Source: Methanothrix sp. (GTDB lineage Archaea; Halobacteriota; Methanosarcinia; Methanotrichales; Methanotrichaceae). Taken from it: a stretch of DNA of 43,921 nt. The notes under the pieces are model-generated. The model saw only the letters and a list, made by a program, of their open reading frames with translations. It was not told the DNA's origin and made no database searches. Made by a program: the position numbers and the translations under genes. Positions within the stretch are counted from its first letter, which is position 1, and each line of letters opens with the position of its first letter. The stretch is from positions 1-43,921 of the forward strand of contig NZ_JAOAKP010000009.1 of NCBI RefSeq assembly GCF_026419855.1, read 5' to 3'. Positions 1 to 43,921 of this stretch are shown here, one piece after another.

Positions 1-14
1 TGTATAAGAGACAG
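1..14. other. Tn5 mosaic-end adapter remnant
   Basis: The window opens with TGTATAAGAGACAG, identical to the last 14 bases of the 19-bp Tn5 mosaic end used in tagmentation libraries. The hsdR reading frame passes through it but is convincingly HsdR-like only after it. It is best read as untrimmed adapter at a contig end rather than genomic sequence. Confidence 0.9.
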
Positions 15-2627
15 GCCCTGATATATGCGCTCAGTCGGATATCCCATCCTGATGGGGCCACACTCGAGGCGCGCAACCGCTCATTTCACAGAATGCTAGT
101 CGATGGCGTGACGGTGGAATACCGAAGACCAGATGGCACCATCGCAGGGGCACAGGCCCGCGTCATCGACTTCGAGAATCCTGATAGCAATGACTTCTTG
201 GCCGTGAACCAGATCACCTTCCAGGAGGGAAGGAGCACACGCCGCCCTGACATCGTGCTCTTCATAAATGGACTTCCGATCGCGATCATCGAGCTCAAGA
301 ACCCGACAGACGAGAGTGCGACCATCTGGGATGCCTACCAGCAGCTCCAGACGTACATGAAGGAGCTGCCGGGCCTATTCTCCATGAACGAATTCCTCGT
401 TATATCAGATGGTCTTGAGGCGCGCATCGGAACGCTGACATCCGGAAGAGAATGGTTCAAGCCCTGGAGGACCATAAAGGGGGAAGGGGTCGATGACTTC
501 GGCGCCCTGCAGCTCGATGTACTGCTCAGAGGAGTCTTCGAGAGGAAGAACCTACTGGAGCTCATTCGCGATTTCGTGGTCTTTGAGGACGACGGCTCCG
601 GGAAGATAAGAAAGAATATGGCCGGTTACCATCAGTTCCACGCTGTGAGGGTGGCGGTTGCGGAGACCCTGCGGGCAGCTGGAATAAAATCATCAGGAAG
701 AGGCCATCCAGGAGATCACCGCATCGGCGTTGTCTGGCACACCCAGGGCTCTGGCAAGAGCCTGACGATGGTATTCTATACAGGCCGCATAATCAGGGAG
801 CCTGCGATGCAGAATCCGACGGTGGTGGTGCTCACAGACCGCAACGATCTTGACGATCAGCTCTTCGGCACGTTCTCCCTCTGCCAAGACCTCCTCCGCC
901 AGCCGCCTGTACAGGCGGAGAGCCGCGAGGATCTCAGAGAGAGGCTGCAGATCGAGGCAGGGGGCATCATCTTCACAACAATCCAGAAGTTTCTGTCAGA
1001 GGACAGGCGCGCTCTATCCCGCAGGAGAAACATAGTTGTGATCGCAGATGAGGCACACCGGAGCCAGTATGACTTCATAGATGGTTTCGCGAGGCACATG
1101 AGGGACGCGCTTCCTAACGCATCATTCATAGCCTTCACAGGCACACCTCTGGAGCTGGATGACCGGAACACCCGCGCAGTCTTCGGCGATTACATCTCCA
1201 TCTACGATATACAGAACGCAGTAGAGGACGGTGCCACGGTCCCAATCTACTACGAGAGCCGGCTCGCAAAGCTCAACCTGCCGGAGCACCTCAAGCCAAA
1301 GATCGATGAGGGGTTCGAAGAGGTCACAGAAGGAGATGAGATCGAGCACAAGGAGATGCTCAAGAGGAAGTGGGCACAGTTTGAGGCCATCGTGGGGACA
1401 AGGAAGAGGCTTCAGATGATCGCAGAGGATATCGTGAAGCACTTCGAGCAGCGGCTTGAGACACTCGATGGAAAGGCGATGATAGTATGCATGAGCAGGC
1501 GCATATGCGTCGACATGTACAACGAGATAATTCGCCTCAGACCGGAGTGGCATGATGATGACGATACGAAGGGGAGAATAAAGGTCGTCATGACCGGATC
1601 TGCATCTGATCCGGATGAATGGCAGCCGCACATCCGCAACAAGCCACGCAGAAGGGCGCTGGCAGAGAGGTTCAGAGATCCAGATGATCCTCTTAAGATC
1701 GTCATAGTCAGGGACATGTGGCTGACCGGCTTCGACTGCCCGAGCCTGCACACAATGTACATCGACAAGCCTATGCGCGCCCATGGTCTGATGCAGGCGA
1801 TCGCCAGGGTTAACCGCGTTTTCAGGGACAAGCCCGGAGGGCTCGTCGTGGACTACATAGGCCTGGGATACGACCTCAAAGAGGCGCTTGCAACCTACAC
1901 TGCCAGCGGTGGAAACGGGAGAACCGCGATAGATATCGATGAGGCAGTCGCTGTGATGCTGGAGAAGTACGAGATCTGCCGGGATCTCTTCCACGGCTTT
2001 GATATCTCCTCCTGGGTGAAGGGCTCTCCCGAAGACCGGCTCAGAATTTTGCCCGCGGCTCAGGAGCACATATTGGCCCAGATCGACGGAAGGGAGCGGT
2101 TTATCAGGGCATCCTCTGATCTCACAAAGTCCTTCGCACTGGCTGTGCCACATGAGAGAGCGCTGAGCATAAGGGACGAGGTCGCGTTCTTCCAGGCTGT
2201 TCGGTCTGCTCTGCTCAAGAGAGCACCATCAGATCGTGTTCGAGATCAGGATACAGACCGGGCCATACAGGACCTCATCTCGAGGTTCATAGCGCCAGAG
2301 GGGATCGTCGACATATTCACAGTTGCTGGCCTGAAGAGGCCGGATATCTCCATACTCTCCGAGGAGTTCCTGGCAGAGGTCCGCAACATCCCCCACAAGA
2401 ATCTCGCGGTCGAGCTCCTCCGGAAGCTGATATCAGGGGAGATAAAGGAGCGCCGGAGAAGGAACGTCGTCAGGGCGCGATCGTTTGCCGAGATGCTCGA
2501 TCAGTCTCTGAAAAGGTACCACAACCGTGCCATAGATGCTGTGCAGATTATAGAGGAGCTGATCGATATCGCCCGTAGGATGCGTGAGGACGAGATGCGC
2601 GGCAAGGCGCTCGGCCTTCACAGATGA
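15..2627 (+). CDS. Type I restriction enzyme R subunit, 5'-truncated and frameshifted
   Basis: HsdR is the motor and nuclease subunit of a type I restriction-modification complex. It translocates DNA with ATP and cuts unmodified DNA. The frame is open to the left edge, so perhaps 80-100 N-terminal residues are missing; the first ATG at 93 is internal. Counting from that Met, a PD-(D/E)xK nuclease core is visible (D53, then E67-L-K69). It is followed by Walker A HTQGSGKS (about 738-765), DEAH (about 1046) and the helicase motif FTGTPLE (about 1135). The frame ends in GKALGLHR-stop at 2627, whereas the family continues with a C-terminal domain found in another frame just downstream. hsdM and hsdS are not in the window and may lie to the left. 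The family call is very secure; activity is doubtful because of the frameshift. Confidence 0.93.
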
Positions 2628-2904
2628 GGAGATAGCTTTCTACGATGCGCTTGTGGTTAATAACAACGCTGTCGAAGCCCTTGGCGATGAGAATCTGAAG
2701 GAGCTGGCAAGGGAGATCGTGAGGACGCTGCGCGGGAGCGTCACTGTGGACTGGACAGATAGGGAAAATGTCAAGGCTCAGCTTCGCGTGAAGGTCAAAC
2801 GGATACTCCGGCAGCATGGCTATCCTGTTGAGAGGCGTGATGAGGCTGTGCTCAAGGTCCTGGAGCAGGCCGAGGCGCTGGCCGCGGAGTGGGCGACTGC
2901 GTGA
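2620..2904 (+). pseudogene. HsdR C-terminal fragment, +1 frame
   Basis: This is the C-terminal domain of the preceding HsdR, in a different frame. Skipping one base near 2619 (CTT-c-ACA) joins ...KALGL to [11 protein letters not shown] and gives a continuous family-like C-terminus of about 95 residues ending at 2904. The fragment has no convincing start of its own; the apparent ATG at 2584 sits inside the other frame. Either the gene is inactivated by a one-base insertion or the assembly has an error. The following 600 bases contain no intact gene. Confidence 0.85.
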
Positions 2905-2981
2905 GCCCGAGGCCAGAATTAGAATCAGCCGCAGCATCTTGCAGGTCGGTGAGGGGCGGTGCTGGTGCACCATGCTTATAA

Positions 2982-3040
2982 TCTCGCTCTTATCCATATG
3001 ATAACTTGCCCACCGATACATTGGTTCCAATATGCACTCA
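2982..3040 (-). repeat. Dispersed ~55-bp repeat, copy A
   Basis: Read on the minus strand, it runs from AGTGCATA through CAAGTTATCATATGGATAAG to GAGCGAGATTATAAG. The core word GGATAAGAGCG is shared with copies near 3.1, 43.1 and (with one change) 39.4 and 5.3 kb. A TATA-like ATTATAAG follows at once. TTATC and GATAA can pair across ATATG. The function is unknown. Confidence 0.7.
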
Positions 3041-3100
3041 TGGCGAATAAATGAGGGCTTTTTGTAGCCAGCATGCTTTGCACGCAAGTTGTCAACCACA

Positions 3101-3156
3101 TAAATGCATAGCAGGACCAGTGCATCTTCTGTGGGTCATCGTATGGATAAGAGCGC
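3101..3156 (+). repeat. Dispersed ~55-bp repeat, copy B
   Basis: The copy contains ATGCATAGCAGGACCAGTGC, a short TC-rich spacer, and then CATCGTATGGATAAGAGCG. The match to copy E near the right end of the window covers both the GCATAGCAG-ACCA half and the GGATAAGAGCG half. A TATA-like ATTTATAG lies about 20 bases further on. No gene follows directly. Confidence 0.75.
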
Positions 3157-3394
3157 TAACGAAATCCCGCACGATTTATAGACACTTTGTAGGTAGACTA
3201 CCGACATTCGCGCTGACGATAAACTATGTGAGCGCTCGCTCTCGCGCTGTGTCTTTTGCTTCGCTCGCTCCATTAAAAGTGAGCGCGAGCTCCGCTCGGA
3301 CCGCGCAGTGCGTCGCGTGGGGGCGTGATGCATGGGGGACAGTAGTGCTTATGGATGCAGCCACAAAAATCGCGTGAAGATAAATCCTGCAACA

Positions 3395-3517
3395 TCAGTA
3401 TTGTTTCCTTCTGCCCGCGACCCGTTCCGTGATGTATTCGAGTATCATCCCGTCCACCTTGAAGGGCGGGAGGTCTAGATATTCGGCCAGCATCTCCTTC
3501 GTGGTCTCGATGAGCAC
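3395..3517 (-). pseudogene. Short 3' relic of an unidentified gene
   Basis: The minus strand reads about 40 codons with protein-like composition, ending in TERVAGRRKQY-stop. The frame is closed by TAA directly before a GTG at 3517, and there is no ribosome binding site. It therefore looks like the C-terminal end of a decayed gene rather than an intact small gene. I do not recognise the family. It ends about 30 bases before the stop of the exported-protein gene. Confidence 0.35.
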
Positions 3518-3549
3518 TTAATGCGTGACAACATGTAGCACGAAAGAAC

Positions 3550-4719
3550 TTACATCACGAGACTCAGCACATCTCTCTCTGCGTTTGAAGTACCTGAGCG
3601 GCGTTCTGTAACAGTCTGCACAATCCTTCCGCTGGAATCATAAGTCGCTGTGAGCATGTAGTTATCGTTGTTTGTCTCCTCCATGACGAGTCCGTCCTGG
3701 CCGCTGTAAAGCACACTCACGACCATTCCAGTGTGAGGATCTTTGTCCACGACGCCTGTATTAAGAGAGAGCGCCTCCTGTGGAACCCATAAGCCCATGA
3801 GCTGTGCGATGCCAGACACTACAGACACGTATGATGGCTGCATTGCATTTTCAGTGCGCACTTGCTGCCTGAACTCGGCGAACCTCTTATGGACCTTTTG
3901 TACATGCAGCTCCACACCCAGCTGAGACACAGTGGGCGCTACGTCCGGAAGTTGCGGAAGCCAGAAGTAATGCTGCCCCTGGAAGAGCAGGGTGGCTCCA
4001 GGCTGGACCCATGACGGTATTGCGCCGTCTCTCCACGGAATACTCACCTCGCGCAGACCAGACAGCCTCATGATCGCATGCTGTCCACGGCTGAGAATTC
4101 CGCCACCTTCTGTTGGCATATTGGAGGTGTAATCTGCAGTGTGATGGAGCAGTATGCCCGTGTTGAGGTCGTATATCATGATCATAGAAATTCCCTGGGA
4201 CTGGAACCTGAATCTGATGACATCATACTCCCTTCCACCAAGCTCGTATTTTCCACGGTCCACATACAGATCGTCGTCCGCCCTCTCCGGAATTGATCTT
4301 AGAACCTCCGGGTTGCACCAGAAATCACCGCATCCCGCTGGATTCACCGAGCCGTAAAAGTTCACCTTCTTCATGCCACCTGTGGAGGGATCAGGGTAAA
4401 ATGCCTCGGTCCAGGTGGCTGCATCTCCACCATCCAGCGCCACCACAGTCACCTGCACCAGCCCGGCGCCGTAATCTCCACCCACAAAGGCCAAATTTCC
4501 TTCTGTCGTGATATCTGGGGACCCTACCACAATCTCATAAGTGGCCCGGAGACCCTCCTTTATCGCAACAGGAGCTGGCGCCCGGGCGAGTTCCGGGTAT
4601 CTTATGGTCATTGGATTGCTCATGCCGCTGGGAAGCGTGAGCTTCGCGGCATCTGATGCTGTGGCTGAATGAACGATGATGAGAAGAAACAACATCGTGA
4701 GCGCAGCTTTTCTGCCCAT
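3550..4719 (-). CDS. Exported protein of unknown function
   Basis: This is a 389-residue protein with a clear N-terminal signal sequence (MGRKAALTMLFLLIIVHSAT, cleavage probably after the A-S-A type region near residue 23). The rest is soluble, with no obvious second membrane span, and rich in beta-prone sequence. The middle part (YDVIRFRFQSQ, MIMIYDLNTGILL) resembles the repeated strands of lipoprotein-carrier-like folds, but that is only an impression. No catalytic motif or metal site is recognisable. The start at 4719 is supported by the position of the signal peptide. It stands alone between two gene-poor stretches beside the mobile-element region, so it may be accessory. Real gene: likely; function: unknown. 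Confidence 0.8.
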   Translation of the reverse strand: MGRKAALTMLFLLIIVHSATASDAAKLTLPSGMSNPMTIRYPELARAPAPVAIKEGLRATYEIVVGSPDITTEGNLAFVGGDYGAGLVQVTVVALDGGDAATWTEAFYPDPSTGGMKKVNFYGSVNPAGCGDFWCNPEVLRSIPERADDDLYVDRGKYELGGREYDVIRFRFQSQGISMIMIYDLNTGILLHHTADYTSNMPTEGGGILSRGQHAIMRLSGLREVSIPWRDGAIPSWVQPGATLLFQGQHYFWLPQLPDVAPTVSQLGVELHVQKVHKRFAEFRQQVRTENAMQPSYVSVVSGIAQLMGLWVPQEALSLNTGVVDKDPHTGMVVSVLYSGQDGLVMEETNNDNYMLTATYDSSGRIVQTVTERRSGTSNAERDVLSLVM

Positions 4720-5316
4720 AACATCGACTCCATATTCGAATTTGTATTACCAGACGTCACAGGGATCTTTAAAGAACCAGATCTCCAAAGCGGATTTACT
4801 GCAGGCGTGCCGACGCAGGCGAAATCCTTGAAGTTCTCGCTCAGAAAGAAGGCTCCAGAGAGGCAGGAATCTGCATCATTCTCTACTTTAATGAATGATC
4901 CAGTAGAGTTCCCGGACAGCCCGGCTTATAGAGTGAGTCTGGCTGTCTAGTTCATGGCCACGGCATCTCAATCCGCATGCATATACCCAGCGCTATGTAG
5001 CGCCCGCACCGATTCTGGATGATCTGAGCTTGAGACTGTTCCGTCCTGAGATCCTGTAAAAGCAGCCCTAAATAAATAGTTACGCATTCGAATACTTAAG
5101 CAGATTATAGAAGATTCCTATTAAACTCCTCTTCAACAATCTGCACATCTCGCTGCCTGCTTCTATTAAAGTAGTTTTATAGTATTCCGTATAAGTTTAT
5201 ATAATATTGCATATTACATAAAATCATGTATAAAGTGGGACATATCATGCAGATTTTAAATTGATTTATATGAAGCGACGCAAAGAGCTATAATTTATGG
5301 GGAGCTTAAGCTCCAA

Positions 5317-5372
5317 GAACGCATAACAGAACCGGTGCTTCTTCTGGCAGGTCGTCATATGGATATGAGCGA
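5317..5372 (+). repeat. Dispersed ~55-bp repeat, copy C
   Basis: The copy has CGCATAACAGAACCGGTGCT, then TTCTTCTGGCAGGTCGTCAT and ATGGATATGAGCGA. It differs from the consensus GGATAAGAGCG by one base (GGATATGAGCG) but keeps the whole upstream half. AT-rich sequence (CAATATCATAATG) follows. Confidence 0.7.
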
Positions 5373-5412
5373 TTCAATATCATAATGTATCTACGCTGTA
5401 GAATATAATATC

Positions 5413-5606
5413 ACTAATTTCAGAATTGGGCACTAATTTTAAAAACAATAATAGTAAGCCCGAAATTAGTAAATTAATAAAATTAGTTCGTTTGAATGCT
5501 CTTCATAGAGGTGTGCGTGCGTGTCCGCATGGAGACCTGCCATGACGCACAGAATCACCTCCTGCAGGCCTCTGCACTGCTACTAATTTTACAAATTTAC
5601 TAATTT
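5413..5606. repeat. Iteron-like ACTAATTT octamers
   Basis: Exact copies of ACTAATTT lie at 5413, 5432, 5582 and 5599, and of its complement AAATTAGT at 5463 and 5480. They fall into three pairs with start-to-start spacings of 19, 17 and 17 bases. The middle pair is inverted relative to the other two. Near-matches (GAATTAGC) continue into 5630-5665. This arrangement resembles initiator or regulator binding sites. Confidence 0.6.
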
Positions 5607-5661
5607 AGTGCCTTTAGATATCGATTTTCGAATTAGCTATTGTTATATAAAATTGGTTGAA

Positions 5662-7845
5662 TTAGCCCTCGCCTGTCCCCTCCTCCATATCGAATGCCTG
5701 TTTCTTTATCGGGGTTACCCACCTCGTCCGCTTATTTATGGTCTTGCTGTAGGATCGGGATTTCCCTGGCGGTGTGGCCAGCAAACCCTTCTGCTCGATC
5801 GCATCCAGCAGGATGTCTTTTCTCAGGATCCTGTTTTCACCCTGGCCGCGCAGGAGTTCATTGACTGCTTTTATCGCTGGATCCATCAATACATAGTATA
5901 CATCATCATCTGGACCCCAGCCGATCAGCTCCCTGCGTCCTGGCATGATCTCCCTGTCCCAGATGGGTACAGATCCATCCATCGATGCGAAATACACCTT
6001 ATTCTGAGCCAGGAGATCTGATATGGCCTGGAAGAAGATCTGCGATGCATCGCCTTTCTGAGCCATCTCCGTCTGCTCATCAGCACCCATGTTCAGAGCG
6101 TCCCAGCCTCTTTTGAGATGATTCCCGGCTTCTTCCTCGGTTAAGGCACCAGATTCAACCGCATACCTGAAGAACGTCTCAAGACCGATGTACATGTCCG
6201 CTACGGCCTCGTTCAGCCTGCCGTGACGACCCTGGATCTCTGCCTCAGCGATTGCCCTTTCACGAAGCTCTCCGAACCTGGCTGGCAGACGTTTAGATAG
6301 ATCGTCGAGCTGCGGTGCCAGCCAAGTCAGGTACCCGACCATGGCCTGGGACAGAAGCTCTCTGCGATCCTGAGCCGTCCTAATTCGATCGTTGTCCAGG
6401 TCGTCAGGGGATATGTGCAGTGTGTATGCGCGAGCCAGTGACGACCCGGAGAGGGGCTGGAGCTCGCCAGATGCGACTATGAGACCACGAGGTGGATGGC
6501 CGCTGTTCAGCGTGTAGTCATGTTTGCCCGGAACCAGCCTGGATCTCCCCTGCCGGTCACCCTGGTTCCTCATGAGGTACTCCAGGACACCAACCAGCTT
6601 CTGCTGCTCTTTTGGATCCTGCGCGGGATACAGATCGTCTACCGCCAGGAGGACATCCTTCGCGATAAAGGCCATAAGCTCGATGCTCATTGGCGTATCA
6701 CGGAACGATGCGGGTAGCGTCTTGTTATCGAACCTTCCGAACATGCACAGTACCAGGGCAATGATGGTCGACTTTCTCGAACCCGATGGCCCCCAGAGGT
6801 ACATCAAAACGCCAGGCTCGATTCCAGCCATCCTGAACGGTTCCATGAGTGGCGATAAGAACGCCATGGAGACCAGCGGGTACATTATCCTGGCAGGTCC
6901 CGCATCGAAGAGATCAATAACGGCCTTTATGGCCGCATTCAAATCGGGGACCGTCTCAGGCAGCCTGTAATTCTGGAGCTTTGCCGGAAGCTCGATCTCT
7001 ACGTTTTCAGCACCTATCGCACCGCCAGCGTGCAGGTAGATCCACTTTCCGTCAATATGCTTCCATCCCAGAAACGTATAGACCGAGCTTTCCGGGATGC
7101 CGTTCTGAGCCATCTTCTGGAGCAGGAACCTGAGCTCCGCCTCTTTGAACGGCCTGATTGCAGTCTTCATGCCCCATATACGGCCAGGCCATTTCATCTC
7201 GCTGAACTCCGACATCGATATGCAGATCTTTGGAAGGGGTGTTGAGTCTGGCAGAATGCCCTCAAGCTCGATAGACCTCTCCCTCGACTCGCCATTGTCT
7301 TTGAGAATCTCACGAACCGGCCAGGCCACGAAATCGCATATCGGTGTATCGACTGTTTCATAGGCCGAATCACCTGTGGCCGGGTCGAAGATTTTTTCTA
7401 TAGTGACCCTGGATAAACCTCCCTTCTCGTTTATGCGGTAGTCTGCAATCCCATTCATGAGGCGTAATGCAGCATCATATCTGGCATCGAGACCGGAACC
7501 GGCACTGTTCTCTGCTGAGGTCTTCTCGTTTGCGCTCTGCACCTCTGCCTGTGCTTTGATCTTAGACTTCAGGAGGGTAAAGTCAGGCGCAGGTTTTGCT
7601 CTCTTCAATCTCGACCAGGCACGATTGTATTCTGCTGGATTGTTGCGCCACAGATAAGCCAGTGCCCTGATATTTCGAGGTTCGAGTGGCAGGCCCGGAT
7701 CGAAGTTGTTGTCCTGAACCGACCTCTCGGCCCGCTCGCATATCTCGTTAACAATCCTCAACGCCTCCTCAAGGAGTCCCTCACGTGTCGGTGAAACTGT
7801 GGGACTGCCCTCTGACGACATGCCACTCTCATATTCATCAATCAT
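5662..7845 (-). CDS. Mobile-element P-loop ATPase (DUF927-like replication protein)
   Basis: This large protein of about 727 residues has Walker A GPSGSRKST near residue 365 and a Walker B-like strand LLAVDDLYP about 50 residues later. The block order resembles DUF927 and related helicase/primase C-terminal ATPases of integrated plasmids and viruses. The N-terminal third has no recognised motif. An open frame exists upstream to 7893, but ATG at 7845 has a good AAAGGTG site 5-6 bases before it, so I prefer it. A GCCAGC/GCTGGC hairpin lies just upstream of that site (about 7868-7893). The gene follows two small genes in the same direction and ends in the octamer-rich AT stretch. A role in element replication is inference from fold class and context; a specialised regulatory ATPase is possible. 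Confidence 0.75.
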   Translation of the reverse strand: MIDEYESGMSSEGSPTVSPTREGLLEEALRIVNEICERAERSVQDNNFDPGLPLEPRNIRALAYLWRNNPAEYNRAWSRLKRAKPAPDFTLLKSKIKAQAEVQSANEKTSAENSAGSGLDARYDAALRLMNGIADYRINEKGGLSRVTIEKIFDPATGDSAYETVDTPICDFVAWPVREILKDNGESRERSIELEGILPDSTPLPKICISMSEFSEMKWPGRIWGMKTAIRPFKEAELRFLLQKMAQNGIPESSVYTFLGWKHIDGKWIYLHAGGAIGAENVEIELPAKLQNYRLPETVPDLNAAIKAVIDLFDAGPARIMYPLVSMAFLSPLMEPFRMAGIEPGVLMYLWGPSGSRKSTIIALVLCMFGRFDNKTLPASFRDTPMSIELMAFIAKDVLLAVDDLYPAQDPKEQQKLVGVLEYLMRNQGDRQGRSRLVPGKHDYTLNSGHPPRGLIVASGELQPLSGSSLARAYTLHISPDDLDNDRIRTAQDRRELLSQAMVGYLTWLAPQLDDLSKRLPARFGELRERAIAEAEIQGRHGRLNEAVADMYIGLETFFRYAVESGALTEEEAGNHLKRGWDALNMGADEQTEMAQKGDASQIFFQAISDLLAQNKVYFASMDGSVPIWDREIMPGRRELIGWGPDDDVYYVLMDPAIKAVNELLRGQGENRILRKDILLDAIEQKGLLATPPGKSRSYSKTINKRTRWVTPIKKQAFDMEEGTGEG

Positions 7846-7986
7846 ATCAACACCTTTAATACACAAGCCAGCCCGCTTCGCACGAGCTGGCATCCCCCAT
7901 ATCAGAACCGTTCAACATCCACGCCTGTTCCAACAACAGTTCTCTTTCCTGAGACCCAGTGTCCACTACCTCTGTTGTACCTGACA

Positions 7987-8184
7987 CTACCAGTCGAGAA
8001 CCCTCAGTTCCTGGACACAGGCTGATATTCCGCTTCTGTATCGGGAAGTAGTGTTTTTCCTGTCCCTCCTCCTCAAGTCGGCATCTTCTGTAGCGTCCGC
8101 TGTGATCTGACCGGCAATATCTCTATCCGAATGTTCATCCTCAGGGCGCTCAGCATATCGATCCCCCCTCAGACTTTGCTGCAT
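7987..8184 (-). CDS. Small charged protein of unknown function
   Basis: The 65-codon frame starts at ATG 8184 inside the 3' end of the preceding gene (35-base overlap) and ends 140 bases before the ATPase. Composition is strongly charged (many Arg, Asp, Glu), with no signal peptide or membrane span and a single Cys. No family is recognised. The position between two same-strand genes supports it as part of the operon, but length and overlap leave real doubt. Confidence 0.4.
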   Translation of the reverse strand: MQQSLRGDRYAERPEDEHSDRDIAGQITADATEDADLRRRDRKNTTSRYRSGISACVQELRVLDW

Positions 8185-8554
8185 GCGGTATTACAATCGT
8201 GGTGCAGCACATCCCTCTGGAATCATCAACCCGTTCATCCCTCCCGGTAAGCACTCTGATCATGTACTCTTTGCCCGGGATATCGGTTCGGAGTATCGCG
8301 ATCCTGCTCCCCACATTAGGGGCCAGCTTATCCTTAAGCCCGATTGGCAAGACAACAACATGTCCTGCGATCTCTGCCAGCAGCATACCATCTTCCTCCA
8401 CAAGCTCTGCGAAGGTACCGACTACCTCCATGTACGGAGAGAGCACGGTCATCTTCCGGCTGTCCGTTACCATTCCTCCGCTGGACTGGAGCACGGGATT
8501 CCAGAGCAGTTCCACTCTTCCACCCATACCAGACCTCACATCAACGCTCATCAT
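8150..8554 (-). CDS. Small hypothetical protein, first gene of the ATPase operon
   Basis: This protein of about 134 residues is rich in alternating hydrophobic strands (EVVGTFAELVEEDG, LLAEIAGHVVVLPIG, SRIAILRTD), compatible with a small beta-barrel such as an OB-like fold. That is an impression only. The frame can open at GTG 8560, but ATG 8554 has GGAAG at a usable distance and is preferred. A minus-strand TATA-like TTAATATAAG lies at about 8623-8632. The gene faces the winged-helix regulator across a 200-base region full of operator palindromes, so it is probably controlled by that regulator. Confidence 0.65.
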   Translation of the reverse strand: MMSVDVRSGMGGRVELLWNPVLQSSGGMVTDSRKMTVLSPYMEVVGTFAELVEEDGMLLAEIAGHVVVLPIGLKDKLAPNVGSRIAILRTDIPGKEYMIRVLTGRDERVDDSRGMCCTTIVIPHAAKSEGGSIC

Positions 8555-8606
8555 CCACACACTTCCTGTGGCGTTTCACTGCCACAGCACACTGTTGCAC
8601 CCCGGC

Positions 8607-8635
8607 ACTATTTATTATTTTTCTTATATTAATTG
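8607..8635 (-). promoter_or_regulatory. TATA-like promoter for the minus-strand operon
   Basis: Read on the minus strand, TTAATATAAG followed by an A/T-rich run lies about 70 bases before the ATG at 8554. The spacing suits an archaeal TATA box with a leader of about 40-50 bases. Confidence 0.45.
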
Positions 8636-8644
8636 ATGTGCATT

Positions 8645-8717
8645 ATAACCGATTATATCCTGAAATGGGCTCCAAATAACCGGTTATATGCGGGCTTTGT
8701 GCTGTATAACCGGATCC
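8645..8717. promoter_or_regulatory. Three phased operator palindromes
   Basis: Three related 12-bp sites occur: ATAACCGATTAT (8645-8656), the perfect palindrome ATAACCGGTTAT (8676-8687) and the half-conserved ATAACCGGATCC (8706-8717). Start-to-start distances are 31 and 30 bp, close to three helical turns, so dimers could bind on one face. They lie between the divergent regulator and the small-protein/ATPase operon, directly upstream of the regulator's TATA-like CGATAAATATC (about 8721-8731). Confidence 0.75.
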
Positions 8718-8758
8718 CGATATCGATAAATATCTGCAAGGTTTTTGAAGGTGACATC

Positions 8759-9535
8759 ATGTCCGGAGCTGGAGTTAACAGGCACAGGGAAAAGGAGGAC
8801 AAGAAGATCAGCATCCTGCTGCTTCTGGCAGACGAAAAGGGCCACCCACAACGTGAAATCTCAAAGCACATTGAAACAGCCTTCAGTAATACTAACAGTA
8901 TTATAAGAGAGCTGATGGAGGATCATCTGATTTACGAAGGTGCGCCTCGAAGAACCACAAACCCGATGTCAAAGCGGCCGAGGGCAAAAGAGATTCCCTT
9001 GTATATAATCAGAGATCTGAAAGTGTACCGAACGATTTTAATGAATATCAATGATGAAATAGAGGAGAATATATTAAATATCCACATGGCATCAAGAAAC
9101 AGGGAGCTGGCACGTCAGCACATCATACTGGAGAGGAACGGGCTGCGTTTGAAAAAGGGTTCGATAACACAGGAAGATTATGAAAACCTGTATAAAAAAT
9201 TTGACGAGATGGCGAAGTACAGAGGGCATGAGGAGTCGTTTTATGAGAAAAAGCGTGATAAATACATGGCTTACCTTGAAAAGTTTTTATTATCAAAATA
9301 TACTGAAGAAGTCATCAGAGAATTCGGGCTCGATGCCGTACTGAGGATCGGCCTTACCGGAACGCTGGACATCTGGTATATGGAGAAAATTATTCAAATA
9401 GCATTGAATAAAAAGCTGGCGGATGAACTGCGAATCAAAGAGATTCTCGATGCCATGCAGGAGAACGGCCATTACGAGCTCCCATGCATCTTCAGCAGGA
9501 GAATCCCATCCAGGTTCGAGAACGGCACGATCTGA
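8759..9535 (+). CDS. Winged-helix transcriptional regulator of the element
   Basis: This 258-residue protein starts at ATG 8759, with GGTGA a few bases upstream (AAGGTGACATCATG). The frame continues upstream to 8633, but that part covers the operators and is not protein-like. Residues about 10-65 form a winged-helix DNA-binding domain (KISILLLLADEKGHPQREIS, then SNTNSIIRELMEDHLIYEG). The remainder is helical and charged, compatible with a dimerisation or coiled-coil region. The gene is more AT-rich than the core genes. It is divergent from the ATPase operon and preceded by three phased palindromes, so autoregulation and control of the operon are likely. It may act as the element's repressor or copy-number regulator; that role is inferred. 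Confidence 0.75.
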   Translation: MSGAGVNRHREKEDKKISILLLLADEKGHPQREISKHIETAFSNTNSIIRELMEDHLIYEGAPRRTTNPMSKRPRAKEIPLYIIRDLKVYRTILMNINDEIEENILNIHMASRNRELARQHIILERNGLRLKKGSITQEDYENLYKKFDEMAKYRGHEESFYEKKRDKYMAYLEKFLLSKYTEEVIREFGLDAVLRIGLTGTLDIWYMEKIIQIALNKKLADELRIKEILDAMQENGHYELPCIFSRRIPSRFENGTI

Positions 9536-9558
9536 ACTCCCACGAATGATATGCACAT

Positions 9559-9577
9559 CAACCTCTCCAGGAGGTTG
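9559..9577. terminator. Hairpin between convergent genes
   Basis: CAACCTC and GAGGTTG form a 7-bp stem around TCCAG, in the 66-base gap between the convergent regulator and recombinase genes. There is no strong T-run, so the terminator assignment rests mainly on position. Confidence 0.4.
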
Positions 9578-9601
9578 GGGGTACCTCTGAGCCGCGCCCT
9601 C

Positions 9602-10543
9602 CTATATCCCGAGCTGAGGTATGTGCGCGAGGTAGCTCTCCCTGAGCTCCTCTCTGTCTATGTGGTCGTAGATGTCTATGGCGCTCCTCCTCACGTCTCC
9701 CCTGAGCTCCTGGATGAACTCGCGCGGCATGCCAGCCCTCCTGAGATGCGTCGTGAACCAGTGGCGGCAGCAGTGGGGTGTGAAGTGGTCCTCTGGGCGA
9801 TCTGAGCCGGGGTCGTGCAGGCCGACGCGTTCCGCAGCTTTCGTCACCACCATGTAAACCCCGTTCCGATCCAGCCTCTCCCCCATGCTGTTGATGAAAA
9901 GAGCCCTGATGTTCCTGCTGTTCCTCGACTCTCTGGCCCTGAGCCACCTGTGAAGTATGAACGCGGTCTCCTCATCGAAGAACACGGTCCTGTTCGTCCT
10001 CTTCGCGGTCGGCTTGAGCCTTATGCTCTGATCCACCATGTCGACGTCGTCCACATCCAGGCTTATGAGCTCGTTCCGGCGTATGCCGGTCTTCGCCAGC
10101 AGTGTGATTATGGCCTTGTCTCTTATGTCCACGACCGAGTTTATGAGCCGGGCCATCTCCTCCACGGATATGAGCTTTCTCGAACCCCCATCGTCGTTGT
10201 CCTTGTACCTCCGCAGGTACCTCTTCCTCACAGAATGTATCGGGTTTCTGGGGATGTACTCCTCGTACTCCAGAAACTCGTAGAATGCCGAGAGCGCGGA
10301 AAAGTAGTTCTCAACAGTCTTATGGCTCACACCCCTCTCCTGCCTGAGGTACTCCAGAAAGCTCCTCAGAACGTTCTTGTCAACACCGAGCAGGTCGATA
10401 CCCCTGCTCGCGAGGAACTGGGTGTAAATCCTGAGCGACGATATGTATCGTCGTGTGGACTCTCCAGACATCCCACGGATCTCGCAGTCATGCTCGAACT
10501 GGCGTATGAGGTCTGAGGCGAGATCGTTCTTTTTTACATCCAT
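9602..10543 (-). CDS. Tyrosine recombinase/integrase (XerA-like)
   Basis: This 313-residue site-specific recombinase has an N-terminal SAM-like core-binding domain (about residues 8-95) and a catalytic domain (about 115-310). Visible catalytic residues are Arg in TGIRRNELISL, the HxxR box in HCCRHWF and the nucleophile Tyr in AIDIYDHID. The LLAKTG block before the first Arg is typical. The frame opens at 10555, but the ATG at 10543 forms TGATG with the stop of the preceding RHH gene, which points to translational coupling. The pair lies next to tRNA-Leu, a common attachment target. I found no second copy of the tRNA 3' end, so an active integrase versus a resident chromosomal recombinase remains open. 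Confidence 0.9.
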   Translation of the reverse strand: MDVKKNDLASDLIRQFEHDCEIRGMSGESTRRYISSLRIYTQFLASRGIDLLGVDKNVLRSFLEYLRQERGVSHKTVENYFSALSAFYEFLEYEEYIPRNPIHSVRKRYLRRYKDNDDGGSRKLISVEEMARLINSVVDIRDKAIITLLAKTGIRRNELISLDVDDVDMVDQSIRLKPTAKRTNRTVFFDEETAFILHRWLRARESRNSRNIRALFINSMGERLDRNGVYMVVTKAAERVGLHDPGSDRPEDHFTPHCCRHWFTTHLRRAGMPREFIQELRGDVRRSAIDIYDHIDREELRESYLAHIPQLGI

Positions 10544-11052
10544 CACCCAATCCACCTCCAGCCGTGGGCCGTTCTCGCCACAAGACCGTACGCCTCAAGA
10601 TCCTCCAGCTGGCTCGATACCGCCTTAACAAGATCAGAATCGCCCGGGTCTATGTTCAGCTCCTCAAGAAGCCTGTAGCTCTCCACAGTGCCACCACGCC
10701 TCAGTATCCGTATGATCTCCCTGTTGTATCTCCTGACACCCTCAAAACCTGTATCGAGAAACGCCTCGCTCCTGTAACGTCTGAGCTCCTTCTCGTACCT
10801 CTCTATGACTATCTTCTTCTGCCTGAGGTCGTCCCTCAGCTCCCTGTTCTCAGCGCGCAACCTGCCGAGCTCCAGCATCAGCTCCTTACGCGGCTTGTAT
10901 TCCGATCCCTCGGCGATCGCACTCTCAAACACCTCTATCACAAACCTGGACAGCGGCACTCCTGCCTTCCTGGCAAGACTCTCCCACCGGGCTTTGTCCT
11001 CTGAGGAAGGAAGATAGAGGTAAACATATCTGGACCTGTCAGGCTTGACCAT
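10543..11052 (-). CDS. Ribbon-helix-helix/coiled-coil DNA-binding protein
   Basis: This 169-residue protein has an RHH-like N-terminus (RYVYLYLPSSEDKARWESLA, then GVPLSRFVIEVFESAI). It continues with a long charged coiled coil (about residues 55-95, ELGRLRAENRELRDDLRQKK). The C-terminal part resembles a winged helix (NREIIRILRRGGTVESYRLL, ending with GLVARTAHGWRWIG). It overlaps the recombinase start by one base, so the two are made together. A partner or accessory role for the recombinase, or autoregulation, is likely. A 10-bp inverted repeat immediately upstream would suit RHH binding. I know of no characterised homologue. Confidence 0.8.
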   Translation of the reverse strand: MVKPDRSRYVYLYLPSSEDKARWESLARKAGVPLSRFVIEVFESAIAEGSEYKPRKELMLELGRLRAENRELRDDLRQKKIVIERYEKELRRYRSEAFLDTGFEGVRRYNREIIRILRRGGTVESYRLLEELNIDPGDSDLVKAVSSQLEDLEAYGLVARTAHGWRWIG

Positions 11053-11062
11053 GAACTACCAC

Positions 11063-11097
11063 AAGAAATAAAGTAAACATCATTGTATTTATTTCTT
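11063..11097. promoter_or_regulatory. Inverted repeat upstream of the RHH-recombinase operon
   Basis: AAGAAATAAA (11063-11072) and TTTATTTCTT (11088-11097) are perfect 10-bp inverted arms separated by 15 bases. They lie between the 3' end of tRNA-Leu and the start of the RHH gene (11052). They could be an autoregulatory operator, a recombination site arm or a tRNA 3' processing/termination signal. Confidence 0.5.
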
Positions 11098-11110
11098 ACC
11101 AGTAAAAGAG

Positions 11111-11195
11111 TGCGGGGGAAGGGATTTGAACCCTTGAACTCCTGCGAGAATAGATCTTGAGTCTATCACCGTTGGCCTGGCTTGGTTACCCCCGC
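11111..11195 (-). tRNA. tRNA-Leu(CAA)
   Basis: The minus strand folds as an 85-nt class II tRNA. The acceptor is GCGGGGG/CCCCCGC with A as discriminator, and the anticodon stem is ATAGA/TCTAT around CTCAAGA, giving anticodon CAA (Leu UUG). The variable arm is long, and the T-arm is GGG-TTCAAAT-CCC. No intron and no encoded CCA. A TATA-like CCTTATATCG lies upstream at about 11226-11236. It sits next to the recombinase operon, with its 3' end toward it, the usual orientation of a tRNA attachment site. Confidence 0.95.
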
Positions 11196-11334
11196 GCTGT
11201 GTATTCAGTAGCGGGTTCGATCGATATAAGGCTTTCTGGATAAGATGCCGGGCGCGCTGCTGTGCGATTTCGTTCAACTTTCTGCGTTTGTATCAGAATC
11301 GCCAGCCTCTCCGGCCTGAACTGTGTTTCCCACA

Positions 11335-11493
11335 TCAGCAGCAGCGCTTCATCTCCAGGAGCATGTCGATCTCACGCTCGTAGCACTTCTTGCATATTCT
11401 TCTGGGCCCCAGTTCCCTGTGCATGACCTTGAGAAGGGATATTCCCTCTGCACCACATGTTTCGCATCTCATATGCCACGCTATGTGCCGCAT
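11335..11493 (-). CDS. Small zinc-ribbon protein
   Basis: This protein of about 52 residues carries two CxxC knuckles, CETC and CKKC, about 25 residues apart, and a further CC at the C-terminus. That pattern is typical of a single zinc ribbon. The start is uncertain: TTG 11529 and ATG 11472 are also in frame, and no clear ribosome site marks any of them. It is a lone gene between tRNA-Leu and the type IV restriction gene. Possible roles include a nucleic-acid-binding or RNA-polymerase-associated factor; none can be assigned. Confidence 0.6.
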   Translation of the reverse strand: MRHIAWHMRCETCGAEGISLLKVMHRELGPRRICKKCYEREIDMLLEMKRCC

Positions 11494-11661
11494 GCTCTTA
11501 TGGTTGGCGGGCTCTATCCATGGAACCAAGTGGCTGAAAATAACAATACACTGCGTTTACAGACATCCTGAAATCGTGAGGCGCATCAGCCGAAAATTAT
11601 TTGCAGAAACGCATGGAGAGATGTGCATGGAATTCCATCATACAGGGAATGGGAGTGCAGC

Positions 11662-13428
11662 ATGGGCGAGATGAAAACCTGCTTTAAGAGGGTCGACTAC
11701 GACCTCAGCGGTCTTTTACACTATATTGACATAGGCGATATCGGGCTGCCAGACATTCAGCGTCCGTTCGTGTGGTCTAATACCAAGGTGCGTGACCTGT
11801 TTGATTCCATGTATCGAGGCTTCCCAGTGGGTTATCTTCTGTTTTGGGAGAACATCACGGCAAATGGCAGCAGGCAGATCGGAGTAGATGATAAGCAGCA
11901 TCCAGTCCCCTCACGCCTGATAGTGGACGGACAGCAGCGTCTCACGTCGCTTTATGCTGTCTTCCGTGGAAAGAAAGTTCTGGATAAAGAGTACCACGAG
12001 CGGAAGATCGAAATAGCCTTTCGCCCACGTGATGGCAAGTTCGAGGTTGCGGATGCTGCCATACGCCGCGATCCTGAGTGGATCGCGGACATATCCGAGC
12101 TCTGGGCCTCCGGTAAGTCGAGCTATCAGCTGGTTAAGGAATTTCTCGAACGCCTTAAGACCAAATGCACACTTCGGCCTGATGAGGAGGAACGTATCGC
12201 TCACAACCTCGATCGTCTCTTCGACCTTCAGAAGTACCCATTCACAGCCCTAGAAATTGCACCCACAGTGGACGAGGAAGAGGTGGCGGACATCTTTGTG
12301 CGCATAAACAGCGAAGGAGTCCGATTGAACCAGGCGGATTTCATTCTGACCCTCATGTCAGTTTTCTGGGACGATGGGCGCAAGGCTCTAGAGGCGTTTT
12401 GCGATCAATCACGCCGCGTGCCAGATCACTCCTCTTCGCCATCGCCTTTTAACTACTTCATCCAGCCCGACCCGGCTCATCTGCTCAGGGTTGCTGTTGC
12501 ATTTGGGTTCTGGCGTGGCCGATTGAAAAGTGTTTATCAGATCCTACGTGGGAAGGACCTTGAGACTGGAGAGTTCTCAGCTGAGGCGCGTGAGAAACAG
12601 TTTGAAAAATTAAAGATGTCACAGGCTGAGGTTCTGAACCTCACTAACTGGCATCAGTTCTTTTCATGCATCATCGGTGCTGGTTTTCGCAGTGGGAATA
12701 TGGTCACGTCGCAGAATACACTTCTTTATTCATATGCGTTTTACCTTATCGGTCGTAAGCATTTTGGTATTCCTGAACACAAGCTTCAGAAGCTAATAGG
12801 CAGGTGGTTCTTCGCCTCAAGCCTAACCGGACGGTATACCAGCTCACCTGAAAGTGTTATGGATAGCGATCTTAATCGTCTCAAGGCTGCCAGAGACGGG
12901 GAGTCCTTCGAGGCAATACTCGAGCAGATGATGGCAAACGAGCTGACCAATGACTTCTGGACGATTACGTTACCTGCGAACATGGATAGCTCATCTGCAT
13001 CGAGCCCCGAGCTCTTTGCCTACATAGCGGCGCAGAACCGGCTTGGGGCACCTGTTCTGTTCTCCCACAAGAAGATCCATGACCTGCTAGATCCTACCAT
13101 CAAAACTACAAAGAAAGCCCTTGAGCGACACCATCTATTTCCACGTGCGTGGCTGGAGAAGCATGGTGTAAAGGATCTGAAGAAGATCAACCAGATCGCG
13201 AACTTCGCCCTGCTGGAGTGGCCTGAAAATCTGACCATCAGCGACGAACCGCCATCCAGTTATGTGCCAAAGCTCAGAGAACGTTTCACCAACGACGAAT
13301 GGCAGATAATGCATGAGCTTCACGCTCTGCCAGAAGACTGGCATGAGATGCAGTACGAGGATTTTCTCCAGAAGCGCCGTGAGCTCATGGCAGCGATCAT
13401 CCGCCGTGGGTTCGAGACGCTGAGGTGA
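11662..13428 (+). CDS. GmrSD/BrxU-like type IV restriction enzyme (DUF262-DUF1524)
   Basis: This 588-residue single-chain protein has the domains of the GmrS and GmrD subunits. The N-terminal DUF262 domain shows IQRPFVW, the FPVGYLLFWE block, the DGQQRLTSLY nucleotide-binding signature and FVRINSEGVRLNQADF. The C-terminal DUF1524 region has the HNH-like RHHLFPRAWLEKHG followed by INQIANFALLEW and the conserved Asn of PENL. Family members use a nucleotide to drive cutting of modified phage DNA. The start is set at ATG 11662, with GGGAGTG upstream; an in-frame ATG at 11623 adds 13 unlikely residues. It lies in the accessory part with hsdR, as in a defence island. All key motifs are present, so it is probably intact. 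The substrate modification cannot be read from sequence. Confidence 0.9.
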   Translation: MGEMKTCFKRVDYDLSGLLHYIDIGDIGLPDIQRPFVWSNTKVRDLFDSMYRGFPVGYLLFWENITANGSRQIGVDDKQHPVPSRLIVDGQQRLTSLYAVFRGKKVLDKEYHERKIEIAFRPRDGKFEVADAAIRRDPEWIADISELWASGKSSYQLVKEFLERLKTKCTLRPDEEERIAHNLDRLFDLQKYPFTALEIAPTVDEEEVADIFVRINSEGVRLNQADFILTLMSVFWDDGRKALEAFCDQSRRVPDHSSSPSPFNYFIQPDPAHLLRVAVAFGFWRGRLKSVYQILRGKDLETGEFSAEAREKQFEKLKMSQAEVLNLTNWHQFFSCIIGAGFRSGNMVTSQNTLLYSYAFYLIGRKHFGIPEHKLQKLIGRWFFASSLTGRYTSSPESVMDSDLNRLKAARDGESFEAILEQMMANELTNDFWTITLPANMDSSSASSPELFAYIAAQNRLGAPVLFSHKKIHDLLDPTIKTTKKALERHHLFPRAWLEKHGVKDLKKINQIANFALLEWPENLTISDEPPSSYVPKLRERFTNDEWQIMHELHALPEDWHEMQYEDFLQKRRELMAAIIRRGFETLR

Positions 13429-13487
13429 TTCCCAGACAACCAGCCCAGGACAAAAGCGCTTTATGCTTGCGCAATCTCTATCCATCG

Positions 13488-14225
13488 ATGCACGCTGATG
13501 TGGTCGTCATTGGCAGGGTCCTGACACATGGGGGAGAGGAGGGCGAGATATCCACACCCTACGGAAACGTAAGAGCGATATCCTCGATGATCAGCGGAAA
13601 GGATGTTGTTTTCATTTCAAGACATGGGGAGGATCACCTTCCGCCGCACCGCGTCAACTACAGGGCGATAATCTGCGCCGCGGAATCCACAGGTGCTGAG
13701 AGAATCATTGCCATAAACACAGTCGGCTCGATGATCTCGCCTCCGGGAAGCTTCGTGATACCGAATGATTTCATAGAGTTCACGAAATCCAGGATCGCCA
13801 CATTCTACGAGAATCGTGCAGTTCATGTGGATATGAGCGAGCCGTACTGCCCTGAGATAAGGGCCGCGCTGATAGAATCCTGCAGGTATGAGGGGCATGA
13901 GCCCTACGAAGGGGTCTATGTGTGCACCGAGGGGCCACACCTCGAGACGCGTGCTCAGATAAAAATGCTCAGAGGCTTCGGCGATGTGATCGGGATGACC
14001 GGATACCCGGAGGTTGTGCTCGCGAGGGAAAGGGCCCTCTGCTACGCATCGATCTGTCTGGTAACGAACACAGCAGGCGATGGTCAGGTTGATCTCAGCC
14101 AGATCGTGAGCGTCGAGAGGAGATCAAGGAGCGACCTCGCCAGGATAATCGAGAGGGCGATCTCCAGGATCCCTGAGCACAGATCATGCAGATGCAGCAG
14201 GGCCCTCGAGAACGCGAAGTTCTAG
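13488..14225 (+). CDS. Purine phosphorylase, MTA/MTI phosphorylase family
   Basis: This 245-residue protein is of the PNP/UDP phosphorylase superfamily, MtaP branch. These enzymes cleave 5'-methylthioadenosine or 5'-methylthioinosine with phosphate, in methionine salvage. Visible motifs include the phosphate-binding ISRHG, the purine-site block CTEGPHLETRAQI and GMTGYPEVVLARE. The active-site Thr/Asp region (TNTAGDG) is seen near the C-terminus. A TATA-like CTTTATGCTT at about 13458-13467 places transcription start close to ATG 13488, so the mRNA is probably nearly leaderless. The frame opens upstream at 13425, overlapping the restriction gene, but those residues are not family-like. Which purine nucleoside it prefers is not decidable here. 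Confidence 0.88.
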   Translation: MHADVVVIGRVLTHGGEEGEISTPYGNVRAISSMISGKDVVFISRHGEDHLPPHRVNYRAIICAAESTGAERIIAINTVGSMISPPGSFVIPNDFIEFTKSRIATFYENRAVHVDMSEPYCPEIRAALIESCRYEGHEPYEGVYVCTEGPHLETRAQIKMLRGFGDVIGMTGYPEVVLARERALCYASICLVTNTAGDGQVDLSQIVSVERRSRSDLARIIERAISRIPEHRSCRCSRALENAKF

Positions 14226-14507
14226 CAGATCTCTTCCTCCGGAACGGATTTTACTCGTCTCCTATCAAGCCAGCCATTTTGCGTCATGATCTCCGTACAG
14301 AACGCCCATGATCGTGCAGAGTCGCTGCAGATCTGCGGTGACGCAGGCGTCCCGGTGGTGTCAATTTCGACTAAAGACGAAGTGATTTCATGCGCGCTCT
14401 GATGTTTTGGTCGATTTCCTGAGCCTATCTGCGACGAAAAGCTTATTATGCGATCAGATCCCTCTGCCATGAACATAGGCAAGTGACGAATCCGAGGAGG
14501 TTGTATA

Positions 14508-15194
14508 TTGCTGATGAGGTTTCTATCAATAGGCCTGCTGTTCGCGCTCATCATCGGTGCTGGGATGTGCGAGGACCAGGCGGATGGGGCAGAGAATGCC
14601 ACCGTGAGCATGGAAAATATAACCGAGAATGCGACATCGAATGTGACTGCTGAGGTGGCTCCGCTGAGCCTCCAGTACATCTGGTCCGTGAGCCTGAGCA
14701 GCGGGGAGCAGATAACGATGGCGCTTAACCAGAGCGGATCTGAGCTCTTCGGCTCTGCAAAGTACGAGGGCGCTGAGCCGTGGAACGGCGTTGTTGTGGG
14801 AACGGTGAATGGCACAAGCGTGGATCTCGTTCTGACCGCGCTGAAGGGCAGGACCCTGGTGCCCATTGTGCTGAAGGGCAGCTATTCAGAGGACACTATT
14901 ACAGGCACCTACAGCGTGTATAGCCCAACAGGCCCTGTGGATAACGGAAAGTTCACGGCGATGTGGATAAATCCTGATACATCCGTGTACACACCTGCGG
15001 TCATCGCTGAGGCTGCACCGCCCGCGCCAGCTGCTCAGACGAATGTGACAGAGACAGAGCAGACCACAGCAACAAAGCCGACCCAGCTGAGCAAGAGGGA
15101 ATTCTTCGATGTGACTGAGAAGAAGGAGGAGATCTTCTCATCGCCCGCCAGCATAATACCGCCAGGAATAGGCATGGGCGCAGGGCTCTCGTAG
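14508..15194 (+). CDS. Exported protein, Asn/Thr-rich, unknown function
   Basis: This 228-residue protein has an N-terminal signal sequence (LMRFLSIGLLFALIIGAGMC). An acidic, N-glycosylation-rich segment follows (several N-x-S/T, for example NATVS, NITEN, NVTAE). A beta-rich core occupies about residues 55-150, and the tail is low-complexity Ala/Pro/Thr. TTG at 14508 is preferred as start because GAGGAGG (14494-14500) lies 7 bases upstream; ATG 14514 would be 13 bases away. A Cys near the cleavage site is not in a good lipobox. It is probably surface-exposed. A TATA-like GCTTATTATG at about 14441 and a terminator after the gene suggest a monocistronic unit. Confidence 0.82.
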   Translation: MLMRFLSIGLLFALIIGAGMCEDQADGAENATVSMENITENATSNVTAEVAPLSLQYIWSVSLSSGEQITMALNQSGSELFGSAKYEGAEPWNGVVVGTVNGTSVDLVLTALKGRTLVPIVLKGSYSEDTITGTYSVYSPTGPVDNGKFTAMWINPDTSVYTPAVIAEAAPPAPAAQTNVTETEQTTATKPTQLSKREFFDVTEKKEEIFSSPASIIPPGIGMGAGLS

Positions 15195-15220
15195 GACGTA
15201 AGAAGAGAGACTGATGTTTA

Positions 15221-15242
15221 GGGGCACCGCCCCCCATTTTTT
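15221..15242 (+). terminator. Hairpin plus T-run terminator
   Basis: GGGGC-ACC-GCCCC forms a 5-bp GC stem, followed by CCCA and a run of T, 27 bases after the stop of the exported-protein gene. Confidence 0.6.
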
Positions 15243-15296
15243 ATCCGCTCTTCTTGCTTGGAGAGGCACTGTTTCCGCTATTGTGCTCCTGATGAA

Positions 15297-15357
15297 TGAA
15301 TGCGTGCCTCCAGCAACCGTTACGCTTGCTCTCTAAGTTGCTGAACAAACAAGAGCG
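15297..15357 (+). repeat. Possible degenerate copy of the dispersed repeat
   Basis: The segment has CCAGCAACCGTT, then CTAAGTTGCTG and ACAAGAGCG, followed by TATATT. The order of sub-words (AGCA-ACC, AAGTT, AAGAGCG, TATA) matches copy E, but the core GGATAAGAGCG is not intact. It is listed as a weak candidate only. Confidence 0.3.
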
Positions 15358-15426
15358 TTTGTATATTCATTCACTGTGCAGCTACGCCAGCTTTTCTGAA
15401 GGCCGTGGCTGCCGTTCTTCTCTCCC

Positions 15427-17868
15427 TTACTCTTCTGCCTCCACTCCCTCGATCTGTCTCTTCGATCTGGCAGCTTCATCTGCAATCTTTGCTTTCCCCA
15501 GAACCCTGGCCATCGACTCTATTGCCTCCAGGTACCTGACGACCTGGTCGAGGTAGTTTATCAGATCCCCCTCGTATCCGTAGATCCCGTAATCGTCGCT
15601 GAAGGCGCCCAGGATATCCTTCGGATCCTTTCCTTCAGATCTCATCTCCAGAATCCTCATCGAGACTGCTCGCTCTACACATCCGCAGTATGGTGCCTCC
15701 CTGCAGTTGCATCGCATGAAATCCCTCGCGAACCGCAGGCACTCCTCCTGTATCCTCCGATCGAGCTTGAGAAGATCCGGGCTCGAGATGAGATCGAAGA
15801 AGGATCCCTGGAAGACCCTCTGAGCCACCGGCATTCCTATCCTGAAAGATATCTGATCTGCCTCCCTCAGGAAGAGGGCATCGAACTGCTCGAGATCGAC
15901 AGCGATCTCCTTAGGGGATTTTCCTGCGTCAATGCCTTTTGTAACAAGATCCGCCTGCTCCGGGCTCAGGAAGTGCGCTGCCACCACCCTGCCGAGCTTC
16001 GTGGGAGATATGCCCTTCACCAGATTCTTCTCGCGCAGGATATCAAGTGATCGATCGAGATCGTCGATACCGATCGTGAGCCTGTGCAGCTCCCTCAGGT
16101 CCTCCATGGATCGGGCAACAGCTGTGTTTGCGAGAACCTCCTCGAGCTGCTGCTGCTCCTCGTAATGCGGTGATACGTCCTCGACAGAGCTGCTGAGAAG
16201 CCTCAGGGCGACCTCATCCTCGCTCTCAGTTCCACTGTAGTGCCTCCCGGGCTCTGCAAGTATGTACACAAGACCCCTGTCGTGGTACCCGGGCCTGCCC
16301 GCCCTGCCGAGCATCTGGTTGAACTCATGGACGGTGAGCCATTCGATGCCCATAGCAAGCGTCTCGAATATCACCTGCGATGCGGGAAAATCCACCCCAG
16401 CTGCGAGCGCGGATGTCGTGACAACCGCATTGATCTTCCCCTGAGCGAAGAGCTCCTCAATCCTTTTACGCTCATGATACTGCAGGCCCGCATGATACGC
16501 GACCGCTCCTGGAATCGACTGTGCGATCGAGAAGCACTTCTTCCTGGAGTTTGTGAATATTATTGTCTGCCCTTTGTATCCCGTTGAGGATCTCACAGAT
16601 GCCCCAGCGCCCACCAGCCTTCTCATCAGATGCATTTTATCTGCAGGTGATGTGAAGATCAGGTGCCTCTCTATGGGCACCGGCCTGATCTCGTACTCGA
16701 CCAGCTCCGCGTCGAGACCCTTTGATAGAGCTGCTGGATTTCCTACGGTCGCTGACAGGTAGATGAACTGCGCCCGGGGAGCGACGAACCTGAGCCTCGC
16801 GATCATTCCTGCGAGCCGGTGGCCGCGCTCAGGATCCTCGAGCATGTGGACCTCGTCTATGACCACTGTCCCGATCCTGCCAAGGCTCCTGCCGCTCCGG
16901 AGAACCTGGTCGATGCCCTCATATGTTCCAACGATGATATCAGCGTCCAGATCCGTCGGCAGGCTGAAATTCCTTCCAAGCCGTAGCCGGCTCACGCCCA
17001 CCTTTATCGATGTCGTGAACCCAAGTCCGGAATAGTCGGAGAGCTGTTCGAACTTCTGGTTGGCCAGGGCGACCAGTGGGACAAGAAAAAGAAGCTTTCC
17101 CTTTCCCTCGATCAGGTTCTTGATGCCTGCGATCTCGCCGATCAGGCTCTTTCCGGTTGCTGTCGCTGATACAACAAGAAGGCTTCTTCCCTCGAGAAGC
17201 CCCTTCCTCACAGCCATCGCCTGGACCGGCAACAGCTTGCTGAGCCGTCTCTTAAGATGATCTCTGAGCTCTGTGGGGATCTGGATCTCATCAATGCTCA
17301 GAGATGCGACCTCCTCAGAGGCGGGTATGACATCGAACCGCGTGAGATCCGGGTCTATCCTCTGGAGATTGAGCAGATCCATGACCTCATCCAGATCGCG
17401 CCTCCTCGCAAGTATTCCCGCAAGATACCTTCTTCCGGCTCTCCCGATCCCTCTGAACTCAGCCTCTCTGTTTATCTCATCGACTGCGCATCTGTAGCAT
17501 ATTCTGGAGCCCCTGTAACTCACAGAGTCGTCTCCGAGAAGCGTCACCCTTCTTCTTCCAAGACAGTGCTGGCAGACGGAGACCCTCCTGTGCTTGAGCT
17601 GGTATGCATTCAGGAGCTCGACAAACCTCTGCTCCAGTGCCTCCTCTCCATCCACCACAAAGATTCCCCTCGCCTTCCGGAGAAGCTTCACGGAATCGTC
17701 TGGGGGGAGATACCTCTCGGTATCTTTCTTCACAAGAAACTTGTATGGTCTGGGTCCTCTTGGAGTATCCTTTATGCGCAGATACCCCTCGAAGACAACC
17801 CTGTCATCCTTTATTGGCAGCAGAAGAATCCTGGATTTCTCGGCCTGCACCAGAACGTTCAAGCTCAT
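15427..17868 (-). CDS. DEAD/DEAH-box helicase, DUF5814 type
   Basis: This 813-residue superfamily 2 helicase has an N-terminal domain with two CxxC knuckles (CQHC near residue 99, CYRC near 123), probably a zinc ribbon. The motor shows Walker A SATATGKS, motif II DEVHML, motif III SATVGN, a motif V-like TSALAAGVDFPA and motif VI QMLGRAGRPG. The C-terminus carries another Cys cluster (CNCREAPYCGC) that could bind metal. The architecture is archaeal and resembles Hel308/Ski2-like enzymes, so repair or RNA processing are possible roles; neither is proven. It overlaps the upstream HTH gene by 4 bases, suggesting an operon of HTH, HTH and helicase. The start at ATG 17868 follows from this overlap. 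Confidence 0.88.
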   Translation of the reverse strand: MSLNVLVQAEKSRILLLPIKDDRVVFEGYLRIKDTPRGPRPYKFLVKKDTERYLPPDDSVKLLRKARGIFVVDGEEALEQRFVELLNAYQLKHRRVSVCQHCLGRRRVTLLGDDSVSYRGSRICYRCAVDEINREAEFRGIGRAGRRYLAGILARRRDLDEVMDLLNLQRIDPDLTRFDVIPASEEVASLSIDEIQIPTELRDHLKRRLSKLLPVQAMAVRKGLLEGRSLLVVSATATGKSLIGEIAGIKNLIEGKGKLLFLVPLVALANQKFEQLSDYSGLGFTTSIKVGVSRLRLGRNFSLPTDLDADIIVGTYEGIDQVLRSGRSLGRIGTVVIDEVHMLEDPERGHRLAGMIARLRFVAPRAQFIYLSATVGNPAALSKGLDAELVEYEIRPVPIERHLIFTSPADKMHLMRRLVGAGASVRSSTGYKGQTIIFTNSRKKCFSIAQSIPGAVAYHAGLQYHERKRIEELFAQGKINAVVTTSALAAGVDFPASQVIFETLAMGIEWLTVHEFNQMLGRAGRPGYHDRGLVYILAEPGRHYSGTESEDEVALRLLSSSVEDVSPHYEEQQQLEEVLANTAVARSMEDLRELHRLTIGIDDLDRSLDILREKNLVKGISPTKLGRVVAAHFLSPEQADLVTKGIDAGKSPKEIAVDLEQFDALFLREADQISFRIGMPVAQRVFQGSFFDLISSPDLLKLDRRIQEECLRFARDFMRCNCREAPYCGCVERAVSMRILEMRSEGKDPKDILGAFSDDYGIYGYEGDLINYLDQVVRYLEAIESMARVLGKAKIADEAARSKRQIEGVEAEE

Positions 17869-18659
17869 CCTGTCAGGGTGAGGTCGACGAGCTCATACTT
17901 AATACCTTCTGACTCCAGCCTGTTCAGAATCCCGGGGATCTGCTCATCGACGCTTACTATCACTGAGGAGACTCCATGGTAGGCGGCCTCGACCACGGCC
18001 TCCTTTGAGCCGAAGAAGACATCCGGCTCCCTTCCGACCTTTCTCAGGGATATGAGTGCCTCTATCCCAAGAGCTCCCACAAGACCCTTCTCTGGGATCA
18101 ATCCAGCGAGAGTCTTGAGATCAACACGCCTGCTTCCGCCAAGCTGAACCCTGGGGACCTTGCAGACCTTTATCCTGCCTTCCTCAAGGCTTATGAGCCC
18201 TCTCAGATCGGAGACCCCGACATCCTCTCCCCTGGAAGCATCGGAGATCGCTATGCCACTGGCCTCGACATCCGGGCGATGGTGTGTGGCATAGAGGAGC
18301 CCATCCTCCATCACGAGGGTCACACGCTCCCCCTCTGAGATATCGTCCCTAGCGATAGCAGGCCATACAGAGACGTGGTTGATTATCTCCTCCATTACGA
18401 CCCTGGCATAGCGCTTGAGCTCAGCCGCGCTCTCCAGGAGCCACTCAACACCCCTCTTCGTTATCCTGTAGCGCATCCTGCCATCTGTCTCGACGAGGCC
18501 GTCTGCGACGAGCTCCTTGATGTACTCAGAGACGGCCTGTGGTGTCACCCCGAGCTTGTCGGCCACCTCCTTCTGCCTGACATTCGGCTGATGTGCTGCA
18601 ATCTCCACAAGTATCTGGAACCTGGAGCTGTCCCGTCTGGACTGGAGAACATTTGGCAT
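17865..18659 (-). CDS. Winged-helix (MarR/DtxR-like) regulator with C-terminal domain
   Basis: This 264-residue protein has an N-terminal winged helix (about residues 12-75). The sequence VRQKEVADKLGVTPQAVSEY is a classical recognition helix, and the wing is RMRYRITKRGVEW. The C-terminal domain of about 170 residues has alternating strands and helices, including EALISLRKVGREPDVFFGSK, and may bind a ligand. ATG 18659 is preferred, with AGAGGAAG just upstream; a TTG at 18701 overlaps the preceding stop. It overlaps the helicase start by 4 bases. It is a conserved archaeal regulator type as far as I recognise, with unknown target. Confidence 0.8.
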   Translation of the reverse strand: MPNVLQSRRDSSRFQILVEIAAHQPNVRQKEVADKLGVTPQAVSEYIKELVADGLVETDGRMRYRITKRGVEWLLESAAELKRYARVVMEEIINHVSVWPAIARDDISEGERVTLVMEDGLLYATHHRPDVEASGIAISDASRGEDVGVSDLRGLISLEEGRIKVCKVPRVQLGGSRRVDLKTLAGLIPEKGLVGALGIEALISLRKVGREPDVFFGSKEAVVEAAYHGVSSVIVSVDEQIPGILNRLESEGIKYELVDLTLTG

Positions 18660-18697
18660 CTGACTTCCTCTCCGACCTGAAAGACCTACGTCTGGGA

Positions 18698-19210
18698 TCA
18701 ATCCTCAGAGAGCTCTATCCTCTGACCTCTCACCGTCAGCCCCTTTGCACGTTTTGCAGCTGCTTTCAGGTACATCTGACTCTTTCCGAGATCCCGCGAG
18801 AGCGTTGATATCGATGTAACGCCTGAACGGACCTTCTCCCTGAGCTTTTCTGTTATGTCCCTGAGCTCCTCATCAGACATGAATGTTACCCTGATGAGAT
18901 CGCTGAGATCCTCCATGGACGAGAAAAAGTTCGCCTGGACCCTCGAGAAGGCTGAATGGTACTCCTTCTCCGGGCTCTTTCCAGGCTCCGGCACCCTCCA
19001 CTTCGTCTCTATCAGGCCGCTCTTTCGGAGAAGCTCTATGGACTGGCTGACGCTCTCGTTGTCTCCGAAGATCTCAACAAGCTCCCTCTCAGTGAGCCAC
19101 TGATCACAGAGCTTATCGAAAACCCTTTTGTGAGATTCAGAGCCAAAAACCTGAAGCAGAGGGACCAGATCAGATGGATCGTTAATGATCCTAGTTCTTT
19201 TCCCGTTCAC
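18698..19210 (-). CDS. ArsR-like winged-helix regulator
   Basis: This 170-residue protein starts at GTG 19210. An ArsR-type winged helix occupies about residues 18-75 (FGSESHKRVFDKLCDQWLTE, then LRKSGLIETKW). A helical second half follows, with a further HTH-like segment near the C-terminus (ISTLSRDLGKSQMYLKAAAK). It is the first gene of the three-gene minus-strand unit ending with the helicase. A TATA-like GCTTTAAGTGG lies about 35-45 bases upstream (about 19243-19253). Ligand and targets cannot be inferred. Confidence 0.78.
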   Translation of the reverse strand: MNGKRTRIINDPSDLVPLLQVFGSESHKRVFDKLCDQWLTERELVEIFGDNESVSQSIELLRKSGLIETKWRVPEPGKSPEKEYHSAFSRVQANFFSSMEDLSDLIRVTFMSDEELRDITEKLREKVRSGVTSISTLSRDLGKSQMYLKAAAKRAKGLTVRGQRIELSED

Positions 19211-19369
19211 AGAGCATCCCAGGCTCTGTTTTGGAGCTTACACCACTTAAAGCTTTTGAGAGAACGCCAGGATGCACACTTTTTTGGTAGCATGTGGGAG
19301 ATCTCCAGCAAGATGTGCATCGACAGATATAGATGTATGGATGGCATCATATGCCTGAGAGGTACCTGA

Positions 19370-20455
19370 ATGAAGGTAGCATCTGTTGTCGGGGCGAGGC
19401 CAAACTTCGTAAAGCTCGCGCCCCTCTCCAGGGCTCTGCGGGAGAGATTTCATGAGGTGATAGTTCACACAGGCCAGCACTACGACTACGAGATGGACAG
19501 AATATTCTTCGACGAGATCGGGATCCCTGAGCCGGACCACCATCTTGGGGTTGGATCCGGCAGCCACGGGCGACAGACGGGCGAGATGCTTGCACGCATC
19601 GAGAATGTCCTGATGAAGGAGATGCCAGATGCAGTCGTGGTCTTTGGGGATACGAATACAACGCTTGCTGGAGCGCTGGCTGCTGCAAAGCTCCACATCA
19701 CCCTCGTCCATGTGGAGGCCGGACTGCGCTCATATGATCGCAGAATGCCGGAGGAGATAAACCGCGTGCTCGTCGATCACTGCTCTGATATCCTCAGCTG
19801 CCCCACAAAGACGGCTGTGGATAACCTCCGGCGTGAGGGGATCGTGGATGGCGTGTACCTGACAGGAGATGTGATGGTCGATGCGATGAACCTCTGCATG
19901 GAGATATCCAGGCGCTCCAATGTTCTTGAGCGGCTTGAGCTCAGGCCCAAGGAGTACATCCTGGCGACGCTCCACCGTGCGGAGAACACCGATGATGAGG
20001 CGAGGCTCAGGGAGATCATCGGCGCATTCCAGGATATCGGAAACAGCCTGGTATTTCCCTGCCATCCCAGGACAGAGAGAAGGCTCAGAGATCTCGGTCT
20101 ATGGGATTCGCTCAGGGAATGCATAAAGGTGATAAAACCGGTGGGATATCTGGATATGCTCCAGCTCGAGAGGAACGCGTTGAGGATACTCACCGACTCG
20201 GGTGGCGTGCAGAAGGAGGCGTATATACTCAGAGTGCCATGTGTTACGCTCAGAGACCGTACCGAGTGGGTGGAGACCGTGAACGATGGCTGGAACGTAC
20301 TCGCCGGAGCCTCCAGGGGGAGCATAGTGAGGCACGCAACAGGATTTGTGCCGACCCGACCGCAGACACACGTCTTCGGGGACGGAGATGCGAGCCGGAG
20401 GATTGTGGATCTTATGGAGAGCTTTCTGAGCTCACGCCGCGGTCCTGCTCGTTAG
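19370..20455 (+). CDS. wecB: UDP-N-acetylglucosamine 2-epimerase (non-hydrolysing)
   Basis: This 361-residue protein converts UDP-GlcNAc to UDP-ManNAc for surface polysaccharide or glycoprotein glycan synthesis. Family signatures are VVGARPNFVKLAPL at the N-terminus, HTGQHYDYEMDRIFF, VVFGDTNTTLAGALAA, HVEAGLRSYDRRMPEEINR and the C-terminal DSGGVQKEA. Catalytic Asp/Glu/His positions appear conserved. Length matches the family. ATG 19370 has GAGAGGT 6 bases upstream. It is divergent from the HTH-helicase unit and 40 bases from the next surface-protein gene. Confidence 0.93.
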   Translation: MKVASVVGARPNFVKLAPLSRALRERFHEVIVHTGQHYDYEMDRIFFDEIGIPEPDHHLGVGSGSHGRQTGEMLARIENVLMKEMPDAVVVFGDTNTTLAGALAAAKLHITLVHVEAGLRSYDRRMPEEINRVLVDHCSDILSCPTKTAVDNLRREGIVDGVYLTGDVMVDAMNLCMEISRRSNVLERLELRPKEYILATLHRAENTDDEARLREIIGAFQDIGNSLVFPCHPRTERRLRDLGLWDSLRECIKVIKPVGYLDMLQLERNALRILTDSGGVQKEAYILRVPCVTLRDRTEWVETVNDGWNVLAGASRGSIVRHATGFVPTRPQTHVFGDGDASRRIVDLMESFLSSRRGPAR

Positions 20456-20494
20456 ATCATAACAGCCTCATAATAAAGGGAGCGGACGCGTTTG

Positions 20495-21328
20495 ATGAGG
20501 TTAATCATCCTGATTCTGGCGGTTCTGCTCATGTCTCTCGCTGCATACGCGAAGCCTGACCTCGCAGTGGAGAGCGTGAGCTCAGAGCTGGATGCCGGAA
20601 GGATAGGCACCATGGTTCTGAGCATCAGGAATGCTCAGACAAATGCCACGGAAGAGGCGCTATACACCTTCAACAGCTCTGATGCTTTATGCCTGGTACT
20701 GAGGGCGGTCAGCCACGATGAGAGGCTGAGGGTTCTGAGCGAACCGCTGCATATCGGCTCTCTGCGTTCCGGATCTGAGATCAAAGTGAATGTCGATGCA
20801 ATCGCAGGCGAGGATATCGGCATATATCCGGTGGATATCATACTGAGCTACATGTGGCTCTCCGGCATTGAGAAGTCCGGAGGTACATCTTCTGAGGTGT
20901 ATTTCCTGTACGAGAACTCCACCGATGTATTCCCTGTTGAGGCGAAGGTCGTCTCGGGTCCGGTTCTCTCCCTGTTCTCCAGTGGATCCTCTCTTGAGAT
21001 CAGGAATCTGGGCGACAGGACAGCGAAGAGTGTGAGTGTGCGAATCGAATCCCCTCTGGTTCTGAGGAGATCGGAGATCGAGCTTGGCGAAATACCTCCC
21101 GGGAAATCGAAGAGGATTGAGATCCCCAGGCTGGAGGATGGAGAGCACCCCGTGGTGTGCAGGGTGAACTACACATCTGGATTTACTGAGGTCAGCACAG
21201 AGCTGGCGACCGTGGTCCGGATGCGCCACCTACCGAACGTTTCGATTGTGTTGCTGGTGCCTGTGATCGCCGCGGTGCTTTACGTGGTGCTGAGAAGAGA
21301 CGGGCTGAGGAGTATGATCAGACGGTAG
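20495..21328 (+). CDS. Membrane-anchored surface protein, CARDB-like
   Basis: This protein of about 277 residues has an N-terminal signal sequence (RLIILILAVLLMSLAAYA). Two Ig-like or CARDB-like beta domains follow (PDLAVESVSSELDAGRIGTM; later LEIRNLGDRTAKSVSVRIES with EIPPGKSKRIEI). A C-terminal transmembrane helix (VSIVLLVPVIAAVLYVVL) ends in a basic tail, the layout of a cell-surface protein anchored from its C-terminus. Several N-x-S/T sites are present. ATG 20495 is preferred; a TTG one codon earlier is also in frame. It follows wecB closely and may be co-transcribed. No enzymatic motif. Confidence 0.8.
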   Translation: MRLIILILAVLLMSLAAYAKPDLAVESVSSELDAGRIGTMVLSIRNAQTNATEEALYTFNSSDALCLVLRAVSHDERLRVLSEPLHIGSLRSGSEIKVNVDAIAGEDIGIYPVDIILSYMWLSGIEKSGGTSSEVYFLYENSTDVFPVEAKVVSGPVLSLFSSGSSLEIRNLGDRTAKSVSVRIESPLVLRRSEIELGEIPPGKSKRIEIPRLEDGEHPVVCRVNYTSGFTEVSTELATVVRMRHLPNVSIVLLVPVIAAVLYVVLRRDGLRSMIRR

Positions 21329-21421
21329 GTGGTGGAAAACCCTTTCACCCGTGTTCAGTTCTGAGTCCGATGTTCCGGTCCCCCAGAAATTCCAGGGATG
21401 TGCGCGGATGATTTGTGAGCC

Positions 21422-21477
21422 GTGACCTCCTATCCAGGCCGGAAGCCTGGGGTTTGCGCCCTGCCACTCTCCATCAC
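21422..21477 (-). mobile_element. Solo TnpB-tail/right-end relic (IS200/IS605 type), copy 1
   Basis: The minus strand reads GTGATGGAGAGTGGCAGGGC, then a CCAGGC-TTCCG-GCCTGG hairpin and AGGAGGTCACG. In frame it gives VMESGRAQTPGFRPG-stop, like the end of many TnpB proteins. The hairpin plus GGAGGTCAC resembles an IS605-type right end. A second copy lies at 30854-30908. No other transposon part is visible. Confidence 0.55.
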
Positions 21478-21550
21478 TGTGGGTTCTGCTGAAGCGCATT
21501 CCTCGATTGGAGAGCTGCTGTGCTCTTGAGTGCTGCGCGCGGGGGGCAAC

Positions 21551-21560
21551 AGATATAAAC
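21551..21560 (+). promoter_or_regulatory. TATA box of tRNA-Ser
   Basis: AGATATAAAC lies about 26-35 bases upstream of the tRNA 5' end, the expected archaeal spacing. Confidence 0.65.
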
Positions 21561-21607
21561 CATCAGATCTCTCAGCTGAAGTCGTGCCGGGGTGGCAGAG
21601 CGGACAA

Positions 21608-21640
21608 GCTCTGGGCCGTGCTCCAGCGGCAGAGGTCCAT
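21608..21640 (+). other. Putative D-arm intron of tRNA-Ser
   Basis: GGAC (21602-21605) pairs with GTCC (21635-21638) as the central 4-bp helix of a bulge-helix-bulge. It is flanked by three-base bulges AAG and ATA. Inside, CTCT/AGAG and GCCG/CGGC make the intron hairpin. The outer exon helix is poor, so this is a relaxed motif. Cuts after the second bulge base give this 33-nt intron. Confidence 0.65.
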
Positions 21641-21691
21641 ACGCGGCAGGCTCGAGACCTGTTGTCCCTTCCAGGGACGCTTGGGTTCAAA

Positions 21692-21721
21692 ATGGCGCGG
21701 ACGCTGAGTCCACCATGAAAA
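21692..21721 (+). other. Putative T-loop intron of tRNA-Ser
   Basis: A full bulge-helix-bulge is visible. The exon stem is TTGGG/CCCAA, the central 4-bp helix TTCA/TGAA, the bulges AAA (5' strand) and AAT (3' strand), and the intron stem TGG/CCA continues with GGAC/GTCC. Standard cuts give a 30-nt intron and a normal seven-base T-loop TTCAAAT. Confidence 0.85.
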
Positions 21722-21771
21722 TCCCAACCCCGGCGCCAAAATGATATCCTTAATCGGGGAGAGTAACCATC

Positions 21772-21918
21772 ATGGCCAGATTTCCAGAGGCAGAAAATCG
21801 AATTCTGAACGTCAAGATATGCATGCGCTGCAATGCGCGCAACCCGGTCAGGGCGACACGCTGTCGTAAATGCAGGTACAAGGGCCTCAGGATGAAGTCC
21901 AAGGAGAGCAGAGGATAA
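21772..21918 (+). CDS. rpl40e: Ribosomal protein L40e
   Basis: This 48-residue protein is a component of the large ribosomal subunit. It begins [20 protein letters not shown] and has four Cys in two knuckles, CMRC and CRKC, forming a zinc ribbon ([18 protein letters not shown]), then a basic tail. This is the standard archaeal L40e layout and length. GGGGAGAG lies upstream of ATG 21772. It lies 36 bases after tRNA-Ser and 8 bases before the GGGP synthase start, so these genes are probably transcribed together. Confidence 0.95.
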
Positions 21919-21926
21919 ACGGGTCT

Positions 21927-22694
21927 ATGCTCAGAAAGCGGGTCGAGATAGGTCCTGTGGAGTCTGGGCTCTGGGATGCGGTGGAGTCGCATGGCGCGGC
22001 ACACCTGACCCTTATAGATCCGGCGTCGCAGGATCCAGAGCAGGCTGCGCGGATGGCGAGATCAGCAGCGGATGCTGGCACCACAGCTGTTATGGTCGGC
22101 GGATCTGTCAGTGCCACCGGCTCCGTCCTCGATGAGACAGTGCGCGCCATAAAGGAATCTGTGGATCTGCCAGTGATACTCTTTCCGAGCAGCGCCGCAG
22201 GCCTTTGCGATAGCGCTGACGCTGTCTTCTTCATGAGCCTTCTGAACTCCAGATCCACAAGCTACCTCATAGAGAACCAGGCGCTGGGTGCGCCGATCGT
22301 CTCCAGATACAGGCTCGAGGCGATACCGATGGGCTACATAGTGGTGGAGCCCGGGGGTACAGTTGGGTGGGTTGGGGACGCGAAGCTCGTTCCGCGCAGA
22401 AAGCCAGAGATCGCGGCTGCATATGCCCTTGCAGGGCGCTACCTCGGGATGCGGTTGATTTATCTGGAGGCAGGATCCGGTGCAGACTCACCCGTGCCCG
22501 CGAACATGGTCTCTGCGGTCAGGGATGCGATAGGCGATGCCATTCTGGTCGTGGGCGGAGGGATACGCGACGCTGAGAGCGCCAGGAAGCTCGTGACTGC
22601 TGGCGCGGATCTGATAGTCACCGGCACAGGCGTAGAGCAGTCAGGCGATGTGTTCGGATTTGTAAAGGACATCGTCACCGCTATACATGTCTAG
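21927..22694 (+). CDS. Geranylgeranylglyceryl phosphate synthase
   Basis: This 255-residue TIM-barrel enzyme joins sn-glycerol-1-phosphate to geranylgeranyl diphosphate, the first committed ether-lipid step in archaea. Motifs include HLTLIDPASQ at the N-terminus, VMVGGSVSAT, ILFPSSAAGL, the YLEAGSGA block and the phosphate-binding VVGGGIRDAESA and VTGTGVEQ. ATG 21927 fits the family N-terminus; an upstream frame start at 21870 overlaps L40e and is not family-like. The 3' end overlaps the M24 peptidase start by 8 bases. It acts at the membrane or cytosol interface. This is one of the strongest archaeal markers in the window. Confidence 0.93.
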   Translation: MLRKRVEIGPVESGLWDAVESHGAAHLTLIDPASQDPEQAARMARSAADAGTTAVMVGGSVSATGSVLDETVRAIKESVDLPVILFPSSAAGLCDSADAVFFMSLLNSRSTSYLIENQALGAPIVSRYRLEAIPMGYIVVEPGGTVGWVGDAKLVPRRKPEIAAAYALAGRYLGMRLIYLEAGSGADSPVPANMVSAVRDAIGDAILVVGGGIRDAESARKLVTAGADLIVTGTGVEQSGDVFGFVKDIVTAIHV

Positions 22695-23838
22695 AGATGC
22701 TGTTGTCGGTGCTGTCAGAGCTCTCGGGGTTGACGGGCTGCTTCTTGTGGGCGACAGCATCTGCGATGCTGATATCTACTACGCATCGAGGTTTCTCTCC
22801 AGCGACAGGTTCGCTGTGCTGATCACAGACCGGATTCATCTTCTGGTCTCCAGCATGGAGCGATCGAGGGCCTCAGCAGAATCAAAGGCTGATGTGGTGG
22901 AGACGACAAGCGATTACTCGCTGAAGTCGAAGATCGAAGAGCTCGGGAGTCCTGAGAAAGCATACATGAAGGTCATCGAGGAGTTCGTCTCCAGGCGCGG
23001 AATCTCGCATCTTGGCCTGCCATCAAATGCTCCGGCGGGAATTTACAGAGACCTCTCGGAGCGATTCGATATGGTTCTCCTGGACAGACCATTCGAGCAG
23101 GTCCGCGCTGTTAAAACGCCAGAGGAGATATCAGCAATTGCAGATGCCCAGAGGGCATGCGAATCCGCAATGGATACCGCGATACGTCTCATCAGAAGAT
23201 CAAAGCCTTCCGGTGGCATTCTTGTTCTGGACGGCACGCCGCTCACCTCTGAGATGGTGAGGAGCGCCATCGATCTCAGACTTGCAGAGCTTGGCTGCGA
23301 GACCCTGGACACCATAGTCTGCGGCGGTCCCATGAGCTCCAATCCTCATTCGAGTGGCAGCGGACCGCTTCCTGCAGACATGCCCATCGTCATAGACATA
23401 TTCCCTCGATCGAAGAGTAGCAGGTACTTCGCGGACATGACACGCACGGTCGTCCGCGGTGAGCCGTCCTCGGAGATCTTGGAGATGTACCAGGCGGTGA
23501 GAGCAGCTCAGGAGGCAGGGCTGATGTGCATAAAGGAGGGCGTGAGCGGAGCTCATGTGCACGAGACTGTGTGCAGGACATTCGATGATTTTGGATACAA
23601 AGAGCGCGATGATGTGGGCTTCATCCACTCAACAGGCCATGGGGTCGGGCTGTCGATACATGAGAGCCCCTCGCTGAGTGAGCTCGGCGGCACGCTCAGA
23701 TCAGGCAATGTCGTCACCGTTGAGCCCGGGCTTTACTATCCAGATATCGGCGGCGTCAGGCTTGAGGATCTCGTTGTTGTCAGGGTGAATGGATGCGAGA
23801 ACCTGACTTCTTTCGAGAAAGAGCTCGTTATCCGGTAG
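22687..23838 (+). CDS. M24 family metallopeptidase (Xaa-Pro aminopeptidase-like)
   Basis: This 383-residue protein has an N-terminal creatinase-type domain (about 1-135) and a pita-bread catalytic domain. Candidate metal ligands are the Asp in VIDIFPR, the Asp in YFADMTRTV, the His in STGHGVGL, and Glu residues in TVEPGLYY and GVRLEDLVV. The set is complete, so an active two-metal aminopeptidase cleaving Xaa-Pro bonds is likely. Related cleavage of other imido bonds cannot be excluded. It overlaps the GGGP synthase stop by 8 bases and is probably translationally coupled. Confidence 0.9.
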   Translation: MSRDAVVGAVRALGVDGLLLVGDSICDADIYYASRFLSSDRFAVLITDRIHLLVSSMERSRASAESKADVVETTSDYSLKSKIEELGSPEKAYMKVIEEFVSRRGISHLGLPSNAPAGIYRDLSERFDMVLLDRPFEQVRAVKTPEEISAIADAQRACESAMDTAIRLIRRSKPSGGILVLDGTPLTSEMVRSAIDLRLAELGCETLDTIVCGGPMSSNPHSSGSGPLPADMPIVIDIFPRSKSSRYFADMTRTVVRGEPSSEILEMYQAVRAAQEAGLMCIKEGVSGAHVHETVCRTFDDFGYKERDDVGFIHSTGHGVGLSIHESPSLSELGGTLRSGNVVTVEPGLYYPDIGGVRLEDLVVVRVNGCENLTSFEKELVIR

Positions 23839-24099
23839 GTGGAGCAGCTCCCATCTCCAGTCCTGCAGCGCTCCTGAAGACAGGGGAAAGTGATTCCTGG
23901 CGAACCTTTGTCATTTAGGGCCTGTCGTCTATGACGTATGATACTCTGCCAGGCGCCAGGAGCAAGCCCCTCACTCCGGAGTGGCTAATGACATGTATGA
24001 ATTCTCCGACCGCATCACCGCCGTGTGTGTGATCTGACACTAGATAGACTTATATCTGCATAGCGTATTTGGCCATCAAAACCATAATGGTGATTCGAT

Positions 24100-25341
24100 T
24101 TGAGCCTCTTAGATCATGTCGACCCGGAGATATCAGCAGTAATACGCAAGGAGCTGGAGCGGCAGAGAAGCACCCTGGTTCTCGTCGCTGCGGAGAACTT
24201 CACAAGCCCTGCGGTGATGGAGGCGCAGGGCTGCGTGATGACCAATAAGTACGCTGAGGGCTATCCGGGAAAGAGGTACTACCGCGGCTGCACCTTCATG
24301 GACGAGGCCGAGAACCTCGCAAGGGAGAGATGCAAGGAGCTATTCGGAGCTGAGCATGTCAATGTACAGCCGCACAGTGGCTCGCAGGCGAACATGGCCG
24401 CGTACTTCGCCACTCTCAAGCCCGGGGACACCATAATGGGCATGAACCTGGATCATGGTGGTCACCTTTCTCACGGATCCCCCGTCAACTTCTCAGGAAA
24501 GCTATATCGAGTGGTTCCATACGGGGTGAGCAGGAAGACGGAGATGCTGGACTACAGCGAGATCCTGGAGATTGCCAGGGAATGCAAGCCCAGGATGATA
24601 GTATGCGGCGCCTCTGCATATCCTAGGATCATAGATTTCAAGGCCATGCGTGAGATCGCCGATGAGGTCGGAGCGCTGCTCATGGCGGACATCGCCCACA
24701 TCGCAGGTCTGGTCGCTGCTGGTGTTCATCCGAGCCCGATTCCATATGCAGATATCGTGACAACCACAACACACAAAACCCTCCGCGGGCCAAGGGGCGG
24801 CGTGATAATGTGCAGGGAGGAGCTGGCCCAGGCAATAGACAGATCGGTTTTCCCGGGAATACAGGGTGGACCGATGATGCACACAATAGCTGCGAAGGCC
24901 GTAGCATTCAAAGAGGCGATGACCCCTGAATTCAAGAAGTATCAGGAGCAGATAGTGAGAAACGCAGCAGCTCTCGCGGGAAGGCTCATCGAGAACGGCT
25001 TCGATCTCGTGTCGGGCGGCACCGACAACCACCTCATGCTCGTCAAGCTTCTGAAGGAGAACATAACCGGAAAGGAGGCGGACGAGGCCCTGGAGAGCGC
25101 TGGCATCGCTCTGAACAAGAACATGATACCCTTCGATCCGAGAACTCCATTCGTGACAAGCGGGATAAGGATCGGAACGCCTGCGGTCACAAGCAGAGGC
25201 ATGAAGGAGAAGGAGATGAGGGAGATAGCGGACCTCATAACAGAGGTCATTCGGGACATAAGAAACCCAGCCACCATAGAGTCGGTCCGCTCCAGGGTCA
25301 GGGCTCTGTGCGAGAGGTTCCCGCTGTATCCTGAGCTCTGA
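24100..25341 (+). CDS. glyA: Serine hydroxymethyltransferase
   Basis: This 413-residue PLP enzyme interconverts serine and glycine with transfer of a one-carbon unit to a tetrahydropterin. The N-terminus is [18 protein letters not shown], followed by [10 protein letters not shown] and [13 protein letters not shown]. The PLP Lys lies in [14 protein letters not shown] and the C-terminal block is [16 protein letters not shown]. It starts at TTG 24100 with GGTGA 6 bases upstream, and a TATA-like CTTATATC lies at about 24048. Length is normal. folD follows 15 bases later, so the two likely make a one-carbon operon. The pterin used (tetrahydrofolate or tetrahydrosarcinapterin) cannot be read from sequence. 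Confidence 0.95.
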
Positions 25342-25356
25342 TGAGGAGGTCTTCTC

Positions 25357-26199
25357 TTGATAATCGATGGAAAGGCGCTCGCGTCAGAGATTGAGTCAGA
25401 GGTGAGGGAAAGGGTCGAGAATCTCGGCCTCAATCCAGGCCTGGCCACAATACTTGTCGGGGACAACCCTGCATCTCAGATGTATCTCAGGATCAAGCAC
25501 GCTGCATGCGGGCGTGTTGGCATAAGATCGGAGAATATCGTGTTGCCTGGCGATACGGACGAGGGCACACTCATAAAAACTATCAAGGAGCTGAACAGGA
25601 GAGAGGATGTGCATGCGATACTGCTCCAGCTGCCGCTGCCCGGACACCTCGACCCGAGGAAGGCCATGATGGCGATAGCCCCAGAGAAGGATGCGGATGG
25701 ATTTCACCCTGAGAACATGGGCGCGCTCCTTCTCGGCGCAGAGCGGCTTGTTCCCTGCACACCAAAAGGGATAATCTACGCGCTCGAGCGTCTGGGTGTG
25801 AGGATCGAGGGCGCAGAGGCTGTTATCGTAGGGCACAGCAACGTGGTGGGGAAGCCGCTCGCAGCCATGCTGCTGAACAGAAATGCCACAGTCCAGGTCT
25901 GCCACGTCTACACGAAGGATCTGAAAGAGCACACCAGAGACGCTGAGATCCTGGTGGTCGCTGCAGGCGTCCCCAGGCTCATAAAGGCGGATATGGTCAG
26001 GGATGGAGCATACGTCTTCGATGTGGGCATAAATAAAGTGGATGGTAAGACGGTGGGAGATGTTGATTTTGACGCAGTCAAGGAGAAGGCGGCTGGTATA
26101 ACGCCTGTGCCAGGCGGTGTCGGACCGCTCACCGTCGCGATGCTCATGAGTCAGACTGTGATGGCTGCGGAGCTCTCTCTTGATAGGAGGAGATCATGA
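25357..26199 (+). CDS. folD: FolD methylenetetrahydrofolate dehydrogenase/cyclohydrolase
   Basis: This 280-residue bifunctional enzyme oxidises methylene-THF to methenyl-THF and hydrolyses it to formyl-THF. The N-terminal signature is [14 protein letters not shown] (Y-x3-K catalytic pair), with [12 protein letters not shown] and [11 protein letters not shown]. The Rossmann part is [18 protein letters not shown], and the C-terminal block is [19 protein letters not shown] 25357 follows GAGGAGGT by 6 bases. It overlaps the next start as ATGA. Paired with glyA, it would feed one-carbon units into biosynthesis. FolD is present in some methanogens in addition to the methanopterin pathway. Confidence 0.95.
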
Positions 26200-26774
26200 G
26201 CCTAGTCATCGCGTTCTCCGGCAGGGAGGCTGTGATCTCAGGCGACAGGAGAAGCATAGCGTTCGCCGGTGATTGCAGGCTGCTTGAGGAGGAGCTGTAC
26301 TCTGGAAAGATACATGACGATGATGAGCTGCGCAGGAGAGCTGAGGAGCTCTCTGCGACGATATACATCTCTGACGGCCGGGAGAAGGTCTGGCGTGATG
26401 GGGATGTGCTTGTGGGTGAGGTGACGGAGGTCTCAGCGTCCAGCAGCAAACGCAGAAGGGTGTATGTGACATCAGGAGCATATCTCATCGTGGACGTGAT
26501 CGACGGGAACGCCAGGATATCCGGGAGGGGCGGCACCTCGCTCATCGTCCTCGGAAACAGGCACACAAGAGATGCTGCTGGAAAGGCGCTGCAGAACCTC
26601 AGGAAGATCAGCGCTGATGCAATTGCGAGGGTTATGAAAGAGGTCAGCGCAGGAACTGCGACCATGAGCAGGGAGCACACAGTTTTGAAGATCACAACAT
26701 CTCATAAAGACCCTGCATCTGTTCTCATGCAGGTTTTCTCCAAAGACTGCGAGAAGATGGGCTGGAGGTCATGA
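26196..26774 (+). CDS. DUF2121-like methanogen protein
   Basis: This 192-residue protein starts at ATG 26196, overlapping the folD stop (ATGA). The N-terminus [20 protein letters not shown] resembles the DUF2121 family found in methanogens and is faintly like the strands of Ntn/proteasome-type folds (GDRR). That structural idea is my impression. A Gly-rich strand ([14 protein letters not shown]) lies in the middle. No function is known to me. It is coupled on both sides, to folD and to mobA, so it is expressed with one-carbon and nucleotide-transfer enzymes. Confidence 0.75.
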
Positions 26775-27403
26775 GGTCGGCGGTTGTGCTTGCCGGCGGG
26801 GAGGGCAGACGGATGGGCACGGAGAAGGCATCCGTCATGCTCTGCGGCAGGCCTCTGATATGGCATGTGATTAAGAGAGTATTCGATGCGGTCGATGAGG
26901 TCATTGTTGTCATGAGAGATGGCGCGCAGGCGAGGCGGCTTGAAGGCGTCATCTCTGGCTGCAGGGTGGCGATCGATCGTGCGCATGGCGTGGGGCCGGT
27001 CGCGGGCCTCCAGGCCGGAATGGATGCTGCACGGGGGCGATACGCATTCGCAGCAGGCTGCGATATGCCCTTTCTAAATCCCGATATAATAGACGGCCTC
27101 TTCTCGCTTGCTGAAGGTCGTGACGGTGCAGTTCCTCTTCTGAATGAACTTCCCGAGAGGCTGCATGCCGTTTACCTTGCAAGACGGCTCGAAGAGGCAT
27201 GCAGAGACGCTATCACAAGAGGTGAGAGCAGGATATCAGCGCCGCTATCAGGGCTTGATATCAGATTTGTGGACGCAGGAATGTTCAGGGGCGTGGATCC
27301 CGATCTCCTGAGCTTCTTCAACGTCAACACCCCTGACGATCTCAGGAGCGCGGAGAGCATCATTAGAAAACGGACTGCAGAGATGCGCTCAGAGCTGATG
27401 TGA
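26771..27403 (+). CDS. mobA: MobA-like molybdopterin guanylyltransferase
   Basis: This 210-residue nucleotidyltransferase attaches GMP to molybdopterin, as needed for the tungsten or molybdenum formylmethanofuran dehydrogenase of methanogens. The P-loop-like LAGGEGRRMGTEK lies at the N-terminus. VGPVAGLQAGMDAA, the metal-binding CDMPFLNPD and the C-terminal FFNVNTPDDL follow. ATGA overlap with the preceding gene. A role with another cofactor (for example CofC-like) is less likely given the LAGGxGxRMG...K signature. Confidence 0.88.
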   Translation: MRSAVVLAGGEGRRMGTEKASVMLCGRPLIWHVIKRVFDAVDEVIVVMRDGAQARRLEGVISGCRVAIDRAHGVGPVAGLQAGMDAARGRYAFAAGCDMPFLNPDIIDGLFSLAEGRDGAVPLLNELPERLHAVYLARRLEEACRDAITRGESRISAPLSGLDIRFVDAGMFRGVDPDLLSFFNVNTPDDLRSAESIIRKRTAEMRSELM

Positions 27404-27981
27404 TTGGTGAATAAGAGAATGCTTTTTCATCAGGTGTCTGCTTTGCACGACAGATGCTGTGTTGGATAAGTCTTTAAAATCCGCAAGCAGAAGACGATTC
27501 CAGGAATGCGTGGAGAGCAGATCAGAATCAATAGCTAGAGACGTTATCACAAAAGGTTATCCAACACAGCAACGACAGATACCCCTGTCGCCATCGGGCT
27601 CAGCGGACTGGCAACCGGTAGGCAGGGTCTGTTTGCTGAGAGCTGAATATCATCAGAGCTTGCATCTGGGCTCATCTTCTCGAATTATCGTAGATCTGGA
27701 TTGAGCCGAGTCTCTTCGGGATCTTTGGAGGCTATTTTTATCTATCAATCCGCTAATTCAGCTGGACGAGCCTGACAGGAAATCAAAAAAGTATATGTAG
27801 CTTGATCTCCAGAGAAAAGCTGCTAGGAAGCCCTGCTCCTCCAGGAAGTTACATCATATATCGTGGCGCGGAAGTGGCTGCGACTCTGAACCGCCTGGCA
27901 CAGGGCATGCGCGGGGACGGGATCGGATCTGTTCGAGCTTTCGCTGATTCGAATCCCGCTGCTCCCTCAGGAGGATCGCAC
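27404..27981. other. Intergenic stretch with inverted repeat and long leader
   Basis: No gene is supported between mobA and the PfpI-rubredoxin gene. The stretch holds a 14-bp inverted repeat (27456-27469 and 27557-27570) and a TATA-like AAAGTATATG at about 27788-27797. From this, a leader of about 160 bases before ATG 27982 is implied. Open frames at 27459-27704 and the in-frame extension from 27802 look fortuitous. Confidence 0.5.
27456..27570. repeat. 14-bp inverted repeat, possible long stem-loop
   Basis: GCTGTGTTGGATAA (27456-27469) is the exact reverse complement of TTATCCAACACAGC (27557-27570), with 87 bases between. The word CGACAGAT occurs next to both arms in direct orientation. 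It could be the base stem of a structured RNA, or a decayed element. Confidence 0.55.
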
Positions 27982-29112
27982 ATGAGACATGCTCTTCTCT
28001 GTATGGCCGTTATGGCGGCTCTTATCATATCTGCATCTGGCCAGGGCACAACATCATGCTGGATGTGCCCTGTTTGCGGGACTGTTTATACGCTCGAGAT
28101 CAGCGTGCCATCCGTGGCTCAGTACTACCAGACGACTCTGGGAAGCATGATGAGCCTGGACCCGAACAATCCGGACTGGTACTGTTCGACATGCTACTAC
28201 ACCCTCGGTATGATCACATTCGCTGGAAACTTCGTGCTCGTTCCGTGCGAAGGTTTTACCGAACAGGAGACTGAGAACAGTACAGACGGGCCCGTTCCTG
28301 TTCAGACGCTCAACACATCTCAGCTATCGGCGTCGCGTGTGCCGGAAGATGCGACCGAAGCTTTCAGGAATCTCAGCGGCAGCATTCTGATGGTTGTTGC
28401 TCCTAAAAACTACCAGGAGAGGGAGCTGGATATCCCGAAGGAGGCCTTTGAGAGGAGCGGGCTGGACGTGGATGTGGCCTCGAAGGGCGTCACCACCGCC
28501 ACCTCCATGGGCGGTGAGAGCGTGTCTGTAGATGTTGATGTGAGAAGCGCGGATCTCTCAAAGTACAGAGCTGTGGTGTTCGTCGGAGGAATCGGCATCG
28601 AGGAGCTGAAGCTGCACCAGGACAGCGACTACGTGAACCTTGCAAGGAGCGCATACGACAGGGGAATGATCGTGGCCGCGATCTGTCTGGCTCCGAACAT
28701 ACTCGCGAGCGCAGGGTTGCTGACGAACAGGAACGCGACCTGTGCGGACAGCACATATCTGATCCAGAAGAATGTGAACTACAGAGATGCGCCAGTGGTG
28801 AGGGATGGATCGATAATAACAGGCAGAGACCCCAATTCATCAGAGGAGTTCGCGGAGATGATCATCGCAGCTCTATCTGAGCAGTCCCAGCACACAACAG
28901 GACAGGTCGAGGAGAGGAACGGAGCGCTGACACTCGTGGGCGCAGGCACATCATCTCCAAAATACAGATGCACGGTCTGCGGCTACGAGTACGATCCAGC
29001 GGTCGGCGATCCGGGCCAGGGGATCCAGCCAGGTACTCCGTTCGGTGAGCTTCCTGCAGGCTGGAAGTGCCCGCAGTGTGGCGCTGCTAAGGATAAATTC
29101 GTGCGTGTGTGA
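27982..29112 (+). CDS. Exported PfpI/DJ-1-like protein with C-terminal rubredoxin domain
   Basis: This protein of about 376 residues starts at ATG 27982, with GGAGGAT 6 bases upstream. It begins with a signal peptide ([19 protein letters not shown]). A short Cys-rich segment with two CxxC pairs (CPVC and CSTC, about 50 residues apart) follows. A PfpI/DJ-1 fold domain comes next: [29 protein letters not shown], and the nucleophile-elbow-like [16 protein letters not shown] with a Cys in the expected position. A complete rubredoxin ends the protein ([12 protein letters not shown], then [13 protein letters not shown]). Rubredoxin is normally a small cytosolic electron carrier; here it would be outside the cytoplasm. 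Possible roles are redox-dependent protein or oxidant handling at the surface, but these are guesses. The domain calls are firm. Confidence 0.88.
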
Positions 29113-29145
29113 TGTCCTGACAGCAGACGGAGAGGACGGGAAGCG

Positions 29146-29772
29146 CTACACGTGAGATTCCGTCTGACAGCCCCTCCGCCGTATGAACCTCTCGATCTCA
29201 GAGGCTGCACGGTCTGCAACCTCTGAGATCCCCCTTCCCGCATCTATCACCACGAACCTCTCAGGCTCCCTTGAAGCTATTATATCGAAGTTCCTGCTCA
29301 CCTCTCTCAGAAGCGTCTCCATCTCGAAGATCGAGGTCGCGCCGCGCTTCTTGCACCTCTCGAGGGCCACTGACGGATCTATCCTGAAGAGCAGCGTCAT
29401 GTCAGGCATCCGTGACCAGGGCCTGTGCAGATCGTATATCCACTCGATCGACACCATCTCCCTGAGAAGAGCTCCCTGGTACGCCGCGCGCGAGTCTATG
29501 TATCTGTCGGATACCACGACCTTTCCTTTGCTGATGGAAGGGAGTATGCATGAGCGAAAGTGATTGGCGTGATCCGCCATGAATAAAAAGAGCTGCTCGA
29601 GCGGATCCTCTGTGCTCCTTGCCATCTCTCCAAGTGGCCCCTCAGTCGGCTCTCTGGTGAAAACGAAATCCGGAAACCTCTTCTGGAGCACCCGCGCGAC
29701 TGTCGTCTTTCCAGCGCCATCGATTCCCTCGAGGGTGATGAGAAGACCTCTGTCTGCTCGCATGATCTGCAT
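29146..29772 (-). CDS. tmk: Thymidylate kinase
   Basis: This 208-residue enzyme phosphorylates dTMP to dTDP for DNA synthesis. The P-loop is EGIDGAGKTT, followed by FTREPTEGPLGE, the DRY motif VVSDRYIDSRAAYQG and a C-terminal helix. ATG 29772 has GGAGAT about 9 bases upstream; ATG 29763 is an alternative. It is convergent with the PfpI-rubredoxin gene. Length and motifs are normal for the family. Confidence 0.92.
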   Translation of the reverse strand: MQIMRADRGLLITLEGIDGAGKTTVARVLQKRFPDFVFTREPTEGPLGEMARSTEDPLEQLFLFMADHANHFRSCILPSISKGKVVVSDRYIDSRAAYQGALLREMVSIEWIYDLHRPWSRMPDMTLLFRIDPSVALERCKKRGATSIFEMETLLREVSRNFDIIASREPERFVVIDAGRGISEVADRAASEIERFIRRRGCQTESHV

Positions 29773-29937
29773 CCCTGTGGATCTCCTGATATGTTCCCTG
29801 TTTTGTGGCCATCATTCAAGGCGCAGAGGATCCAGCATTACAGTATCGTGCCTCCATGATGCCCCTTCCGGCCAAATGATCCCGCCAGTAGCTTCTGCCC
29901 CCATCTGGATGGCGCATGCACTGATCCAGCCAGAGCA

Positions 29938-30810
29938 TTACTCCGGCATTGTTGATCCCATCATACCATCATCAGATGCCTCCGAGCTCCCAATCAGCCC
30001 TGTGCATAGGCACTGACCGTTAACCCAGCGGCACATGGGGTTCTGCTCGCACTGTTGCTTCTCCGGATTGTCTGGAATTACTCCACGGCAGTAGCAATTC
30101 CCGTCGACCCAGCTGCACTGCGGGTTGCTCTCACAGACATCCTCTGGAGATGGCCCTGGTGACGGCACAGGCGGAACCCACTGATAGTGGACATCAACAA
30201 CCACACGGTTGCTGAACATGCCTCCTGAATAGAGAAGGCATTCATGCCTGCCCACGGTATCTGCGTAATACCAGATGCGGTAGAATCCCGGTGTCGCATA
30301 GCCGAGATCGTATCTCCACACGAAACCCTCAGGGTAAATCTCGTAGATGGAGACAGGTGATGCATCCGGAACGAATATCAGCATTTCCGCCCAAGTGCCA
30401 AGGGGCATTGTCGCATACCACGACCATCCATTGTGCCGCCTGATCCACATCACAGGCATGCTGTCAGGAAAGATCGCGCTGAACCTCTTCCAGGGCATGT
30501 AGCTGCCGCTGTAGTAGACGTAGGAGGACTGGCCTGTGTCCTCAAGTGGGAGCAGCTCGCCCACATCCGTCTCTGGCGGGGGCTGTGATGTGTAATCTGC
30601 ACTTTCCACCGCTGAGGATGCAGCAGCCTCTGGAACTTCCATAGTTGCCTCTTCTGCTCCTGAATATTTCAAAAGAGACGCGAACTCCTGCATGCTCATA
30701 TTCACAGCAGCTGAGCCGGGCTCCTGCTCGTAGCCGCCAAGAGCCAGACCGCTGAAAATGATAATACCGACCAGCGCCCAAATACACTTACTCACAGAGA
30801 TCACTCCCAT
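29938..30810 (-). CDS. Exported protein with twin C-terminal Cys modules
   Basis: This 290-residue protein has a signal sequence (KCIWALVGIIIFSGLALGG). An acidic Ser/Ala/Glu-rich linker (about 30-95) and an aromatic-rich beta domain follow (Trp-rich: MPWKRF, VMWIRRHNGWSWYATM). A Pro-rich hinge VPPVPSPGPSPED leads to two tandem copies of a Cys module: CESNPQCSWVDGNCYCRG and CEQNPMCRWVNGQCLCTG. The pattern is C-x2-NP-x-C-x-W-V-x-G-x-C-x-C, probably disulphide-bonded outside the cell. The aromatic-rich domain may bind a surface ligand or carbohydrate. I do not recognise a named family. Confidence 0.8.
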   Translation of the reverse strand: MGVISVSKCIWALVGIIIFSGLALGGYEQEPGSAAVNMSMQEFASLLKYSGAEEATMEVPEAAASSAVESADYTSQPPPETDVGELLPLEDTGQSSYVYYSGSYMPWKRFSAIFPDSMPVMWIRRHNGWSWYATMPLGTWAEMLIFVPDASPVSIYEIYPEGFVWRYDLGYATPGFYRIWYYADTVGRHECLLYSGGMFSNRVVVDVHYQWVPPVPSPGPSPEDVCESNPQCSWVDGNCYCRGVIPDNPEKQQCEQNPMCRWVNGQCLCTGLIGSSEASDDGMMGSTMPE

Positions 30811-30853
30811 GTTCAGTCCTGCAGCCGCATCTCAGCATGATCCTGTACAAAAC

Positions 30854-30908
30854 GTGACCTCCTCTCCGGCCTGAAGACCGGAGTTTGCGCCATGCTACTC
30901 TCTATCAC
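30854..30908 (-). mobile_element. Solo TnpB-tail/right-end relic (IS200/IS605 type), copy 2
   Basis: The minus strand starts GTGATAGAGAGTAGCATGGC, then has CTCCGG-TCTTCAGG-CCGGAG and AGGAGGTCACG. In frame it reads VIESSMAQTPVFRPERRSR. It matches copy 1 closely, with compensating changes in the hairpin. Its first bases overlap the stop codon of the response-regulator gene. Confidence 0.55.
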
Positions 30909-31378
30909 GCAACAGAGGCGTTTTCTGCAGCGCTCCTGTCGGGCGTGTCGCTCACTGGCGGCAGGGTGTTCCACGTCAGCCAGTATGTGCACACGGTCCT
31001 CGCCAGCTCCTGGAACTTGTTGAATCCAAGCGGCTTTATGAGATAGCTGTTCGCATGGTTCATGTACGCGTTTCTGATATCATGCCTGTTCTTCGATGTG
31101 GTCAGTATCACCACCGGTATGCTCCGCAGATCCTCAGAACGCTTGATCTCCTTGAGAAGGTCCATGCCATCCATTTTCGGAAGCCTCAGATCCAGAAGGA
31201 TGAGATCCGGTCTAGGGCTGGTGCTGCTGTCCACGTATCTGCCGCGATGGAGCAGGAAATCGAGCGCCTGTTCTCCATCGCCCACCCAGTAGATCCTTCC
31301 CATGTTCATCTCTTCAAAGGATCTTATAAATAGGGACGCATGGTTCTCGTCGTCCTCCACAAGCAATACCGATGACAT
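30905..31378 (-). CDS. Rcp/CheY-type single-domain response regulator
   Basis: This 157-residue receiver-only protein has the acidic pocket VEDDENH and the phospho-acceptor Asp in LILLDLRLPKMDG. The switch Thr lies in VVILTTSKN and the conserved Lys in YLIKPL. It belongs to the Rcp1-like group that pairs with PAS or phytochrome-like kinases. It has no output domain, so it probably relays phosphate or binds a target. The many-PAS histidine kinase 8 kb away is a possible partner, but nothing in the sequence proves it. The C-terminal 25 residues are low-complexity. The stop codon overlaps the relic repeat. Confidence 0.92.
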   Translation of the reverse strand: MSSVLLVEDDENHASLFIRSFEEMNMGRIYWVGDGEQALDFLLHRGRYVDSSTSPRPDLILLDLRLPKMDGMDLLKEIKRSEDLRSIPVVILTTSKNRHDIRNAYMNHANSYLIKPLGFNKFQELARTVCTYWLTWNTLPPVSDTPDRSAAENASVA

Positions 31379-31512
31379 ACCACACTCACTTCAATACCTG
31401 TTTTGGTCTCTTGCATGAACTCAGACGTCAGGCGCACATAGTGTGCCACACAGGACAATTTTGTTGATTTTGTTCCTGGCCCGAAACGTTTCATGTGTTG
31501 CAGCACAATATG

Positions 31513-32892
31513 TTATTTGAGGATCCCAGTATATGAGATGCCGCAGGCCGCCCTTCTGAACTGCCCGAATATCATGTCTCCTGTCGTGCTGTCTGGCTCG
31601 AACCGCTCCCTCGGATGGGCCATGCATAGCGAGGCCTCCCGGATGCTGTGATAATCGCCAGATCCGTATGCAGCTATCATCGCAGCGCCCAGCATCTCTC
31701 CCTCCGGCACCCTCTGGGAGACCACAGGCAGTCCCATTACATCTGCCTTTATCCGGTTCCAGAGCCTCGAGATCGACTGCGTTCCTGTCGTCCTTATCTC
31801 TTTAATCTGTACGCCCTTTTCCTTAAACCTGTCGATCACCAGCCGCATTGCGCATGCGCACCCCTCCATGATCGCTCTGGATACCTCAGGCAGTCCATGA
31901 TTTAATGAGATGTTGATCATCGCGCCCACAGCAGAGATGCTGTGGCGCTCGCGGGATAGATACGGCAAAAATATAAGACCACCTGATCCCGGTGGCGCTA
32001 TCTCAGCCTCTGCCACCAGCTCCCACGGCTGCTTCGAGACAAGAGATGCCATCCACTCCATGCTCAGACCCGTAGTAGAAAGCGAGGCTCCCGTGTGCCA
32101 GAGGGTTCTATCAAGAGGATGAGGCGCTGTGTAGAACCCATCGATTGGAGCGTCCCAGCAGAGCTCGATCCCCTCAGATGTGCCGGCCTTGTCGCACACA
32201 ACTCCCCTTTCAAACGATGCCGTCGCGAGAATCGCCTCCACGAAGTCGGGCGCACCTGCGAAGACCGGAATGCCGTTACACAGCCCGGCTCTGCGCGAGG
32301 CATCTGGCTTTGTGCACCCTATCAGCTCTCCCATGATCCGTTGCTCCGGGAACATCTCAGGATCAAGACCCGCAGAATCGATCTCCTCATCGCTCCAGGG
32401 TACTATCTCCTCTGAGGCTACGGATGCTGCTAAAGAGCCGGTGAGCTTCCACGCGATATAGTCCATTGGCTGGACCACTTTTCTCAACCGTGTGAAGATC
32501 TCAGGCCTGTGGTTCCTCAGCCACATCGTCTGCGGGACATACCACGATGGCTGCACAGATCTCCCGAGAAGCTCTGAGAGCAGAGATGCCTCTTTCTCAG
32601 CCCTTCTGTCCATCCAGAGCACAGAGAACGCCACCGGCTCCATGGATGCGTCGAGGAACACGGGGGATGGACCGTGGCCTCCGATCGATATTCCTCTGAT
32701 CTCAGCTGGCGGCTTCAGCTTGCGGAGTGTTTCGCAGAGCGCCATCCATAATATTTCCGGGTTTATCTCAGCAAAGCTCTCATAGCTCCTGAACTGCCTG
32801 TACCTGTTTACAGCGCCTCTCACCAGATCTCCGTCATGCGTGAACAGCCCTGCCTTGACGGAGGTGGTGCCGATGTCGATGCCAAGATACAT
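31513..32892 (-). CDS. FGGY-family carbohydrate kinase
   Basis: This protein of about 459 residues phosphorylates a sugar or polyol with ATP. The N-terminal phosphate-binding motif is LGIDIGTTSVKAGLF, and the FGGY N-domain shows SIGGHGPSPVFLD and VLWMDRRAE. The C-domain has GLIFLPYLSRERH, a GGG-like TTGTQSISRLWNRI and EGEMLGAAMIAAYGSG. It is closest in feel to xylulokinase, but the substrate is uncertain and sugar kinases are unusual in acetoclastic methanogens. ATG 32892 with GGTG upstream is preferred over GTG 32898. The gene stands alone. Confidence 0.85.
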   Translation of the reverse strand: MYLGIDIGTTSVKAGLFTHDGDLVRGAVNRYRQFRSYESFAEINPEILWMALCETLRKLKPPAEIRGISIGGHGPSPVFLDASMEPVAFSVLWMDRRAEKEASLLSELLGRSVQPSWYVPQTMWLRNHRPEIFTRLRKVVQPMDYIAWKLTGSLAASVASEEIVPWSDEEIDSAGLDPEMFPEQRIMGELIGCTKPDASRRAGLCNGIPVFAGAPDFVEAILATASFERGVVCDKAGTSEGIELCWDAPIDGFYTAPHPLDRTLWHTGASLSTTGLSMEWMASLVSKQPWELVAEAEIAPPGSGGLIFLPYLSRERHSISAVGAMINISLNHGLPEVSRAIMEGCACAMRLVIDRFKEKGVQIKEIRTTGTQSISRLWNRIKADVMGLPVVSQRVPEGEMLGAAMIAAYGSGDYHSIREASLCMAHPRERFEPDSTTGDMIFGQFRRAACGISYTGILK

Positions 32893-33006
32893 ATTCACAC
32901 CGGTTTCTGATAACCTGCCAGTAAAAGCATTTGTACTGCCATGCGCTCCTGGCGAACGAAATGGTTGTCTCTGGAGAATATTCCCTGCGGTTGGAGTGCA
33001 AATGAT

Positions 33007-36000
33007 TCACACAAAATCCGCAAGGCCTGTCTGCTTCACCCTATCGGATCTGAATAACGAGTCTATCTCCATTCTGATCAGCTCCAGGCGCTGGCGCGTG
33101 TAGCTTGACACTCCATACTCCTCCGCGACCTTCATCGAGACCTCAAGATACTTTCTGACGCTGCCCTCATGGACTGTGAGCACCAGTTTTCCGCCGCACT
33201 TCGGGCAGAGCTCGCTGAGCGGCGGCCTCCTGTATTTTGCATTGCACTTCACACAGCGCACACTCTGTCGCGAGAACGCCCTGAGGTTCCCCATCAAATC
33301 CGGAAGAAAATGCGAGTTTATCACACGCTCGGCCACATCTGTCGCATCAACCGCTCTTATCAGCCTGGCGAGCTCCAGCTGGGATCTCATCTTGTCGATC
33401 ATCGTCTCAAGGGTCTTGTACGAGCTGTTTCTCGGCCCCCCTGCGATATCATCGGTGTCGTGGGTGAAGCCGAAGCCTGAGTACTGCCCATCGCAACCAA
33501 GCCGCTTCGAGACAAGATCGATCAACCCCTCGACATCCTTTGGGTTTGCGTTTCTCAGGCTCGCCTCGTAAAACTCAAGAGGATACCTGAAGGAAAGGTC
33601 GAGGTTGTGCGCCTCCTTGTCGACCTCTGCCGGATTGATTCTTGTTGTCAGAACAAGAGGCGCATCCATCTTACCGCCCCTCTTCTCCGGCAGGTATGAC
33701 CTGGAGAAGTTCAGCAGCGCATCCATGAGCAGCATCACGCAGTCCTCATCGCCATCGCAATTCCTTCTCTTGGCTGCGTGAAAATAGGGATGCGCATATC
33801 CGGCGCTGGCCCTCGTGAACCCTATCAGCCTGCAGAGAACGCCAGCGGATGTGTGAGGGGCCAGCCCGATCATGAGCCTTCCGATCAGATCCTCCGGTCT
33901 CTCCGCTCTGTAGTATGGCTCCAGACCGTAGAACTTGACGAGAAGATCATCCACAAATCTAGAGACCCGGAGAAGCCAGTCGCCAGCATCCCTGCAGAGC
34001 ACTACATCCTGGACCTTCAGCTCCAGGATCTGATCATCACTCTCCAGAGGCTTTCCGTGGATGTCGTGGGTGTATCCGAGAGTGAGAAGAACATCCACGC
34101 TGGTGCCGATCTCCCTGGGACGGAAGTGCGTGAGGGGGAGGTCTGTGAGATCATACCTCGATGTTCCATCCTTGAATATGAACACGCCATGCTTTGCTCT
34201 CAGCACACCCTTCTCGAGCGGCTCTGGCGTGGAGTCCCTGGACGTCAGCCCCATGACTCCTCGTATGTTATCAACCCGCTCCCCCAGGGACTCAAGGGCT
34301 CTTGCGAGAGTGCTTCTCACATCTATCCTCATCCGCGTGGCTGCGCTGGTCTCTGTGCCGCACCTCGGGCATTTGTCCTCGGCGCGCACCCCACATGACG
34401 GGCACGCGCGCACCCGCTCTGTGTGCGCTCCACACTCGCACCTGAACGCAAACCCCTCCTTTCCGCAGGATGGGCATCTCCTTCTTTCCACAACCGTCTC
34501 TATGAATCCATGCTCTGCAGCCTCGTTCACGAGACGGCTCTTCCCCCCTTCAGAACCCGTGGGGAAGAGAACATGCGGCGGTGGCCTCATCTCCCTTCTG
34601 TCAGATTTCTCCGGTCGACCCATTCTGCACCCGATCCTGGTGGGAGCCCTCGCCCTGACCCTGAGACCGGAGAGCTTATTCACAGCGCTCAGCGCATCGT
34701 TTGCATCGAGATCCTCTCTCTTCCAGCGCCTGCCGCTCTCGTCCACGCCCAGACAGAGAAGAAGCGGGCGCGCATCCTCCACAACGATCCTTCCCTCCCT
34801 GACTTTGTGATGGACTAGCAGCTTCTCGAGGATCTCCTTCGTATCATCACGCAGATCCAGGAGGATGGCATCACCATCGATTGCCCCCTTTGATGCAGCA
34901 TCCGCGAGCAGATCCAGCTCGTCCAGGGTTATATCATGCCAGAGGTATGTGTGATCGGGGTGGAGCGGCACGCCGAAATCCCTCGAGAGCTGTATCGCTG
35001 TTCTTCCATCCGGATGCTCCATGCCCTCCGGATCTCCGCCGGCCCTCCTGAGCTCCTCGGCCCACCACTCGAAGGTGTAGGATGCGGGCGCAAGCGGCCT
35101 GTTGTTCTCCATGAAGTCCCCGAAGCTGACCAGGATCTCGCCGAGGTCTATGATCCTCGAGATGTTCCTCCTCAGAGCTTCAGGGCTTGATATCCACGGG
35201 AATGAGGACGGATCGTCTATCCGCACGACATCGCCGTTCATCAGACGCACGGTGGGACCTTCGATTGTGCTCACCGGAGCAACCGCGGCTGCCTTTCCGG
35301 GCTGCTCGACCTTGATCTGGGTGCCGGGCGCCAGGAAGTGATTCAGCACCATCATTGTGGCCGGATTTATGCCGGCAGCTGCGAGACCCGTGTTTCTCGA
35401 TCTCCCGTAGCGGAGCCTGAAGCCACCGGGCCTGGATGGATGAGAGAAGACAGGCCTGCCCGCGATCAGATCCCTGAGAAACTTCTCGCTCGATCCCCCT
35501 CCATCCTTCTTCTCTCCGCCGAGCGCATCTAGCCACGCCCATCCATCTATTCCGAGCTTTGAGACATGCTTCTTGATCTTCGGGCGCTTCAGAGCGATTC
35601 CCTCTGCTGAGACGAGCGCAATGCCCCCACGAACCCTGTTCGTCTCAACCCTCGGAAGATCTCTGTAGCCGGAGACCTCTTCCTCCTCAGTGGGCTCGCC
35701 ATCAATGCACACCGGACAGTTTCTGATTATCGTTCTTATCTCATCATCAGACGGTGTGTACTGGAGATGCTGCAGGCGCTTGTAGAGCCCGATCTCCTCG
35801 ACGTACCTCTCTATCTCCTCCTCAGTGGGTTTGTACGGGGCGATGCCCATGCTCCTTCTCACATAATCCGCGACGAGCACCGAGAGCGCCTGGGCTGTTC
35901 CCCCAGCAGATCTTATCGGGCCTGCATAGTACACCTTCAGGTACTCGCTCCCATCGTCGTTCTTTCCCAGCCCGACCCTGGCTATACCCTCAATCGGCGC

Positions 36001-36336
36001 CGCCACAACACCCTCTGTGAGAAGCGCCACAGAGGTCCTTATGGCCATATCTATTGCATCGAGCCTGCTCGCGCCCTTCCCCAGGCGCCCCTCTGCGAAG
36101 TCCCTGCCGATGGCGAGCGCTGCTTCCTCCCTGCTGAGCCCCTGCGCCTCGAGCTCTCTTATTCTATTTGCGACTCCTGGTATGGAGACGAGCTTCTCGA
36201 CCCGCTCTGCCAGGTCAACAGCTATGGGTATCTCAACATCCAGCTCCGGGTCGAGACCCTTCGATCTCGCCTTTCTCGCTATTTCCATCTCCTCTTTCAG
36301 GCCGCGCTCAAGACGCTCGAAGTACTCAGCGCTCAA
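33007..36336 (-). CDS. polC: DNA polymerase II (family D) large subunit DP2
   Basis: This 1109-residue catalytic subunit of the euryarchaeal replicative polymerase PolD has the usual full length and no intein. The N-terminal [20 protein letters not shown] block is typical. A central Cys-rich zinc region (about 34375-34490; CPSCG, CECG, CPSCG and CPRCG) follows. The catalytic acidic motif is [20 protein letters not shown], and C-terminal zinc knuckles (CVKC, CPKCGGK) end the protein. TTG 36336 has GGAGG 5 bases upstream and overlaps the preceding stop (TTGA). It is the last gene of the aspartate kinase-purM-PPC-polC run. The small subunit DP1 is not in this window. Confidence 0.96.
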
Positions 36337-36740
36337 CTCCGCCTCCAGAGAAACAGACCTGTCACGGGATCGTATTCCCTCACATGGGGCTCTCCCTCAA
36401 GAGCTATGATGTGAAGCTCAGCGGCAAAGATCCTGCCGCCGAGCAGATGCCCCCCGATGAGGTTGTAATTCTCATCTGCTAGTGCGATGTGTGCATGGAT
36501 GAATCTCTGTCCATCTTTTAAAGAGATGTTGCCGGTGCAGGATGCTATCTCGAATGCGCCCTCAAAGCTTCGCTGCCTGTAAACCTTTTCCTTATGATCG
36601 TAGTAAGCGAGCTCGACCGATGAGAGCGCTCCTATGACGCTGAAGAAACCGGCATCTATTGATAGACTCGCAGCTGCCTCTCTTATAGCGTCCAGTATAT
36701 CAGAGCCATGCTGCAGCCCCACCATCATCATATTCGGCAT
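36333..36740 (-). CDS. PPC/DUF296 domain protein
   Basis: This 135-residue protein consists of one PPC (plant and prokaryote conserved, DUF296) domain. The pattern [14 protein letters not shown] near the N-terminus, [17 protein letters not shown] and the HAHIAL...GGHLLGGRI block are typical. Such proteins form trimers; some bind DNA, and the conserved His cluster may bind metal. ATG 36740 is preceded by GGAGGGGAG, so the frame extension to 36812 is not used. It overlaps polC by 4 bases. The biological role in archaea is unclear. Confidence 0.85.
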
Positions 36741-36881
36741 CTTCTCCCCTCCCCAGTATGTGGAGCTTCCCCGCACCGATCGCCTTCGACGGAGGTCAAG
36801 CCGCCGAGGCATCTCGGACGTGATATAATTGTTGAGGGCTCCACAAATCAGCCGCTATCTTCGCTCTCTTCTCAAAACCCT

Positions 36882-37880
36882 CTACTGGAGTCTGACGCTG
36901 CCCGCCCTCAGGCCGCTCTCGACTATCCTGCCGATGATCTTGGATCCAGGCCCCATTATCCTGCATGCATCATCTGCCTGATCCTCAGGAAGAACCACGG
37001 CGAACCCCATGCCCATGTTGAACGTCCTGTACATCTCCGCATCATCCACTCCCCCCAGCTCCTGCAGGAACCTGAAAACAGGCTGTGGCTCGAGGGGGTC
37101 TGTTATCTCGAAGCCGAGATCTGTTATGCGGTGAAGCTTGAGGAGCCCACTGCCTGTTATGTGTGCAAGCCCATGAACATCGCATTTCCTGAGAAGCTCC
37201 AGGATCTCGATGTATATCCTGGTGGGGGTCAGCAGGACCTCGCCAATGCTTCTGGAGTCGCCCGGCATTGTGTCGAAGTATGTGTAGCCAGAGCTCTCGA
37301 TTATCCTCCTGGCGAGCGTGTAACCGTTGCTGTGCAGCCCTGTGCTGGGCACCCCGACCACCGCATCGCCGATGCGGATCTTCTCTCCTGTGATCACCCG
37401 GTCCTTTTTCACATACCCGATGGCAGTGCCGGCCAGATCCAGACCCCTGATCATCTCGGGCAGCGATGCGGTCTCTCCTCCGACTATGCTGATGTTGGAG
37501 ATCTCAGCGCCCTTCTGGAGCCCCACAGCTATCTGCTCCGAGACCTCCGGGTCGACCTTCTCCACAGCGAGGTAATCAACAAACGCCAGCGGCTCAGCTC
37601 CTATTGCGAGAAGATCATTCACGTTCATGGCGATGCAATCTATACCGATGGTGTCCCACTTGCGCATCGCGTTTGCGATCAGGATCTTGCTCCCAACGCC
37701 ATCGGTCGTCATTGCTATCGCGAACTCGCCCATATCGATCAGGCCAGCATAGTGTCCTATGGCGGTAAGAGGCGCGCCGAAGCCCTTTCTGGAGAAGGTG
37801 AGCCTGCGCTTCATCGCATCGATCGATCTGTTCTCCAGCTCTATATCGACGCCGGCCTCCGAGTATGTCATCCCCTTCAT
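36882..37880 (-). CDS. purM: Phosphoribosylformylglycinamidine cyclo-ligase (AIR synthase)
   Basis: This 332-residue enzyme closes the imidazole ring in purine synthesis, using ATP. Motifs are [17 protein letters not shown] at the N-terminus, [44 protein letters not shown] and the C-terminal [13 protein letters not shown]. The start ATG 37880 overlaps the aspartate kinase stop (ATGA). Domains and length are complete. Confidence 0.95.
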
Positions 37881-39274
37881 GCGCGCTCACCGTTAAGCTT
37901 GAACTCCCGGTGTATCTCCTGTACCGCACGCTTTCCATCCTTTGATGCGACAACGAATGATATATTGTGCTCGCTCGATCCCTGGCTGATCATCCTCACA
38001 TTTATTCCTGCTCTTCCCATGGCGCTGAAGAGACGGCCGGCCACACCCGGGGTGCCTGCCATGCCAGAGCCCACAACTGCGACGACGCAGACATCCTTGT
38101 TGTGGGTGATATCCTTCACGATCTCCCTGGGAAGATCGCGCCTCAGAGCCTCCTCCGCTTTGTCGAGATCCTTCTCCTCAACCACCATCGATATGTTCGC
38201 CTCTGACGATCCCTGGCTGATCATGATTATGTTCACTCCAGCGTTTGCGAGGGCTGAGAACACCCTGGCGGCGACCCCGGGAGTGCCGATCATCTCCGCG
38301 CCTGATACGTTGAGCAGTGCAACATTGGTGGACAGGCTCACCGCTTTTATAACACCGTCCTTCAGTTCCTCCTCCTGGACTATCCTCGTTCCCGGGCTCT
38401 CGGGATCGAATGTGCATTTCACCCTTACAGGTATGCCCTTCCTTATCGCCGGCTCGATCGCTCTTGGATGCAGAACCTTAGCCCCGAAGAAGGAGAGCTC
38501 CATGGCCTCTATGTATGATATTGTGGGTATCGTCTTCGCAGATGGATCTATCTTGGGATCCGCTGTAAGTACTCCAGAGGTCTCCTTCCAGAACCAGATC
38601 TCATCCGCATCTATCGCAGCTCCGATTATAGATGCTGTGAAGTCAGACCCGCCGCGCCCGAGAGTTGTTGTTATGCCGTTCTCATCCTTTGCTATGAAGC
38701 CAGTGACAACAGGTATTCCCTTTATGGGCAGCAGCCTCTTCGCTATGAGCGTGTAGCTCTTCTCGAGAGGTTTTGCATTCCCATAATCGCTGTTTGTGAT
38801 TATCCCCGCATCTCCGCCTGTGTAGTATTTGGACTCAATTCCCATGTCCCTGAATACGCCTGAGAGTATGGGGGCTGAGAGCTGCTCGCCAAAGCTTGAG
38901 ATGTAATCTATGGATCTCGATGTTAGCTCTCCGAGATAGCATATCCCGACGTAGGCCTTTTCAAGCATGTCGATCTTCCTGCGTATATCAGATCTGACCT
39001 CCTCCCGTATCGCATCATCTGATATCGCGTCTACGATCGCCTGCTCGTGCCTCTCAGTGAGCCTTTTGATGAAATCCTCGACGTCAGAGACCCTGCCGTA
39101 CTTAGCAGATGATCTCGCACATTCCAGCAGGTCATCCGTGACCCCCTGGAGGGCAGAGGTCACCACCACGATTTCGTTCCCGGGACTGAATCCCCTCACA
39201 AGCTCCCCAACGTTTCTGAGCCGTCTGCCATCAGCTACAGAACCCCCGCCGAATTTCATTACCAAGCGTGCCAT
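37877..39274 (-). CDS. Aspartate kinase
   Basis: This 465-residue enzyme makes aspartyl phosphate for lysine, threonine and methionine synthesis. The kinase domain starts with [19 protein letters not shown] and contains [31 protein letters not shown] and a [11 protein letters not shown] block. Two C-terminal ACT domains ([38 protein letters not shown]) indicate feedback control by an end-product amino acid. ATG 39274 starts right at the conserved kinase sequence; the open frame to 39424 is upstream noise. A minus-strand TATA (GCTTATATCG, about 39305-39314) suggests a short leader. It is the first gene of the four-gene run ending in polC. Confidence 0.94.
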
Positions 39275-39426
39275 CTGGAACCCTGCCCCATACCAGCCAT
39301 ACAACGATATAAGCTTTAGGATATGATGGGGTCGTGTGCTCGAATAGCTGAACTGGCTCTCAGGGACCAGCGTGCAACGGCATAATACTGCATGAACCCA
39401 CGAGGTGCATGCATATGATTTCACTT

Positions 39427-39482
39427 ATACAAGTACACGACCGGGGCCTCTGCGGACAGGTTATCAGATCGATAAGAGCGAC
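39427..39482 (+). repeat. Dispersed ~55-bp repeat, copy D
   Basis: The copy has ACACGACCGGGGCCTCTGCG, then GACAGGTTATCAGATCGATA and AGAGCGACATG. TTATC and GATAA can pair around AGATC. It lies about 70 bases upstream of the many-PAS kinase, with a TATA-like GTATATATTTTG (about 39518-39530) between the repeat and the gene. Confidence 0.7.
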
Positions 39483-39551
39483 ATGAAACTCGTCAGCTGT
39501 CCAGATCTTGATATAAACGTATATATTTTGAGTGTCCATGATGATTTAATC

Positions 39552-42500
39552 ATGAGCAATGACATAATCGATCACACACAATCACAGGATGACTCGCAGG
39601 AAGCTGGAAGTGAAGAGCGTGATCTTATACTCTCTAAGATACCTGTGATTGTAATGCGCTTTGATACCAATGATACGGGGGAGTATACTGACACCTATAT
39701 CTCACCTGCAGCAGACATTATGCTGGGCCTGCCTGCCGGAACGATCGGGAGCAGCTTAGAAAGATACCTCTCATATGTTCATCCGGAGGACCTTCCAGGC
39801 CTGAAAGAGACTCTTTATGAGCTATTGCAGGTGCCTGGCAGCGAACGCAGCAGAATTTACCGTCTTGTCAGACCGAATGGCGCAACTCTCTGGGTCCGCT
39901 TTAAAGGTGCCGCCTACCACAGGGAGGATGGCAAAGCGACAGTCCTCGGCATCAGCAGCGATATTACAGAGCTCAAGCGACTTGAAGAGCTGCTTGCAGA
40001 GAGCAAAGAACTGCTGTGCCAGCTTTGGGAGCATACAAATAGCGGTGTGGCGATTTACGAGCCAGTTGCACATGGTCTGGACTTTATCATTAAAGACATA
40101 AATCCCGCCTGTGAGCGTATCGAAGGCGTATCCAGGAAAGATGTGATCGGGAGATCGGTGCTTGAGGTATTCCCTGGTCTCAAAGAGTTCGGGCTGCTCG
40201 ACGTATTCCAGCAGGTGTTGCGGACTGGAGCTCCTGCATATCATCCTGCCAAATATTACAAGGATGATCGAATATCAGGTTGGAGAATCAATTATGTTTC
40301 AAGATTGAAATCTGGAGATGTAATAGCCATATACCAGGATATAACACAAGAGATGCAGGTACATGAGGAGCTGGTTAAGGCAAATGCTTTCCTCGACTCA
40401 ATAATAGAGAACATTCCTGATATGATCTTCATCAAAGAGGTCTCCAAGCTCAGATTCGTTAGGTTAAACAAGGCTGGCGAGGAGCTTCTTGGCTGCTCCA
40501 GGAGCGAGCTGATTGGAAAAAACGATTACGATCTCTTCCCAAAGGAGCAGGCGGACTTCTTCACATCAAAGGACCGAGAGGTACTTGCTAAGAGGTTAGT
40601 GGTGGATATCCCCGAAGAGGTCATACAGACCCGCCACAGAGGAACACGTATCCTTCACACAAAGAAGATATCAATTCTAGACGAGGATGGTAATCCGGAT
40701 TATCTTCTCGGTATATCAGAGGACATAACAGAACGAAAGCGGGTTGAGGATGCGCTCAGGGATGCTATGGATCGGTACCGATCTGTTGTGGAGAATTCCC
40801 CAGATGGCATCGTGGTTGCCAGGGATGGCATTGTACTCTATGTAAATCCGCAGATAATAAAGATGCTCCAGGCAAGCCCTGAGGAGATCATAGGTAAGCC
40901 GATCATCCGATACATACATCCTGAAGACAGAGAGCTTGTCCTCAACCGCCACCTGAGGCGTCTCGCCGGCGAGGATGTTCCTCAGAACTACGACTTCCGC
41001 ATTGTCAGCAAGAACGGGGAGGTGAAGTGGGTCCAGATCTCAGCGGTTCGGATAAACTGGGAAGGGTTGTCTGCAACTCTCAACTTCCTTGTCGATATAA
41101 CTGAACGGAAAAATGCTGAAGAGACCCTGCGCAAGAGCGAGGAGCGGTATCGGGCATTCTTCAATACCTCAATAGACTGTGTGTTCATCACAACCGTTGA
41201 TGGACGCTGGATCGACTTCAACGACGCTGCTGTGAAGTTTTTTGGCTTTGATTCGAGAGATGAACTGATGAAAACGAGGATCGAGGACCTGTATGCAAAT
41301 CCAAGTGATAGAAAACGTCATATCGAGCATATAATCAAGTGCGGCTACTCAAAGGAGTATCCTGTAACTCTGAAAAGGAAGGACGGCACGATCATCGAGA
41401 CGCTCATAACAGCAGTCGCAGTAAAAGATCCAGGTGGAGCGGTTATTGGTTTTCAGGGAACCATCCGCAATGTCACTGAGCAGAAGCGGGTTGAAAGAGA
41501 ACTGCAGGTGAGCAGAGAGCGGCTTATGCTTGCCTTGGAGGGTTCAGGCGTCGGTCTGTGGGACTGGTACGTGCAGACTGGCGAGGTGACGTTCTCTGAG
41601 CGCTGGGCTGAGATCGTGGGCTATACACTGGATGAGCTCTCTCCCGTCTCCATCGAGACCTGGAAGCGTCTGGCTCATCCAGAGGACCTGAAGCGCTCTG
41701 ATCATATGCTATCGCTGCATTTCGCAGGAGTCCTGCCGACCTACGAATGTGAGGTGCGAATGCTGCACAAAGATGGCCACTGGGTTTTGGTGCTGGATCG
41801 GGGCAAGGTGGTTGAGTGGGACAATGACGGAAAGCCTGTCCGCATGGCCGGAACCCAGCTGGATATCACTGATCGCAAGCGCGCTGAGGAGGCTTTGCGA
41901 GAGAGCGCTGAGCTGTACCGGACCGTTGTAGATTCGGCGACCGACGGTATCATACTTCAGGATGGAAGCGGCAGGATTCTGACCTGGAATAAAGGTGCTG
42001 AGAGGGTATTTGGTATCTCTGCTGAGAAGGCCATAGGGCAAACTTCCATCAGTCGTGACTGGAGGACGATTCGAGAGGATGGATCTGAATTTCCAGGATC
42101 CGAGCACCCATCTATGAGGACATTGCTCACCGGTGAGCCATGCAGAAATGTGGTCATGGGTGTCAGGAACGCACTGACAGATCGTCTGCAATGGATAAAC
42201 ATAAACACAAGCCCGCTGTTCAGGGAAGGAGAAACTAAACCCTACGCGGTGATCATCTCCTTCTCAGATATCACTGAGCGGAAGGAGTTCGAGGATGAGC
42301 TTGAACGCAGAGTCGATGAGAGGACACAGGAGCTGAGATCGAAGACCGCCGAGATGGAGCGGTTCATCTACACTGTATCACACGATCTCAGATCCCCCCT
42401 GGTCACCATAAGCGGGTTTTTGGGGCTCCTTGAGCATGATATTCTGAAGGGCGATGCTGAGCTGATAAGATCTGACCTGCAGATGATCGGAAAGGCTGTT

Positions 42501-43010
42501 GAAAAGATGGATCTTCTTCTTCAGGATACCCTTGAGCTGTCGCGCATCGGTCGCGTGGCGAATCAGTTTGAGTATGCTCCCCTTGGGCAGCTCGTCCACG
42601 AGGCTCTGGAACAGACCACCAGGGTGATTGCTGACAGAGGTGTCGAGGTGCATGTGCCTCCTGACATGCCAGTGGTTCATGTGGATCGCATGAGGATGGT
42701 CGAGGTGTTCGTGAACCTGATAGAGAACAGCGTCAAGTACATGGGTGATGAGCCACACCCCCGTATCGATATCGGTTACAGAAAAGAAGGTTCCGAGACG
42801 GTCTTCTTTGTGCGTGATAACGGCATCGGAATCGATCCCAGCCAGCGCGATAAGGTCTTTGAGCTTTTCTACAAGATAGATCCCAAAAGCGAGGGCACTG
42901 GTGTCGGACTCGCCATAGTCAAGAGGATCATTGAGGTCCATGGAGGGCGAATCTGGATAGAGTCAGGCCCAGAGAAGGGGTGCACGGTCTGTTTCACCCT
43001 GGCATCGTGA
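39552..43010 (+). CDS. Histidine kinase with seven PAS domains
   Basis: This cytoplasmic sensor kinase has about 1152 residues and no transmembrane segment. Seven PAS units follow one another, most ending in the PAC-type DIT(E/D)-K motif (GISSDITELKR, IYQDITQE, GISEDITERKR, LVDITERKN, TIRNVTEQKR, TQLDITDRKR, SFSDITERKE). A coiled-coil linker leads to the HisKA domain with FIYTVSHDLRSPL (phospho-His). The HATPase has N-box NLIENSVKYMG, DNGIGIDPSQRD and GTGVGLAIVKRI. All kinase boxes are intact. ATG 39552 is preferred because the longer frame from 39405 runs through the repeat and promoter. No response-regulator domain is attached; the receiver gene at 30905-31378 is a candidate partner. Ligands of the PAS domains are unknown. 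Confidence 0.93.
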   Translation: MSNDIIDHTQSQDDSQEAGSEERDLILSKIPVIVMRFDTNDTGEYTDTYISPAADIMLGLPAGTIGSSLERYLSYVHPEDLPGLKETLYELLQVPGSERSRIYRLVRPNGATLWVRFKGAAYHREDGKATVLGISSDITELKRLEELLAESKELLCQLWEHTNSGVAIYEPVAHGLDFIIKDINPACERIEGVSRKDVIGRSVLEVFPGLKEFGLLDVFQQVLRTGAPAYHPAKYYKDDRISGWRINYVSRLKSGDVIAIYQDITQEMQVHEELVKANAFLDSIIENIPDMIFIKEVSKLRFVRLNKAGEELLGCSRSELIGKNDYDLFPKEQADFFTSKDREVLAKRLVVDIPEEVIQTRHRGTRILHTKKISILDEDGNPDYLLGISEDITERKRVEDALRDAMDRYRSVVENSPDGIVVARDGIVLYVNPQIIKMLQASPEEIIGKPIIRYIHPEDRELVLNRHLRRLAGEDVPQNYDFRIVSKNGEVKWVQISAVRINWEGLSATLNFLVDITERKNAEETLRKSEERYRAFFNTSIDCVFITTVDGRWIDFNDAAVKFFGFDSRDELMKTRIEDLYANPSDRKRHIEHIIKCGYSKEYPVTLKRKDGTIIETLITAVAVKDPGGAVIGFQGTIRNVTEQKRVERELQVSRERLMLALEGSGVGLWDWYVQTGEVTFSERWAEIVGYTLDELSPVSIETWKRLAHPEDLKRSDHMLSLHFAGVLPTYECEVRMLHKDGHWVLVLDRGKVVEWDNDGKPVRMAGTQLDITDRKRAEEALRESAELYRTVVDSATDGIILQDGSGRILTWNKGAERVFGISAEKAIGQTSISRDWRTIREDGSEFPGSEHPSMRTLLTGEPCRNVVMGVRNALTDRLQWININTSPLFREGETKPYAVIISFSDITERKEFEDELERRVDERTQELRSKTAEMERFIYTVSHDLRSPLVTISGFLGLLEHDILKGDAELIRSDLQMIGKAVEKMDLLLQDTLELSRIGRVANQFEYAPLGQLVHEALEQTTRVIADRGVEVHVPPDMPVVHVDRMRMVEVFVNLIENSVKYMGDEPHPRIDIGYRKEGSETVFFVRDNGIGIDPSQRDKVFELFYKIDPKSEGTGVGLAIVKRIIEVHGGRIWIESGPEKGCTVCFTLAS

Positions 43011-43125
43011 CGTCCTTCTCACTGTTAAAGTTCGTAAGGACTCAGGATAAGAATCGCTCTTACGTGTTTCACAGCTTGGAGATCAGATCATGCGATATAT
43101 TTGCTTGAAGTGCTGTTCGTCTTGG

Positions 43126-43184
43126 CATAAGTGCATAGCAGCACCATTGCCTCTACCTGCAAGTTAGCAGGCGGATAAGAGCGA
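43126..43184 (+). repeat. Dispersed ~55-bp repeat, copy E
   Basis: This is the best reference copy: AAGTGCATAGCAGCACCATT, then GCCTCTACCTGCAAGTTAGC and AGGCGGATAAGAGCGACA. It is followed directly by TTTATATAAG. It shares the GCATAGCAG and GGATAAGAGCG halves with copy B and the CAAGTTA word with copy A. Confidence 0.75.
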
Positions 43185-43231
43185 CAATTTATATAAGTTG
43201 ATGAACAACAGTTAGTATCACTTCCTGGCGT

Positions 43232-43264
43232 GAGATGCACATCTGCAGATCGGAGGTGTGCATC
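43232..43264 (+). promoter_or_regulatory. Leader hairpin
   Basis: GATGCACA (43232-43239) and TGTGCATC (43257-43264) are perfect inverted arms enclosing TCTGCAGATCGGAGG-type sequence, in the presumed leader of the two-TM gene. A GGAGG lies inside the loop region but is far from the gene start. The role is unknown. Confidence 0.4.
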
Positions 43265-43397
43265 TTTGGGGGATCACACCTGGGTACCGGTGATACACAC
43301 TGCGCTACGCTCTGCGAGTTGTTGCTTTAAATGAGTGCTTGACTGGTGACCAACACGTCAGGAAACAGGCATCCACATGATGAAGGAGGTGGAACTG

Positions 43398-43679
43398 TTG
43401 GCGGCGGCTCTGGAAGAATACAAAAGACTTTTTAGAGAGGCGACTGTTTCGGATCAGGTGAAGCTGTTCCAGCTTCACATAGCTATCTACATTGTGGTGA
43501 ATGCCATCTGGGTAGCCCTGAACGCCATGGGCACGATAAAGACGATCCCCGGCTGGGCGATGTACTATCCCATAGTGGGCTGGGGGCTGCTGGTGGTGGT
43601 CCACTACTGGTTCTACGTGCGCGGTGCTGAGAACCTCTGCAAGCTCAGGGAGAGGGAGATAGAATCCAAGCTGAGGTGA
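43398..43679 (+). CDS. Small protein with two transmembrane helices (2TM domain)
   Basis: This protein of about 93 residues has a charged N-terminal helix and two membrane segments (LHIAIYIVVNAIWVALNAM and MYYPIVGWGLLVVVHYWFYV) joined by a short loop. A charged helix (KLREREIESKLR) ends it. This is the 2TM-domain layout, often found next to or fused with signalling proteins. TTG 43398 is chosen because a perfect GGAGGTG (43385-43391) lies 6 bases upstream; the two ATG codons at 43377-43382 would precede that site. It lies downstream of the many-PAS kinase but has its own repeat and TATA region. Confidence 0.75.
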   Translation: MAAALEEYKRLFREATVSDQVKLFQLHIAIYIVVNAIWVALNAMGTIKTIPGWAMYYPIVGWGLLVVVHYWFYVRGAENLCKLREREIESKLR

Positions 43680-43685
43680 AGCGTT

Positions 43686-43721
43686 GAATCTGAGGGCGTT
43701 TCCGGAAACGCCCTCAGATTC
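43686..43721. terminator. Perfect 36-base palindrome after the two-TM gene
   Basis: The left arm GAATCTGAGGGCGTTTCC is followed directly by its exact reverse complement. The 18-bp hairpin starts 6 bases after the stop. It is followed by TATTTACA rather than a T-run. Termination or mRNA 3'-end stabilisation is likely; a protein-binding site is possible. Confidence 0.55.
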
Positions 43722-43773
43722 GAGGATTCCTATTTACATGGATCTTCATATTATCACATGGCTTTGATTGTTT

Positions 43774-43796
43774 ATTTGGCATATTTGATGCCAAAT
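43774..43796. terminator. Second hairpin, AT-rich
   Basis: ATTTGGCAT and ATGCCAAAT form a 9-bp stem around ATTTG, followed by TTTCGTGATTTTTCC. It could terminate transcription from either side. The remaining sequence to the right edge is AT-rich with no gene seen. Confidence 0.45.
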
Positions 43797-43921
43797 TTTC
43801 GTGATTTTTCCTTGTTTTACTCTGTTTTTCGTGTTTACTTTGATCCTGAGCTCCCCATAATTTAGGCATAGCTGATTGGTTTTCGATAGCTATAGTAGAA
43901 ATGTGTTTATACTATTTGTGC

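Follow-up and report, generated by a model that had tools for sequence, protein, structure and literature searches.

Does the ATPase gene with short repeats behind it in this archaeal contig form the replication module of an integrated element, and if so, of what kind? The host of the window (the whole stretch of 43,921 nucleotides analysed here) is archaeal, as judged from a geranylgeranylglyceryl phosphate synthase. The initial annotation of the window had proposed that six exact octamers, set in three pairs 17 to 19 bp apart in AT-rich DNA at the 3' end of a DUF927-like ATPase gene, belong to an integrated plasmid or virus-like element with its own origin. We consider it quite probable that the locus is an integrated replicon in which a SaPI/SCC-type Rep helicase is paired with its own origin and an Xer-type recombinase moves the unit at tRNA-Leu genes.

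The array is well beyond chance expectation. Counted on both strands, ACTAATTT occurs six times in the 43,921 bases, and all six copies (5413-5606) lie where they had been proposed, 56 to 249 bp beyond the ATPase stop codon. Shuffled versions of the window hold 0.36 copies on average and three at most, six being reached in 0 of 100, and likewise 0 of 300 dinucleotide shuffles of the 261-bp stretch 5401-5661 matched the six octamers. The spaced pair ACTAATTT-N{2,30}-ACTAATTT was found three times in the 1.9-Mb genome, each time within the window array, and its control read backwards was found nowhere in the same genome. The start-to-start distances of the paired octamers are 19, 17, and 17 bp, so number and spacing had been given exactly; however, the two 17-bp pairs are really triplets with a period of 8 to 9 bp, in which the middle copy carries one mismatch. 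These two triplets (5582-5606 and 5463-5487) are mutually inverted, with 94 bp between them. The AT-rich setting applies to the gap stretch behind the ATPase gene as a whole (34% GC) but not to the 94 bp between the triplets, which are 56% GC.

The array is part of a larger block with a defined anatomy that recurs and is patchily present. The helicase occurs in two of the six genomes of the genus, namely, that of the window (G000) and G002, whose contig is the public record JAKPCO010000042.1. DNA homology between them corresponds to window positions 5411-11195 (5.8 kb), with one short break at 8087-8137, and this shared block spans the first octamer to the end of a tRNA gene (Table 1). The arrangement of triplet B is identical in G002, and within the gap 62 of 64 repeat columns are identical between the two genomes, compared with 148 of 184 other columns (Fisher p 0.001). 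Absence of the octamers from homologous elements, which would count against the proposed module, is thus not seen in this closer homologue.

Table 1. Features of the shared block and its repeat array, in window positions
Feature	Position	Strand	Remarks
Left end of shared block and outlying repeat pair	5411..5439	.	Repeats 5413-5420, 5432-5439; G002 homology starts 5411
ACTAATTT copies	5413(+), 5432(+), 5463(-), 5480(-), 5582(+), 5599(+)		
Repeat triplet B	5463..5487	-	5463-5470, 5471-5478 (1 mismatch), 5480-5487
Spacer between inverted triplets	5488..5581	.	94 bp, 56% GC
Repeat triplet A	5582..5606	+	5582-5589, 5591-5598 (1 mismatch), 5599-5606
Putative Rep-type helicase (DUF927 ATPase, 727 aa)	5662..7845	-	Pfam DUF927; Walker A GPSGSRKST
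Small protein upstream of helicase	8150..8560	-	Start uncertain; kept in G002, G032, G024, G023
Winged-helix regulator	8633..9535	+	Start probably 8753; weak HTH_24/MarR matches
Xer-like tyrosine recombinase, 317 aa	9602..10555	-	Phage_integrase 1e-28
Putative DNA-binding regulator, 169 aa	10543..11052	-	Overlaps recombinase start; no useful family match
Palindrome-like motif TTACTGGTAAGAAATAAA, candidate recombination core	11088..11105	-	Directly 3' of tRNA
tRNA-Leu (CAA), integration-site side	11110..11195	-	G002 homology ends 11195

The profile search suggested in the initial annotation bears out the identity of the ATPase, which scores 31.8 bits against Pfam DUF927 (cut-off, 22.6), and the Walker A pattern G-x-x-G-S-x-K-S-T is kept in 5 of 5 aligned helicase homologues. 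DUF927 domains have been described as predicted helicases of mobile elements (PMC5862659), and Cch and the Rep of SaPIBov1 are reported as members of the DUF927 type (PMC10061031). By sequence, the helicase profile matched no Rep among PDB chains. The structure model, made from three sequences, has a mean pLDDT of 44 and is better only in the N-terminal helices and at residues about 600-720, its C-terminal part being moderately confident (blocks of pLDDT 51-81). A Foldseek search of 350,542 PDB chains placed the SaPIBov1 Rep first (8tch_B; E 0.02; Foldseek probability, 0.54) and an oriT-binding accessory protein of the pCW3 relaxosome second. With VIA-align, the C-terminal domain of the model (residues about 598-722) was laid on 8tch_A 452-557 (Z 9.2, rmsd 3.0, 103 residues, 11% identity); the Z score alone is no proof of a Rep fold, because in the next row an unrelated helical chain reached Z 8.9 on another part of the model. 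Since the match is located at the C-terminus and independent sequence evidence (see below) points to the same domain, we find the modeled similarity to a Rep-type C-terminal domain persuasive, if not beyond doubt.

At the opposite end of the block, the tyrosine recombinase gene adjoins the 3' end of the tRNA, as in integrative elements that target tRNA genes. It scores 182.9 bits, below the NCBIfam XerA equivalog cut-off of 220, and we rejected it as the chromosomal XerA. The winged-helix regulator is 55% identical in G002, and the structure model of the small protein (pLDDT 40) was too poor for use. The same block lies on the tRNA-Leu(CAA) side in G000 and on the tRNA-Leu(GAG) side in G002, where the neighboring genes presumably form a ribosomal-protein/RNA-polymerase operon. 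G032 belongs to the family but to another genus, and its recombinase-regulator end, with 70% DNA identity, again adjoins tRNA-Leu(GAG). Its presence in just two of the six genus genomes, at different tRNA-Leu genes, led us to reject a core gene block, and the proposal of a mobile unit withstands this comparison. We infer that a small mobile element, positions 5411-11195, is integrated at the 3' end of tRNA-Leu(CAA) and that it would be excised, exist in a circular form, and replicate autonomously. The DNA behind 15 tRNA-Leu genes of the six genus genomes holds the element in 2 cases, a remnant in 3, and, as judged by eye, neither in 10; these 15 do not include tRNA-Leu(GAG) of G001 or tRNA-Leu(CAG) of G000 and G003. 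The remnants (G001 CAA, G002 CAA, and G002 CAG) consist of the tRNA-side end with a TTACCGGTAAGAAATAAA-like motif.

Several observations concern the surroundings of this site. The DNA 3' of tRNA-Leu(CAA) differs in all six genus genomes whereas the other side is conserved, the pattern of a hotspot. To the left of the element, window positions 93-2627 hold a type I restriction enzyme gene (PADLOC REase_I); to the right of the tRNA, a gene at 11623-13428 matches models of the defence candidate HEC-05. For the element itself, PADLOC gave no match for the helicase, the small protein, the winged-helix protein, or the 169-aa regulator, and a defence system was rejected on the scan of these four proteins. 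The tRNA-Leu(GAG) of G032 is followed by ACTAATTT (L063:11182-11197), although the array of G032 uses another repeat.

Comparison with genomes lacking the block, from which its boundaries had been expected to emerge, was clear on the tRNA side and gave no clean empty site. The homology between G000 and G002 stops 2 bp short of the first octamer, the flanks beyond it being different, and because of this position 5411 is probably the true left end of the shared unit. In the window, G002, and G032, the left flank shows nothing above shuffles when compared with the tRNA 3' end, and a direct repeat of the attachment site was not found at the far end; the candidate core motif occurs once and was not found at the left end. 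An empty-site comparison at the CAA gene met sequences left of the tRNA that differ among all six genus genomes, and the G005 flank of tRNA-Leu(CAA) is located elsewhere in G000, G002, and G004. After tRNA-Leu(GAG), a common flank is shared by G003, G004, and G000, but not by G002 or G005. The comparison does not establish a simple insertion, because the G002 flank left of the element was unmatched after the empty tRNA-Leu(GAG) genes of G003, G004, and G005. From the proposed integrated element with its own origin, a replication module on a recurring, patchy, tRNA-adjoining block therefore stands, and the left attachment site is the part that was not found. Dispersed repeats of about 117, 72, 105, and 120 bp (window positions 5178-5294, 5110-5181, 15253-15358, and 2984-3103) have many copies across the genus, and the 117-bp repeat lies within about 300 bp left of the element in both G000 and G002, in opposite orientation. 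By eye, the right and left ends of the elements look like weak inverted repeats (CACTWATTT).

Beyond the genus, related helicases share the layout of the array but carry other repeats. Within the class, 8 of the 237 genomes matched the helicase profile, and every one of them belongs to the family of the window; a single helicase protein as query matched 8 of 50 genomes of that family, and a search of the phylum matched 5 of 392, four in the same family and one limited to a portion of the profile's N-terminal half. Three distant loci were readable behind the helicase gene (G032, G024, and G008); the helicase of G023 lies at a contig end and the matches in G047, G010, and G022 are partial, so the gaps of these four were not readable. 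In all three readable loci, a gap of about 310 to 320 bp follows the helicase gene and leads to a family-A DNA polymerase gene; the polymerases of G008 and G032 contain PF00476 and PF01612, the latter a 3'-5' exonuclease domain, and that of G024, which was aligned, is matched by PF00476, the scan for PF01612 having covered G008 and G032. The window octamer is replaced in these gaps by ACAGGACA in G032 (6 copies) and G024 (7 copies) and by AAGGGATA in G008 (9 copies). Thus, repeats stand behind the helicase gene in all five readable loci, with three unrelated repeat sequences, and no locus had its count equalled in any of 300 dinucleotide shuffles. The common layout consists of groups of 8- to 9-bp repeats, two of which are inverted and 81 to 94 bp apart. 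The centre between these groups is 56 to 59% GC in G000 and G002, where the AT-rich DNA lies outside the triplets, and 33 to 44% GC in G008, G024, and G032.

The relatives also differ in gene content. Their helicases are longer (919 to 931 aa) and have an additional DUF3854 domain (scanned in G008 and G032), which we take to be TOPRIM-like, whereas the window protein is without DUF3854. G008 further encodes a terminase large subunit (PF03237; phrog_7579), a second phage-family protein (phrog_27743), and a small open reading frame with no useful family match that we assume to be the terminase small subunit. A CRISPR-like regular repeat array, seen by eye at L061:984-5692, adjoins the G008 element.

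Because these relatives carry a polymerase, and one also a terminase, to the left of the array, the window block might be what is left of a provirus or plasmid after loss of its left half (polymerase, terminase, and left site), a decayed and now immobile relic whose genes are kept for host use. The left attachment site that was not found fits this account, as do the dispersed 117-bp repeats by the left end in both genomes, a possible cause of rearrangement. However, this block occurs at two different tRNA genes with its left end unchanged, which would require movement after the truncation, and the main genes of the block are all open, with dN/dS values of 0.14 to 0.19 (0.17 for the helicase, G000 versus G002). 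The genes of the element are under purifying selection, and we give the relic a modest chance of being correct, judging it unlikely overall.

The change of repeats among otherwise similar loci offers a way to ask which protein reads them. Helicase residues 601-730 are 85% identical between G000 and G002 and 95% identical between G024 and G032, pairs with the same repeats, but only 26, 26, and 20% identical where the repeats differ, with the ATPase core at 51 to 57%. The C-terminal domain is the part of the helicase that diverges most where the repeats differ. This is the domain that in SaPI Rep and SCC Cch2 is reported to bind repeats directly downstream of their own genes (PMC7581432). The 169-aa regulator is 88% identical to the window copy in G002; at loci with unrelated repeats it keeps 72% (G032) and 57% (G008) identity, and the recombinase 78% (G032) and 60% (G008); being well conserved across the repeat change, both are unlikely repeat readers. 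The winged-helix proteins of G000 and G032 are barely alignable (E 0.01), and as far as these sequences indicate this protein might read the repeats, as might the small protein, which is 37% identical between the same two genomes.

These comparisons bear on two other ways of explaining the array. The repeats could be operator or partition (centromere) sites for the small regulators of the element instead of an origin. The element does encode two putative regulators, the N-terminus of the 169-aa protein is presumably ribbon-helix-helix-like, and ribbon-helix-helix repressors and partition proteins often bind tandem sites with a period of 8 to 9 bp. On the other hand, the array lies behind the helicase gene and not at a regulator promoter, and it is the helicase C-terminus that changes with the repeats whereas the 169-aa regulator stays similar in G032 and G008; we regard operator or partition sites as quite improbable. 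Alternatively, the recombinase might use the array, at the left end of the element, as accessory arm sites, since the proximity of the first octamer to the end of homology places the array at the element end and the tRNA end of G032 leads into ACTAATTT. We hold such arm sites to be highly improbable, given that in G032, G024, and G008 the array lies inside the element, between the helicase and polymerase genes, that the recombinase is so similar between loci with unrelated repeats, and that a core site at the left end was not found.

Under the favored reading of an integrated replicon, the Xer-type recombinase would carry out integration of the element into tRNA-Leu genes and its excision from them, two steps that the 169-aa and winged-helix proteins may control. 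The DUF927 protein would act as a Rep-type initiator helicase whose C-terminal winged-helix domain binds the 8- to 9-bp repeats that directly follow its own gene, with probably two Rep rings, one set on each inverted triplet. Rep would then melt AT-rich DNA beside the repeats, allowing the excised circle to replicate. Since the spacer is 56 to 59% GC in G000 and G002, melting would start outside the triplets (5421-5462 or 5607-5661). The window copy, having neither the TOPRIM-like domain nor a polymerase, would borrow the primase and polymerase of the host.

A bolder proposal makes these elements the archaeal equivalent of phage-inducible chromosomal islands, namely, satellites in tRNA-Leu genes that would be copied by Rep and iterons while a tailed virus of their own host is active and would be carried in its capsids. 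The window block contains an integrase, a replication module, and regulator genes; structural or lytic genes were not found in it, nor were capsid, portal, terminase, or tail genes, and G008 has a terminase alone. A tailed provirus was rejected on these grounds, there being no virion gene in the window block. The terminase genes of G008 and a recombinase-regulator pair beside tail genes would be traces of a bond between satellite and virus. We see a small chance that this proposal is right; the block, at 5.8 kb, falls short of the PICI size of about 12 to 15 kb, and on account of this size we class the element with the Rep-iteron replicons, as a variant, rather than with the PICIs. The pair in question is a second, diverged regulator (36%) and recombinase (51%) in the window's genome (G000:C83, L121:7876-17753), followed directly by genes that we take to encode the baseplate, tail fibre, and tape-measure proteins of a tailed virus; pairs of this type are also present in G003 (L122) and G004 (L123).

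Wider searches returned few relatives. In the viral collection, neither the window helicase nor the full helicase profile matched any locus, the polymerase profile matched three distant loci, and the helicase core matched one (L091; 43% identical), with no repeat array visible by eye behind the gene and with neighboring genes that presumably mark a bacterial prophage. In the named genome collection, one match was the G002 contig itself (L018) and another a Ruminococcaceae record (L019) at 24%. Four phage records matched the G008 helicase in part, and 44 plasmid records, mostly actinobacterial, matched weakly (21 to 28% identity among the matches listed). The family-A DNA polymerase (PF00476) is present in 19 of 50 family genomes and in none of the six of the window's genus. 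It stands alone in L109 and L110, the genes near the latter being, we assume, type III CRISPR genes, and a tblastn search of the further polymerase loci (12 of 16) found this helicase or recombinase beside the polymerase in none.

In the open-licence literature, searched by title and abstract, no description was found of this element or, for this archaeal group, of a Rep gene followed by repeats. Within the literature searched, a Rep-iteron replicon is therefore new to this archaeal family, whereas Cch-like helicases on archaeal elements and DUF927 beside a proofreading family-A polymerase are already on record. One layout with three unrelated repeats and a diverging helicase C-terminus amounts to a natural experiment on the joint change of initiator and origin. 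Additionally, the small candidate origin could serve to build a shuttle vector for archaea in which genetic tools are few, and the polymerases of the relatives point to family-A polymerases moving on archaeal elements.

The nearest archaeal parallel is NitAR2-E2, a cryptic integrated element of Thaumarchaeota with a Cch-like helicase (PMC6563490), which shares with the window element its archaeal setting, integrated state, and helicase type; it belongs to another archaeal phylum, and the description of it in that source, where the word 'iteron' stands once, among the references, tells of no downstream repeats. Viruses of the TOSV group from Aquificae are reported to combine a proofreading family-A polymerase (PolA) with DUF927 (PMC7689252), much as a family-A polymerase with a proofreading domain adjoins the DUF927 helicase in our relatives. 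However, the TOSV genomes are described as about 37 to 41 kb with capsid genes, whereas here helicase and polymerase are separate genes with the repeats between them, and the window copy is without the polymerase.

Comparison with SaPIs and PICIs shows likenesses and differences. The window element is in an archaeal host, uses tRNA-Leu sites, and has no primase, and its block measures 5.8 kb against roughly 15 kb given for PICIs. Bacterial PICI origins are described as two repeat sets around an AT-rich region (PMC6092414), whereas the centre between the repeat sets is not AT-rich in G000 and G002, a point that we count against the origin reading. Shared with these islands, as reported, are short repeats directly 3' of the helicase gene, two repeat sets, and an integrase (PMC7581432, PMC6092414), and the modeled C-terminal fold of the window helicase resembles that of SaPIBov1 Rep. 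With regard to SCC, the recombinase here is a tyrosine recombinase and not a large serine recombinase, and the relatives have their polymerase, which carries a 3'-5' exonuclease domain, on the opposite side of the helicase, in contrast to CCPol-MP. Nevertheless, SCC as described has the same ingredients, namely, a DUF927-type helicase (Cch), a small protein before the helicase, a family-A polymerase (here in the relatives), and downstream repeats (PMC7581432, PMC10061031). The locus would thereby extend to archaea the replicon of staphylococcal islands, in which a Rep gene is followed by its own iterons.

Follow-up and report, generated by a model that had tools for sequence, protein, structure and literature searches.

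What reads three evenly spaced palindromes that lie between a regulator gene and a leftward operon in Methanothrix sp., and what would be the consequence for the two promoters on either side? The DNA analysed is a stretch of 43,921 nucleotides (the window, below), one entire contig of this archaeal genome. The original prediction, made from its sequence alone, described the palindromes as operators phased at 30-31 bp, close to three helical turns, that form a cooperative switch of an integrated element with graded site strength. The three sites are real and are not due to chance, and a control protein encoded by the element itself very probably docks on them. The gene layout bears out the divergent promoter, with a winged-helix regulator on one side and an operon of a small gene and an ATPase (DUF927) gene on the other, and the integrated element is likewise borne out, by a junction with tRNA-Leu, an integrase and empty sites in congeners. 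The features are collected in Table 1.

Table 1. Features of the control region and the element in the window. L026 is the corresponding locus in genome G043, another species of the genus.
Feature	Position	Strand	Remarks
DUF927 ATPase/helicase-like protein, 743 aa	5662-7893	-	profile match
Divergent small protein, predicted beta-beta-beta-alpha-beta-beta, OB-like	8150-8473	-	ORF start possible up to 8560; 107-136 aa
TATA-like TTAATATAA, leftward operon	8624-8632	-	12 bp from site 1; kept in L026 as TTAAATATAA; sequence only
Operator site 1, ATAACCGATTAT	8645-8656	.	toward leftward promoter; predicted operator, read from sequence
Operator site 2, perfect palindrome ATAACCGGTTAT	8676-8687	.	identical at L026 11665; predicted operator
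36-bp block, 100% identical in window and L026	8676-8711	.	spans site 2, the spacer after it and one half of site 3
Operator site 3, ATAACCGGATCC	8706-8717	.	adjoins the regulator's BRE/TATA; predicted operator
BRE-like CGATA (8724-8728) overlapping TATA-like ATAAATAT (8726-8733), regulator promoter	8724-8733	+	6 bp after site 3
Winged-helix regulator, 258 aa, MarR-like N-terminal domain and long helical C-terminal part	8759-9535	+	profile match, structure model
Tyrosine recombinase (integrase), 317 aa	9602-10555	-	profile match
Conserved protein overlapping integrase start	10543-11052	-	occurs with the integrase in many related loci
tRNA-Leu(CAA), integration target	11110-11195	-	chromosome runs on to the right

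The sites and the genes around them

All three palindromes of the original prediction are present at 8645-8717, the middle one perfect, with start-to-start steps of 31 and then 30 bp. The window holds 16 sites with at most three mismatches, compared with 7.2 +/- 2.4 in shuffled sequences, and none of 100 shuffles reaches 16. If 16 matches are placed at random, three fall within 62 bp with P = 0.004, a value that ignores match quality. The perfect palindrome is present once in the 1.9-Mb host genome by genome-wide count; among five congeners, G043 and G045 have one copy each, the former at the corresponding promoter and the latter in an unrelated ORF. The G045 copy was dismissed as apparently a chance occurrence, given its place within a long ORF. 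Site 3 offers a single good half-site, ATAACC, and its right half is degenerate in both the window and L026.

The regulator scores 21.1 bits against the Pfam profile HTH_24 and 17.4 bits against MarR (PF01047, cut-off 24.6 bits), both under the curated cut-offs. In its structure model (mean pLDDT 79), the N-terminal winged helix is confidently predicted, and two long helices come after it. Foldseek returns weak matches to the winged-helix domain only (best E 0.003), and the MarR members among the top matches have E of 0.0045 or weaker and a TM-score to the query of at most about 0.26; the long helical C-terminal part is not well matched by any solved structure. Dimeric binding to palindromes is the habit of MarR proteins, and the MarR-like domain in the model leads one to expect the same of the regulator.

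The small protein encoded on the opposite strand has weak matches to Stn1-Ten1, RuvA, CST and Teb1, and in a search of 238 genomes of the class, members of its family turned up in no genome outside the taxonomic family of the window. The small OB-like family is expanded there (loci L076-L122, with matches in 21 genomes), and in numerous cases an integrase of the same type is close by. This suggests a large family of integrative elements that apparently has no name yet. The leader of the small gene contains an inverted repeat, CTGTGGC...GCCACAG (window 8566-8587), which L026 keeps as TGTGGC...GCCACA; it is possibly an mRNA hairpin or a second operator. Beyond the operon, adjoining the DUF927 gene, an A+T-rich stretch at 5411-5640 carries 55-nt inverted repeats and repeated CTAATTT. 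This stretch is the left limit of homology with L026 and a candidate replication origin.

The promoter motifs, assigned by resemblance, keep their distance from the array. A BRE-like motif (CGAAA, CGATA or CGCAA) begins 6 bp past site 3 in 10 of 11 loci and 5 bp past it in the remaining one (L068), and an A+T-rich, TATA-like stretch comes after it. These distances are in-register readings from the sequence; the first match found automatically was another reading, at 0 bp in the window, L026 and L073 and at 7 bp in L071.

An element in tRNA-Leu genes and its relatives

The element integrates in tRNA-Leu genes. In the window, the tyrosine integrase adjoins the tRNA gene, as in other tRNA-integrating elements, and the element starts at the 3' end of tRNA-Leu. 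All five congeners carry tRNA-Leu(CAA) with its right-hand neighbour gene, and homology stops at or near the tRNA 3' end, so their sites are empty. The copy of the element in G043 sits instead at tRNA-Leu(GAG), with the tRNA-Leu(CAA) site of that genome empty, and homology between the window and G043 ends at the tRNA. It is this combination, of empty sites in congeners and a different isoacceptor in G043, that identifies the element as one that integrates in tRNA-Leu genes. For the left attachment site, no second copy of the tRNA 3' end was found left of 11110 in the window, nor in L026; both contigs may end inside the element.

The surroundings show further variation. A GmrSD-type restriction-like gene (window 11623-13428), flanked by the neighbour of tRNA-Leu on one side and a nucleoside phosphorylase gene on the other, is absent at the corresponding place in congeners L039, L041 and L042 and is a separate insertion. 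A dispersed repeat family (window 2984-3155, 5313-5372, 15253-15358, 39436-39481 and 43116-43184) is common to other genomes of the genus (L039, L041 and partly L042). At the left contig end lies an HsdR-type restriction subunit (93-2627) whose profile match begins at position 77-80, and its N-terminus looks incomplete.

Comparison with L026 sets the 36-bp block and the BRE/TATA region apart from the rest of the element. Protein identity between the two copies is 86% for DUF927, 87-88% for the integrase and about 60% for the regulator. At the DNA level, the BRE/TATA region is 96% identical, the regulator gene 68%, the leader 53% and spacer 1 32%; the invariant 36-bp block stands in surroundings (DNA and genes) that are mostly 60-74% identical. 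In L026, the sites lie at 11635 (ATAATTGGTTGT, the counterpart of site 1), 11665 and 11695 in the same divergent promoter, with steps of 30 and 30 bp.

More distant regulators (about 25% identical, in other genera) are found only within the same taxonomic family, bar two marginal matches. A gene of the small-protein family lies beside the regulator on the opposite strand in all 11 loci with a clear regulator relative (window included), and integrase sequence is present on the contigs of most of these loci. The original prediction had proposed, as one refutation, that the palindromes be absent where both flanking genes are conserved; the closest relative has them, and so do the majority of distant loci with a related regulator. 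We find two features expected of an autoregulatory operator array: repeated palindromes between divergent promoters next to the gene of a DNA-binding protein, and conservation of the sites together with the regulator and the divergent gene.

For the spacing, a matrix trained only on the window and L026 was applied to eight held-out promoters. The best partner of a site lies at exactly 30 or 60 bp in L066, L068, L069 and L073. None of 3000 dinucleotide shuffles reaches the period-30 triple score in L066, L068 or L069, and P is 0.0003 in L073 and 0.0027 in L071. Summed over the eight loci, period 30 scores 60.8 and the next best of the periods from 14 to 60 scores -2.7. L070, L074 and L075 yield one site only in the matrix scan, or two spaced by 24 bp in the case of L070. 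Because L066, L069, L071 and L073 all come from one genome (G005), and L071 and L073 are paralogues, there are fewer independent lineages than loci. A motif-free period test gives 30 as the best period in L026, L066, L068, L069, L073 and L109 and 31 in the window; after allowing for all periods, it is significant only in the window, L066, L069 and L109, and in L026 its optimum differed from the operator triple.

These comparisons refine the original prediction. The 30-31 bp steps stand for the window, but relatives keep exactly 30 bp and 31 is seen only once. A step near 30 bp is right, whereas three helical turns would be 31.5 bp; the conserved 30 bp amounts to 2.86 turns at 10.5 bp per turn. 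Graded strength holds within the window, where the matrix (trained on these sites) ranks site 2 over 1 over 3, but the order differs between loci: the top-scoring site is the middle one in the window, L026, L068 and L069 and the promoter-proximal one in L071 and L073, with sites about equal in L066.

The array goes with a particular type of regulator. Loci that bear it have recognition helices reading SNTN, SNIN, SNLN, SNLS or GNLK, that is, (S/G)N-L/T/I, and it is absent with related regulators reading GYVS (L067) or NNLL (L070, L074 and L075). The array is mostly missing where the small gene occurs without this regulator type, which rules it out as a trait shared by all promoters of the small-protein family. 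The exception is L109 and L110, nearly identical small-gene copies in G005 with ACAATTAGTTGT, ACAACTTATTGT and ACAACTGGTGGT at steps of 30 and 30 bp. Their sites follow ACAA-N4-TTGT rather than ATAA-N4-TTAT, both arms having changed to match, except that the third ends in TGGT. A dimer whose recognition had altered would be expected to leave such a paired change; the contigs end at the promoter, so the partner regulator would lie beyond the sequence.

Spacing alone is not diagnostic, since a genome-wide scan for ATAA-N4-TTAT-N18-ATAA-N4-TTAT with at most two mismatches is at noise level in most genomes (about equal to a reversed-pattern control). In G005, four of the five matches with at most one mismatch fall in these modules. 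In viral contigs, the regulator and the DUF927 protein had no relatives, and the promoter block was not found. In another genus (g8), an array of ATAA-N4-TTAT-type sites with several 30-bp steps lies at L130 around 1471-1600 (G009:C19:59824-59935), upstream of a probable membrane transporter gene as read in that locus. Similar arrays are found in L129, L131, L132, L134 and L136, and no regulator or small protein of the families described here was found in the g8 loci.

How the array may act

We consider it probable that the regulator binds the array as dimers and represses both its own promoter and the leftward one. One winged-helix dimer would occupy each palindrome at the fixed 30-bp step, and a filled array would span about 70 bp between the two divergent promoters. 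With site 3 standing 6 bp from the regulator's BRE/TATA and site 1 standing 12 bp from the leftward TATA-like box, such an array would block TFB/TBP at both. The regulator would limit its own synthesis in this way, and the putative replication operon (OB-protein/DUF927) would be kept off while the element is integrated in tRNA-Leu. Binding by this particular protein, its dimeric form, cooperativity, repression and the role of the leftward operon are all inferred. Several points count against the scheme: an array just upstream of the BRE could serve activation, only one half of site 3 is good in the window and in L026, site strengths follow no conserved order, a left attachment site was sought and not found, the Foldseek match is weak and confined to the winged-helix domain, and several held-out loci share one genome (G005).

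The same regulator and operators could indeed work mainly in activation, with a dimer at site 3 recruiting TFB/TBP to the BRE/TATA and site 1 activating the leftward promoter. The array lies upstream of the BRE-like motif and not over it, at the constant 6 bp expected for a contact with TFB, and AvtR, a regulator from an archaeal virus, uses its arrayed sites for activation as well as repression (PMC5569661). Still, with 6 bp from the edge of the 12-bp core to the BRE-like motif, a dimer next to TFB would be cramped, and the archaeal element regulators that the review describes as having sites at the promoters of their own genes are mostly repressors (PMC5569661); activation as the main role seems to us unlikely. 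Regularly spaced repeats that adjoin a replication-type operon in a mobile element might also be origin iterons bound by a replication protein (e.g. with DUF927), their promoter position being secondary. We find this highly improbable: DUF927 is near only a few of the inspectable distant modules (many are on short contigs), the regulator and small gene occur together in all loci with a visible array (the L109 and L110 contigs stop at the promoter), the sites keep a fixed register with the regulator's BRE-like motif and the A+T-rich stretch at 5411-5640 is a better origin candidate. A reading by a host regulator rather than the element's protein deserves hardly any credence, even though host winged-helix proteins can bind such A+T-rich palindromes and a chromosomal array lies upstream of the transporter in g8, as the perfect site is nowhere else in the host genome, variation in the sites follows the element's regulator and, in L109/L110, the paired change is found in a genome that also has ATAA-type copies.

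Returning to repression by the element's own regulator, a step of 30 bp would turn each site by about 50 degrees relative to its neighbour if the DNA is not overtwisted; being 2.86 turns, it argues for protein contacts or packing over exact helical phasing. An archaeal histone dimer wraps a length of DNA that matches the 30-bp step (PMC10516927), and the host genome encodes a histone. Since the step is 30 bp and not the 31.5 bp of three turns, regulator dimers might conceivably take the places of histone dimers one by one, or alternate with them, the switch then being a competition with chromatin at the divergent promoter, a reading that we rate as a long shot.

Comparison with known systems

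A device of this general kind is known. In phage lambda, three palindromic operators (OR1-OR3) lie between divergent promoters of an integrating element, as do the three palindromes here, but the protein fold is another, the spacing is closer and the promoters are bacterial. The likeness does not extend to a lambda-type bistable switch, as the score order varies by locus and there is one DNA-binding candidate at the promoter, with no Cro-like second protein evident. The predicted winged-helix domain weakly resembles those of ZitR and MepR, and palindromic sites, a divergent promoter and an adjacent gene are likewise as in MarR-family regulators; the regulator here differs in scoring under the Pfam MarR and HTH_24 cut-offs and in its unmatched long helical C-terminal part.

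The position of the tyrosine integrase next to the target tRNA gene is shared with tRNA-integrating archaeal elements (PMC8371274, PMC4158269), the first of these papers making no mention of Methanothrix or Methanosaeta. A search of open-licence papers found no description of an element family with this OB protein, regulator and integrase, and the integrative-element family in this family of methanogens is apparently undescribed. Its control region has been defined from sequence alone, and in some copies the recognition sequence is altered on both arms while the strict 30-bp architecture is kept. This makes a compact system in which to study archaeal element regulators against TFB/TBP, and perhaps against histones.

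In working principle, the closest analogues of the array are archaeal: C68, AvtR, SvtR and F55. C68, a winged-helix protein of the Sulfolobus plasmid-virus pSSVx, is likewise element-encoded and binds in the region separating its promoter from a divergent one: one site is at the C68 BRE, and the other lies halfway between the two promoters (PMC5569661). It has two sites with the motif TATG(C/GG)TTTTC, whereas the element here has three palindromes at a constant 30-bp step, and the likeness described here is one of working principle. AvtR and SvtR of archaeal viruses and F55 of SSV1 have several sites of differing match that reach, or are thought to reach, into the BRE/TATA, and F55 keeps SSV1 in the carrier state; these are ribbon-helix-helix proteins with other motifs, whereas the regulator here is of the winged-helix type (PMC5569661).
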